A DNA stretch of 64,000 bases from Gammaproteobacteria bacterium (GTDB lineage: Bacteria > Pseudomonadota > Gammaproteobacteria > Steroidobacterales > Woeseiaceae). The stretch is from contig JAOTUU010000001.1 in the NCBI GenBank assembly GCA_029863705.1, positions 1 through 64,000 of the forward strand, read 5' to 3'. The translations under genes and the position numbers were made by a program. Shown here in pieces: positions 1 through 64,000 of this stretch. Position 1 is the stretch's first letter. Each line of letters starts with the position of its first letter. The notes under the pieces are model-generated. The model was not told the origin of the DNA. It was given only the letters and a program-made list of their open reading frames with translations, and ran no database searches.

Positions 1-129
1 CGCGCATCGTTGCATTCCTGACGGCAATAGACCACAGGATCCCACTTAGCAAAGGGCCTTAACGCCGCAAAACCCGGGCGTGGCGGCTCAGGCCGCCGCG
101 CCACTTTGATTCTTGCTAATGCTTCAGTC

Positions 130-981
130 TTATTCTGGCGGCATTGTGCAAGAGCCAACCGTTTCCATCGCCGGAAATTCGAAACCGTCAGCTGCGTCAC
201 CTGGCAGATCAAAGTCAAAATCCGTACCGACGTATTCGACGTATACGGTCTTGCCCTTTAACTCCTCGATGAACATGAGGCCGGGCCCAGAGTCGCCGGG
301 TTGCGGGCAGTAGAACTTGTGCTCGACTTCACCCGGTTCCAGCGGTGTCCATTCGCGGGTCATCAGGCAGTCCTCGAAATCACCGAAGTCAATCGATACC
401 TTGGCATTGAGCCTTAACACCGCGCCCCAATCTTCGGCTTCCTCTTCCCAATATTCCTGCTGATATCGGTCACCCGACCTCGGGTTACCGAGCATGACGG
501 TGCCTGCCTCGGCGTCGTCTTCACCCGCCAGCCACGCGCCGTCATCCGAACAAAATTCCGATTCCTCGTCTATCGACCAGGTATCTTCGCCGAAGTACCA
601 GACATTTTGGTGCGAATCCATTGCGTAGAAATCGTGCGTATCTTCCGCCAACGTGGCCGACGACGGGTCGCATTCTTCGCTTTCCCACTCCTGGTCGCGA
701 ACAATCAGCGTGGTGTAAGTCTCACCGTCGATCTCAATCAAATTGGTATCGTACGTAACGGCCAGCTTGTTGTACTCGCAACCGTCTTCCGTTTCTGCCA
801 TGTAGGCGAATGTGGCACCCGTTGGCAACGGCCAGTATTTGTTACTAATGTCCGTCGTAAATTCACCAGGAGCCGGCAACGGGACTTCCACCGTCGTCGC
901 CATCGCGCTACCGCCGGCGATACCCATCGTGATCGCCGCGGTAATAACAGCGATAAAACGATTCTTACTTGTCTTGTTCAT
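130..981 (-). CDS. Secreted acidic protein of unknown function (signal peptide)
   Basis: ORF 130..1071; internal ATG at 981 has a good RBS (agggagaacagat) and begins MNKTSKNRFIAVITAAITMGIAGGSAMA, a typical signal peptide; rest is D/E rich. Confidence 0.65.
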   Translation of the reverse strand: MNKTSKNRFIAVITAAITMGIAGGSAMATTVEVPLPAPGEFTTDISNKYWPLPTGATFAYMAETEDGCEYNKLAVTYDTNLIEIDGETYTTLIVRDQEWESEECDPSSATLAEDTHDFYAMDSHQNVWYFGEDTWSIDEESEFCSDDGAWLAGEDDAEAGTVMLGNPRSGDRYQQEYWEEEAEDWGAVLRLNAKVSIDFGDFEDCLMTREWTPLEPGEVEHKFYCPQPGDSGPGLMFIEELKGKTVYVEYVGTDFDFDLPGDAADGFEFPAMETVGSCTMPPE

Positions 982-1236
982 ATCTGTTCTCCCTGACACA
1001 TGGATAAAGCACTCGCCGTTTCTCCTTCGGCGAATTTCTGTGCTTCTATTCATTAGACGGGGGTGCGACAAGAATCGGTCGTTACATTACTTCATGCTGC
1101 TTGCTTGCCCAGGCCGCTTTAGGTCAAGAGCAGGCCCTGATGGCCTTGCTATCTGTTTTCACCAAGACCATCGCCTGTTCCGCCGCATCGAAGTTACCCT
1201 CCGATGTGGCGAAGTCATACGGATCGATCGCCGGGC

Positions 1237-1881
1237 TTACGGCTGGCTGCGGACGCTCCGAAGCCATGCGGTGAGCGGTTCCCACTCGGACCAATCGGGC
1301 CAGGCGAGGTACTCGGGTAACTCAAATATACCGATGCCGCGCGTATAGGCACGAACGTAGTTCTGGGCTTCGCGCAGTGCCGCGACGTACGGCACTCGAG
1401 CCTTTGTCAGGTACTCGTCGAGATCGCCATAGATAAGGGTGTTGTCGCGGACGCGGTTAGCGATCGCAGCGATTTTGACCTGCTTGCGCTCTACCTTGTG
1501 GACGCCCTGCAATTCCTTGAGAAATGTCGACGTGGCCTGCATGTCGATGGTCGACGGTAAAACCGGCACAACGATAGTCTCGGCGTGCTTGACGAGATCT
1601 GTCAATTCCTTGCCATGGGATCGCGCCGGCGCATCGGCGACCATGATGTCAATGTTGCGAGGAGCATGCCGAAGCCCGTCCTCAAAGGCTGCAACAGCAG
1701 CTATCGTCGGTCGGTTGTCGGGACGCCTCTCGAGCCAGTCGAGGCTCGAACGCTGTGGATCGTAGTCAGCGAGTCCAACACTCGCGCCTTCATTCGCAAA
1801 ATACGATGCAATATTAGTAGCAATTGTGCTCTTGCCACAGCCGCCTTTCGCATTCAAAACCATTATGTGCCGCATGACCAC
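1237..1881 (-). CDS. ParA/MinD-family ATPase (orphan, no ParB adjacent)
   Basis: Deviant Walker A KGGCGKST at the N-terminus, followed by DYDPQRSS and DAPARSHG. Confidence 0.85.
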   Translation of the reverse strand: MVMRHIMVLNAKGGCGKSTIATNIASYFANEGASVGLADYDPQRSSLDWLERRPDNRPTIAAVAAFEDGLRHAPRNIDIMVADAPARSHGKELTDLVKHAETIVVPVLPSTIDMQATSTFLKELQGVHKVERKQVKIAAIANRVRDNTLIYGDLDEYLTKARVPYVAALREAQNYVRAYTRGIGIFELPEYLAWPDWSEWEPLTAWLRSVRSQP

Positions 1882-2016
1882 TCCTCAAGGGCAATGTTGT
1901 TATAAGTTTTATGTAAACTACAGCCGCCGACATCAAATGTCCATCCGTCGTACTTGAGTTTTATTACCCTGACTTTCGACGGCAAAATACACACGCTCGC
2001 GAGTTAAACTCCACCC

Positions 2017-2847
2017 ATGCAGCTTGCCTATCTCAAAATGCACGGCGCCGGCAATCTGATCGTCGTTGTCGACCAGCGCGAAACCAACCTGCCGCCCCCT
2101 TCGGCCGAGAAAATACGACTCCTTGGGGATGACAAAACAGGTCCGGGCTTCGATCAGTTGATGTGGGTAGGACCTGCGAAGAACAGCACCACGTCAGCGT
2201 CCTACCGTATTTTCAATGCAGATGGCTCGGAATGCGAACAGTGCGGCAATGGCGTTCGATGCGTTTTCTGGATGCTTGCCCGGGAATCCGGCCAGAAGAA
2301 GTCGTTCGCGCTGGAAAGCCCGGCCGGAACGATTGTGGCAATCGTGTTGGACGACGGTCGCATAGCCGTCAACATGGGGCCGCCTGAGTTCGATCCGCGG
2401 CTTGTGCCGTTTTCCGCCGAGGCGCAAGCCGACCAGTATCCACTTGAGATTTCGGGAACCACGATCAATGCCTCAGTCCTCTCGATGGGCAATCCGCATT
2501 GCGTGGTCGAGGTCAGCGACCTGGAATCTACCGACGTTGCCACACTTGGCCCTGCGATCGAATGCCATAAGCGGTTCCCTGCCGGGACCAATGTCGGTTT
2601 CATGCAAATTCGCGATCGCGGCACTATCGACTTGCGCGAATACGAACGAGGGGTTGGAGAAACCCTGGCCTGCGGTACGGGAGCCTGCGCCGCTGTCGTT
2701 GCAGGTCAACGCCTGGGACATCTCGACAACGAAGTCACCGTGCAGATGCCCGGAGGGCAACTCGTGGTAAGCTGGCGTGGCGAAGCCGACGGCGTATGGT
2801 TGACCGGTGAAGCCGAATTGATTAGCGAAGGAACAGTGGATTTATGA
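2017..2847 (+). CDS. dapF: Diaminopimelate epimerase
   Basis: KMHGAGN, ADGSECEQCGNGVRC and ETLACGTGACA catalytic Cys motifs. Confidence 0.95.
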   Translation: MQLAYLKMHGAGNLIVVVDQRETNLPPPSAEKIRLLGDDKTGPGFDQLMWVGPAKNSTTSASYRIFNADGSECEQCGNGVRCVFWMLARESGQKKSFALESPAGTIVAIVLDDGRIAVNMGPPEFDPRLVPFSAEAQADQYPLEISGTTINASVLSMGNPHCVVEVSDLESTDVATLGPAIECHKRFPAGTNVGFMQIRDRGTIDLREYERGVGETLACGTGACAAVVAGQRLGHLDNEVTVQMPGGQLVVSWRGEADGVWLTGEAELISEGTVDL

Positions 2848-3548
2848 GCACACAACGCAAGCCGGAGTTCGTCGAAGAAGAAATTTCGGAGCAGGCGATT
2901 CATGACTACCTCGACGCTCACCCCGACTTTTTTGAACGCCATGGCGCGTTGCTGAGGTCGCTGCAATTACCGCATGGTTCGGGCGGCACCGTGTCCCTGG
3001 TCGAGCGGCAGGTTTCGATACTGCGGCAGAAGGAGCTGCGGCAGAAACGCCAGCTCAAGGAACTTATCGAGGTCGCGCGCGCTAATGACGTCCTCTCGGC
3101 TAAAATCCACGAATTGACGCTGCAATTGCTGGCAGCTCGCGACCTGCTTGCGTCTATTACCTGTATCGAGGAAGCCATGCGCAGCGGCTTCGGTGCCGAT
3201 CAGTCCGTTCTGGTCCATTTTGGCGACCCAACAATGTTTGAGGATATCGATGCCGGCCGGTTTTTTCAGGTCATCGACCGAAATGACAACGCCCTGAAAC
3301 CTTTTGCGACCTTCCTGAAAGGCAAGGGCCCCCGATGCGGGCAGGTGCGTGATTCTCAACTCGAATACCTGTTCCGCGACGATGCTGCAGATATTGGCTC
3401 TGTAGCGCTCGTACCGCTGGGCGAAAAATCTCAAATCGGCTTTCTGGCCGTTGGCAGCAACGACGCCGACCGTTTTCACCCTGGCATGAGCATCGATTTC
3501 CTCGCTCGGCTCGGGGACCTGGTTGCCGGAGCTCTTAAGCGGTATTGA
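2844..3548 (+). CDS. DUF484 family protein
   Basis: IHDYLDAHPDFFERHGALLRSLQLPHGSGGTVSLVERQVSILR; overlaps dapF and xerC. Confidence 0.92.
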   Translation: MSTQRKPEFVEEEISEQAIHDYLDAHPDFFERHGALLRSLQLPHGSGGTVSLVERQVSILRQKELRQKRQLKELIEVARANDVLSAKIHELTLQLLAARDLLASITCIEEAMRSGFGADQSVLVHFGDPTMFEDIDAGRFFQVIDRNDNALKPFATFLKGKGPRCGQVRDSQLEYLFRDDAADIGSVALVPLGEKSQIGFLAVGSNDADRFHPGMSIDFLARLGDLVAGALKRY

Positions 3549-4468
3549 ACTCAGGAGGCCGTCCCTTGGACGATGCCGAAAAAGACTGGATCGGCAAGTT
3601 CATCGACCACCTCAGGTATGAGCGCCGGCTCTCCGACCTCACGTGTAAACACTATGGCCGCGACCTCGACGCGCTCGCTGCTTTCTGCGATGAACAGGCG
3701 ATCGGGAATTGGGCCGGCGTCGACAGCGAGCACATCAGAAGCTATTCCGCCGCCTGCTATCGGCGGGGGCTGTCGGCAAGAAGCATCCAGCGGCGGCTGT
3801 CCGCGACACGAACTTTTTTTCGTTACCTGCTGCGTGAAAAATACGTAAAGACGAATCCGGTCGTCTCGGTATCGGCGCCAAAGTCCGGCAAGCGGCTACC
3901 GGGCAACCTCGATGCCGATCGCATGGCGCGTCTGCTCGACATCCCGGGTGACACCACGATCATCAACCGCGATCGAGCCATCCTCGAGCTGCTGTACTCA
4001 TCCGGGCTGCGGCTGGCAGAACTGACCGACCTCAACGTCGGCGATGTCGATTTACAGGACGCCACCGTGCGCGTTACCGGCAAAGGCAACAAGGACCGTA
4101 TCGTGCCGGTTGGCCGAGTGGCGCTCAAAGCAATACGAAAATGGTATCGCTCTCGAGGCGACTACGCACCCGCGACGGAAACAGCGATGTTCGTCAGCAA
4201 CCGCGGCAGCCGGCTAAGCCGGCGATCTGTGCAGGCCCGGGTGACACATTGGGCGAAGCAGCAGGGAATCGACACCAATGTCTCTCCGCATCTGTTTCGG
4301 CACTCATTCGCGACACACCTGCTTGAATCGAGCCATGACCTGCGCGGTGTTCAGGAGTTGCTGGGACACGCAAATATCTCTACGACCCAGGTATACACAC
4401 ACCTTGATTTCCAGCATCTAGCCCAGATATACGACCAAACTCATCCTCGCGCGCGGAAGAAAAAATAA
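3545..4468 (+). CDS. xerC: Tyrosine recombinase XerC
   Basis: Phage-type integrase domain with HLFRHSFATHLLESSHDLRGVQELLGHANISTTQVYTHLD. Confidence 0.95.
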   Translation: MNSGGRPLDDAEKDWIGKFIDHLRYERRLSDLTCKHYGRDLDALAAFCDEQAIGNWAGVDSEHIRSYSAACYRRGLSARSIQRRLSATRTFFRYLLREKYVKTNPVVSVSAPKSGKRLPGNLDADRMARLLDIPGDTTIINRDRAILELLYSSGLRLAELTDLNVGDVDLQDATVRVTGKGNKDRIVPVGRVALKAIRKWYRSRGDYAPATETAMFVSNRGSRLSRRSVQARVTHWAKQQGIDTNVSPHLFRHSFATHLLESSHDLRGVQELLGHANISTTQVYTHLDFQHLAQIYDQTHPRARKKK

Positions 4469-4469
4469 G

Positions 4470-4517
4470 TGTCGGAGCGCCCCATGGGCGCGATCGCGCC
4501 CATGGGGCGCTCCGACA
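4470..4517. repeat. 48-bp perfect palindrome: inverted pair of REP-like units
   Basis: tgtcggagcgccccatgggcgcga|tcgcgcccatggggcgctccgaca is self-complementary. Confidence 0.9.
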
Positions 4518-4543
4518 ACAGCCACTGGAAAAGGTAGACCAGC

Positions 4544-5083
4544 ATGGATCAATTTCGAGGGACAACCATTGTCTCGGTACGCCGCAATGGCAAAGTTGCT
4601 ATTGCCGGCGATGGCCAGGTCAGCATGGGCAACACCGTCATGAAGGGTAATGCCCGCAAAGTGCGGCGACTGGCCGATGGCCGTGTCATCGCGGGTTTCG
4701 CGGGTGGAACCGCCGACGCTTTCACGCTATTCGAGCTGTTTGAAAGCAAACTCGAGCAATACGGCAACCTCACTCGTGCCGCTATAGAGCTTGCCAAGGA
4801 CTGGCGCACCGATCGACGCCTGCGCCGTCTCGAAGCTCTGCTGTGTGTTGCGGACGAGGGGACCTCCTTTATCATCTCCGGAAACGGTGATGTCATCGAA
4901 CCCGAGCACGACCTGATGGCCATTGGCTCCGGCGGACCATACGCGCAGGCCGCTGCGCTCGCGCTGCTGCGAAATACCAAGCTTGACGCGAGAGAGATCG
5001 TTGAAACCGCGTTGGGTATTGCCGGCGAAATCTGCGTCTTTACAAATCAGAACATCGTCGTTGAAGAGCTACCGGCTAAATAA
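4544..5083 (+). CDS. hslV: ATP-dependent protease subunit HslV
   Basis: [40 protein letters not shown]; directly upstream of hslU. Confidence 0.96.
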
Positions 5084-5084
5084 T

Positions 5085-6425
5085 ATGTCTCAGATGACCC
5101 CAAGAGAAATCGTCCAGGAACTGGACAAGCACATCGTCGGCCAGGACGAAGCCAAACGCGCTGTTGCGATCGCTCTGCGCAATCGCTGGCGTCGCGTGCA
5201 GGTAGATGAACCACTGCGCAGTGAGATCACGCCCAAGAATATCCTGATGATTGGCCCGACAGGCGTCGGCAAGACGGAAATCTCGCGGCGCCTCGCGAGG
5301 CTCGCCAAAGCACCGTTTATCAAGATCGAGGCAACGAAGTTCACCGAAGTCGGTTATGTGGGCCGCGAGGTGGACAGTATTGTTCGCGACCTCATGGATA
5401 TTGCCATCAAGATGATTCGCGAAGAGGAGATGTTGAAGGTACGTTACCGCGCTGAAGACGCCGCGGAAGAACGCGTACTCGACGCCCTGTTGCCGCCGCC
5501 ATCGCAGGGCATTGGCTTCACCGCTGATACCGAAAGGGCGCCGGCAGGCGACGACACACGGCAGAAATTTCGCAAGATGCTGCGTGAAGGCAAGCTCAAC
5601 GACAAGGAAATAGAGGTTGAAATCCAGGCCATGCCCGTTGGCGTGGAGATAATGGCACCGCCGGGCATGGAGGAAATGACCAATCAGTTACAGGGCATGT
5701 TCCAGAATCTCGGTGGCAATCGCCGCACGACTCGCAAGCTCAAGGTAAAGGACGCACTTAAACAGCTAACCGATGAAGAAGCGGCGAAAATGCTCGACGA
5801 GGAAGAACTCAAATCGCGCGCGCTCGAGGCGGTTGAGCAACATGGCATTGTGTTTCTCGATGAGCTCGACAAAGTTGCGAGCCGCTCAGGAACACAGGGT
5901 GCCGACGTATCACGCGAAGGCGTGCAACGAGATCTGTTACCTATCGTTGAGGGTTCGACCATTAACACCAAGTACGGCATGGTCAAGACAGATCACATTC
6001 TGTTCATAGCATCGGGTGCGTTTCACGTGGCCAAGCCTTCGGACCTCATTCCCGAACTGCAAGGTCGCTTCCCGATTCGCGTCGAACTCAAGTCCCTGAC
6101 GACCAATGACTTTGTCAGGATTCTGACCGAGCCGGATGCCTCGCTGACATTACAGTACAAAGCCTTGCTTACGACCGAAGAGGTTAAGGTCGAGTTTACC
6201 GACGATGGCGTGCAACGCATCGCAGAGGTTGCTTTCCAGGTAAATGAAAACACCGAGAACATCGGTGCGCGGCGACTGCACACGGTCATGGAGCGATTGC
6301 TGGAGACAGTCTCCTTCGAAGCATCTGATAAAAGCGGAACGCAGCTAACCGTTGACGCGGCTTATGTCGATGAACACCTTGCCGAACTGGCGAGGGATGA
6401 AGACCTCAGTCGGTACATCCTCTGA
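5085..6425 (+). CDS. hslU: ATP-dependent protease ATPase subunit HslU
   Basis: [47 protein letters not shown]; start corrected from ORF 4923. Confidence 0.96.
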
Positions 6426-6778
6426 TGACGCCTACCGAGATTCGTCTGCGCAAAAAGTCCAGGCTATTGGTCGTGGCTTTCGAGGATGTTGAGTTCAGGT
6501 TTACTTTTGAGTACCTGCGCGTGCACTCACCCAGCGCCGAAGTAGTCGGCCACGGGCCGGGGCAGGAAACGCTGCAAACCGGCAAGGAAGATGTCGCCAT
6601 CACCAGTATCGACCCTGTGGGACACTATGCCGTGCGCCTTGTGTTCGACGACGGGCACGATACCGGGCTGTATTCCTGGGATTATCTCTACCAATTGGGT
6701 CAGGATATGAACGCAAACTGGCGCCGTTACCTCGACCGTCTGGCAGCAGCAGGGTATGCTCGCGAAAAGACCGAATAA
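6425..6778 (+). CDS. DUF971 (gamma-butyrobetaine hydroxylase-like N-terminal) protein
   Basis: PTEIRLRKKSRLLVVAFEDVEFRFTFEYLRVHSPSAEVVGHGPGQ. Confidence 0.9.
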   Translation: MTPTEIRLRKKSRLLVVAFEDVEFRFTFEYLRVHSPSAEVVGHGPGQETLQTGKEDVAITSIDPVGHYAVRLVFDDGHDTGLYSWDYLYQLGQDMNANWRRYLDRLAAAGYAREKTE

Positions 6779-6787
6779 CACTCCATC

Positions 6788-7546
6788 ATGAGCAAAGCTG
6801 ACACACCCGCCGATTCCACCCATTTCGGCTATAAGACTGTGCCATCCGAGGACAAAGCCGGCCTCGTACGCGATGTATTTGACTCGGTAGCTTCGCGCTA
6901 CGACATCATGAATGATCTGATGTCAGGGGGTATGCACCGTCTTTGGAAGCGACACACGGTCGACCAGGCCGCTGTCCGGCCGGGCCATCACGTTCTCGAC
7001 CTCGCCGGTGGCACTGGCGACCTCGCTCTGAAGTTCACTCGCCAGGTCGGTCCCGACGGCCACGTGGTGCTCGCCGATATCAACGCAGCCATGCTCGAGC
7101 AGGGTCGAAGAAGGCTCGTCGATGCCGGCGCAGCAGGCAATTACTCCATCGCTCAGCTAAACGCTGAAGATCTGCCGTTCGACGACAGGACGTTCGATCG
7201 TATTACGATCGCGTTCGGGCTTCGTAATGTAACGGATAAAGGCGCAGCCCTGCGGTCGATGTGGCGCGTTCTCAAACCTGGCGGCAAAGCGTTGATCCTC
7301 GAGTTCTCGCAGCCCCGCAAGGTGCTTAAGCCCGCCTACGACCTTTACTCGTTCAAGGTACTGCCCGTCATTGGCAAGCTGGTCGCACAAGACGAAGACA
7401 GCTACCAGTACCTTGCCGAATCCATCCGCATGCACCCCGACCAGGAAGAACTCCTCGGCATGATGGAGGAAGCCGGGTTTGAGCGCTGCAGTTATCAGAA
7501 TCTCGCCGGTGGCATTGTTGCCCTGCACATCGGCTATCGCATTTAG
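6788..7546 (+). CDS. ubiE: Ubiquinone/menaquinone biosynthesis methyltransferase UbiE
   Basis: SAM methyltransferase with [26 protein letters not shown] and [13 protein letters not shown]. Confidence 0.96.
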
Positions 7547-7557
7547 GCGCGGCCGCA

Positions 7558-8163
7558 ATGAACCCCCTCGAAGGCGTACTCCGCCCCATCACCAGGATCC
7601 TCAACCGCAATATCGGCGAGACAACAGCAGCCCGTGAATTGTGCGAACGTCTTGACGGCACGACCGTTGCGGTTCGCGTTCGTAATACCGCGCTGGCCAT
7701 GTATTTTGAAATCAGCGATGGCGTGATAGCCCTCGCCACAGACTCGGATTCGGATCCGGACCTCCTGATCACTGGCTCTTTGCTGACGCTTGCCCGCATG
7801 GCGGGAAGCAGCGGCGAAGAGGCGCTGAGAGATGGCTGGCTGGAGATAACGGGGAACGTCCAAACCGCCAAGGCATTTCAGGAGTTGCTTGACTGCGCGA
7901 AGCCCGATGTCGAGGAAGAGTTATCTTCGCTGATCGGGGATGCAGCTGCGCATCGGCTCGGAAATTTCGCCAGGGGCGTTGGCAGCTGGTCTCGTGATGC
8001 CCGCTCTACGATGGGCTCAAATATTCGCGAGTTTTTACAGGAAGAAAGTCGCGACTTGCCGAGCCGCTACGAGGTTGAGCGTTTCACCAGGCAACTGCAT
8101 GCTTTGCGCGATGACGTTGCCCGCCTTGAGGCCAGGTTCGATCGTCTCGGCGACGGAGCCTGA
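7558..8163 (+). CDS. ubiJ: Ubiquinone biosynthesis accessory factor UbiJ (SCP2 domain)
   Basis: SCP2-like domain between ubiE and ubiB. Confidence 0.88.
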   Translation: MNPLEGVLRPITRILNRNIGETTAARELCERLDGTTVAVRVRNTALAMYFEISDGVIALATDSDSDPDLLITGSLLTLARMAGSSGEEALRDGWLEITGNVQTAKAFQELLDCAKPDVEEELSSLIGDAAAHRLGNFARGVGSWSRDARSTMGSNIREFLQEESRDLPSRYEVERFTRQLHALRDDVARLEARFDRLGDGA

Positions 8164-8165
8164 CC

Positions 8166-9803
8166 TTGCCACGCTGGCGCATTCTTCGACGAATCCTCAG
8201 TATCCAGCGCATCCTGGTCAAGTACGGGCTGGACGACTTTATCCGCGAGACACACTTACTGAGACCGCTGCGGTTTTTCTTCTACGTCCTGCCTCGTCGG
8301 CGCGACACGTCTGCACCTCTCGGCGAACGCATTCGCCTGGCGCTAGAAGAACTGGGCCCGATCTTTGTAAAGTTCGGCCAGGCGCTATCGACCCGCCGTG
8401 ATCTCTTGCCGGTGGATATTGCGGACGAACTCGCCAAGCTGCAGGACAGCGTGCCCCCTTTTCCGGCCGAACAGGCCATCGCCATTCTCGACGAGGTTTA
8501 TGGAGAACCAGTAGCGCATGTCTTCAAGCGCTTCGATGTCGAACCGCTGGCAGCAGCATCCATTGCACAGGTGCATACGGCACAGCTGCAAAACGGCCAG
8601 GAGGTCGTAGTCAAGCTGTTGCGGCCCGGCGTTCAGGAACAGATTGAAGGCGACCTCGACGTATTACGCATGATCGCGGGGCTTGCCGCGAAGTACTGGG
8701 AGCACGGCAAACGCTTGCGGCCTCTTGATGTTGTGGCCGAGTACGAGCGAACCGTAATTGACGAACTCGACCTGATGCGTGAAGCGGCCAATGCAGCGCA
8801 GCTCAAGCGAAATTTCGGCGCGTCGGAGATGCTGTATGTCCCGGATGTCTACTGGGATTACTGCCGGCCCGAGGTGCTCGTTCAGGAACGCATCTACGGC
8901 ATTCCAATTAGCGATATGGACGCGCTGCGCGAAGCTGGCGCGAACATCCAGGTGCTGGCAGAGAACGGTGTCGAGATCTTTTTCACGCAGGTGTTCCGCC
9001 ACAATTTCTTTCACGCGGACATGCATCCGGGCAACATATTCGTAATCGCTACTGATCCCAACAAACCGAAGTACGCAGCCGTGGACTTCGGCATCGTTGG
9101 CACACTCAGCTCCGAAGATCGTTACTACCTTGCCAATAACTTTCTCGCGTTCTTTGATCGTGACTATCACCGCATCGCAAAATTGCATGTCGATTCCGGC
9201 TGGGTACCGGAGGGAACTCGTATCGATCAACTGGAAACAGCAGTGCGAACAGTTTGCGAACCGATCTTCAACAAACCGCTATCGGAAATTTCGTTCGCGC
9301 AAGTGTTAATGCGCTTGTTTCGCGTCGCGCAACGTTTCAATGTCGAAATTCAGCCGCAGATGATTCTTCTGCACAAAACCCTCTTCAATATCGAAGGTCT
9401 CGGCCGCGAACTGTACCCACAGCTCGACCTTTGGAAGACGGCTCATCCGGTGCTTAAGCGCTGGATGAACGATCAGATTCGGCCACGTGCGGTGCTCGAA
9501 GACATTCGCGAGAACCTGCCACAATTGCGTCAGTCGCTGCGCGATCTGCCAACCGTTCTCAAGCAGATTGCCGACCAGGCGTCGTCGGAAGATCCGGCCG
9601 CCAGGAAGCAGGTCGTCGAATTCCGCAAGCTGCGCGAGGATATGCAGGTACATCAGCGCCAGCGTTACTGGCTTACCGCCACGGCGACCGGTGTAATCAG
9701 TGGCACTTTGCTGCTGGCCCTCGAGGGCAATGTCTATTTGGCCGCTGCGCTGTACGCCATTGCTGCTGTTGCGGCTTTTGTCGCGCGCCCACGGCACGAT
9801 TAG
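8166..9803 (+). CDS. ubiB: Ubiquinone biosynthesis regulatory protein kinase UbiB (TTG start)
   Basis: LGPIFVKFGQALSTRRDLLPVDIADELAKLQDSVPPFP and DMHPGNIFV, plus C-terminal TM helices. Confidence 0.95.
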   Translation: MPRWRILRRILSIQRILVKYGLDDFIRETHLLRPLRFFFYVLPRRRDTSAPLGERIRLALEELGPIFVKFGQALSTRRDLLPVDIADELAKLQDSVPPFPAEQAIAILDEVYGEPVAHVFKRFDVEPLAAASIAQVHTAQLQNGQEVVVKLLRPGVQEQIEGDLDVLRMIAGLAAKYWEHGKRLRPLDVVAEYERTVIDELDLMREAANAAQLKRNFGASEMLYVPDVYWDYCRPEVLVQERIYGIPISDMDALREAGANIQVLAENGVEIFFTQVFRHNFFHADMHPGNIFVIATDPNKPKYAAVDFGIVGTLSSEDRYYLANNFLAFFDRDYHRIAKLHVDSGWVPEGTRIDQLETAVRTVCEPIFNKPLSEISFAQVLMRLFRVAQRFNVEIQPQMILLHKTLFNIEGLGRELYPQLDLWKTAHPVLKRWMNDQIRPRAVLEDIRENLPQLRQSLRDLPTVLKQIADQASSEDPAARKQVVEFRKLREDMQVHQRQRYWLTATATGVISGTLLLALEGNVYLAAALYAIAAVAAFVARPRHD

Positions 9804-9815
9804 GGTTCGTTGCTA

Positions 9816-10376
9816 ATGTTCTTGCCACGACTTGCCAGGCTTTTTCTATGGATGGGTGGCTGGACAATCGTTGGTGACGTGCCGAATGTCTCCAAAGCCG
9901 TGATTATCGCGGCGCCGCACACGTCAAACTGGGACGGCTTTTGGGCCATCGTCTTCAAAACTTACATCGGCATGGACATTAACTGGTTCGTGAAAGATTC
10001 GATGTTCTGGTTTCCGCTTGGCAACCTGCTGCGGGCTTTTAACGGAATTCCCCTGGACCGGAACAAGGCACATTCGGCCGTCAGTGAAGCAATCGCCGCC
10101 TTCGACAAGAGTGAGCAATTCTATTTCGGCCTGGCACCCGAGGGGACCCGTAGCAAGACGCGCGGCTGGAAAAGCGGTTTCTACCGCATTGCCGACGGTG
10201 CCAATGTGCCGGTAGTGCTCGCGTTCCTCGATTACCGGGGCAAACGACTGGGTTTCGGCCCGACATTGACGCTGACCGGCGATAAGGATGCCGACCTTGC
10301 GATTTGTCGCTCGTTCTACGACTCAATTGGCGGACGCTCCCCCGAAATGACAAGCCCGGTTGTGTTTGCAAGCTAG
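9816..10376 (+). CDS. Lysophospholipid acyltransferase-like (PlsC superfamily)
   Basis: APHTSNWDGFWAIVFK, FNGIPLDRNK, APEGTRSKTRGWKSGFYRIA. Confidence 0.85.
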   Translation: MFLPRLARLFLWMGGWTIVGDVPNVSKAVIIAAPHTSNWDGFWAIVFKTYIGMDINWFVKDSMFWFPLGNLLRAFNGIPLDRNKAHSAVSEAIAAFDKSEQFYFGLAPEGTRSKTRGWKSGFYRIADGANVPVVLAFLDYRGKRLGFGPTLTLTGDKDADLAICRSFYDSIGGRSPEMTSPVVFAS

Positions 10377-10384
10377 TCCGAACG

Positions 10385-11083
10385 ATGACAAACAACGAAA
10401 ATCCGTCGAGACCGCATCGTCCGATTCGCAGTTTCGTGCGTCGTACCGGGCGACTAACACCGCCGCAGCAACGCGCATTGAAAGAGTTATGGCCAGCTTA
10501 CGGTGTCGATCTTGGCAGCACAGCAATTGACCTGGACGCCGTGTTCCGTCGAACCGCACCACGGATACTCGAAATCGGTTTTGGCAACGGTGAAACGCTC
10601 GTGCAACAGGCCGCTGATAATCCCGATTGTGACTACCTCGGCATCGAGGTTCACGAACCCGGTGTTGGGCATTGTTTGCTACGCGCACAAAGCGCGGGCA
10701 TTTCGAACCTGAGGTTGATCACACACGACGCGATCGAGGTACTCGAGGCGAATGTGCCGCTCGGTTCCTTGCAGCGAATTAACCTCTACTTCCCTGACCC
10801 GTGGCCCAAGAAACGACATCACAAGCGCCGCATTATTCAGCCCGCCTTCCTTAAGCTATGTGCAGACCGCCTGGCGGAAGGCGGCGCATTGCACGTTGCC
10901 ACGGACTGGTCGAATTACGCAGAGCACATCGACGAAATACTTTCAGGGTCGGAGCTGTTTCGCTGCAGCGAACGCCGCGAGCATGATGGTGACAAACCAC
11001 TCGATCGGCCGATGACGAAGTTCGAGCGTCGTGGCCTCAGGAAGGGTCACCGAATCTGGGACTGGCGGTTCGAAAAACTATAG
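10385..11083 (+). CDS. trmB: tRNA (guanine-N7-)-methyltransferase
   Basis: LEIGFGNGETLVQQA, LYFPDPWPKKRHHKRRIIQPAFL; start corrected to ATG 10385. Confidence 0.95.
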   Translation: MTNNENPSRPHRPIRSFVRRTGRLTPPQQRALKELWPAYGVDLGSTAIDLDAVFRRTAPRILEIGFGNGETLVQQAADNPDCDYLGIEVHEPGVGHCLLRAQSAGISNLRLITHDAIEVLEANVPLGSLQRINLYFPDPWPKKRHHKRRIIQPAFLKLCADRLAEGGALHVATDWSNYAEHIDEILSGSELFRCSERREHDGDKPLDRPMTKFERRGLRKGHRIWDWRFEKL

Positions 11084-11088
11084 TGATC

Positions 11089-11137
11089 ATCGCGGCCATG
11101 GGCCGCTCCTACAGTAGGAGCGGCCCATGGCCGCGAT
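11089..11137. repeat. 49-bp palindrome (24-nt perfect arms, 1-nt centre): inverted pair of REP-like units; possible bidirectional terminator
   Basis: atcgcggccatgggccgctcctac-a-gtaggagcggcccatggccgcgat between convergent trmB and the Rieske gene. Confidence 0.9.
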
Positions 11138-11139
11138 AT

Positions 11140-11502
11140 TTACATGCTTGTCGGACCCGTCGCATAAATCACGCCGTCTCGCACTTCAACCGCAACGATG
11201 CGCAACGACTTGCCGCGGCATGGGCCGGCGAAACATAAACCCGTATCGATTTCGTAGAGCGCGCCATGTGATGCGCACTGAATCGCCGAATCGTCTTTGT
11301 TAAAGAAGCCGTCGGGCATCCAGTTCAGCTGGTGCCCTACGTGCGCGCAAAAATTCTGATAGGCAAAGACCTCATCGCCCTGGCGAACGACAAAACCAAG
11401 AAATGGCCAGTCGCCATCACCAATACTGAACTCCCGGCAACCCGGGTCGGAGAGCTCGTCCAGCCGGCCTACGGCAACTTCAGCCGTGTCACTCATCGGC
11501 AT
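11140..11502 (-). CDS. Rieske [2Fe-2S] domain protein
   Basis: FCAHVGHQL...CASHGALYEIDTGLCFAGPC. Confidence 0.88.
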   Translation of the reverse strand: MPMSDTAEVAVGRLDELSDPGCREFSIGDGDWPFLGFVVRQGDEVFAYQNFCAHVGHQLNWMPDGFFNKDDSAIQCASHGALYEIDTGLCFAGPCRGKSLRIVAVEVRDGVIYATGPTSM

Positions 11503-12742
11503 TCCACGGCGCTACCTTGAACAGCAACAGCATTCCCGGAATCGCCAATGCTGTGCATAAGAGAAAAAAGTTCGTCCAGCCCACGCTCTCGACGATCAGT
11601 CCGGTCACAGCATTTGCCAAAGTTCGAGGCACTGCTGTGAGCGCGGTAAACAGCGCAAACTGTGTTGCGGCAAACACAGGATTTGTGGCGCGTGCAATAA
11701 ACGCCGTGAATGCGGCGGTCCCGAGCCCGACCCCGAGATATTCGAACCCGTTCGCAAAGCCGAGCAGCCACAAGTTCGCGCCAACAACCGAAAGCAGCGC
11801 AAAGCCGAGGATACTCACCACCTGCACGACGCCGAAAATCCACAGCGCACGGTTGATGCCCAGCTTGATCATGACCACACCACCGAGCAAACCTCCGACC
11901 GTCGCCGCGATCAATGCAGCAGCCTTTGCAACCGAACCTATCTGAGTCAGCGTAAAGCCAAGGTCCACGAAGAACGGCGTCTGTAGCGCCGTTGCCATGT
12001 TGTCTCCCAGCTTGTAGAGAAACATGAACGCAAGCATCAATAATGCAGCAGCGATCCCCTTGCGCCCGACAAACTCCCGGAACGGCTCGATAACCGCATC
12101 CCGCAGAGTCTTCGGCGGGCTCGGTTCGGAAATGGCCTCCTGGATTAGCAAGGTCAGCAACAAGCCGACACCCATAAACGCGGCCACGACAACAAACACA
12201 GTGTGCCACGGCAAAAAGTCTGCAAGTATCAGCGCCAGCGAACCTGGTACCAACCCGGCAAGGCGGTAAGCCTGCACGTGTATAGCATTGCCAATTCCCA
12301 ACTCTATATCAGGCAGCAATTCGCGACGGAACGCGTCCAGCACGATGTCCTGGCTCGCGCTGAAGAATGCGACGGCGGCAGCCAGATAGGCCACTGTCCA
12401 GATCGACAGGTCTGGCTTGATGAAACCCATCGACGCGATTGAGACCAGCAACGCCAGTTGCGTCACCAGCATCCAACCGCGACGACGCCCGAGAAACGGC
12501 AACGTATACCGGTCCATGACAGGCGACCACAGAAATTTCCAGGTGTAGGGAAAACCAATCAGCGCGAAGAAACCGATTTCTGCCAGACCAACGCCCTCAA
12601 CACGCAGCCAGGCAGGCACCAGTTGAATCAGAACGTAGAGTGGCAAGCCGGACGTGAAGCCGGTAAAGACACAGATCAGCATGCGCCGGTTAAGGATCGC
12701 CTCTTTAAAGGACTGTCGCTGCATCGGCTGTACTTCGCTCAA
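11489..12742 (-). CDS. AmpG-like MFS transporter
   Basis: GFTSGLPLYVLIQLVPAWLRVEGVGLAEIGFFALIGFPYTWKFLWSPVMDRY, 12-TM profile. Confidence 0.88.
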   Translation of the reverse strand: MSEVQPMQRQSFKEAILNRRMLICVFTGFTSGLPLYVLIQLVPAWLRVEGVGLAEIGFFALIGFPYTWKFLWSPVMDRYTLPFLGRRRGWMLVTQLALLVSIASMGFIKPDLSIWTVAYLAAAVAFFSASQDIVLDAFRRELLPDIELGIGNAIHVQAYRLAGLVPGSLALILADFLPWHTVFVVVAAFMGVGLLLTLLIQEAISEPSPPKTLRDAVIEPFREFVGRKGIAAALLMLAFMFLYKLGDNMATALQTPFFVDLGFTLTQIGSVAKAAALIAATVGGLLGGVVMIKLGINRALWIFGVVQVVSILGFALLSVVGANLWLLGFANGFEYLGVGLGTAAFTAFIARATNPVFAATQFALFTALTAVPRTLANAVTGLIVESVGWTNFFLLCTALAIPGMLLLFKVAPWNADE

Positions 12743-13525
12743 TCAGTCTTCGTGAACCCAATCGTAGTCCATGATCAATGGTGCATGATCGGAAAATCGT
12801 TCGTCCCTGTAGATTTCAGTTCGCAGAACTTTGTCTTCGAGACCTTTTGTAACGACGTGATAGTCGATCCGCCAACCAACGTTGTTGTCCCAGGCGCGAC
12901 CGCGATTCGACCACCAGGTATATTCGTGTGGTTCCTGCTCGAGCGTACGAAACGCATCCACGTAGCGATACTCGCCAAATACTTTGTCCAACCAGGCGCG
13001 TTCCTCGGGCAGACAGCCAGAATTCTTTTGATTGGCCTTCCAGTTTTTGATGTCTTCCTCTTTGTGAACGATATTCCAGTCACCACAGATAATGTACTCG
13101 GAACGCTTTCGGCGCAGCTTGTGCAGGTGCTCAGTGAACGAATCCATGCAGCGGTACTTGGCTATTTGTCGTTCTTCTTTCGATGAGCCGGACGGCAGGT
13201 ACAACGAGACAACCGAAATGCCGCCGAGTTGCACCTCGAGGTAGCGCCCTTCATCATCAAACTCCTGATCGCCATAACCCCGCACGATTTTCTTCGGCTT
13301 GTGCCGGGTGTAAATGGCGACACCGCTGTAACCCTTCTTGACCGCGTCCTCGTAGAAGCAGTGATAACCCGCCGGGGAGAAAACCTCATCGTCAAGTTGG
13401 TGCACCTGGGCCTTGGTTTCCTGTATGCAAACGACATCGGCGTCTTGTTTTTTCAACCACTCGAAAAAGCCCTTGCGGGCAGCCGCTCGAATACCGTTCG
13501 CGTTCAGACTAATCACTCGAAACAA
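12743..13525 (-). CDS. xth: Exodeoxyribonuclease III
   Basis: ISLNANGIRAAARKGFFEWLKKQDADVVCIQETKAQ, FSDHAPLIMDY. Confidence 0.93.
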   Translation of the reverse strand: MFRVISLNANGIRAAARKGFFEWLKKQDADVVCIQETKAQVHQLDDEVFSPAGYHCFYEDAVKKGYSGVAIYTRHKPKKIVRGYGDQEFDDEGRYLEVQLGGISVVSLYLPSGSSKEERQIAKYRCMDSFTEHLHKLRRKRSEYIICGDWNIVHKEEDIKNWKANQKNSGCLPEERAWLDKVFGEYRYVDAFRTLEQEPHEYTWWSNRGRAWDNNVGWRIDYHVVTKGLEDKVLRTEIYRDERFSDHAPLIMDYDWVHED

Positions 13526-13615
13526 TCTTTTCTCCCTGGAGATTTGCGTGTGTCATAATTCGACGCGCCGATTGAAGGCGGCCATCATACTTTAGCTTCG
13601 CGACAAACAAACAAC

Positions 13616-14263
13616 ATGCAGGCCTATAAGAAAGAATTCATCGACCTGGCCCTTGAACTCGGCGTGCTTCGCTTTGGCGAATTTCGACTGAAGTCAGGCC
13701 GTATCAGCCCATACTTTTTTAATGCGGGCCTGTTCAACACCGGTTATGCGGCCGCAAGGGTTGGCCGATTTTACGCGGCGGCTATCGCCGAGTCGGACAT
13801 CAAATTCGACATGCTGTTTGGCCCCGCTTACAAGGGCATCCCGCTGGCTACCCTGGCGGCCGCATCGCTGGCCGAGCAGCAGGATATCGACGTTCCGTAT
13901 GCTTTTAATCGCAAAGAGGCGAAGGCACATGGAGAAGGCGGCAACATCGTCGGCGCGCCCCTTGCTGGCCGGGTGCTGATTGTCGACGACGTAATAACAG
14001 CCGGAACCGCAGTCCGCGAGGCCTACCAGATCATCTCCGCTAGCGGCGCAAAAGTGGCCGGACTGGTCATCTCCCTGGACCGCCAGGAGCGTGGCCAGGG
14101 CGCATTATCGGCGGTCCAGGAGCTCAAACAATCCCTTGATATTCCAGTACTTAGCATCATCCGCCTCAATGACCTGGTCGATATTCTTGAAGAGTCGGCG
14201 GAGTACGAGCAGTATCTGCAGCCCGTAATTGACTACCGCAAGAAATACGGTATTTTTGCATAA
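13616..14263 (+). CDS. pyrE: Orotate phosphoribosyltransferase
   Basis: PRPP motif [29 protein letters not shown]. Confidence 0.96.
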
Positions 14264-14380
14264 GCGATTGAAACCATTGATAAGTTGGTTAAATATTTAC
14301 AGGAGCGGCGCATCGGATTAAGCTACAAAATCGCGAACCAGTCCCAAAATTTTAATTGCCAGACATGGCATAATTTCGCT

Positions 14381-15001
14381 ATGCGACTAATCGTCATTGC
14401 CATTACCTTGTGTTTTTTGGTGCCACTGGCATCTCAGGCGCAAGAGACCAGAACCTATCGTTGGGTAGACGACGAAGGCGTGGTGCACTACGGCGACAGC
14501 ATTCCGCCTGAGGCTTCAGAGAAGCCAAAGCAGGTCCTCAACGAACACGGTGTCACGGTTCGGCAACTCGAGGGCAGGAAGACGCCTGAGCAGATTGAGG
14601 CCGAGCGCGTCGCAGCAGCACTCCAGGTGCAAAAAGACCTGCAGCACCGCGCCGACACGGCCTTGCTCGCAACCTACAATACTGTTGATGAAATCACGAT
14701 GCATCGTGACCGGCGCATCGAACTGTTTCAGGCACAGGCACGCGTGACTGAGTTGTACCTGCGCAATCTGCGTCGCCGGTTGGCCGTGCTGGAAGAAGAC
14801 GCTCGCCAGTACAAGCCCTATAGTTCAGACCCCGCTGCCCCGACGATCGACCCCGATCTCGTTAAAGAGGTCCAACAAACGAAAGAGTCGATTGGGCGTC
14901 ATGAACAGAACCTGCTGAAGTACCAGACGGACGAGCAGCTAATAAAAGAACGTTTCGAAGGCGATATCAACCGCTTTATGACACTAAAAGGCCTCGGCTA
15001 G
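14381..15001 (+). CDS. DUF4124 domain secreted protein
   Basis: Signal peptide then RTYRWVDDEGVVHYGDSIPPEA. Confidence 0.85.
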   Translation: MRLIVIAITLCFLVPLASQAQETRTYRWVDDEGVVHYGDSIPPEASEKPKQVLNEHGVTVRQLEGRKTPEQIEAERVAAALQVQKDLQHRADTALLATYNTVDEITMHRDRRIELFQAQARVTELYLRNLRRRLAVLEEDARQYKPYSSDPAAPTIDPDLVKEVQQTKESIGRHEQNLLKYQTDEQLIKERFEGDINRFMTLKGLG

Positions 15002-15016
15002 GCTATATGTGACTGC

Positions 15017-15472
15017 TCAGGCCGTGCCTGAGTGCCCAAAACCTCCTGCACCACGGTCGCTGTTGTCGAATTCTTCGACAACTTTGAACTGCACTTGCTC
15101 CACGGGAACAAACACCATTTGCGCGATTCGCTCGGCCGGCTGCACCTCGTAGCTGCTCGAACTGCGATTCCAGCAGGAAATATAGACCTGTCCCTGATAG
15201 TCCGAATCGATAAGCCCGGTCAGGTTGCCGAGCACGAGGCCATGCTTGTGGCCGAGGCCCGAACGCGGCAACAGCACCGCCGCCAACGACGCGTCCGCAA
15301 CGTGAATAGCGAGGCCGGTCGGTACGAGCACCGTTTCTCCCGGTGCAACCGTCAACGGCGCATCTATGCACGCACGCATATCGAGGCCCGCCGAGCCATC
15401 GGTTGCGTAATGAGGTAGCGGGATCGAATCCCCTACACGGGGATCGAGGATTTTCAATTCAATGGATCGCAT
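15017..15472 (-). CDS. dut: dUTP diphosphatase
   Basis: [60 protein letters not shown]; start corrected. Confidence 0.95.
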
Positions 15473-16667
15473 TGCTTTCCTTTTCGTAACGATTGGCAAC
15501 GAGCTGAATAATCTGTCGGGCCAGTTCGGTTTTGGCCGTTTTCGCATAGCCTTGCTCGCCGCCCTGCCAATAGACCTCGACCGCATTGTCGTCGCGATCA
15601 AAGCCACAGTCATCACCCACGCGATTCGCAACAATCATGTCGAGTTTCTTGTTCTTGAGCTTGTCTAGCGCATAGCCGCGAACGTTTTCCGTTTCCGCGG
15701 CAAAACCCACGGTAAACGGAGCCTCATCCAGAGACGCAACGGACGCGAGAATATCCTTCGATCGCACCAGCTCAATGCTCATCGTCTCGCTGTTTTTCTT
15801 GATCTTTTGTTTGGCGGCATCTGTCGGCCGATAATCAGACACAGCTGCGGCTGCAATGAAGATGTCAGCGCCCTTAACCCGCTCGTGCGTCGCCGAGTAC
15901 ATTTCCGCAGCTGTCCTGACGTGAACCACTTTTGTGCCCGCCGGCTCGGCGAGCGAGACCGGGCCACTGACAAGAATCACATTGGCGCCCTGTGCCGCAG
16001 CCGCAGCGGCCACCGCGTAACCCATTTTTCCAGAGCTGCGGTTAGTGATGTAACGCACCGGATCGATCGGCTCGCGCGTAGGCCCGGCCGTGACCAGCAC
16101 TGTTTTACCTTTGAGTAATTGTTCGCTGGTTCCTGCCGGAAATTGCCCCGTACAAACGATGGCGGCAATCTCGCCGGGGTCGAGCATGCGGCCCGAACCG
16201 GTTTCTCCGCAAGCCTGTGAGCCATCATCCGGGCCGAGCATCCGGACGCCGCGATCCTCCAACATTCTGCGGTTCGCCTGCACGGCTGCATTACCCCACA
16301 TGACGTGATTCATCGCCGGCGCCAGTGCTATGGGCGCTTCAGTGGCCAGGCACAAGGTGGTTAACAAGTCCGACGCGGCTCCAGCGGCGAGCCGCGCCAT
16401 GATCTCGGCCGTAGCCGGCGCTATGAGAACGACGTCTGCCCAGCGTGCGAGCTCGATGTGGCTCATGGATGCCTCGGCTTCCTTGTCCCAGAGATTGGAT
16501 CGTATCGGCTTTCCCGAGACGGCCTGCAGTGCGGTTGAGGTTACGAATTCTTCTGCCGATGCCGTCATAACAATCTGCACATCCGCACCGTGGTCACGCA
16601 GGCGCCGCACGAGTTCGGGTGTTTTGTAGGCGGCAATACTGCCGGTTATGCCAAGAACCACATTCAT
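15459..16667 (-). CDS. coaBC: Bifunctional phosphopantothenoylcysteine decarboxylase/phosphopantothenate-cysteine ligase
   Basis: [55 protein letters not shown]. Confidence 0.95.
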
Positions 16668-16771
16668 GAGCGCGAGCTTAGCCCGTTGTTCGTCGCAATA
16701 TCCACCGAATCCGGCCATGACGACCTGATTCGCGTGTTGTCGATATCGCTATCGGCGGTACACACTTCGTT

Positions 16772-17407
16772 ATGACATCCACCCGGGGACAACGGAAGAT
16801 CAGGAGCGATGCCGAGCTACTCGCCCTGTTCATCCAGGGGGGCAACGGCAGCAGTGCCGCTTGCGCACTGGCCCAGCGGCTCTTGTCGCGCTTCGGCGGG
16901 CTTCGCCAGCTGCTGCAGGCCGATCCGGCCGCACTTGCTGCGGAACGCGGCATCGGTACCTCCAAAACAGCCATTCTCGGGGCGCTGCCGGAACTCGCCA
17001 GGCGTTACTTTGAAGAGTCCCTGCCAGCCGGCGAGGCTATCCGCAGCCCGGATGACACGCGTACTTTCCTGCAGGCGAGGATGCGGCACCTGGGCCACGA
17101 GCTGTTCTGTTGCCTGTATCTGGACAACCGTCACCGGGTGCTGCGTTTCGACGAGATGTTTCGGGGGACGATAGATGGCACCAGTGTCTATCCGCGAGAA
17201 GTCGTCAAAGAAGCCCTCGCCGTCAACGCCGCGGCGGTCATTCTGGCGCACAATCACCCGTCTGGTGTCGCCGAGCCCAGCCAGGCAGATGAGCGCATCA
17301 CGCGGCGGCTCAAATCCGCCCTGGAGCTGGTTGACATACGCGTGCTGGACCACCTCATTATTGGTGGCGGACAAACAACCTCCATGGCAAGCCGGGGGCT
17401 CTTGTAA
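16772..17407 (+). CDS. radC: RadC family JAB/MPN+ protein
   Basis: ILAHNHPSGVAEPSQADERITRRLKSALELVDIRVLDHLIIG. Confidence 0.93.
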   Translation: MTSTRGQRKIRSDAELLALFIQGGNGSSAACALAQRLLSRFGGLRQLLQADPAALAAERGIGTSKTAILGALPELARRYFEESLPAGEAIRSPDDTRTFLQARMRHLGHELFCCLYLDNRHRVLRFDEMFRGTIDGTSVYPREVVKEALAVNAAAVILAHNHPSGVAEPSQADERITRRLKSALELVDIRVLDHLIIGGGQTTSMASRGLL

Positions 17408-17491
17408 TGCGCCGATCAGGCTGGTATAAAGTCCCGCTCTCTGCTCACCAGACGTGGGCAACTCTTTTGTAATATCAGAGACTTAAGCAAA

Positions 17492-17728
17492 ATGTCCAAG
17501 GTATGCCAAGTCACCGGGAAGCGCCCGCAAAGCGGAAATAACGTTTCTCACGCCAAGAACCGGACTCGTCGCCGTTTTCTGCCTAATTTGCAGAACAAGC
17601 GGTTTTGGCTCGAATCCGAGAAACGCTTCGTTCGTCTGCGTGTTTCGCACAAGGGCATGCGCATTATCGACAAAGTCGGCCTGGACAAGGTTGTTGCCGA
17701 CATGCGCGCACAAGGACAGCGCGTTTAA
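17492..17728 (+). CDS. rpmB: 50S ribosomal protein L28
   Basis: [34 protein letters not shown]. Confidence 0.97.
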
Positions 17729-17746
17729 GCGCCGGGGACGACTCTA

Positions 17747-17914
17747 ATGGCCAAGACCAACCGCGAAAAAATCAAACTTGTATCCAGTGCAGGCACGGGT
17801 CACTACTACACTGTTGCGAAGAACAAGAAGCTTCATCCTGAAAAGCTGGAGACAAAAAAATACGATCCGACCATTCGCAAACACGTCATCTACAAAGAAG
17901 CGAAGATCAAATAA
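17747..17914 (+). CDS. rpmG: 50S ribosomal protein L33 (55 aa, absent from the ORF track)
   Basis: Translated by eye: [55 protein letters not shown]. Confidence 0.96.
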
Positions 17915-17936
17915 ACCGGTCGTCGATAATTCATAG

Positions 17937-17964
17937 AAAAAGCCCGCCCATCGCGGGCTTTTTT
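17937..17964 (+). terminator. Rho-independent terminator after rpmBG
   Basis: aaaaaGCCCGC-ccatc-GCGGGCtttttt. Confidence 0.85.
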
Positions 17965-17980
17965 GTATGCTCAAGCTGAG

Positions 17981-18793
17981 ATGCCTGAACTACCTGAAGT
18001 CGAAACCAGCCGTCGCGGTATCGAGCCGTTTCTCGTTGGGGAGCAGATTCGCGATGTTGTCATTCGCCAGCGAAGCCTGCGCTGGCCTATCAGCGAGGAC
18101 ATCGACGAACACCTTCCGGGCGCCACCGTTGCATCGATTGGCAGACGTGCCAAGTACCTGTTGATCAACACGAGCAACGGCACCGCAATACTTCACCTTG
18201 GTATGTCCGGCAGCGTGACAATTGTCGACGCCGATACGCCGGCGGCGCTTCATGACCATGTCGATATTGTGCTCAAGTCTGGCAAATCACTTCGCTTTCG
18301 CGATCCGCGGCGGTTCGGGTCATTGCACTGGTCGCAAGACGCGAGTCAGCATTGGTTGCTTAACAAACTTGGCCCCGAACCGCTAGACGAGGAGTTTTCG
18401 GCGGAATATTTGTGGGCCCGCTCACGCGGCCGCAGGGTCGCAGTCAAGCAGTTCATCATGAACGCGAATATCGTTGTCGGCGTTGGCAACATTTACGCGA
18501 GTGAGTCTTTGTTTCTTGCTGGAATTCATCCGCGGCGAGCTGCTGGCCGAATCGCATTGAGCCGCTACGAATTGCTCGTGTCGACCACAAAAGACGTTCT
18601 TGAAAAAGCGATTCGAGCTGGCGGCACCACTTTGCGTGACTTCTATGGCAGCGACGGACAAGCGGGTTACTTTCAGCAGAAGCTCGAGGTTTACGGCCGC
18701 GATGGCGATCCTTGTTCCCGGTGCAAGCGACCGATTTCGCTGCTCGTCATCGGGCAGCGTTCGACGTTTTATTGCAAAGACTGCCAGCGATAG
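17981..18793 (+). CDS. mutM: Formamidopyrimidine-DNA glycosylase
   Basis: MPELPEVETSRRGIEPFL with catalytic Pro2 and C-terminal zinc finger CSRCKRPI...CKDCQR. Confidence 0.96.
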   Translation: MPELPEVETSRRGIEPFLVGEQIRDVVIRQRSLRWPISEDIDEHLPGATVASIGRRAKYLLINTSNGTAILHLGMSGSVTIVDADTPAALHDHVDIVLKSGKSLRFRDPRRFGSLHWSQDASQHWLLNKLGPEPLDEEFSAEYLWARSRGRRVAVKQFIMNANIVVGVGNIYASESLFLAGIHPRRAAGRIALSRYELLVSTTKDVLEKAIRAGGTTLRDFYGSDGQAGYFQQKLEVYGRDGDPCSRCKRPISLLVIGQRSTFYCKDCQR

Positions 18794-18794
18794 C

Positions 18795-19283
18795 TCACGC
18801 CCGGCCGACACGCTCCATTAATGCCAGCTGAACCTTCGGCGAAACGAACTCAGAAACATCTCCGCCCAATGAGGCAACCTCACGGACCAGGCTCGAGGAA
18901 ATGAATGTGTGCTTTTCGGTGGGCGTCAGAAACGCCGTTTCGACCTCGTCGGTAAGGTGACGATTCATATTCGCGAACTGAAACTCGTACTCAAAGTCGG
19001 ACACAGCACGCAAACCTCGAATCATGACGCGCAAGCCCTGTTTCAGGGCGAAGTCCACGGTCAGCCCCTTATAGCCGGTTACTTCAACGCCTTCGATATC
19101 GGCAAGCACGGCACGGGCCAGCGCAACGCGTTCTTCAGTATTAAACATCGGCGCCTTGCCACTCGTATCGTCAGCAACCGCGACGACGACCTTGTCGAAT
19201 AACTGGGCGGCACGGCGTATGAGATCTTCATGGCCCAGCGTGATCGGGTCGAATGTACCCGGGTACATTGCTGAAACTGTCAT
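18795..19283 (-). CDS. coaD: Phosphopantetheine adenylyltransferase
   Basis: [33 protein letters not shown]. Confidence 0.95.
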
Positions 19284-19295
19284 CCGAAAAACCTC

Positions 19296-19895
19296 CTAGC
19301 TCTTGTTCGCCGGCTTCACGAGTGAATAACGAACATTCCCGGCGTTTTTTGTCTTGAGTGTTTGCCAGTTTGGCGGCAAAACAACCTCCGGCTTCGCCCT
19401 GTCTTCCTCAACGTATAGCAGAGCATCCGGTGCAAGTATTGACGATTCGTCCAGAAGTTTACACAAATCACCAAGCAACTCATCGGCGAAAGGTGGATCC
19501 AGAAAGATGATATCGAACTGGTCAGCTCCGGAAGTCAGCAAATACCTGTATGCGTCCGTTCGGCGAACCGCTGCCTTTTTTGCCCCGAGGGCTGCGATAT
19601 TCTTCTGCAAGGTTCGCGCGGCCAGCGGCGATGCCTCAATGAATAACGCCTCAGCCGCTCCCCGCGACAAGGCCTCGAGTCCAAGTGCACCGGTTCCTGC
19701 GAACAGATCAAGGCAACGGGCGCCGGCGAGGTGTGGTGTCAGCCAGTTGAATACGGTCTCGCGAATCCGCTCCGCAGTGGGCCGCAAGCCTGGCACGTCG
19801 GCGATTTCCAACAGACGACTGCGCCAAATTCCCGCTACAATACGCAGCCGCCCCCGCTGGGATTTGTTGCCGGCTTTTGCGGTTCGTCCCGTCAT
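19296..19895 (-). CDS. rsmD: 16S rRNA (guanine966-N2)-methyltransferase
   Basis: LRPTAERIRETVFNWL, DLFAGTGALGLEALSRGA, FLDPPFA. Confidence 0.94.
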   Translation of the reverse strand: MTGRTAKAGNKSQRGRLRIVAGIWRSRLLEIADVPGLRPTAERIRETVFNWLTPHLAGARCLDLFAGTGALGLEALSRGAAEALFIEASPLAARTLQKNIAALGAKKAAVRRTDAYRYLLTSGADQFDIIFLDPPFADELLGDLCKLLDESSILAPDALLYVEEDRAKPEVVLPPNWQTLKTKNAGNVRYSLVKPANKS

Positions 19896-19977
19896 CGTCC
19901 TTTGTGGTTTTTGTTAGCGCTTGGTGCCACGCAGACAGTGTAGGTGATTCATCGCCTCCAGGTGAATTTGAATATTG

Positions 19978-20937
19978 ATGTTTTCGAAAAAAGAAAAGAC
20001 CGCTGAGTCGCAGAGTTTTATTAAACGTCTGCGGGCGCGGCTGAATCGCGGCGATAGCTGGCTCACCTACGACCTTGCCAACCTGGCACCGGGCGGTGAA
20101 ATTGATGAAGAGGTTCTCGAGGAACTGGAGTCTTTGCTCGTTATGGCCGACGTCGGCGTCGATACGACCGAGCAGATTATTGGTGAATTGCAAAAAAGTC
20201 TCGCACGCAAAGAACTCAAAGATGTCGATGCGCTCCGCAAGGGCTTGCATCGGTCACTGCTTGGAATTCTCGAACCCGTCTCGTTGCCGCTGGAGATAAC
20301 TGCGCAAGACGGCCCGTTTGTCATCCTGATGGTGGGCGTTAATGGCGCGGGCAAAACCACGACCATTGGCAAACTGGCGAATCGATTCAAGGATCAGGGC
20401 CTGTCAGTTATGCTTGCTGCCGGCGACACGTTCCGCGCTGCAGCCGTCGAACAGCTGCAGGCCTGGGGCGAACGAAACGACGTGCCAGTCGTTTCCCAGC
20501 AGGCCGGAGCTGATCCCGCAGCGGTTGTATTCGATGCGTGGGATGCCGCGCGTGCCAGGAATATTGACGTCCTGCTTGCTGACACTGCGGGTCGTCTACA
20601 AAACCAGCAAGGCCTTATGGACGAACTCGAGAAGATCAAACGCATCATTGGCCGCCGTGACAACACAGCGCCGCATGAGGTCATGCTCGTTCTCGACGCC
20701 AGCCAGGGCCAGAACGCATTAGTACAGGCGCAGAAATTCCATGAGGTATTGGGCTTGACTGGCATCACAGTGACAAAGTTGGACGGCAGCGCAAAGGGTG
20801 GCATTCTGCTTGCGATCGCTAACCAGCTTAAGGTCCCGCTTCGGTTCATCGGCATCGGGGAATCGCTCGAGGACATGCAGCCTTTTTCCGCCGAAGAGTT
20901 TGTTAGCGCATTACTGAATAGCAGCAGCTCGACATGA
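19978..20937 (+). CDS. ftsY: Signal recognition particle receptor FtsY
   Basis: MVGVNGAGKTTTIGKLA, DTAGRLQNQQGLMDELEKI, TKLDGSAKGG. Confidence 0.95.
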   Translation: MFSKKEKTAESQSFIKRLRARLNRGDSWLTYDLANLAPGGEIDEEVLEELESLLVMADVGVDTTEQIIGELQKSLARKELKDVDALRKGLHRSLLGILEPVSLPLEITAQDGPFVILMVGVNGAGKTTTIGKLANRFKDQGLSVMLAAGDTFRAAAVEQLQAWGERNDVPVVSQQAGADPAAVVFDAWDAARARNIDVLLADTAGRLQNQQGLMDELEKIKRIIGRRDNTAPHEVMLVLDASQGQNALVQAQKFHEVLGLTGITVTKLDGSAKGGILLAIANQLKVPLRFIGIGESLEDMQPFSAEEFVSALLNSSSST

Positions 20938-21611
20938 TTCGAATTGAAAATGTGACCAAGCGATATCCGGGAGGGCAGGAAGCCTTGTCGGGGCTTAACC
21001 TCGCGGTCGACAAAGGCGAAATGCTTTTTATAACCGGGCACTCCGGTGCGGGCAAAAGTACGTTGTTACGTCTCATTGCCCTCATCGAGAGGCCGAGCAG
21101 TGGCCAGGTGATCGTTGACGGCCAAAACACACGACGTGTAAAACGCCGCAAGATTCCGGCTTACCGTCGGCAAATCGGCATGGTCTTCCAGGACCACAAA
21201 CTTCTGTACGACCGACCTGTCGCAGACAACGTTGCGCTACCGCTGGTGATTGCCGGGGTCAGCCATCGTGATGCCGGCCGCCGCGTGCGCGCGGCACTCG
21301 ACCAGGTCGGACTGTTGCATAAGGAGCGCCGGACCCCGGAGACGCTGTCTGCTGGCGAACAGCAGCGGGTCGGCATCGCAAGGGCGATCGTCACACGGCC
21401 AAAGCTGCTCATCGCAGATGAACCGACGGGCAACCTCGACCCCGATTTGTCTTTGGAGGTTATGCGTATCTTTCGCCGCTTTAACGAGGTCGGTGTGACG
21501 TTGCTGATCGCAAGCCACGACATTTCGTTAATAGACCGGATGGGTTGTCGGCGCATCGCACTCGATGAAGGCAGGCTCGTTCCCGAGGAAGAGGAAGAGT
21601 CATGGCAGTAA
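20934..21611 (+). CDS. ftsE: Cell division ATP-binding protein FtsE
   Basis: GHSGAGKSTLLRLIA, LSAGEQQRVGIARAIV; between ftsY and ftsX. Confidence 0.95.
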   Translation: MIRIENVTKRYPGGQEALSGLNLAVDKGEMLFITGHSGAGKSTLLRLIALIERPSSGQVIVDGQNTRRVKRRKIPAYRRQIGMVFQDHKLLYDRPVADNVALPLVIAGVSHRDAGRRVRAALDQVGLLHKERRTPETLSAGEQQRVGIARAIVTRPKLLIADEPTGNLDPDLSLEVMRIFRRFNEVGVTLLIASHDISLIDRMGCRRIALDEGRLVPEEEEESWQ

Positions 21612-22567
21612 CTCGTCATTCGGACGCCGTCGCACCAGTCCATTCTTCGGGAGCCATTGCTACCTGGCTTACTCGCCACGTCAGCACGTCAATCGGTTCG
21701 TTGGGACGCCTGTTTCGACAACCATTTGCCAGCCTGATGATTGTCCTGGTTATCGCCGTCACGCTCGCTATTCCGGCGTCGTTAAACCTCGTTGTCAAGA
21801 ACGCACAATTTGTGAGCTCCGGTTGGGATAACGCGCTCGACTTTTCTATGTACCTGCAGAAGGATCTGAGTGAAAGCGACGCGAGTGAGCTTGCAAAACT
21901 CATTCAGCAACGTGCCGACGTTGCGTCGGTTCATCTTGTCACCGCGAGCGACGCCCTGGCAGAGTTCAAGGTGCAGTCCGGTTTCGGTGAAGCGCTTGAC
22001 CACCTTGCCGAGAACCCGCTGCCGCATACGCTCGTAGTCCGGCCGAGCTCGGCCAATACCAGCGAGTCGATGATCCTCCTGCAGGAAGAGCTTGGAAATC
22101 TGCCAGAAGCCGATCTCGTGCAGGTCGATACGGAGTGGGTACAGCGCTTTCACGCGATACTCGACATCATCAAGCAGGCGATTGTTATCGGCGCATCACT
22201 GCTCGGCGCGGCGATCATTGTCATTATCGGCAATACGATTCGACTCGACATTCAGAATCGGCGCGAGGAAATCGAGGTCACCAAGTTGATTGGTGCCAGC
22301 AACGCCTTTGTGCGCCGACCGTTCCTCTGGTCCGGGTTCTGGTACGGCCTTTTCGGCGGCCTTCTGGCCCTCGGGCTCGTCCAGTACGGCCTGTTCTTGC
22401 TCGAACAGCCGGCCGCGCGGCTCGCAGGACTGTACCAGAGTGGCGTCTCGATCCTTTCCCTGGATCTCCGGGAAAGCCTGTCAATATTGGCTGTTGGCGT
22501 CCTGCTTGGCTTGATCGGCTCGTGGTTCGCAGCGGCACGCCATATGAGGCGCATTGAACCTCGCTAG
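21602..22567 (+). CDS. ftsX: Cell division protein FtsX
   Basis: Permease with 4 TM; IQNRREEIEVTKLIGASNAFVRRPFLWSG. Confidence 0.94.
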   Translation: MAVTRHSDAVAPVHSSGAIATWLTRHVSTSIGSLGRLFRQPFASLMIVLVIAVTLAIPASLNLVVKNAQFVSSGWDNALDFSMYLQKDLSESDASELAKLIQQRADVASVHLVTASDALAEFKVQSGFGEALDHLAENPLPHTLVVRPSSANTSESMILLQEELGNLPEADLVQVDTEWVQRFHAILDIIKQAIVIGASLLGAAIIVIIGNTIRLDIQNRREEIEVTKLIGASNAFVRRPFLWSGFWYGLFGGLLALGLVQYGLFLLEQPAARLAGLYQSGVSILSLDLRESLSILAVGVLLGLIGSWFAAARHMRRIEPR

Positions 22568-22661
22568 GCCGATTAGACATAATCCGCTGCTCCGAGTAGC
22601 TCCTAAGATACGGATTTAACTATACAAATAGCTAAAACGTATGGGGAACCAATCACAGTTG

Positions 22662-22688
22662 TTAGCACTCTAACCCGCCGAGTGCTAA
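22662..22688. promoter_or_regulatory. CIRCE element (predicted HrcA operator)
   Basis: TTAGCACTC-taacccgcc-GAGTGCTAA, perfect 9/9 arms and 9-bp spacer, 27 nt upstream of rpoH ATG. Confidence 0.92.
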
Positions 22689-22715
22689 AATGAGCGCCCG
22701 AAACGGAGGTTCTGA

Positions 22716-23579
22716 ATGACTACAGCAGTTGCTACGACTAACCACGACCTGATTCTGGCTGGGCCAGTTGGCAGTCTGGATGCCTATATCCAGGCCGTTG
22801 GTGCTATCCCTGTGCTAAGCAAGGAAGACGAGCAAGCGCTCGCCAACAGATTCCGGGACAGCGAAGACCTCACAGCCGCTAGAGACCTGGTCATGGCACA
22901 TCTGCGCTTCGTTGTTCACATCGCCAAGGGCTATACCGGCTACGGTCTGCCATTGGCTGACCTCATCCAGGAAGGCAACGTTGGGCTCATGAAGGCTGTG
23001 AAGCGATTCGACCCTGAGTATGACGTACGGCTTGTGTCGTTCGCCGTGCATTGGATACGTGCCGAGATTCACGAATTCGTGCTCAAGAACTGGCGCATCG
23101 TCAAAGTTGCGACGACCAAGGCGCAGCGCAAACTGTTTTTCAACCTGCGCAAGTCCAAGAAGACCTTGGCGTGGTTGTCACATGCAGAGACCCAGGCCGT
23201 TGCGAAAGACCTTGGAGTGACGCCGAAAGAAGTTACTGAAATGGAGCGGCGCCTGAGCGCACGCGATGCCATTTTTGATCCGGGCCCGGATGCCGACGAC
23301 GACCATTCATTTACGCCGGCAGCCTATTTACCCAGCCCTGATGCCGACCCGGCCATACAGGTTGAGAAAACCGATTTTCACGACGATGCAACGTCAAGGA
23401 TGGCAGAGGCTATTACGACGCTGGATGATCGCAGCCGCCATATCCTCGAAAGCCGCTGGCTAACCGAGGACAAACTAACGCTGCATGAACTCGCTGCTGA
23501 GTACGAAGTGTCTGCTGAGCGCATTCGTCAGATCGAAGTGAACGCTATCAAGAAGCTCCGCACTGCGATGGCAGTGTAG
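22716..23579 (+). CDS. rpoH: RNA polymerase sigma-32 factor
   Basis: PLADLIQEGNVGLMKAVKRFDPEYDVRLVSFAVHWIRAEIHEFVLKNWRIVKVATTKAQRKLFFNLRK (RpoH box). Confidence 0.97.
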   Translation: MTTAVATTNHDLILAGPVGSLDAYIQAVGAIPVLSKEDEQALANRFRDSEDLTAARDLVMAHLRFVVHIAKGYTGYGLPLADLIQEGNVGLMKAVKRFDPEYDVRLVSFAVHWIRAEIHEFVLKNWRIVKVATTKAQRKLFFNLRKSKKTLAWLSHAETQAVAKDLGVTPKEVTEMERRLSARDAIFDPGPDADDDHSFTPAAYLPSPDADPAIQVEKTDFHDDATSRMAEAITTLDDRSRHILESRWLTEDKLTLHELAAEYEVSAERIRQIEVNAIKKLRTAMAV

Positions 23580-23590
23580 GGGCCGGAACC

Positions 23591-23914
23591 CTACTGATAC
23601 GTTTTACGGCGGTAGCGAATCCAGCCGCCATCTTCAACACCCTGCGGGTCGTCGTGAGTCCAATGCACGAGCCCGCCTAGCTCGTTCCACTCGTACATTC
23701 CACGAAAATGAACACGATCACCCAGCCCGACGGGAACCCGTCGGGCCAGGTCTATATTGTGTGCAATAAGCACTGATTCGCGATTTTGCAGTTGCAATAT
23801 GAACCGCTGATGCCGCGAGCCGTCATTGTCGTCGGATATGAGACGCTTGACGAATCCGGTACCCTCGATCCAGCTACCGGTGTCGCCCTTGTCATAGAAA
23901 TTGTCGATGCAGTT
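23591..23914 (-). pseudogene. DUF3465-like protein, apparently lacking its start/signal region
   Basis: Open frame NCIDNFYDKGDTGSWIEGTGFVKRLISDDNDGSRHQRFILQLQNRESVLIAHNIDLARRVPVGLGDRVHFRGMYEWNELGGLVHWTHDDPQGVEDGGWIRYRRKTYQ; only a TTG at 23797 inside the domain could start it; frame is blocked upstream by TAA. Confidence 0.6.
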
Positions 23915-23915
23915 T

Positions 23916-24587
23916 CTACCCGGCGGTTAGCGGCACCATTGTGATCTCGACCCGGCGATTCACCTGCCGTCCTTCAGGCGTACTGTTGTCTGCTACGGGT
24001 CGCAATTCGCCCATACCAAGCGTTATAAGACGCTCGCCCAGGATATCTCGTGCCTGAAGGTAAGCTGAGACTGAAGAAGCGCGACGCTCGGACAGGGCTT
24101 GGTTGTAGCTCTCTGAACCGGTGCTATCTGTGTGGCCCGCGACCTCGATGATTGTCTGGTCAAATTCCTTCAGGACCTTGCCAACCGAACCAAGCACTTC
24201 GAAAAATGCCGGGCTTAGATCGGAACTATTCGTGGCGAATGTGACATTGCCAGGCATATTCAACGTAATGTTATCGCCAATACGCGTAACGCTAACGCCC
24301 GTTCCTTCGAGTTCGGCACGTAACTTGGCTTCCTGCTTGTCCTGGTAGTGGCCGATCGCTCCACCGGCCAATGCCCCGATACCAGCACCAATAAGGGCGT
24401 GCTGGCGCCGCTCGAGTGAATCATCACCCGAAATGAGGCCCACTACGGCACCACTCGCTGCGCCGATGAGTGCACCACGGGTGGATTTGCTCATTTTCTC
24501 TTCGCCGGTATAGGCGTCCAGGGTCTCGCAACCACTGGCAAGTACTGCAGTTCCAATAACCACCAGCTTCAAAATTCTGGTATCCAT
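23916..24587 (-). CDS. OmpA-family lipoprotein with glycine-zipper domain (YiaD-like)
   Basis: Lipobox VLASGC; Gly-zipper GALIGAASGAVVG; OmpA motif VAGHTDSTGSESYNQALSERRASSV. Confidence 0.92.
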   Translation of the reverse strand: MDTRILKLVVIGTAVLASGCETLDAYTGEEKMSKSTRGALIGAASGAVVGLISGDDSLERRQHALIGAGIGALAGGAIGHYQDKQEAKLRAELEGTGVSVTRIGDNITLNMPGNVTFATNSSDLSPAFFEVLGSVGKVLKEFDQTIIEVAGHTDSTGSESYNQALSERRASSVSAYLQARDILGERLITLGMGELRPVADNSTPEGRQVNRRVEITMVPLTAG

Positions 24588-24729
24588 TTTCCTCTCCTCA
24601 TATTTGTCGACAGACCTCTGGCCCGTCCGAAATCCGTTTGCACTCTAGCATTTAGCAACAGATAACATGAACGACCACTTAACAGTTTCGCTTATGTAGA
24701 ATGGGCTCTCAAGACCCCCAAGGCAGACC

Positions 24730-25197
24730 ATGAGCGAAGCAGACGGTTGGTTGACGCGCTACGAGGAAACTCACAGCGATCTGACGCATCCGGGCGTTTA
24801 CTGGGCCTCTGTGCCGATGGTCGTCCTCGGCACAGTTGGGCTGTTGTGGTTGCTGCCAACTCCAGATGAGTTCTTTAAGATCTCACCATTATTGAACTGG
24901 GGCAGTGCTTTTTTGATGGTTACTGCGGTCTACTACTTCATCATTTCTGTGTCGCTCGCGATTGGAATGCTGCCCTTCATCTTAGGTGTCGCGACTTTCC
25001 AGGTATGGCTCGCAAATACAGATTACACTCCCCTCCGGGTCACCGTGACCATGCTGGTCGCGGGTGTAATAGGCTTGTGGCTTGGCCGCTTCAAAAAGGG
25101 CAATGTGGGCGCCGTTTTGCAGGATCTGCAGTTAATGATGATCGGTCCCGCCTGGCTGCTTTCCGTAATTTATAGACGAATTGGAATACCGTATTGA
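24730..25197 (+). CDS. Mpo1/DUF962-like membrane protein
   Basis: WLTRYEETHSDLTHPGVYWASVPMVVLGTVGLLWLLP and multiple TM. Confidence 0.65.
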   Translation: MSEADGWLTRYEETHSDLTHPGVYWASVPMVVLGTVGLLWLLPTPDEFFKISPLLNWGSAFLMVTAVYYFIISVSLAIGMLPFILGVATFQVWLANTDYTPLRVTVTMLVAGVIGLWLGRFKKGNVGAVLQDLQLMMIGPAWLLSVIYRRIGIPY

Positions 25198-26372
25198 ACA
25201 CTCAAGACAGCAATCTCAATCCACTTGATCTTTTCGATGTCCACTCCGAGTTTTCGGAAGAAGAACACATGGTTCAGGACTCGGTCGCCCGCTTTGTCGA
25301 CGACCAGGTAATCCCGCTGATGCGCGAGGCATTTGAACAGCATCAATTTCCGCGTGAACTGGTTCCGATGGTCGCTGACCTTGGTTTGTTCGGCAGCTCA
25401 ATCGATGGTTATGATTGTGCGGGACTCAACAGTATTTGTTACGGGCTGATTTGCCAGGAACTCGAGCGCGGCGACAGCGGACTGCGCAGTTTCGTATCCG
25501 TGCAGAGCAGCCTGGTCATGTTTCCAATTCACGCCTACGGCTCCGAAGAACAAAAACAGCGTTGGTTGCCGGCGATGTCCCGTGGCGAAGCAATCGGCTG
25601 TTTTGGCTTAACCGAACCACATGGTGGCTCCGACCCCAGCAACATGAAAACGCATGCAAAGCGTGATGGTGATGACTGGATCATCAATGGGTCGAAAATG
25701 TGGATCACCAACGGCACGATTGCCGATGCCGCGATCGTCTGGGCGATGACCGATGAAGGTGTCAAAGGCTTTATCGTTGAGAAAGACATGCCAGGCTTTA
25801 CGGCTCCTGAGATCGAAAACAAATTCTCACTACGAGCTTCAGTGACTTCCTCATTATTCCTTGATGACGTTCGAGTTCCCGAGGCTAATGTCCTGCCCGG
25901 CGCAACCAGCCTTAAAGCACCGCTAAGTTGCTTGACCCAGGCGCGCTACGGCATTGCCTGGGGCGTGATCGGTGCAGCGCAGGCCTGCCTCGACGAAGTC
26001 ATCCGTTACAGCGCGGACCGTATCTTGTTCAACAAACCGTTGTCTCATACGCAGACTATTCAAATTCGCCTTGCCGACATGGCGCGGCGCATCACGACGG
26101 CACAGCTTCTGGCGCTGCAGCTCGGCCGGCTTAAAGATCGGGGTCGACTCAGCCCCACGCAGGTATCGCTTGCAAAATGGAATAACTGTCGTGCCGCTCT
26201 GGATATAGCCAGGGATGCCCGAGACATTCTCGGTGGCAGCGGCATCAGCGCCGAGTACGTCCCGATTCGGCACATGCTAAACCTCGAAAGCGTTATCACT
26301 TACGAAGGAACCGAAACTATCCACCAGCTCGTTGTTGGCAAACAGTTGACCGGCGCCAACGCTTTTGGGTAG
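25194..26372 (+). CDS. Acyl-CoA dehydrogenase, glutaryl-CoA dehydrogenase-like
   Basis: GCFGLTEPHGGSDPSNMKTHAKRDGDDWIINGSKMWITNG; C-terminal VITYEGTETIHQLVVGKQLTG. Confidence 0.92.
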   Translation: MNTQDSNLNPLDLFDVHSEFSEEEHMVQDSVARFVDDQVIPLMREAFEQHQFPRELVPMVADLGLFGSSIDGYDCAGLNSICYGLICQELERGDSGLRSFVSVQSSLVMFPIHAYGSEEQKQRWLPAMSRGEAIGCFGLTEPHGGSDPSNMKTHAKRDGDDWIINGSKMWITNGTIADAAIVWAMTDEGVKGFIVEKDMPGFTAPEIENKFSLRASVTSSLFLDDVRVPEANVLPGATSLKAPLSCLTQARYGIAWGVIGAAQACLDEVIRYSADRILFNKPLSHTQTIQIRLADMARRITTAQLLALQLGRLKDRGRLSPTQVSLAKWNNCRAALDIARDARDILGGSGISAEYVPIRHMLNLESVITYEGTETIHQLVVGKQLTGANAFG

Positions 26373-26378
26373 TCCCGC

Positions 26379-27698
26379 TTGACAAAAACTCGCCTGCCAT
26401 TGGATCGCGACGTTTGGCGTATCGCCGCACCAATGATTCTTTCCAACATCTCTGTGCCGCTGCTCGGCATGGTCGATACGGGCGTCACGGGCCATCTTGA
26501 GAGCTCAACTTACCTGGGCGCCGTCGCGATCGGTGGCACTGTCTTCGGTTTCCTGTATACGGGCATGAACTTCCTGCGCATGGGAACAACGGGCATCGCA
26601 GCCCAGCGTTTTGGTGCCAATGACAATGACGGCCTGCGCGTTTCGCTGGGCCAGGCCATCATCGTTGCACTGCTAATCGCTTTCGCGCTTATTGCCGCTC
26701 AACGCCCGATCGGACAGTTAGCGATGCGCCTTATCGGTGCCGAAGGAGCCGTAGAAACTCACGCGCTGCACTATTTCTCGATTCGCATCTGGAGCGCGCC
26801 GGGGACGCTGGCAAACTTCGCACTTATCGGCTGGTTTATAGGGATGCAGAACGCGCGGGTACCACTGCTCATCTTTCTGACGATCAACCTAAGCAACATA
26901 GCTCTCGACTTGTGGTTTGTTTTGTCTCTCGGCATGAAGGTCGACGGCGTCGCACTTGCGTCCGTCATTGCCGAGTATTCCGGCCTGATGGTTGGACTCG
27001 CGTTCGCGGTACTTGCACTGCGTCGGCGTACTGGCCACTGGCCATTCGCGCGCCTATTCAACATTCGTGCGTATGCCGCATTTTTCTCTGTGAACGCACA
27101 TTTGTTTATACGCACGATGGCGCTGATGTTCACTTTCGGCTTCGTCACCGCGCAGGGTGCGAGGCTTGGCGGTTTGTTTCTGGCTGCCAATGCCGTGCTA
27201 ATGAATCTGCAGACACTGACTGCGTTCGGCCTCGACGGCGTAGCACACGCGGCCGAGGCGCTGGTTGGCAAGGCCGTCGGAGAAAAACGGCGTGATGCGC
27301 TCGAGCAAGCTGTCCGTCTGACGCTCAAGTGGTCGCTGCTCATCGCACTTGGTTTTTGTGCGGCCTATGTCATGGCCGGCCCGCTGTTGGTACGCTTGTT
27401 AACCGACCTTCCAGAGGTGCGCGAAACGGCCATGCAGTTTCTGCCCTGGCTTATTATCTCTCCGCTCGTTTCTGTATGGTCGTTTCTCTACGACGGCGTC
27501 TACATCGGCGCAACTCGTGCAAAAGCAATGCGCGACATCATGATCTTTTCAACGCTCGTCGTTTTCCTGCCTGCCTGGTACCTGCTGCAGGGCTACGGCA
27601 ACCACGGTTTGTGGCTGGCCTTCACGCTATTTATGGCCAGCCGGGGAATTGGCATGCACATCGCTTATCGCAAGTCAGTGTTACCGTCAGTGATCTGA
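26379..27698 (+). CDS. MATE efflux family protein, DinF-like
   Basis: 12-TM protein; RIAAPMILSNISVPLLGMVDTGVTGHL. Confidence 0.9.
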   Translation: MTKTRLPLDRDVWRIAAPMILSNISVPLLGMVDTGVTGHLESSTYLGAVAIGGTVFGFLYTGMNFLRMGTTGIAAQRFGANDNDGLRVSLGQAIIVALLIAFALIAAQRPIGQLAMRLIGAEGAVETHALHYFSIRIWSAPGTLANFALIGWFIGMQNARVPLLIFLTINLSNIALDLWFVLSLGMKVDGVALASVIAEYSGLMVGLAFAVLALRRRTGHWPFARLFNIRAYAAFFSVNAHLFIRTMALMFTFGFVTAQGARLGGLFLAANAVLMNLQTLTAFGLDGVAHAAEALVGKAVGEKRRDALEQAVRLTLKWSLLIALGFCAAYVMAGPLLVRLLTDLPEVRETAMQFLPWLIISPLVSVWSFLYDGVYIGATRAKAMRDIMIFSTLVVFLPAWYLLQGYGNHGLWLAFTLFMASRGIGMHIAYRKSVLPSVI

Positions 27699-27747
27699 CA
27701 AAACACGTCTTCGACCTCTACCGTCACAGCCTCTCCGTCTTTCAAAG

Positions 27748-27763
27748 TGTGAATCGGATCACA
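27748..27763. promoter_or_regulatory. CRP/Vfr-type binding site
   Basis: TGTGA-atcgga-TCACA, perfect consensus, in the 27699-27868 intergenic region. Confidence 0.6.
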
Positions 27764-27880
27764 AATACTGCCCGAATGGCGAGTATTGGCCGCATCTTGT
27801 GATCGGAATCCCGTCAAGTCTTGCCACATAGAGGTATTGTTCCACAGGAAATAAAGATCAGATAACATGTGAGAACAGCA

Positions 27881-28114
27881 ATGTGGCTACCAAAAACAGT
27901 CTATGAGCGCGTGCCGCAGTACTGGCTGGTATTGGGCCTGCTATTCATGTCATCAGGCATGTACCTCGGCTTCGAATACCGGCTGTCCTATTTTTACTTC
28001 GGCATCGGGGTAATTTGCGCCCTTTGGAGCATGTGGGCCTTTTCAGTGCGCCTGCGCAACAGGACGGCGTCGCACGATGCTGAATCGAAATTCACGCAAC
28101 CCCCTTTAGAATAG
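27881..28114 (+). CDS. Small membrane protein, tandem paralog 1
   Basis: MWLPKTVYERVPQYWLVLGLLFMSSGMYLGFEYRLSYFYFGIGV; near-identical architecture to the next ORF. Confidence 0.75.
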   Translation: MWLPKTVYERVPQYWLVLGLLFMSSGMYLGFEYRLSYFYFGIGVICALWSMWAFSVRLRNRTASHDAESKFTQPPLE

Positions 28115-28129
28115 AGAGTGAGATCGAAT

Positions 28130-28378
28130 ATGTGGTTACCGTCTCCAGTCTACGAGCGCATTCCGCAGTTTTGGTTTTTGCTCGGACTGCTGTTCATGTC
28201 AGCCGGAACATACATTGGCTTTGACTACCAATTGACGTTTTTCTATTTCGGTGTCGGCTTTGGTTGCTCCACCTGGGGTCTGTGCATATTTGCCATGCGC
28301 AGACGCGCTCGCAAGGTCCTGAACCAGCTGCAGGAATCCACAGACAACCTGATCCCGGGCAGCGGAAGCGCTGCTTAA
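28130..28378 (+). CDS. Small membrane protein, tandem paralog 2
   Basis: MWLPSPVYERIPQFWFLLGLLFMSAGTYIGFDYQLTFFYFGVGF. Confidence 0.75.
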   Translation: MWLPSPVYERIPQFWFLLGLLFMSAGTYIGFDYQLTFFYFGVGFGCSTWGLCIFAMRRRARKVLNQLQESTDNLIPGSGSAA

Positions 28379-28478
28379 AGCCTGCCGGACTACCTCCGCC
28401 CGCCTCACTCTCGCCGGTTTCAACGACGATGTAGAATAAAGCGCAGACATCGCTGTGCTTTAACCTCGAAGGGTCTCA

Positions 28479-29021
28479 ATGGGCTGGAAAAAACTAAGTA
28501 CCCGCGTCGTTTTTGAAAACGACTGGATGGAAGTTCGTGAGGATCACGTAGTCAACCCTGGCGGCGGCGAGAATCAGTACGGATATGTCCACTTCAAAAA
28601 CCGCGCCGTCGCGATTGTTCCGCTGGATGACAAGCTGAACATCTGGCTCGTGGGGCAGCAGCGTTACACGCTTGGCCAGTGGTCGTGGGAACTGCCGATG
28701 GGCGGCGCCCCACTTGAAGAGTTGCCGCTTGCAGCCGCGAAGCGGGAGTTAAAAGAGGAAACCGGTCTTTCCGCGGAACATTGGACCGAGATTATGCAGC
28801 TACACCCGAGCAACTCGATTACCGACGAAATCGGCTACGTCTACCTCGCCGAAGGCCTTACTGATGGTGAAACCGATTTTGAGGAAACCGAAGCTCTCGA
28901 GATCCGTAAACTTCCGCTCGAAGATGCGCTGACGATGGTTCGCGACGGCAGCATTAGCGATGCAATCAGTGTTGCGGCGTTGTTACGCATCGCCGAAATC
29001 AAAACACCATCTTCGCAGTAA
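28479..29021 (+). CDS. NUDIX hydrolase (ADP-ribose pyrophosphatase-like)
   Basis: Nudix box GGAPLEELPLAAAKRELKEETGL. Confidence 0.9.
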   Translation: MGWKKLSTRVVFENDWMEVREDHVVNPGGGENQYGYVHFKNRAVAIVPLDDKLNIWLVGQQRYTLGQWSWELPMGGAPLEELPLAAAKRELKEETGLSAEHWTEIMQLHPSNSITDEIGYVYLAEGLTDGETDFEETEALEIRKLPLEDALTMVRDGSISDAISVAALLRIAEIKTPSSQ

Positions 29022-29580
29022 CAACATAGCGCAGCGGGCCGCCGGCCGCGCGTGCATCAAACGGATAGCACGTTACCAGGCTCAGCATCGGCGACTCGGT
29101 ATCAAGCAACAGGCTGCCGCGTCGCGAATCAATAACGTCGATGCCGACAATCTTGTACAAATGTTTGTCACCGCCAATTTCTTCAATGGACAGGGCCTCG
29201 CCTATAGCGACGTCACGGAGAAAGCTGAAGTGCGTATCACGGTGTCCGGCGATAACGCTGTTGCCATGCTCGCCCGGTAATGAGCTCGCACTCAGGTGCC
29301 CGGGGCCGAAAGCGAGGGTTCGCCCCGATCCGCCCGCCAACACTATCAGATCCACCTCTCCAGACTTCGCGGACAACCTCGCCACCGGCCACGTGTCTGC
29401 CCACGGCCAGGGCACAGGATGCTCTTCGCCATCGGCTGCCCGATTCCATGCTCGAACCATTAATTCCTGCGCCAGCCACGCTTTTGCAGGAATGTAGGCG
29501 CCCTGACCGAGTTGCCAAAATCCGAGACATAGCAGACACGCCACCAGCCAGCCCCGAACTGACCTAGTACGCCAGGCCAT
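28999..29580 (-). CDS. Class GN (class D) marine proteobacterial sortase
   Basis: Catalytic His in VIAGHRDTHFSFL, Cys in LVTCYPFDA, Arg in GGPLRYVV; N-terminal TM. Confidence 0.92.
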   Translation of the reverse strand: MAWRTRSVRGWLVACLLCLGFWQLGQGAYIPAKAWLAQELMVRAWNRAADGEEHPVPWPWADTWPVARLSAKSGEVDLIVLAGGSGRTLAFGPGHLSASSLPGEHGNSVIAGHRDTHFSFLRDVAIGEALSIEEIGGDKHLYKIVGIDVIDSRRGSLLLDTESPMLSLVTCYPFDARAAGGPLRYVVTAKMVF

Positions 29581-31627
29581 GACGAGAACTCCGACGCAGC
29601 GCGGGCGCTGTTAGCAACAGCAAAGCTGCAGTCAGCAGGATCAGGCCTGCGTGTCGCATTGCAGGAGCGCTTGTCGCCGTTGCCGGAAAACCGAAGATTG
29701 CCGAACCGCTTTGGCCGTACGGCATAAGGTTCGCAATTTGTTCACTCTTCAGAGGATCGGTCGACTCTCGCAGCGGTGTCTTATCGATCGCGACAAGACT
29801 CGTGTATTTGCTGACCAGGTGATGTTTAAGGGCGGTATCGACTACCGCCATACGCGTCTCTTGCGCGTTGGCACCCCTGCGCTCGAGGTCAAGCAGGTTG
29901 GCGATGCGGGCTCGCGCCCACAATGCGGCAACGCCTGGACTGTCTTCGTTAATGTTCAATGCGAGATCACGCGTCCATGCGCCGCTGACGGAGTCGCCGA
30001 CTATGCGCACCGAGTCACCCGGGCGAAATGCACCGGAAGCTTTCACTTTTACGTTTACGGGTTCGCCGAGGTACAGATCCGGCACAACCGCCGGGAACGG
30101 CTCGACAACCACGCTGCTCGGCCACTGCACCGCGATATTGGTTACCTGTGGTTGCTCAAGTTTTTGAAACAGTCGATCCATTTTTTCGCCGACTTCGTGC
30201 AGCGAACTGATCGTCGTAAAACTGCCGCGTCCGGCCTCTGCTGCCTTGCGCATAAACCAGCTGTTCGGTGCCGAACCTATGCCTACGGTGAACAAACGTG
30301 CATTGCCAAGCCCTGATTCGATCAGCTGGAAAAGCCCTTCCTCATTTCCCACGGCGCCATCCGTTATGAAAATGATCTGCTTCAGATGCGCTTCCGACGC
30401 CGCGGATTGCAACGCGTGCTGCAGGGCCGGCCGCATATTTGTACCCCCGTTCGCCTGCAACTGCCTGACGAAGTCCTTCGCACGGCCCAGAGTCGTAGTA
30501 TCGGCGGCGACGCTTGTTGCAAAGAGCGGATTCGCATGAGAGTTAAACCCAATAACATTGAATCGATCCTCCAGCTGCAAACCGTCGAGGGCACGCTGCA
30601 GTGCGCGTTTCGCCTGTTCAATAGAGACACCGTGCATAGAGCCCGATGTGTCGACGATGAAGATCATCTCCCTTGGCATCAGAACGGACGTCGATTCGCC
30701 AATATCGGGCGGCATGACCATAAGCAGGTAGTGAGGTTCGCCCTGAAGCGTTTCCGCAAACACCATTGCCCGGGGTGACGAGGATGGAACAGGACGCCAC
30801 AGCAATTCGAAATCGTGGTCCATGGGTGCCCTGTTGCCAACAAGCGTGACGGCATAGTGACCGCCTGTTTCGGCAACATTGACCGGGTGATATCGGCTCG
30901 CAATGATCTCCAGCGGCATACCGGCGTTAACGCTGGCCTGCAGTGACACCTTGTGCCCCCGCGATCCCGATACCATTGGCGGCGTAATCTGTGACGCGTC
31001 GCTGACTTCGTCGGTATCAGAAGACCAGCCACTGCCGACTTTGTCCGGCAGCGCCTGGCCGGGGATGTAACGTGGTGTAAGCGTCATCGGATACCGAAGG
31101 CTGAACACACCGTTGTCGAAAAGAACGTCCTCCATGTACTCGATCTCGACGATAACTGTCTCGCCGGGTGCGATATTGGCCACAGATGTCGTGAACAAAT
31201 TTGCGCGCTGTTGCTCCACAAGGCCGGTCTTCTTGCCCGCCTGCTTTGCTTGTTCGTAGGCCTTTCTGGCCCGTTCCCTTTCCTGAATCTCACCTTCAAT
31301 ATAGCGATCACCAATGTACAGGCGCATGTGATCTACGGCGGCCTTGTCCGGCAGTGGGAAGACATAGGTCCCTTCTACCCATTCGCTGCCCTCATTCTTG
31401 AATTCCTGCATGACGGAAACGCGTGCAACGAGGCCGTTTACGGTGATATTGACGTCAGTATTCAGAAGGGTTGCCGTTACATAGCCCTGTTCCATACGCA
31501 TCAACAGGCTGCCTGTCTGCATGGCGCCTGGTGTTGCGGCGGCGAAGGCGCCGCCCGGCCGAATTGATAGCAGCGCAGCAAGCAGCAACACCCAAACAGC
31601 CCTTGACGCACGTTTTGCTTTGAACAT
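29564..31627 (-). CDS. Marine proteobacterial sortase target protein (VIT + VWA domains, C-terminal sorting signal)
   Basis: Signal peptide from ATG 31627; VIT region; VWA MIDAS FIVDTSGSMHG; C-terminus FPATAT + TM + RRSSRH; 17-nt overlap with sortase. Confidence 0.92.
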   Translation of the reverse strand: MFKAKRASRAVWVLLLAALLSIRPGGAFAAATPGAMQTGSLLMRMEQGYVTATLLNTDVNITVNGLVARVSVMQEFKNEGSEWVEGTYVFPLPDKAAVDHMRLYIGDRYIEGEIQERERARKAYEQAKQAGKKTGLVEQQRANLFTTSVANIAPGETVIVEIEYMEDVLFDNGVFSLRYPMTLTPRYIPGQALPDKVGSGWSSDTDEVSDASQITPPMVSGSRGHKVSLQASVNAGMPLEIIASRYHPVNVAETGGHYAVTLVGNRAPMDHDFELLWRPVPSSSPRAMVFAETLQGEPHYLLMVMPPDIGESTSVLMPREMIFIVDTSGSMHGVSIEQAKRALQRALDGLQLEDRFNVIGFNSHANPLFATSVAADTTTLGRAKDFVRQLQANGGTNMRPALQHALQSAASEAHLKQIIFITDGAVGNEEGLFQLIESGLGNARLFTVGIGSAPNSWFMRKAAEAGRGSFTTISSLHEVGEKMDRLFQKLEQPQVTNIAVQWPSSVVVEPFPAVVPDLYLGEPVNVKVKASGAFRPGDSVRIVGDSVSGAWTRDLALNINEDSPGVAALWARARIANLLDLERRGANAQETRMAVVDTALKHHLVSKYTSLVAIDKTPLRESTDPLKSEQIANLMPYGQSGSAIFGFPATATSAPAMRHAGLILLTAALLLLTAPALRRSSRHGLAY

Positions 31628-31747
31628 CCCGGTTCTCCTTCTGGTCTGAGGGTCATTGCAACAAGTCAATACGCCAGAACGCCGACGATGGCATGGCAAT
31701 GCACCGGCGGAATGTGGCAAATTGTGACGACAAACCAGGGAGTACCA

Positions 31748-32440
31748 GTGGCAAAACGAATTGCGATTGTTGAAGACGAGGCGGCTATCCGCGACAACTA
31801 TGCCGCGGCATTCAGACGGGAGGGCTATGAGGTCGAGCCATACGACGCCCGTGATACTGCATTGCAGGCATTCGAAGCGCGATTACCCGACCTTGTCGTT
31901 ATCGACATAAACCTCAAAGATGACGTCGAAGGCGGCTTCGAGCTCTGTCGGGAGTTGCGCGCAAGAGCAGCCGAACTGCCAATCATTTTCCTCACGGCAC
32001 GCGACAGCGAATTCGATGCGGTATCCGGTCTACGGCTCGGCGCGGATGATTACCTGACGAAAGACATCAGCCTGCCGCACCTTATGGCGCGGGTTGCAGC
32101 TTTGTTCAGGCGTCTCGACGCAATGCAGAAGCCAAGTTCGAAAGAACACCGGATAACGCGCGGCGACCTGGAAATCGACACCGATCGCATGACCATACTT
32201 TGGCAGAACCAGGCGGTCGGCCTGACCTTGACTGAGTTCTGGCTTGTCCACGCGATGGCTCGCTATCCAGGGCACGTCAAGAACCGGCAACAACTGATGG
32301 ATGCAGCGCAGGCCGTTCTCGACGACAACACGATAACGTCACACATCAAGCGCATTCGACGAAAGTTCGTAGCCATAGATACCGGTTTCGGTGCGATAGA
32401 AACTGTTTACGGCATGGGCTATCGCTGGCTTGCCGATTAG
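31748..32440 (+). CDS. pdsR: Response regulator of the dedicated sortase system
   Basis: RIAIVEDEAAIRDNYAAAFRREGYEVEPYD receiver plus winged-helix output; divergent from sortase target; GTG start proposed. Confidence 0.85.
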   Translation: MAKRIAIVEDEAAIRDNYAAAFRREGYEVEPYDARDTALQAFEARLPDLVVIDINLKDDVEGGFELCRELRARAAELPIIFLTARDSEFDAVSGLRLGADDYLTKDISLPHLMARVAALFRRLDAMQKPSSKEHRITRGDLEIDTDRMTILWQNQAVGLTLTEFWLVHAMARYPGHVKNRQQLMDAAQAVLDDNTITSHIKRIRRKFVAIDTGFGAIETVYGMGYRWLAD

Positions 32441-32449
32441 CCACTGACA

Positions 32450-40343
<7,894 letters not shown>

Positions 40344-40602
40344 CGACGCCCTGAGGAACACGCTATTTGCGTGCCCCGCTGAGTTTCTCGTTGAGGTGGC
40401 ACACCAGGTGCCGGGTTGGGCTGCAAGCGGGAAACCGCCGTAGCTGCCCGAGCGAAATAGTATAGGTCACGATGGCTGGCAACGGCTAATGCACTGCAGC
40501 AAAAAGGCCGGATAGGCCACATTTCAAGCATTCAGGCGCGATTTAGGGGGGAAATCGGACGGCGCAAATTTGGTTGCGCGCGTAACCAAGAACATTCACA
40601 AA

Positions 40603-41097
40603 TTACCGCGCGACCCTCGAACTTGATGCTTGCAAGTGAATTTCACCCGTCGACCTGAAGCGCACCGGTTTTACGAGCGGCAGGTCGATACCCAGCTCCC
40701 CAGTAAGCGCATACGGTATATCGCCGCGAACACCATCGCGAATAACGTAAAGAAGTTGTGGCGCGGTTTTCAGCAAGTTCAGTTGAACGTTTATCGCGAA
40801 CTCACCATCTCCCTGCGCGGGAATGACAAAAGCCGCTGCTGTTTCACCCTTTGCAAAAGCGTGCCCATCCAGTTCAATGCCATACGACACTTCGCTTACC
40901 GGAAGCGGGAAGGGATTGGGGTTAACCACATCAAAACCGAGCAGGAAGGTCTGTCCCGAGAAGCCCAGGTTCGTCACCGTCACGTTTCGCAGACTAACGC
41001 CCGGCGCACTGATAAGCGTCTCCATGCTGGCGCACGCAGTTAACGCAAAGGCCAGGGGTATCAGGCCCATGTTGCGTAATACGTTTCGTCGGATCAT
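40603..41097 (-). CDS. LEA type 2 / WHy-domain lipoprotein
   Basis: Lipobox FALTACAS; LRNVTVTNLGFSGQTFLLGFDVVNPNPFPLPVSEVSYGIELDG. Confidence 0.82.
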   Translation of the reverse strand: MIRRNVLRNMGLIPLAFALTACASMETLISAPGVSLRNVTVTNLGFSGQTFLLGFDVVNPNPFPLPVSEVSYGIELDGHAFAKGETAAAFVIPAQGDGEFAINVQLNLLKTAPQLLYVIRDGVRGDIPYALTGELGIDLPLVKPVRFRSTGEIHLQASSSRVAR

Positions 41098-41115
41098 CAG
41101 CCCCTCCTGCCTTGC

Positions 41116-41586
41116 CTAATGCACGTTGTTACCGAGCCCGCCCCAGCGCGCAGCAATCAACAACCAGTCGTCACCATCGCGGACAAGTTCCATTTCGAAC
41201 CGATACGCGTCTGCGCTAAATCCCAGCGCATTATCATTCGATCCAGCCATGCCGACCTGGAGCACAAGCTCCGCGGCCGAGTCGCCATACACGTCGAGCT
41301 CATCAAGGTGCGTAATCAATACCACTTTGTCCTGACGGAGAAAATAGAAACGCATCATATTGCCGATATCTTCACGGCTATTACCCCGCGAGTCCGTGTA
41401 CGCCGGCGAGATCATATCCAGTAATGAGCCCCGGTCTTTGGCCTCAGCGGCCTTGTGCCCGGCCTCTACCCACGCACGGACCGCTTCTTCAGGGCCTGCT
41501 TCCGGCCCCCCACAGGCCGAGGCAAGCAGGAAAACCAGTCCTGCAGCAACGAATCGAGCCTGGCGAGCGGTGAATCCATCGATCAT
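41116..41586 (-). CDS. Lipoprotein with NTF2/SnoaL-like fold (predicted)
   Basis: Lipobox LLASACGG; PEEAVRAWVEAGHKAAEAKDRGSLLDMISPAYTD. Confidence 0.65.
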   Translation of the reverse strand: MIDGFTARQARFVAAGLVFLLASACGGPEAGPEEAVRAWVEAGHKAAEAKDRGSLLDMISPAYTDSRGNSREDIGNMMRFYFLRQDKVVLITHLDELDVYGDSAAELVLQVGMAGSNDNALGFSADAYRFEMELVRDGDDWLLIAARWGGLGNNVH

Positions 41587-41722
41587 CTGCTAAAGTTTAC
41601 GGAGATATGGGGTCATAAATGGCCCTGACGGCCCAAACCGTGACCTGGGTCGCACTTTGTGTGCACCGCCATATCACAAAGTGTGGTCTTGCAACGTCAC
41701 CACGAACCCTGGAAATACTGCC

Positions 41723-42394
41723 ATGTCGGTAAAATTACTCAGCGAGCGCATGAATGCGACCATTACCGATGAAGACCAACAGCGCATCGACGCGATTCTT
41801 GCGTTCTGGTTCAAGGAGCATGAGCTCTCGGCACCGCAAATCGACCATCGTATGGACATCTGGTTTGGTGAAGACGAAGTCTTCGATCACGAATGCAAAA
41901 AAATGTTCTCGGCAGACGTCGACAGGGCCAGCGAAGGCCAACTCGACCACTGGGCGCTCGAAGCGAAAGGACGGCTGGCTCTCATCCTGTTGCTCGACCA
42001 GTTTCGCCGAAACATTTACCGCGGCACGGCCGAGGCGTTCGCCATGGATAAGGCCGCGTTGAAACTATGCGTCGAAGGTGCGCTGGAGAAACAGGACAAG
42101 GGGTTAACACCGATTCAACGTGCGTTTTATTACATGCCCTTACAACATACGGAATCGCTCAAGGTGCAGACGAAGTCTGTACAAATATTCCGCCGCTTGT
42201 CCGAAGTCGTCTCCCCGACCTACCGGGAAACCTTCGAGACCATTGCACAGTTTGCGGAGCTGCATCACGATATCGTCAAGCAATTCGGCCGCTTTCCGCA
42301 CCGTAACAAGCTGCTTGGCCGCGAAAATACACCCGAGGAAGACGAATACCTTGCCGGTGACAGCCCCGACTTCGGTCAGGGCGACCAGACTTAA
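41723..42394 (+). CDS. DUF924 family protein
   Basis: ILAFWFKEHE...LALILLLDQFRRNIYRGTAEAFAMDKAAL. Confidence 0.92.
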   Translation: MSVKLLSERMNATITDEDQQRIDAILAFWFKEHELSAPQIDHRMDIWFGEDEVFDHECKKMFSADVDRASEGQLDHWALEAKGRLALILLLDQFRRNIYRGTAEAFAMDKAALKLCVEGALEKQDKGLTPIQRAFYYMPLQHTESLKVQTKSVQIFRRLSEVVSPTYRETFETIAQFAELHHDIVKQFGRFPHRNKLLGRENTPEEDEYLAGDSPDFGQGDQT

Positions 42395-42427
42395 GAAGAA
42401 CAACAAGCATCTGACAAGGGGAATTCC

Positions 42428-42914
42428 ATGCACAGACGTACGTTCTGCAAATCCACTGTGGCTGCGGCCGTTGCGGCAACGTTACGCGGCTGTAGCGCCG
42501 ACGACCGTCAAGCAGATATCGGCAGACGGCGCCGAGCTCTCGATTGAATCTTCTGCCGTCTCCGAGCTGGCCGAAAGCCTGACGGACCGACGGCGGCTCA
42601 TTGCTCGGCAATATCGACGAAGCTGCTTCCGCGCACAACACGATGACGACAACCGGCATTGTTTCTCATACGGGCACCGGCGGATTCACGCTGGGCCGTG
42701 GCCTAGGGCGTACAGACCGCAAGATGGGTCTCGCTATCGACGACCTGCTCGCCGCAACGGTCGTCACGGCCAATGGCGACGTTGTTCGTGCAAGCGAAGA
42801 CGAGAAAAAACCTGGGGCAATTACGGCGAGAATTATCCGCGGCTGGTCGAACTGAAAAACAAATACGACCCAAGCAACCTGTTCCGCCTCAACGCAAACA
42901 TCAAGCCGGGCTAA
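42428..42914 (+). pseudogene. Remnant of TAT-exported FAD-linked oxidase (FAD_binding_4/BBE family)
   Basis: MHRRTFCKSTVAAAVAATL signal, then TVKQISADGAELSIESSAVSELAESL, GNIDEAASAHNTMTTTGIVSHTGTGGFTLGRGLGRTDRKMGLAIDDLLAATVVTANGDVV and NYGENYPRLVELKNKYDPSNLFRLNANIKPG in different frames with missing internal segments. Confidence 0.85.
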
Positions 42915-44271
42915 GCTGAGCCCGCGACAGGCGTGCATAGCGCCAGGCCAATAGCACGGCTGCAACAGTCAGGCCTACGATGAAAGCGCCCCACGTATAA
43001 ACCGGTGGCGCTTTGTAGGTAACGGCAGCCATGTAGGCCAGCGGAAACGCGAGCGCCCAGTAGGCGAAGATGTTGATCGCCATCGGGAAGCGCGTGTCCT
43101 TGTAGCCGCGCAGTGCACCAGCCGAACCTATTTGCACCCCATCTGCGATCTGAAATATCGCGGCCGCCAGCAACAAGGTAATCGCGATACTCGTGACAGA
43201 TGGATCGTTCGTATAAAGACCAACGACGGCATCGCGAAAGAACAGCATGGCTGTGGCTGAGCAACTCATGAAAACAGCGCAGACGAGAATTCCAAAGGCG
43301 CCACTGAAACGTGCTGCCTGGGCATTGCCGGCGCCAAGCGCATGTCCTACGCGGATGGTAATCGCCGAACTCAGGGCGAGCGGAACCATAAATGCCGTCA
43401 TCGCAAAATTGATCGCAACCAGGTGCGCAGCGGCAATCGACGCGCCGCGCGTACCCATCAATACGGATACAGCGTTGAACAAACCAGCTTCGGCCGTAAT
43501 GGTGATGGCAATGGGTACCCCAAGCATCAGTATCTCTTTCAATACGCCGGGGTGTACGCGGCCGACGCGCGTGAAGATTTTCAATGGCCGGTAGGCCCGG
43601 CTCTTCATCATGTAGACGGCAAGCGCGATCATAATCAGCCACATCGTGATCGCGCTCGCATAGCCGCAACCAACCACGCCCAAGGCTGGCGCGCCGAAGT
43701 GACCAAACATGAGGACGTAGTTCAGAAAAATATTGGCGACGAGTGAAAGAACCGACGCGTACATGATTGGTTTCGTCGCGCCAATGCCCTCATTCGTGAA
43801 TCGTAATGCGAGAAAAACGAAAATCGCAGGTGCGCCAAGGATAAGCGCATGAACATAGTCGGTGGTAAGTTCACGAAATTCAGGATCAATTCCGACCAGA
43901 ACAAGTGTCGGCCCCACCAAACGACCCCCGACAAACAGGACCACCAGCCCTATGAAAATCGCCAGATAGATTCCGTGGCGGGTATAACGGCCGATCAACT
44001 CCGGATTACCCGCGCCATAGTGCCTGGCCGCAATCGGTGAAATCGCCATCAACGTGCCCATGGCAAACGCAAAACCGAAGAACCAGACACTGCCACCAAC
44101 AGCAACCGCCGCCAGCGATTCGGCACCAAGGCGCCCGGACATCATCGCGTCTGCAGTATGAATGCCGGCAATCGACAAATTATTGACGATTAGCGGCCAG
44201 GCGACCCCCAGCAGGCCGCGTAATTCCTCTCGCCAATTGCCAGATCTCCACATGCCGCAAATGTAACTCAT
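42901..44271 (-). CDS. MATE efflux transporter, NorM-like
   Basis: 12-TM; LLGVAWPLIVNNLSIAGIHTADAMMSGRLGAESLAAVAVGGSVW. Confidence 0.92.
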   Translation of the reverse strand: MSYICGMWRSGNWREELRGLLGVAWPLIVNNLSIAGIHTADAMMSGRLGAESLAAVAVGGSVWFFGFAFAMGTLMAISPIAARHYGAGNPELIGRYTRHGIYLAIFIGLVVLFVGGRLVGPTLVLVGIDPEFRELTTDYVHALILGAPAIFVFLALRFTNEGIGATKPIMYASVLSLVANIFLNYVLMFGHFGAPALGVVGCGYASAITMWLIMIALAVYMMKSRAYRPLKIFTRVGRVHPGVLKEILMLGVPIAITITAEAGLFNAVSVLMGTRGASIAAAHLVAINFAMTAFMVPLALSSAITIRVGHALGAGNAQAARFSGAFGILVCAVFMSCSATAMLFFRDAVVGLYTNDPSVTSIAITLLLAAAIFQIADGVQIGSAGALRGYKDTRFPMAINIFAYWALAFPLAYMAAVTYKAPPVYTWGAFIVGLTVAAVLLAWRYARLSRAQLSPA

Positions 44272-44419
44272 TCGCCACCGGTGTCCATCCCGCTTTTTGT
44301 ATTCAACAGTTTCGGCGTTCTTTCAGGCAGCGCCAATCGGGTTTTATGCAGTTTCCGTATCCAGTTGGTGTAAAATCGCGGGCGAACATCACAGGTCAAA
44401 CGTCCACACGGAGACAACA

Positions 44420-45706
44420 ATGCTGCACGATGGTCAATCAATCCGAGTTGCTGTAATTGGCGGCTCACGCATTCCGTTTTGTCGGTCGCACTCGATCTAT
44501 CGCGATTGTTCGAACCAGGACCTGATGACTGCCGCTCTTGCCGGCCTGGTCAACAAGTTCGACCTCAAAGGACAAACGCTCGGCGACGTCGCGCTCGGGG
44601 CCGTCATCAAGCATTCGCGAGACTTCAATCTCGCGCGAGAATCCGTCATTGAATGCGGCCTGTCTCCGCGTACGCCTGGCATCGACCTGCAACGTGCTTG
44701 CGGCACTGGCCTCGAGGCCTGTGCGCTGATCGGCAACAAGATCGCCCTTGGGCAGATCGACTCGGGCATCGCTGGCGGTACAGATACAATCAGCGACGCG
44801 CCGATTGTCTACCCGGACTCCTATCGTTCGATCATGATGGACGTGTTCCGCGCCCGGTCTTTGCCGGAGCGCATACTGCCGTGGTTCCGCCTGCGTCCCG
44901 CGCATTTCAAACCAGAGTTTCCGGGTGTCAACGAACCCCGTACCGGCCTTTCAATGGGGCAGAGCACCGAAATCACAGCCAAAGAATGGGACATTCCTCG
45001 CGAACATCAGGATCAACTGGCACTTGCCAGCCACATGAAAGCCGCGGCCGCGTTCGACGCCGGATGGTATGAAGACCTTGTCGTGCCGTTTATGGATTGT
45101 GAAGAAGACAACAACATTCGTCGTGACACGACTTTCGAAAAACTATCATCGCTAAAGCCCGTTTTTGACAGAAGCGCAGAGGGCACCATGACGGCCGGTA
45201 ATAGTACGCCTTTGACTGACGGCGCCGCCGCTGTACTGCTGGCTTCCGAAGAATGGGCGAGAGTCAAGAACCTGCCGGTTGCTGCTTACCTGACGTACAC
45301 GCAAACAGCAGCCATCAACTTTGTTAACGACGAAGGGCTGTTGATGGCTCCGGCGTACGCGGTATCCGAGATGTTAAAGACGGCCAATCTGAATCTGCAG
45401 GACTTCGACTTCTACGAAATTCACGAGGCGTTCGCCGCGCAAACCATTGCAACGCTAAAGGCCTGGCAGTCGGAGAAATTCTGCCGTGAACGCCTCGGTC
45501 GCAATGTGGCTATGGGTCCTGTCGACCTGGCGAAAGTCAACGTCAAGGGTGGCAGCCTCGCAATGGGTCATCCGTTCGCTGCGACCGGTGCGCGCATCGT
45601 TGGGACAATGGCGAAGCTTCTTTCTGAAAAAGGTTCTGGCCGCGGTTTAATTTCTGTCTGCACCGCCGGTGGAATGGGCGTTTCAGCGATAATGGAAGCT
45701 GCTTAG
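44420..45706 (+). CDS. Thiolase (acetyl-CoA acetyltransferase / FadI-like)
   Basis: QRACGTGLEAC nucleophile, FYEIHEAFAAQTIATL, GGSLAMGHPFAATGARI, CTAGGMG. Confidence 0.93.
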   Translation: MLHDGQSIRVAVIGGSRIPFCRSHSIYRDCSNQDLMTAALAGLVNKFDLKGQTLGDVALGAVIKHSRDFNLARESVIECGLSPRTPGIDLQRACGTGLEACALIGNKIALGQIDSGIAGGTDTISDAPIVYPDSYRSIMMDVFRARSLPERILPWFRLRPAHFKPEFPGVNEPRTGLSMGQSTEITAKEWDIPREHQDQLALASHMKAAAAFDAGWYEDLVVPFMDCEEDNNIRRDTTFEKLSSLKPVFDRSAEGTMTAGNSTPLTDGAAAVLLASEEWARVKNLPVAAYLTYTQTAAINFVNDEGLLMAPAYAVSEMLKTANLNLQDFDFYEIHEAFAAQTIATLKAWQSEKFCRERLGRNVAMGPVDLAKVNVKGGSLAMGHPFAATGARIVGTMAKLLSEKGSGRGLISVCTAGGMGVSAIMEAA

Positions 45707-45712
45707 CTGAGG

Positions 45713-46156
45713 CTACTCGGGTGCCGAACCGCCCCCCTTAGAGCCTCGCTGCATCGCGGCAAGCGCCTTGTCGATGCGCGTTTTGGCCTGAGCGGTGACG
45801 CCGCCGCGCTTGTATTCGTCGACAACAAATGTCTCTACGCGCGACACGAGTTCGTCGATGTCACCATTGCCGAACGGCATGGGCACTGTGACCTCCGGCG
45901 GCGCGTTATCAACGGCTCCAAACAAGTTTATCCACTGCTCGCTTTGCTTGCCGATGCTAACCAGCTTGTAGAATTCCGAACCCGGTTTTCCGTTCTGTGT
46001 TTTCGCAAGGCTCACAACACCAACCACCAGGGACGCGGGAACCAGCAGCAGATCGCGAAGGCCGTCGATAATAAGTTTAACTTGCAGTACGCCTATGTCG
46101 CGGACGAGCGTCCACAAAGCAGGCGCGGATTGTTCTACCTGGGGGCTGAAAGTCAT
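45713..46156 (-). CDS. Conserved hypothetical membrane-associated protein
   Basis: Start at MTFSPQVEQSAPALWTLVRDIG with one hydrophobic segment. Confidence 0.6.
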   Translation of the reverse strand: MTFSPQVEQSAPALWTLVRDIGVLQVKLIIDGLRDLLLVPASLVVGVVSLAKTQNGKPGSEFYKLVSIGKQSEQWINLFGAVDNAPPEVTVPMPFGNGDIDELVSRVETFVVDEYKRGGVTAQAKTRIDKALAAMQRGSKGGGSAPE

Positions 46157-46268
46157 TGGCTTATCACATCGCAAACTGGTGTCAGAGTCCTGAATTATAG
46201 CGTTTGTCGCTGGTACAGGAACCGCCTTTGGTTTAGTGTTGCGCGGAATCACATCGGTAACCGGATCT

Positions 46269-47381
46269 ATGCCGACATTCCAACCCTCTGCAAAGCACGA
46301 ACACGGGCTGCCAGAATCCCTGGGGGTTCTGCTCGTCAATCTGGGCACGCCTGATGAACCGACGGCCGCAGCGGTACGTCGTTATTTGCGGCAGTTCCTC
46401 TGGGATCCGCGTGTCATTGAGGTACCCCGACCTTTGTGGTGGCTTATTCTGCATGGCTACATTTTGCGCTTTAGACCCGCTCGCTCTGCCGAGGCATATC
46501 AAAAGGTCTGGACGGACGACGGCTCGCCGTTGATGGTTCATTCGAAGGACATTGCGACATCCGTCGGTCAGCATCTTGCAACACGCTACTCAGCTCAGGT
46601 CAACGTCGAACTGGGCATGTCTTATGGCGAGCCTTCGATTGGTGTCGCACTAAACCAACTGTACGAAAAAGGTTCACGCCGTATCGTCTGCCTACCCCTG
46701 TATCCGCAATATTCCGGTACAACAACCGCCTCTGTTTTCGAAGCGGTTACCACCGCCTTGAGTCGGCGCCGTTGGGTACCAGAGTTCCGATTCATTAATC
46801 ACTATCATGACGCGCGCGGATATATCGCCGCACAGGCGCAAAACATCCGTGATCACTGGGAACAAAATGGCCGTGGCGACAAACTGCTTTTTTCGTTTCA
46901 TGGCGTACCCAGAGCCACGCTGGAGAGCGGTGACCCGTATCACTGTCAGTGCCAGAAGACAGCTCGCCTGATCGCAGAATCGTTGGACCTTGGGGATGAC
47001 GAATGGATTATTACATTTCAATCTCGTGTTGGCCGCGCCGAGTGGTTACGGCCCTACACTGACGAAAGCGTCATCAAGCTTGCCAAAAGCGGCGTCAAAC
47101 GGCTGGATGTCGTTTGTCCCGGGTTCGCGGCAGACTGTCTCGAAACGCTGGAAGAAATCGCTATGCAAAACTCCGGCTTCTTCAAGGCAGCGGGCGGCGA
47201 CTCTTTAAACTATATTCCAGCACTTAATGCGCGCGATGATCATATCGAGTTTCTTGTACGCCTTATCGAAAAACATGTCGGCGGCTGGCCAGAGTCGTCA
47301 ACAGACTGGAGCGCAAGCGACGATGCACACGAACGAGACAGGTCGCGAAGCCGCGCGCTGGCTTTAGGCGCTTCGCAATGA
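46269..47381 (+). CDS. hemH: Ferrochelatase
   Basis: GVLLVNLGTPDEPTAAAVRRYLRQFLWDPRVIE; LLFSFHGVPRATLESGDPYHCQC; FQSRVGRAEWLRPYTDE. Confidence 0.96.
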   Translation: MPTFQPSAKHEHGLPESLGVLLVNLGTPDEPTAAAVRRYLRQFLWDPRVIEVPRPLWWLILHGYILRFRPARSAEAYQKVWTDDGSPLMVHSKDIATSVGQHLATRYSAQVNVELGMSYGEPSIGVALNQLYEKGSRRIVCLPLYPQYSGTTTASVFEAVTTALSRRRWVPEFRFINHYHDARGYIAAQAQNIRDHWEQNGRGDKLLFSFHGVPRATLESGDPYHCQCQKTARLIAESLDLGDDEWIITFQSRVGRAEWLRPYTDESVIKLAKSGVKRLDVVCPGFAADCLETLEEIAMQNSGFFKAAGGDSLNYIPALNARDDHIEFLVRLIEKHVGGWPESSTDWSASDDAHERDRSRSRALALGASQ

Positions 47382-48145
47382 GTAGCCTCGGCCGATTTCT
47401 CGAGTTCAGCGTGCAAACACCCGACATCATCGAGTCGTTGGGCTTTTATAAAATGCTTGGCTTTGCGGAACTCGAAATTGGCGATGTCTGGCCACACAAG
47501 TATGCGGTGATTAGCGATGGTATCCTCAGCATCGGCTTGCATGACAGAGATTTCCACGCACCGGCAGTAACATTTGTACAAGCGGATCTCGCAAAACGTG
47601 CGCGCTCAATGTCCGATTATGGTTTCGACTTTAATGTAATGCACCTGAATGAAGACGAATTCAATCGGCTTGGTTTTGCCGATCGGGACGGCCATCAACT
47701 GACAATGGTCGAAGCAAGGACGTTTTCCCGTGGCGACGAATTCGATAGCGACTCCGCCTGTGGCAATTTTTTTGAATTGTCGTTGCCGGTCCGTGATGCC
47801 GTTCGCACGGCAAGGCTCTGGGCGTCGGTCGCACCGTCGCTATTGCGCATGCGCGAGGAACCAACGGTACATATGCGATTTGATGCTGGCAGCGTACCAA
47901 TCGGACTTTCCGAGAGCATCGCACTAAGCGGCCCTTCGCTGTGCTTCAAGTGTCACGACAAGGATGCACTTGCGCACCTTGTCGAAAGATACGACTTCGA
48001 ACACGAGACCTTTCCGGGATTCGAGGGGGCGTTTGTCGCGCTAAAGGCTCCTGAAGGCACGATGCTGTACATGTTCGATGAAGATTTTCTCGGCGAAACC
48101 TACGAAGTCGATGAGTCCGACGACCTGAGCGAATTCCCGAGGTAA
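47378..48145 (+). CDS. Glyoxalase/VOC family protein
   Basis: RFLEFSVQTPDIIESLGFYKMLGFAELEIGDVW and FADRDGHQLTMVEA. Confidence 0.75.
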   Translation: MSSLGRFLEFSVQTPDIIESLGFYKMLGFAELEIGDVWPHKYAVISDGILSIGLHDRDFHAPAVTFVQADLAKRARSMSDYGFDFNVMHLNEDEFNRLGFADRDGHQLTMVEARTFSRGDEFDSDSACGNFFELSLPVRDAVRTARLWASVAPSLLRMREEPTVHMRFDAGSVPIGLSESIALSGPSLCFKCHDKDALAHLVERYDFEHETFPGFEGAFVALKAPEGTMLYMFDEDFLGETYEVDESDDLSEFPR

Positions 48146-48248
48146 CCGACACGGTCAGTACACGGTCCGCTCTTGCGATCCGGAACAGCGCACGGCCGTC
48201 CTGCAAGGGCCACTGAACCAGTCGATTGGCTCAACGCACTAATAGCAC

Positions 48249-48262
48249 GGGCCGCTCCTACA
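48249..48262. repeat. Remnant half of the REP-like unit
   Basis: gggccgctcctaca is identical to part of the 11089-11137 palindrome; located at convergent gene ends. Confidence 0.6.
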
Positions 48263-49010
48263 AGAGGGCGGAGATGAGTTGTTTCGCCTGGCCAAGGTAG
48301 GATCGGCCGAAGATGTTCAGGTGATTCAGCACATGGTAAAGCTGGTACAGCTTTAGCCGCTGCTCATGCCCCGGCTCCAGTGGCCAACTCGCTTCGTACG
48401 CCGCATAGAATGCAGGGCCGAAACCGCCAAACAACTTCGTCATTGCAATATCGGTTTCACGGTCACCGTAGTAAACCGCCGGGTCGAATGTCACCGGCGC
48501 AGCGTCTGCGCAGCCCCAGTTGCCGCCCCACAGATCACCGTGCAGAAGCGATGCGACCGGCTCGTAGCCGACGAAGAAGTCGGCCAATCGTTCGGCGAGC
48601 CGTGACCCTGGCTCGGCCAGGTGGTCGGAGAAGCCATTCGCGACAGCAAGATCGAGCTGGTATTCAAGTCGGCGCTCTCTAAAAAATGATGGCCAGTCGT
48701 CCGACCGCGAGTTGATCTGCGGTGTCGGTCCAATTGTGTTGTCTCGAAACCAGCCAAACTGTTCGGCAGAATGGTGATGCAGGTTTGCGAGCTGTTCGCC
48801 GAAACGCCGTTCAATCATTGCGTCAGGTCGCTGCAGCGACAGCCGCTCGAGTGCTATATAACTTTTGCCCTCAGAAATGCCGCAGCTGATGACCTCCGGC
48901 ACGCGAATGGCACCTGCCTTCCTGAGCTCATTCAGTCCGTCCGCCTCCGCTTCAAACATCGGCAATGCAGAGACTGGCCCCGTCTTGATGAAAGACGAAC
49001 CGTCGATCAT
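48258..49010 (-). CDS. Fructosamine kinase family protein, N-terminally short
   Basis: SLLHGDLWGGNWGCADAAPVTFDPAVYYGDRETDIAMTKLFGGF; lacks about 35 N-terminal residues relative to the E. coli YniA pattern. Confidence 0.85.
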   Translation of the reverse strand: MIDGSSFIKTGPVSALPMFEAEADGLNELRKAGAIRVPEVISCGISEGKSYIALERLSLQRPDAMIERRFGEQLANLHHHSAEQFGWFRDNTIGPTPQINSRSDDWPSFFRERRLEYQLDLAVANGFSDHLAEPGSRLAERLADFFVGYEPVASLLHGDLWGGNWGCADAAPVTFDPAVYYGDRETDIAMTKLFGGFGPAFYAAYEASWPLEPGHEQRLKLYQLYHVLNHLNIFGRSYLGQAKQLISALL

Positions 49011-49012
49011 TG

Positions 49013-49903
49013 CTAGTCGCGGCTCAGGTCCGCAATGCGTTCTGCCTGCCTGCGCAACGCCGTACCAATGTTAGCTTCATCAAACAGTGCATTAATGTCG
49101 CCGAGCTTCGGCGCCGACCTCTGCATTGCGACCTCGGCATCATCGATCGGGGCATCGCAGAGAATACCCGTCAGCTTGCGCGCAAGAACTGCATCTTCCC
49201 GATGCTTTTCGAGCTTATCGCCCAGCGTCTTTGCGCCGCGAACATTAATTTCGTGTACTCGGCTGAGGTTGTCGTAGATGCCGTCAAGGCTGCCGAAATT
49301 CTCTAGTAGAACCGTTGCAGTCTTCTTGCCAACCCCCGGGACGCCTTTGATGTTGTCAACCGCGTCGCCAGCAAGCGCCAGGAAGTCGGCGATTTGTTCC
49401 GGGCGAACACCGAACACATCCGGAACCTGCTCGTAAGCGATTTTGCCCTTGCCCGCGAAATCCCAGAATATATCGTCGGCCGATATCAATTGCGCAAGGT
49501 CCTTGTCGCGCGTAACGATGGTTGAAGCGCGATTTTGCGTACGCCCGTGGTGAACAAGCGTGCCTATCAGGTCGTCGGCCTCATAACGCGGGCTACCCCA
49601 TTCCAGAACGCCAAGCGCACGCGCAAACCGACGGCATTGTCCGAACTGGCGTATGAGGTCCGCTGGAGCCGGGTCACGGTTCGCCTTGTATTGCGGATAA
49701 ATTTCGACCCGATAAGATGCGGACTGACTCTCGTCGAACAAGACCGCGATGTACTCCGGGTTGACCTGCTCCATGAAATCGCCGAGGAAGCGGCAGAAGC
49801 CGTAGAGCGCGTTAACCGGGTTACCTTCCGCGTCAACCATATCTTCGGGCATCGAGTAGTACGCCCGAAATATGTACACGCTCGCGTCGATCAAGTATTG
49901 CAT
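49013..49903 (-). CDS. 5'-3' exonuclease (Xni/Pol I N-terminal-like)
   Basis: YLIDASVYIFRAYYS, YEADDLIGTLVHH, LAGDAVDNIKGVPGVGKKTA. Confidence 0.9.
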   Translation of the reverse strand: MQYLIDASVYIFRAYYSMPEDMVDAEGNPVNALYGFCRFLGDFMEQVNPEYIAVLFDESQSASYRVEIYPQYKANRDPAPADLIRQFGQCRRFARALGVLEWGSPRYEADDLIGTLVHHGRTQNRASTIVTRDKDLAQLISADDIFWDFAGKGKIAYEQVPDVFGVRPEQIADFLALAGDAVDNIKGVPGVGKKTATVLLENFGSLDGIYDNLSRVHEINVRGAKTLGDKLEKHREDAVLARKLTGILCDAPIDDAEVAMQRSAPKLGDINALFDEANIGTALRRQAERIADLSRD

Positions 49904-49916
49904 CGACGACTAGTCC

Positions 49917-50570
49917 TTATTCGTGGAAGTGAACGTCAACAATTTGCCGGCCGTCGGCAAGACGATCCTTCAATCGTGCGTGCAACGGACTCGAGCGCGG
50001 AATGTGCGCGAGCAAGTACTGCATCTGATCTGTGAGCACACGACGGCCTTTAAGGTAAATATACTCAGCGTACGTTGGAGAGAATGGAATAGCGATCAAC
50101 TGCATCGACGCCTGCTCGGGCGTGCGGCCACCCTTGTAGTTGTTGCATCGTCGGCAGGCTGTGGCTACGTTGTTCCACCTGTCCTTGCCGCCCTGAGAGA
50201 TCGGCGTTATGTGGTCACGCGTCAGGTCTCGCGTAGGGTAACGCATCGCACAATACAGACACAGGTTGGCATCACGCTTAAACAAAGTTCGATTGTTCAG
50301 CGGCGGCACGTACTTGTCGCGATTTCGCGCAAGGCTCTGGCTCGTACCGTGCGTGGCGATGATTGAATTTACCGCGATTCTGGACCGGTGGCCGTTGGCC
50401 GCACTGTAACCGCCGAAGACCGTGTAAAGAAGTGTGCCGCAGTCGTACGCAACCTGTTCAGCGTGATACAGCCGAACGGCTTCCCTGTAGTCGATCCACT
50501 CGAGTGGCATGCCGGCTACATCGGTTCGCAGCACCTGCTGCGATATGTTTGAAGCAAGGCCTGCAAGCAT
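49917..50570 (-). CDS. HNH endonuclease
   Basis: FKRDANLCLYCAMRYPTRDLTRDHITPISQGGKDRWNNVATACRRCNNYKGGRTPEQA. Confidence 0.9.
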   Translation of the reverse strand: MLAGLASNISQQVLRTDVAGMPLEWIDYREAVRLYHAEQVAYDCGTLLYTVFGGYSAANGHRSRIAVNSIIATHGTSQSLARNRDKYVPPLNNRTLFKRDANLCLYCAMRYPTRDLTRDHITPISQGGKDRWNNVATACRRCNNYKGGRTPEQASMQLIAIPFSPTYAEYIYLKGRRVLTDQMQYLLAHIPRSSPLHARLKDRLADGRQIVDVHFHE

Positions 50571-50713
50571 TGACTCACCTCATCACGCGACGCGTGATTC
50601 GCTGACTTGTAGTGTGCCGATCACACGTCAAAAAGCAACAGGTGCAAGCCAAATCCGCGCAGTGGAAACCAAACAATGCTCTGCAGGTATCGTTTACCTC
50701 GCGAAATCGCTCG

Positions 50714-52132
50714 CTAGAGCGCCTTGAATACCTCGTCGAGAGTATCCTTCGCATCGCCAAACAGCATGCGCGAATTCTCTTTGAAGAACAGCGGGTTTTG
50801 CACGCCAGCGTAGCCCGTTGCCATGCTCCGTTTGAGAATGATTGTCATTTTGCCCTTCCAGCACTCGAGCACCGGCATGCCCGCAATCGGGCTGTCGGGG
50901 TCGGTCTGCGCTGACGGGTTCACGATGTCGTTCGCGCCAATAACCACAGACACATCGACTTTCGGAAAATCATCGTTGACTTCGTCCATCTCAAAAACGA
51001 TGTCATACGGAACCCTGGCTTCGGCCAGCAAAACGTTCATATGCCCTGGCATTCGACCAGCAACCGGGTGAATACCGAAACGCACGTTAATCTTCTTGTC
51101 ACGTAAGACCCGGGTAATTTCATGCACTGTGTGCTGCGCCTGGGCGACGGCCATGCCATATCCCGGAATAATCATAACCTCTTTGGCATCGGCAAGCAGA
51201 GCGGCTACTTCGTGCGCCTCAATGGCGACGACTTCGCCCTGATCCTCGCCAGTACTTGCAGCAACGGCGCCGCCGCCGGTACCAAACCCACCGGCGATTA
51301 CTGCGAGGAACTTGCGATTCATGGCGCGGCACATGATGTAACTCAGGATGGCGCCACTCGAACCAACGAGCGCACCCGTGACAATCAACAGGTCATTGCT
51401 GAGCATGAACCCGGTAGCCGCTGCGGCCCAGCCCGAGTAACTGTTCAACATCGAAACCACAACGGGCATGTCCGCACCGCCGATGGCCATCACCATGTGA
51501 ATGCCAAACAGCAATGCTATAGCGGTCATGATAATCAGGGGGTTCAGGCCGCCGCCTGCGGCAGACTGCATGACAAATTCACGGCCAAACCAGATGGCGG
51601 CTATCAGGAGCGCAAGGTTAAACCAGTGGCGCCCCGGCAGAGTCAGCGGCTTGCCACTCATCCGTCCGCTCAGCTTTCCAAACGCAATGATTGATCCCGA
51701 AAACGTCACAGCACCAATCAGGATGCCGAGATAGGTCTCGATGTCGTGAATCGTCAGGTCCACACCAATGAAGTGTTTGTCCGGATCCATAAAGCTGGCA
51801 AATCCAACGGCCACGGCAGCGAGGCCGACGAGGCTATGCAGCACCGCGACGAGCTCGGGCATCTGCGTCATTTGTACGCGGCGTGCCAGAATGATGCCGA
51901 TGGTGCCACCAATGAGCAGTGCAACAATCAGGAGGTCGTAGTTTTCCGTGATCCTGCCGAACACCGTTGCGAGCAACGCGATGGCCATACCGAAAATGCC
52001 GTACCAGTTTCCTCGCCGTGCCGTTTCCTGGTTGGACAGGCCGCCCAGGGCGAGAATGAACAAAACCGTAGCGATAATGTAAGAGACCGTTACCACTCCA
52101 TCGGGTAATACAAATAGTCCTTGTGTATTCAT
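50714..52132 (-). CDS. pntB: NAD(P) transhydrogenase subunit beta
   Basis: Multi-TM N-terminus; [52 protein letters not shown]. Confidence 0.96.
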
Positions 52133-52139
52133 AACGGCC

Positions 52140-53672
52140 TCACTTCCTGAACATTTCAAGCATGCGGCGCGTGACGGCGAAGCCGCCTGCGATGTTGATG
52201 CTTGTTATTAAGACTGTGGCCGTGGCGATCCACATGATCACCTTGTCCGCTGAGCTGATCTGCAACAGCGCACCGATAACGATGATGCTCGAGATCGCAT
52301 TTGTGACGCTCATCAGCGGCGTGTGCAATGCCGGGGAGACATTCCAGATCACCATATAGCCGACGAAGCAGGCCAGCACAAACACCGTGAAGTGGGCCAT
52401 GAACGACGGCGGCGCCACAGCACCAAGGCCGAGCAGCGCCACGACAGCAATAACAACCGCCGCTATCGGACCGAAAACGGAAGGTTTCTTCTTTACAACG
52501 ACAGGTGCGGGCTCCGGCTCGGCCTGTTTCGGCGCTGCCGACAGCGTCGGCGGCGGTGGCGGCCATGTCGTTTCACCGCCCGTACAAACGGTGGCGCCGC
52601 GAATGACCTCATCTTCCATGTCGACGACTATTTCGCCGTTCTTCTCCGGACAAAGCTCCGCCACCAGGTGGCGAAGGTTGGTCGCATACAGCTGGCTTGA
52701 TTGCGCGGCCAAACGGCTGGGCAGGTCTGTGTAGCCGATAATTGAAACGCCGTGTTTTACAACGACCTTGCCGGCTTCAGTCAGCTCGCAGTTGCCGCCG
52801 GTTTCCGCAGCGAGGTCAACAATGACGCTGCCATCTTTCATAAGGCCGACCATCTCGGCAGTAACCAGCAGTGGTGCCGGCCTGCCCGGAATCAGAGCTG
52901 TCGTTATGATGATGTCGACTTCCTTGGCTTGTTCTGCGAACAGGGCCATCTCTGCCTTGATGAATTCGTCGCTCATCACCTTGGCGTAGCCGCCTTCACC
53001 CGAGCCGTCTTCATCTTCAAATTCAAGCATGAGGAAGTCGGCATCCATACTCTCGACCTGCTCTTTAACTTCCGGTCGTGTATCGAAGGCACGCACGATT
53101 GCGCCCATGCTTCTCGCCGAACCAATGGCGGACAATCCCGCCACACCGGCACCGATAACCAGTACTTTTGCTGGCGGGATGTTGCCGGCCGCCGTTATCT
53201 GGCCGGTGAAGAAGCGACCGAAATGCTGTGCAGCTTCTACGATGGCGCGATAACCCGCGATATTTGCCATGGAGCTCAGCGCATCCATTTTCTGCGCGCG
53301 CGAAATCCGCGGCACACTGTCCATCGACATGGCCGTGCCACCAGTTCTGGTCAACTGCTCGAGCAGCTCAGGGTTTTGGCCTGGCCCGAGAAAACAGATA
53401 AGCGTCTGATCAGGTCGCAGCAAAGACTCTTCGCCACCCTCGGGCGCACGGACTTTCAGGATCAGGTCCGCATGCGACCAGACGTCTTTGGCTGACGCCA
53501 GAACCTCGCACCCGGCAGCTTCGTAGGCTTCGTTCGAGATGCTCGCCCCAACGCCGGCGTCTTTTTCGACGGCAACACTAAACCCTAGCTTGATTAGTTG
53601 AGAAACAACATCAGGCGTCGTTGCAACACGTTGCTCGCCCTCGTGGATCTCTCTCGGTACACCGATTTTCAT
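52140..53672 (-). CDS. pntA: NAD(P) transhydrogenase subunit alpha
   Basis: [64 protein letters not shown]. Confidence 0.96.
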
Positions 53673-53814
53673 TCACAGACCTCCAAAGAAATGCCGCAAC
53701 TCGCCAGAAGAACCACAGGAATAACGTCCCTTTGGCGGCGACGGGCGTACTCTACCAACATTGAAGGTCTACGCACAGATTAGAAGTGCGTCGGAAACTA
53801 CATAGAAAGCAGCG

Positions 53815-54291
53815 CTAGTCGCGAGCTGCTGGTTTCGGCCGCCTGTCCGTCATGCGCTTTCGAAGACGATCGCGCTGCGCGGGCGTCATGCTCCGAAACT
53901 TGTCATGTAGCCGCTTGCGGCGTTCATTTTGCAACTGGCGGAAGCGAACATAGTTGTCCTGAATTCGCCGCCTCTCAGCCGGCGACATGTCTCTGTACAT
54001 CCTGTAACGGTCACGGACCGCTTGCTGGCGAGCGGGCGGCAAATCACGCCATTGCCTGAAACGACCTTGTGCTGCGCCACGTTGCTCCGGCGTCATGGCT
54101 GCCCATCGACTCGCACCATTCGACAAACGCTGTTGACGATCGGCGGCAAAGCCCTCCCAGTCGCTCTCGAAGCTTTGCAGCACTTGCCGCTGCTCCTGGG
54201 ACAGATCTTCCCAGGCAACGCCCTTTTCGTCTGCCGCGGCCAAACCAGCCAGCATCAGTACAAGCACCGCCAAAACAATCTTAGCTTTCAT
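53815..54291 (-). CDS. DUF3106 family secreted protein
   Basis: Signal peptide; WEDLSQEQRQVLQSFESDWEGF...RWAAMTPEQRGAAQGRFRQWRDLPPARQQAVRDRYRMYRDMSPAERR. Confidence 0.85.
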   Translation of the reverse strand: MKAKIVLAVLVLMLAGLAAADEKGVAWEDLSQEQRQVLQSFESDWEGFAADRQQRLSNGASRWAAMTPEQRGAAQGRFRQWRDLPPARQQAVRDRYRMYRDMSPAERRRIQDNYVRFRQLQNERRKRLHDKFRSMTPAQRDRLRKRMTDRRPKPAARD

Positions 54292-54511
54292 CTTCTTTCT
54301 CCATCGATTCTTCGCCATCCGGCACGGGATCGACCCGCTCTTCATTTTCCGTTGTCACCGGCGCATCGAACATCAACCAGTCTTCGTCCGACTCTTCCCA
54401 CAATCCCAAATACTCCAAAAAATCCTCGTCCGGCATCTCGTCGTCTGCGCCCTGCACCAAACCACCAAATAGCAGCAGCGCGCCCAGTAGAACAGGCTTG
54501 CTAGCCGACAT
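54281..54511 (-). CDS. Small acidic protein with predicted signal peptide
   Basis: MSASKPVLLGALLLFGGLVQGADDEMPDEDFLEYLGLWEESDEDWLMF; overlaps both neighbours by about 11 nt. Confidence 0.65.
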   Translation of the reverse strand: MSASKPVLLGALLLFGGLVQGADDEMPDEDFLEYLGLWEESDEDWLMFDAPVTTENEERVDPVPDGEESMEKEDES

Positions 54512-54890
54512 TACCGTTTACTTCCAGGTCGGATGCTTCAAGCCAATAGTAGAATTCGAGTTCTTCCAGCATGTCGAGGCTATCTTCCTCGAGCAGCATT
54601 TCAAAATCCGAGGCCGTGACCGGACCTTCAATCGCATCGACGCCGTCAGGCCCGCGCATCACCATGACCGCAAGCAGTGCAGCGGCCGCAATGCCTGTCG
54701 CTGGCACCCAGCGCAACCATGGGCTGGCCGAGCTCGCGCGTTGCAGTTCAGCAAGCGCCCGGTGTCTTCCCTGGTTCAAACGCGACAACGTTGCCGCGTC
54801 GAGGCTGTCAACGCTGTCATCGAAAAGCGCTTTTGCTTTTTCGACGATCTGATCGTTGTCTTTTTGTTTAGTGTCCATTGGCTCGTTCAT
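54501..54890 (-). CDS. DUF3619-like single-TM protein, possible anti-sigma role
   Basis: KALFDDSVDSLDAATLSRLNQGRHRALAE then one TM; ATGA overlap with sigma gene. Confidence 0.7.
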   Translation of the reverse strand: MNEPMDTKQKDNDQIVEKAKALFDDSVDSLDAATLSRLNQGRHRALAELQRASSASPWLRWVPATGIAAAALLAVMVMRGPDGVDAIEGPVTASDFEMLLEEDSLDMLEELEFYYWLEASDLEVNGNVG

Positions 54891-55495
54891 TGCCAGTGCT
54901 CTCCTAACGCATCCCGCAGCGAATGAATCGCGCGGGAATAATGCGTCTTAACGCTGCCGTCGCTGCAACCCATTGCGGTCGCTGTTGCGGCAACATCGAG
55001 ACCTTGAAATGTACGCAACATGAAGGCTTCGCGCTGCCTGTTTGGCAAATTCTGTACGGCAAGTTCCAATTGTTGCATCGCCTCACTCGTCTGCAGCTGT
55101 TCGTCCGGTGTCCGCCCCGCGGGATCCGGCGCATTGGCGGTAATGTCGTAGTCGTCGTCGCCAGTTTTTGCGCGTCCAAACCACACCATAACGCGGTTGC
55201 GAACTTTCTGGCGACGGTGCCAATCACGAATGCCATTTTGCAGGATCCTGAAGAAAAGCGGCGCCCACTCAGTACTTGGCCGGGTCGCATAATTTCTTGC
55301 CAACTTGATCATCGCTTCCTGGACAAGGTCGAGCGCATCGTCGCGATCACGAACAGCTATCTCAGCCATGCGCAACGCCCGCCGCTCTACCTCGGCCAGG
55401 AACTGATTGAGTTGCCGTTCTGCTTGCAGCGTCTTTGTCCCCGTCGAATGCTCGCGAGAGCAAGATACCGCAAAAACACCTGCGTGCGCGGTCAT
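54887..55495 (-). CDS. ECF-type RNA polymerase sigma factor
   Basis: DALDLVQEAMIKLARNY...LPNRQREAFMLRTFQGLDVAATATAMGCSDGSVKTHYSRAIHSLRDAL. Confidence 0.9.
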   Translation of the reverse strand: MTAHAGVFAVSCSREHSTGTKTLQAERQLNQFLAEVERRALRMAEIAVRDRDDALDLVQEAMIKLARNYATRPSTEWAPLFFRILQNGIRDWHRRQKVRNRVMVWFGRAKTGDDDYDITANAPDPAGRTPDEQLQTSEAMQQLELAVQNLPNRQREAFMLRTFQGLDVAATATAMGCSDGSVKTHYSRAIHSLRDALGEHWQ

Positions 55496-55643
55496 GTGAA
55501 GCGACTCCCTGTCAGCTTGCCGACAAAATCCATTACCAAGGTCCTCTTGACTCCGTCACGAGGTCAACTACCGTGTCTCCCTTGTTTAACGCCTCGCAAA
55601 CGACCCGGTTGACAGCTTACCGCCATGTTATTCGACCAACATT

Positions 55644-57893
55644 ATGTCAAACCAGATGGGCTCTGCCATTGGGCCGGGGTGCCAGGTGACTAAGCCATTG
55701 ATTCTCAAGGTGGCTGTCAACGTGCCACTTTCACGGCAGTTCGACTATTTACCGGCCAAAGGTGCTGCCATCGCCAAACCGGGCTGCCGGGTTCTCGTGC
55801 CTTTCGGCCGGCGCAGGCAGGTCGGTGTCGTTCTCTCACATGCCAGCGAAACCGATGTTCCCGACGCCAAGATCCGCCGCTGCATCGCTGCGCTCGACGA
55901 GAACCCATTGTTCAGCGATGAGGATTTGTGGCTGCTTCGCTTCACCAGTGAGTATTACCACCACCCCATCGGCGAAGTCGTTGCCGCTGCTTTGCCGGCC
56001 ACTCTGCGGCAGGGCAAGGCACTTCACCCTACGCTGACTGTCGTTGCGATAAGCGATGCCGGTGAATCGGCAGATATCGAGTCGCTGGCCAAGCGCGCAC
56101 CACGGCAGGCTGAACTGCTGGAAATCCTGCACGATGCCGGCGGCAACGGACTGGAAGAGGACGCGTTAACAGAGCAAATACCAGCATGGCGTCGCGCCGG
56201 GAAGGCACTTTTCGAAAAGGGTCTCATTCATCGCTTTTCGACACGAGGGGATGAACCCGACTCACCTGATGTCTCCGCTGGACAGCCGGGGCCCACGCTG
56301 AATGTGCATCAAGAGCGCGCCCTGGATACGATTCGAAAAGCCGGTGGCTTCGGCGTATTCGTGCTCGACGGTGTCACCGGCAGTGGCAAAACAGAGGTCT
56401 ACTTGCAGCTGATGCGAGACATCATCGGCTCCGGCCAGCAAGTGCTCATTCTCGTGCCGGAGATCGGCCTCACACCGCAACTTGTTAGTCGCCTGCAAGA
56501 CCGGCTTGGCATCGTTCCATCGGTCCTGCATTCGGGTCTCGGTGACGCGGAACGATTGCAGGCCTGGCGCAAAGCCCGCGCCGGCAGCGCTCAACTCGTC
56601 GTCGGTACTCGTTCGGCCATTTTTGCGCCGATGCCAAAGCTCGGTCTGATTGTCGTGGACGAGGAGCACGATCATTCGTTCAAGCAACAGGAAGGGCTGC
56701 GTTATTCGGCGCGTGACCTCGCCATCGCTCGTGCAAAGCAGCGAGATGTTGCCGTTGTGCTGGGCTCCGCCACCCCGACACTTGAATTGTTACAGCACTG
56801 CCGCAGCGACAACTACACACGCATCGAACTTCCCGAGCGAGCGGGTGGCGCCCGGCCGCCGGCGTTCAAGCTGGTAGACCTGAACCGGGCGCCCGCCGTC
56901 GACGGCATTAGCGAACCACTTGCTGCAACTATCGATGAGCACCTGCAGGCTGGTGGGCAGGTGTTAATGTTTCTCAATCGACGCGGATTCGCTCCGACAC
57001 TGATTTGCTCCAGTTGCTCTCACGTGACCGAGTGCACGCGCTGTGATTCACGGATGACTGTGCACGCGCGAGACCGGCAACTGCGGTGTCACCATTGCGG
57101 CTCCTTTCGCCCGCTTGAAATGACATGCGCAAGCTGTGGTGCCGAGGTCAAACCACTTGGCGAAGGAACGCAGCGGCTCGAGGAGGCGCTGCAAAAACGA
57201 TTTCCGCAGCATCGCATCCAGCGCATCGATAGCGACACGACGCAACGCAAGGGAACGATGGACGCGGCACTTGCAATGGCAGAACAGGGGGTTGCAGACA
57301 TACTCGTTGGCACGCAGATGCTATCCAAAGGACACCACTTCCCGAAACTGACGCTCGTCGGGATTATCAACGCAGACCAGGGTTTGTTTGGAACCGACTT
57401 TCGTTCCAGTGAACGGCTTGCCCAGTCCGTCATCCAGGTCGCAGGTCGCGCAGGCCGCGAGAGCCGGCAAGGCGATGTCGTGATTCAGACGGCGTTCCCG
57501 GACAATCCATTTTGGCAGTGCCTCATTGAGGGTGGTTACAGCCAGGTGTCGGCGGAAGCCCTTGTCGAGCGAGAAGCCACGCGTTGGCCACCCTTTACGC
57601 GACTTGCACTTATCCGCTCGGCTGCGCACAAACAGCGAGATGCACATGCCTTTCTCGACATAGCGCGACAGCTGATCCAGGAGGGCGCAGCCGAACATTT
57701 GCGCGTACTCGGTCCTGTCGATGCACCAATGGCGCGCCGGGCTGGTCGCTACCGTGCACAGTTGTTGCTGCAGAGCTCGGATCGCAAGGCGCTGCACACC
57801 GTGCTAGGCCAGATTCGCCCGATACTCGAGACAGAGCCGATTGCCCGCCGGGTTCGCTGGTCGATAGACGTTGACCCGATCGAATTGTTTTAG
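55644..57893 (+). CDS. priA: Primosomal protein N' (helicase PriA)
   Basis: LDGVTGSGKTEVYLQLM, VVDEEHDHSFKQQEGLRYSARDLAIARA, zinc motifs CSSCSHVTECTRCDSRM; start uncertain. Confidence 0.95.
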   Translation: MSNQMGSAIGPGCQVTKPLILKVAVNVPLSRQFDYLPAKGAAIAKPGCRVLVPFGRRRQVGVVLSHASETDVPDAKIRRCIAALDENPLFSDEDLWLLRFTSEYYHHPIGEVVAAALPATLRQGKALHPTLTVVAISDAGESADIESLAKRAPRQAELLEILHDAGGNGLEEDALTEQIPAWRRAGKALFEKGLIHRFSTRGDEPDSPDVSAGQPGPTLNVHQERALDTIRKAGGFGVFVLDGVTGSGKTEVYLQLMRDIIGSGQQVLILVPEIGLTPQLVSRLQDRLGIVPSVLHSGLGDAERLQAWRKARAGSAQLVVGTRSAIFAPMPKLGLIVVDEEHDHSFKQQEGLRYSARDLAIARAKQRDVAVVLGSATPTLELLQHCRSDNYTRIELPERAGGARPPAFKLVDLNRAPAVDGISEPLAATIDEHLQAGGQVLMFLNRRGFAPTLICSSCSHVTECTRCDSRMTVHARDRQLRCHHCGSFRPLEMTCASCGAEVKPLGEGTQRLEEALQKRFPQHRIQRIDSDTTQRKGTMDAALAMAEQGVADILVGTQMLSKGHHFPKLTLVGIINADQGLFGTDFRSSERLAQSVIQVAGRAGRESRQGDVVIQTAFPDNPFWQCLIEGGYSQVSAEALVEREATRWPPFTRLALIRSAAHKQRDAHAFLDIARQLIQEGAAEHLRVLGPVDAPMARRAGRYRAQLLLQSSDRKALHTVLGQIRPILETEPIARRVRWSIDVDPIELF

Positions 57894-57953
57894 GCCATAT
57901 GCGCAGAATTCCCTGTAGAATTGCGGCTCGCAAATTCTGACCACCCCTGAAAA

Positions 57954-59693
57954 ATGAAGTCCATAGTCGCGCAACACCTTCAAGACGCCCTGACAAACAT
58001 GCCGGAGCTGGCGGATGCCGTCGGTGACCTCTCGATTGACGGCACCGTGGAACGAACGCGTGATGCGTTGCATGGTGATTTTGCGAGCAACATTGCCATG
58101 CGACTCGCCAAGCCGGCCGGTAAGAACCCGCGTGACCTTGCGGCGATGCTTGTTGAACAAATTGGCGGCAGCGACCAGATCGACAAAATCGACATAGCAG
58201 GTCCGGGCTTCATCAACTTTCATTTGAGCGCTGCCGCGTTCCACGCTGAAATCCTGTCGATACTCTCCAAAGGCAGCGACTACGGACGCCAGGCCCATAA
58301 AGAAAAGCCGCGAATCCTGCTGGAGTTCGTTTCTGCTAACCCGACCGGGCCGTTGCACGTCGGGCATGGGCGACATGCCGCGTTCGGCGCAACCGTTGGC
58401 AACTTGCTGCAAGCCGCTGGCTACACCGTGAGTCGTGAATACTACGTCAATGATGCGGGCCGGCAGATGGACATTCTGGGTGCCAGCGTCTGGTTGCGAT
58501 GGCTTGAGTCGAAGGGCACGCTCATCCCGTTTCCAGAGGCAGGCTACCGCGGCGATTATATTCGTGACATCGCCGGCGAAATCGATACCACCGGCATTGA
58601 ACCTGTCGGCGCTGAAGAGTTGCTTGACGTCATTCCTGACGGTGACAAAGAAATGGTCATCGAGGCACTCATCACCAAGGCGAAATCCACACTTGGTGCG
58701 GCCGATTTCGATCGCATTCGCCAACAGTCACTCGAGTCTATTCGCGCTGACATCGAGGATGACCTGGCCGAGTTCGGCGTAACGTTCGACTGCTGGTTTT
58801 CCGAGCAAAGCCTGACAACAGGTCATCGTATCGATGACGCGCTCGCGATTCTTGAAGAACGTGGCATGTTGTACAAGAAAGACGGCGCCACGTGGTTTCG
58901 TGCTACAGACTTCGGTGACGAGAAAGACCGCGTCGTCATCCGCGAAAACGGCGCGAAAACCTACTTTGCCTCGGACATCGCCTATCACTTCGACAAACGC
59001 GAACGCGGCTTTGACTTGTTGATCGATATTCTCGGCTCAGACCACCATGGCTACGTGGCGCGCGTTCGCGCCGGGCTTGACGCGATGGGGTACAGGGCTG
59101 CCGATCTCGAAGTCCCGTTAATGCAATTCGTAGCGCTTTATCGCGACGGCAAGAAAATGCAAATGTCGACGCGCTCTGGCGAGTTCGACACTTTGCGGCA
59201 ACTTCGGGCGGAGGTCGGCAACGATGCCGCCCGGTTCTTCTACGTGTCTCGATCCAACGACCAACACCTCGACTTCGACCTCGATGTCGCGAAGTCCGAG
59301 TCCAACGACAATCCGGTCTACTACATCCAATACGCACACGCGCGTATCGCCAGCGTTTATCGGCAACTCGCCGAACGTTCGCTGGCATGGGATGCCGCCC
59401 AGGGACGCGCCAATCTTGTCTTGTTGACTGAGCCGCAGGAGAAAACGCTGGCCACAACATTGAGCCGCTATCCGGAGATCATCGAGCTCGCCGCAAACAA
59501 TCGAGCACCTCAGCATCTTGTGCATTATCTTCGCGACCTGGCCAATGATTTTCATACCTATTACAACGCGCACGCATTCATTGTCGATAACGCAAAGTTG
59601 CGTGATGCACGGCTAACCCTGATTGCCGCAGCGCGCACGGTTATCGCAAACGGTCTTGAACTCCTGGGCGTTTCGGCTCCGGAGACGATGTAG
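57954..59693 (+). CDS. argS: Arginyl-tRNA synthetase
   Basis: EFVSANPTGPLHVGHGRHAAFGATVGNLLQAAGYTVSREYYVNDAGRQ; KKMQMSTRSGEF. Confidence 0.96.
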   Translation: MKSIVAQHLQDALTNMPELADAVGDLSIDGTVERTRDALHGDFASNIAMRLAKPAGKNPRDLAAMLVEQIGGSDQIDKIDIAGPGFINFHLSAAAFHAEILSILSKGSDYGRQAHKEKPRILLEFVSANPTGPLHVGHGRHAAFGATVGNLLQAAGYTVSREYYVNDAGRQMDILGASVWLRWLESKGTLIPFPEAGYRGDYIRDIAGEIDTTGIEPVGAEELLDVIPDGDKEMVIEALITKAKSTLGAADFDRIRQQSLESIRADIEDDLAEFGVTFDCWFSEQSLTTGHRIDDALAILEERGMLYKKDGATWFRATDFGDEKDRVVIRENGAKTYFASDIAYHFDKRERGFDLLIDILGSDHHGYVARVRAGLDAMGYRAADLEVPLMQFVALYRDGKKMQMSTRSGEFDTLRQLRAEVGNDAARFFYVSRSNDQHLDFDLDVAKSESNDNPVYYIQYAHARIASVYRQLAERSLAWDAAQGRANLVLLTEPQEKTLATTLSRYPEIIELAANNRAPQHLVHYLRDLANDFHTYYNAHAFIVDNAKLRDARLTLIAAARTVIANGLELLGVSAPETM

Positions 59694-60289
59694 TGACGCA
59701 AAGACGCAAGAAACGTCGCCGCTCGAGCAAGACAAGCGATACGCAGCAATTCCCGGGCTGGCTGTGGATGCTGTTTGGACTCTCGCTGGGGCTCTCTGTC
59801 GCATTCGCAATTTATGTCAAAGACAATCCAAGCGACGACCCGTCCACGCCAAGGGCTCAACCACAACCCGCCAGCATGCAAGCCTCACTTGACGACAACA
59901 GTGAGGCGCCAGGCGACGCCGAATCCGAACGCGAACCCGAGAAGAAGGAGCGTCGCTTCACGTTCTACGAGTTGTTGCCTAACTTCGAGCTGACGATTCC
60001 GGAAAAACGGCCCGACGTTGAAGCCGATATTGCACCAGCCGCCGTCGTCGAACCCGGCGTCTACGTTTTACAGGCAGGGTCGTTTTCGACCAACGAGGAC
60101 GCGGATCGGCGGCGCGCCGAGCTTGCGTTGCAAGGCATCGAGTCTCATATTCAACGCGTCAAGATCAATGACAAAAACTACCACCGCGTTTACATCGGGC
60201 CGACCGACGACCTTGATAAACTCAACATGCTGCGCAGCCGTCTGCGCAGCGCAAAAATAGACGTATTTCGCATTCGGATCAGTGACTAG
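59693..60289 (+). CDS. SPOR-domain membrane protein (FtsN-like)
   Basis: Basic N-terminus, one TM, C-terminal YVLQAGSFSTNEDADRRRAELALQGIESHIQRVKINDKNYHRVYIGP. Confidence 0.9.
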   Translation: MTQRRKKRRRSSKTSDTQQFPGWLWMLFGLSLGLSVAFAIYVKDNPSDDPSTPRAQPQPASMQASLDDNSEAPGDAESEREPEKKERRFTFYELLPNFELTIPEKRPDVEADIAPAAVVEPGVYVLQAGSFSTNEDADRRRAELALQGIESHIQRVKINDKNYHRVYIGPTDDLDKLNMLRSRLRSAKIDVFRIRISD

Positions 60290-61466
60290 AATCGTTCGAA
60301 GCTATTTTTTCCTAGCAGCGTTGGCGCTGACCGGCTGCGCGACGACCGCACCTGAGGTACCGGCTCCTCCCGTTACAGTAAAGCCCGTCGAACCCGCGTC
60401 ACGTCCGGCGCCGGAACCTGCGCCCCCACCCGAGCCCGACAAGAGTGATTTTCGGATTAGTATTGCCGCGGTTGGCGATATGATGATCGGTACCGACTTT
60501 CCGAAAAATCATTTACCAGATGACGACGGCATTGGATTCCTTGCCGCCGTAACACCGTGGCTTGCTTCTGCGGACCTCACGTTCGGCAACCTCGAAGGCG
60601 TGCTCGTCGATGGCGGCGAGCCTGCAAAGAAATGCAAGAACCCAAACGCATGCTACTTGTTCCGCTCGCCAACACGATACGCAAGGCACTATCTGAACGC
60701 CGGCTTCGACGTCCTGAGCCTTGCCAATAACCATGCGCGCGACTTCGGAGAGGAGGGGCGAACATCGACGATGACGGCGCTTGATCGCGTTGGTATTCGC
60801 CATTCGGGGCGCGAGGGCGATTTTGCGAGCATCGAAATCAATGGTCTACGTGTTGCGGTGCTCGCATACGCCGTGACCAAAGAGTCGAACATGATGCTCG
60901 ATTATGATCTCGCCGAGAAGACTGTCGCCGAATTTGCCGCGTCACACGATATAGTCATCGTCTCCTTTCATGGCGGTGCCGAGGGCGTGGACGCGGCGAA
61001 CATTCCGTTTGCTGAAGAAGAGTACTTTGGCGAACCCCGCGGCGACGTCGTCGTGTTTGCCCATCGCATGGTGGATGCGGGCGCGGACTTGCTCATCGGA
61101 CACGGCCCGCACGTCGTGCGTGCGGCTGAGCGATACAAGGACCGCCTGATCGCTTACAGCCTGGGCAACTTCGCCACCTACTACGGTATTAGTGTCGCCG
61201 GCATCAAGGGCGTGGCGCCGATACTGAAGGCAACGCTCGATGGCGAGGGTCGTTTTGTAGAAGGTGAGATCGTTTCAACCGTGCAACTGCGACCGGATGG
61301 TCCCAGCATCGACGAGAAACAACGCGCGCTCAATTTGATGCGCGGTCTCAGTATCGAAGACTTCGGAAATCCCGGCTTAACCTTTCTTCCCGACGGCAGC
61401 TTACTGCCTCAGTCCTCTGAAGCAACCGACTTGAAGTCCACTCCCAGTGATCTCAGTTTTCGGTAA
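60282..61466 (+). CDS. CapA-family (poly-gamma-glutamate biosynthesis-like) lipoprotein
   Basis: Lipobox LALTGCAT; VGDMMIGTDFP...LTFGNLEGVLVDGG...LSLANNHARDFG...GHGPHVVRAAERY. Confidence 0.9.
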   Translation: MTRIVRSYFFLAALALTGCATTAPEVPAPPVTVKPVEPASRPAPEPAPPPEPDKSDFRISIAAVGDMMIGTDFPKNHLPDDDGIGFLAAVTPWLASADLTFGNLEGVLVDGGEPAKKCKNPNACYLFRSPTRYARHYLNAGFDVLSLANNHARDFGEEGRTSTMTALDRVGIRHSGREGDFASIEINGLRVAVLAYAVTKESNMMLDYDLAEKTVAEFAASHDIVIVSFHGGAEGVDAANIPFAEEEYFGEPRGDVVVFAHRMVDAGADLLIGHGPHVVRAAERYKDRLIAYSLGNFATYYGISVAGIKGVAPILKATLDGEGRFVEGEIVSTVQLRPDGPSIDEKQRALNLMRGLSIEDFGNPGLTFLPDGSLLPQSSEATDLKSTPSDLSFR

Positions 61467-62776
61467 AGGTGTGTCCGCTCCATGCCAACCCGCTTCGCGA
61501 GCTGCCCCACTTTGCCGTCACAAAGAATCAATTGTTGTTGCAGATAAGTGCGTTCAAATTGCTCGCGAGCCTCGCGTAGCGGCAACGATAGCAGGTCCTG
61601 CTTAACCAGCGGCTCATCCGTTGGCGCGGCCGCGCTAATCTCTGCTTCTACTTCCTCAAGGGATATGTCGTCATCAGAACCTGACAACAACAAGCGCCGC
61701 GTCAGGCTCTTGAGTTCGCGGACATTGTCTGGCCATGGATAGTTTCGCAACCGGTTCTGTGCAGCAACGCTAAAGCGACGAAATGTGAGGTTTTCCGCAT
61801 CGACCAGTTTGTCAACGTAGTACGCCAGCAATTCTGGCACATCTTCCGAGTACTCGCGAAGCGGCGGGATCCTGACGCTTAACACGCTTAAGTGCGCGAC
61901 GAGATCACGCCGTAATGCTCCGCTTTCGATCCTGGCGTCGTAATCTTTGCTAACCGTTGCCACGACCCGGCATTTTATCCCGACGTTTTCTCGGCCGCCG
62001 ACCCGCCGATACGATCGATCCTCAAGTGCGGCCAACATTATCCTCTGTGCCACCTCACCGAGGTCAGACAGTTCGTCGATAAGCAGCGTACCGCCGCCGG
62101 CGCGCTCAAATGCGCCGGCTTGTATCTCGCCACTTGCCTCGCGACCCAGGAGTTTTTCTTCCGCGCTGCCGTCGGTCAGCGAAGCTGCCGTTACGCTAAT
62201 CAGAAGCTCGTCAGCCCGGCGGCTCAATGCGTGCAAGTAGCGGGCGAAAGCTCCGCGGCCGGTACCCGGCTCGCCGCTTAATAGCACCGACTCGTCATGT
62301 TGGGCGTATTGCTGCACCTTTTCGCGCAGTGCCTGCATGACATCACTTCGACCGACCGGTGCCAACAGCGACGGCAACGTTCCGCGTGCGCCCGAGGACT
62401 GTTTGGCTTCCGGCTGTAAAGCAGCTTCGACTGTGCGCAGTAACTTCGCCAACGACAACGGCTTTTCAACAAAGTCGAACGCGCCCAGCCGGGTTGCTTC
62501 TACCGCTGCGTCGACGGTGCCATGACCCGACATGATCACGACCGGGCATTGAAGGTCACCAGCGTCGGACCATTCGCGCAGCAGCGTAATGCCGTCCGTG
62601 TCCGGCATCCAGATGTCGAGCAGGATCAAGTCAATTTTTTGATCTGCACGCGCCTCGCGCGCCTCCTCTGCGTTGGCTGCAACGGTTACGCCATAGCCCT
62701 CGTCGGTCAGGATGTCCTGGATCAAGGCACGAATGTCGACCTCGTCATCAACTACAAGCACATGAGAACTGCTCAC
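61409..62776 (-). CDS. ntrX: NtrX-like response regulator (receiver-AAA+-Fis HTH), non-canonical AAA+
   Basis: VLVVDDEVDIRALIQDIL receiver; GEPGTGRG; FERAGGGTLLIDEL; HTH KVGQLAKRVGMERTHLYRKLRSL; follows NtrY-like kinase. Confidence 0.88.
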   Translation of the reverse strand: MSSSHVLVVDDEVDIRALIQDILTDEGYGVTVAANAEEAREARADQKIDLILLDIWMPDTDGITLLREWSDAGDLQCPVVIMSGHGTVDAAVEATRLGAFDFVEKPLSLAKLLRTVEAALQPEAKQSSGARGTLPSLLAPVGRSDVMQALREKVQQYAQHDESVLLSGEPGTGRGAFARYLHALSRRADELLISVTAASLTDGSAEEKLLGREASGEIQAGAFERAGGGTLLIDELSDLGEVAQRIMLAALEDRSYRRVGGRENVGIKCRVVATVSKDYDARIESGALRRDLVAHLSVLSVRIPPLREYSEDVPELLAYYVDKLVDAENLTFRRFSVAAQNRLRNYPWPDNVRELKSLTRRLLLSGSDDDISLEEVEAEISAAAPTDEPLVKQDLLSLPLREAREQFERTYLQQQLILCDGKVGQLAKRVGMERTHLYRKLRSLGVDFKSVASED

Positions 62777-62793
62777 GCTGTATCCCTCCTCAT

Positions 62794-64000
62794 CTAGGCA
62801 CGGGCCGCTTTGACGATCAGCGCTTCGCGCGCCGCCTCGTTAAGCGGCAATCGAATACTAATGACCGCGCCACCTTCGCTTCGGTTATACGCTCGAATCG
62901 AGCCGACATGTTCTTCAACCAGTTTCTTGACGATTGCCAAACCCAGTCCGGTACCTTTCGGCTTGGTCGTCACATACGGATCGAACACCTGGTCAAGTGA
63001 CCCTTCTTCGAATCCAGAGCCATTGTCCTCAACCTTGAACTGCAAGACGTCGACACCGTCGAACTCCGCAACGCTGACATGCACGTCGATTTGCCCGTTA
63101 TCGGTATTCTCGAGTGCCTCGGTCGAGTTTCGAATCAGGTTGTGCAGGATTTGTCGCACCCGGCCCATATCGGCGTCGATCATCGGCATGGTCGGATCTG
63201 ACGTCAGGACAATTTTGATACCGCTTTCCTGTGCCCGATACAGATCAACAACCTCATGCACGAGTTTGTCCATATTGAAGCGTCCGATTTCCATGTCCGG
63301 TGCACGCGCATAGTCGCTAAACGCGTTGACCATTTCTTTCATGGCCTCTACCTGCTGCACGATGGTGTGTGTTGCACGGTCCAGAACCTGCGCATCTTCC
63401 TCGGGCATCGTGTTCAGGTACTTACGTCGCAACCTCTCGGCTGACAATTGAATTGGCGTTAGCGGGTTCTTGATTTCGTGCGCGAGACGCCTCGCGACCT
63501 CCCCCCATGCTGAATCTCTTTGCGCTTGCAATAGTGCCGTGATGTCGTCAAATACGATGACGTAACCGGCAGAATGATTCTCGTCACCCGGCAATGTTGT
63601 GCAAGCGCATGACAGCACGCGACGACCTACTGCGTCTCGCAGTACGATCTGCTCTCGCCACTCCGTCTCGCCGGAACTGAGGTGCATTTGCGTAACATCA
63701 ACAAATTGCCCAAGTAGCGGCTGCCCTGCTGCAACATCGGGCAAGTACTCGCCCGAGCTGTTTTCCAAATCGACGCCGAGAATCGCGCCGGACGCTTGAT
63801 TAGCGGTTCGGATTCGCAGGTCAGATTCGAGCGCAAGTACGCCGGTAGACAGCCTGGCGAGAATAACTTCAACATTCATTCTCTCAGCTTCGACGAGCGC
63901 CTGTGAAAGACTCGCCTCTTGCCGCGCCGCCGCCAGACGCTGCGTCATGTCATTGAACGAATTGATAAGGAACCCTATTTCATCTCGCGCCGGCGCAGGT
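62794..64000 (-). CDS. ntrY: NtrY-like sensor histidine kinase, N-terminal part cut by the window edge
   Basis: [27 protein letters not shown]; frame continues past 63948 to the edge as [20 protein letters not shown] (HAMP). Confidence 0.9.

Follow-up and report, generated by a model that had tools for sequence, protein, structure and literature searches.

The window, that is, the whole 64-kb stretch of DNA that was analysed, encodes ftsE, ftsX and rpoH in succession on the forward strand (Table 1). The ftsX-rpoH order matches that of Escherichia coli. The rpoH product was assigned with TIGR02392, for which the RpoH cut-off is 323 bits. By RpoH, the closest named relatives are metagenome genomes of Woeseiaceae, which makes membership of the source organism in Woeseiales very probable. 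Between ftsX and rpoH lies TTAGCACTC-TAACCCGCC-GAGTGCTAA, a CIRCE operator without a mismatch in a scan of the window and the predicted binding site of the repressor HrcA. The original prediction placed a mismatch-free TTAGCACTC-N9-GAGTGCTAA 27 nt before the rpoH ATG; the coordinates and the mismatch scan agree, with 27 nt between the end of CIRCE and the ATG at 22716. Candidate promoter elements lie just upstream of the operator, within it and across its right end.

Table 1. Features of the ftsE-ftsX-rpoH region, in window coordinates
Feature	Position	Strand	Basis
ftsE	20934..21611	+	TIGR02673
ftsX, gene preceding rpoH	21602..22567	+	TIGR00439
Predicted sigma-E -35, GGAACCA (5/7 to GGAACTT), 17 nt before the -10	22645..22651	+	Conserved in rpoH sites
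CIRCE operator, perfect, predicted HrcA site	22662..22688	.	0 mismatches; kept in relatives
Weak sigma-70 -35-like TTAGCA (4/6), within left arm	22662..22667	+	Promoter scan
Predicted sigma-E -10, TCTAA, last 2 bases of left arm and first 3 of spacer	22669..22673	+	
Candidate extended -10, TGC-TAAAAT, right arm and AAT	22683..22691	+	Promoter scan; final T in homologues
Shine-Dalgarno GGAGG	22705..22709	+	Sequence
rpoH, heat-shock sigma factor sigma-32, 287 aa	22716..23579	+	TIGR02392, 401 bits

CIRCE and hrcA in the genome and its order

The rpoH site is the sole CIRCE match at ≤3 mismatches in the 64 kb, and shuffled sequences give 0.01. In the whole assembly (3.68 Mb, 94% complete), two CIRCE were found at ≤3 mismatches, both perfect. 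The second, found on looking for other CIRCE sites as the original prediction had proposed, sits before groES and thus on groESL. HrcA is encoded in one copy (TIGR00331, 327.9 bits; cut-off 197.2), with the Pfam DNA-binding and C-terminal domains both present, and its sequence resembles that of the Thermotoga HrcA of known structure (1stz). Its gene is the first of hrcA-grpE-dnaK-dnaJ, and the hrcA contig holds no CIRCE even at ≤5 mismatches. Because just two CIRCE occur in the assembly, the predicted HrcA regulon consists of rpoH and groESL. The window's genome differs in this from one family of the order, in which hrcA has a one-mismatch CIRCE immediately upstream (L003:1105-1131 / L248, G018:C107) and so appears to be autoregulated.

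A search of 60 genomes of the order, counting the window's own, recovered RpoH in 57, and 59 rpoH loci were examined. These loci were found by RpoH alone. A perfect CIRCE is located just upstream in 55 of the 59 and a one-mismatch CIRCE in 2; the two loci without CIRCE are that of genome G047 and a second, divergent RpoH of G021. The latter, in a same-genus relative (L064, G021:C25), has 53% identity and no CIRCE ahead of it. In most of these genomes the CIRCE count is exactly two, and almost all of them have the rpoH and groESL pair. Of 37 further CIRCE sites fetched from these genomes, 34 are before groES. The remaining three are L265, of rpoH type and close to the end of its contig, L248, the site before hrcA, and L279, which has two mismatches and no groES. 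The presence of hrcA and the conservation of the repeat upstream of rpoH in relatives are the reverse of two of the findings, no hrcA and no repeat in close relatives, that the original prediction had named as speaking against it. That the palindrome arose by chance has a negligible probability, given the shuffle expectation for 64 kb and its conservation at the level of both order and class.

Genome G047 has no CIRCE anywhere and no detectable hrcA. Its rpoH upstream region keeps the extended -10 TGGTAAAAT without the palindrome. In this natural case, repressor and operator have gone together. Three other genomes, G015, G048 and G054 (listed as ≥92% complete), carry CIRCE on rpoH and groESL with no hrcA detected. 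They represent either an assembly gap or a repressor lost with its operators retained. Three order genomes of lower completeness likewise keep CIRCE sites with hrcA not detected. Some of these six assemblies are fragmented. The absence of CIRCE where hrcA is absent thus holds for G047, and elsewhere is a statistical tendency with exceptions, many of them in incomplete assemblies.

The palindrome could be a conserved promoter core, or the relic of an earlier CIRCE, to which HrcA no longer binds. Parts of both arms also serve as promoter elements, and this by itself would be enough to conserve some positions; some genomes keep the palindrome where hrcA was not detected. However, 55 of 59 loci retain every one of the 18 arm positions, among them positions without a promoter role, while most of the spacer is free, and G047 shows the -10 retained with the palindrome gone. 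A site that HrcA has abandoned is very improbable, and an operator still bound by HrcA is the reading carried forward here.

Candidate promoter elements fused to the operator

The region around the operator was profiled over 195 non-redundant rpoH CIRCE sites. CIRCE is palindromic, and the strand was set by the rpoH match. The arm letters are fixed by site selection, and conservation was judged outside the arms. GGAACT(T) at 16 to 10 nt before CIRCE matches at ≥5/7 in 150 of the 195 sites, compared to 2-10 of 195 at control positions displaced 10-70 nt upstream. Spacer bases 1-3 are T, A and A in 65, 63 and 73% of sites and, together with the TC of the left arm, give TCTAA. The spacing from this -35 to the TCTAA is 16 nt in 106 sites, 17 in 35 and 15 in 9; the window has 17, and the modal spacer is 16. 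The sigma-E-like -10 is associated with the presence of the -35 (Fisher OR 7.0, p 7e-8, kinship ignored). The spacer interior varies freely. After the right arm, A, A and T are found at 66, 85 and 97% of sites and complete TGCTAAAAT, whose last T is found in 189 of 195.

The -35 (≥5/7) was found in 32/33 sites of the genus, 16/21 of the rest of the order, 82/113 named GTDB matches and 20/28 of the class sample. Among named betaproteobacteria the sigma-E signal is present in 31/43. A good sigma-E -35 is missing in 45/195 rpoH sites, among them several Pseudoalteromonas, Rheinheimera and Polynucleobacter, so the sigma-E part is not universal.

As a control, 47 groESL CIRCE sites of the same order and class were used (pattern-found sites and sites of relatives). 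The -35 reaches ≥5/7 in 1/47 of these (p 9e-23 against the rpoH sites, kinship ignored), the T at position 29 is found in 3/47 (p 5e-38 against the rpoH sites, kinship ignored), and AA at spacer positions 2-3 in 1/47. Since groESL CIRCE sites nearly lack all three, the promoter elements are statistically real, specific to rpoH and not by-products of CIRCE. The groESL sites are instead preceded by CTTGAAA-N13-CCCTAT, with the CTTGA core in nearly all 47. This is close to the sigma-32 consensus of PMC545781. In the window's genome, a perfect sigma-32 -35, CTTGAAA, is directly ahead of the groESL CIRCE (L002:1461-1500).

We read GGAACTT with TCTAA as a putative sigma-E promoter, and the right arm with AAT as a candidate extended -10. 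In the window, TGCTAAAAT matches the extended -10 consensus TGnTAnnnT. A promoter scan independently returned TTAGCA-N18-TAAAAT, the second hexamer at 22686-22691 and a TG ahead at 22683; the letters of the TTAGCA hexamer are dictated by CIRCE itself. Predicted starts are at ~22680 (sigma-E) and ~22698 (housekeeping). The original prediction had seen the overlap of the right arm with the extended -10 (TGCTAAAAT at 22683-22691), which stands, and had missed the sigma-E -10 within the site.

Upstream of E. coli rpoH is GAACTT-N16-TCTGA, which we take to be the sigma-E-dependent P3 promoter. No CIRCE was found upstream of E. coli rpoH (best match 8 mismatches), and no hrcA was found in E. coli, which was in the control set of the hrcA search. 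P3 and the window's promoter share the gene, the ftsX-rpoH location and the type of -35/-10, but here the sigma-E -10 is inside a predicted HrcA operator. A rpoHP3-lacZ fusion serves as a sigma-E reporter (PMC2215328).

The sigma-E pattern matches at one further place in the 64-kb window. The genome has 17 RpoE/ECF family matches, 1 of them above the RpoE cut-off, and rpoE adjoins rseA (G000:C362). An alternative is that HrcA represses rpoH but GGAACTT and TCTAA form another conserved element, for example a promoter read by some other ECF sigma factor, and only the extended -10 matters. The 16 further ECF matches and the 45 sites without a good -35 would fit this, while the match in motif and spacing to P3 of the same gene and the true rpoE-rseA pair argue for sigma-E. 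We regard another element as unlikely and retain the sigma-E assignment as the predicted one. Elsewhere in the window, an ECF sigma factor ORF (54887-55495, reverse strand) has a weak TIGR02939 match of 40 bits. It is followed by a short ORF (54501-54890, reverse strand) that includes a hydrophobic stretch and is its possible anti-sigma factor.

Proposed circuit and known systems

Most likely, HrcA would gate both the housekeeping and the envelope-stress transcription of rpoH. In unstressed cells, HrcA on CIRCE would block housekeeping polymerase at the right-arm extended -10. It would also block sigma-E polymerase, which has its -35 upstream and its -10 in the left arm and spacer. Both would be blocked because HrcA would cover the two -10 elements together. 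HrcA activity depends on GroEL in Bacillus. Unfolded protein would pull GroEL off HrcA, HrcA would leave CIRCE and rpoH would be transcribed, and heat or folding stress may thus free rpoH and groESL at once. New sigma-32 would then transcribe groESL, which has its own predicted sigma-32 promoter and its own CIRCE. With CIRCE on both rpoH and groESL, HrcA would repress regulator and target, a coherent feed-forward loop, and renewed GroEL would restore repression in a negative feedback loop. As a whole, this arrangement, a predicted operator over the rpoH start signals that blocks two polymerases and on release leads through sigma-32 to groESL and back through GroEL, is one we consider quite probable from the sequence evidence. 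Three lines of evidence strongly support the hierarchical heat-shock circuit under HrcA that was first proposed for the locus: conservation of the site, its tendency to occur together with hrcA, and the way in which operator and promoters overlap.

If the circuit is as proposed, many related bacteria have an extra gate on rpoH transcription, with HrcA as its sensor of chaperone capacity. Cytoplasmic heat stress, by HrcA release, and envelope stress, by sigma-E, would have to pass the gate together.

In E. coli, heat control of rpoH is by mRNA structure and sigma-32 turnover. The same could hold here, with CIRCE setting only the basal level of rpoH. The E. coli precedent favors this, and both layers could coexist. 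Against it, the predicted rpoH leader is just ~18 nt in the window and 16-21 nt in 33 same-genus rpoH loci, taking the start 7 nt past the -10. Predicted accessibility of the Shine-Dalgarno-AUG region hardly changes, from 0.45 to 0.50, between 20 and 45°C, with no significant difference from synonymous shuffles (p 0.21). No thermometer signal was detected in the rpoH leader plus 240 nt, with which a coding-region thermometer is still compatible, and Rfam gave no match. Heat control mainly by an RNA thermometer and protein turnover is unlikely, and transcriptional gating by HrcA remains the favored account.

CIRCE and HrcA are established for groESL and hrcA-grpE-dnaK. The 27-bp operator is the same here, the HrcA is a true one and groESL is a standard target, but the additional target is an alternative sigma factor gene. 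The rpoH CIRCE contains promoter elements, whereas the groESL CIRCE lies just after a sigma-32 promoter. Unlike in hrcA operons with CIRCE, hrcA in the window's genome is without one. HrcA is likewise part of a layered heat-shock circuit in the HrcA/HspR cascades of epsilonproteobacteria (Helicobacter, Campylobacter), where the second layer is the repressor HspR; here it would be a sigma factor.

Breadth and evolution

The layout was searched in 369 Gammaproteobacteria genomes, evenly drawn from the class in the GTDB sense, which includes betaproteobacteria. A strict pattern was used, consisting of a perfect CIRCE, a start codon and an RpoH motif. It matches 90/369 sampled genomes in ~58 family-level groups (hand count). 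In calibration, the pattern recovers 47 of the 59 known rpoH loci, so 90/369 is a lower bound. This breadth, across gamma- and betaproteobacteria, had been left unstated in the original prediction. HrcA is encoded by 83 of the 90 CIRCE-rpoH genomes and 268/369 overall (hand-counted), a co-occurrence with Fisher OR 6.0 and p 2e-7 (shared ancestry ignored). The 7 CIRCE-rpoH genomes of the class sample without detected hrcA are mostly, not all, incomplete or fragmented. Named GTDB matches include Alcanivorax, Pseudoalteromonas, Dyella, Methylocaldum, Nitrosomonas, Thioalkalivibrio, Aromatoleum, Polynucleobacter and Woeseiaceae.

Gammaproteobacterial rpoH transcription is usually described from E. 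coli. With the CIRCE-rpoH layout in many gamma- and betaproteobacteria, the E. coli picture looks like an exception. Read most simply, E. coli and the present layout would share the sigma-E promoter, and the HrcA operator would have been lost in the E. coli lineage. More broadly, we lean towards a single 27-bp operator, combining HrcA site, housekeeping core and sigma-E -10, as an old and widely kept rpoH switch in gamma- and betaproteobacteria. E. coli would have retained the sigma-E promoter while losing HrcA and the operator, making the textbook circuit the derived one. If true, this would explain simply how heat-shock control by a repressor and by a sigma factor came to be combined and how one of the two later disappeared.

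A literature search found no description of CIRCE on rpoH in gamma- or betaproteobacteria, an earlier notice being possible, and no report of a sigma-E promoter overlapping CIRCE. Permina and Gelfand (2003) reportedly covers gamma- and betaproteobacterial groups, and part of CIRCE-rpoH in these groups may already be known. CIRCE on rpoH itself was previously predicted: in 2004, a perfect CIRCE upstream of rpoH in the deltaproteobacterium Geobacter sulfurreducens, at -51, was listed as a predicted HrcA target (PMC545781, Table 8). That species also has a groESL CIRCE, and no rpoH CIRCE is reported for the other species of that paper. No sigma-E promoter is described for the Geobacter site, whereas the layout here is class-wide.

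Two records labelled Desulfuromonadaceae and Thermodesulfobacteriota (L135, L171) have CIRCE before rpoH and no convincing sigma-E -35. A metagenome-assembled genome titled Klebsiella pneumoniae (L160) also carries CIRCE-rpoH; its RpoH is 68% identical to that of the window, and it is probably mislabelled or a mixed bin.
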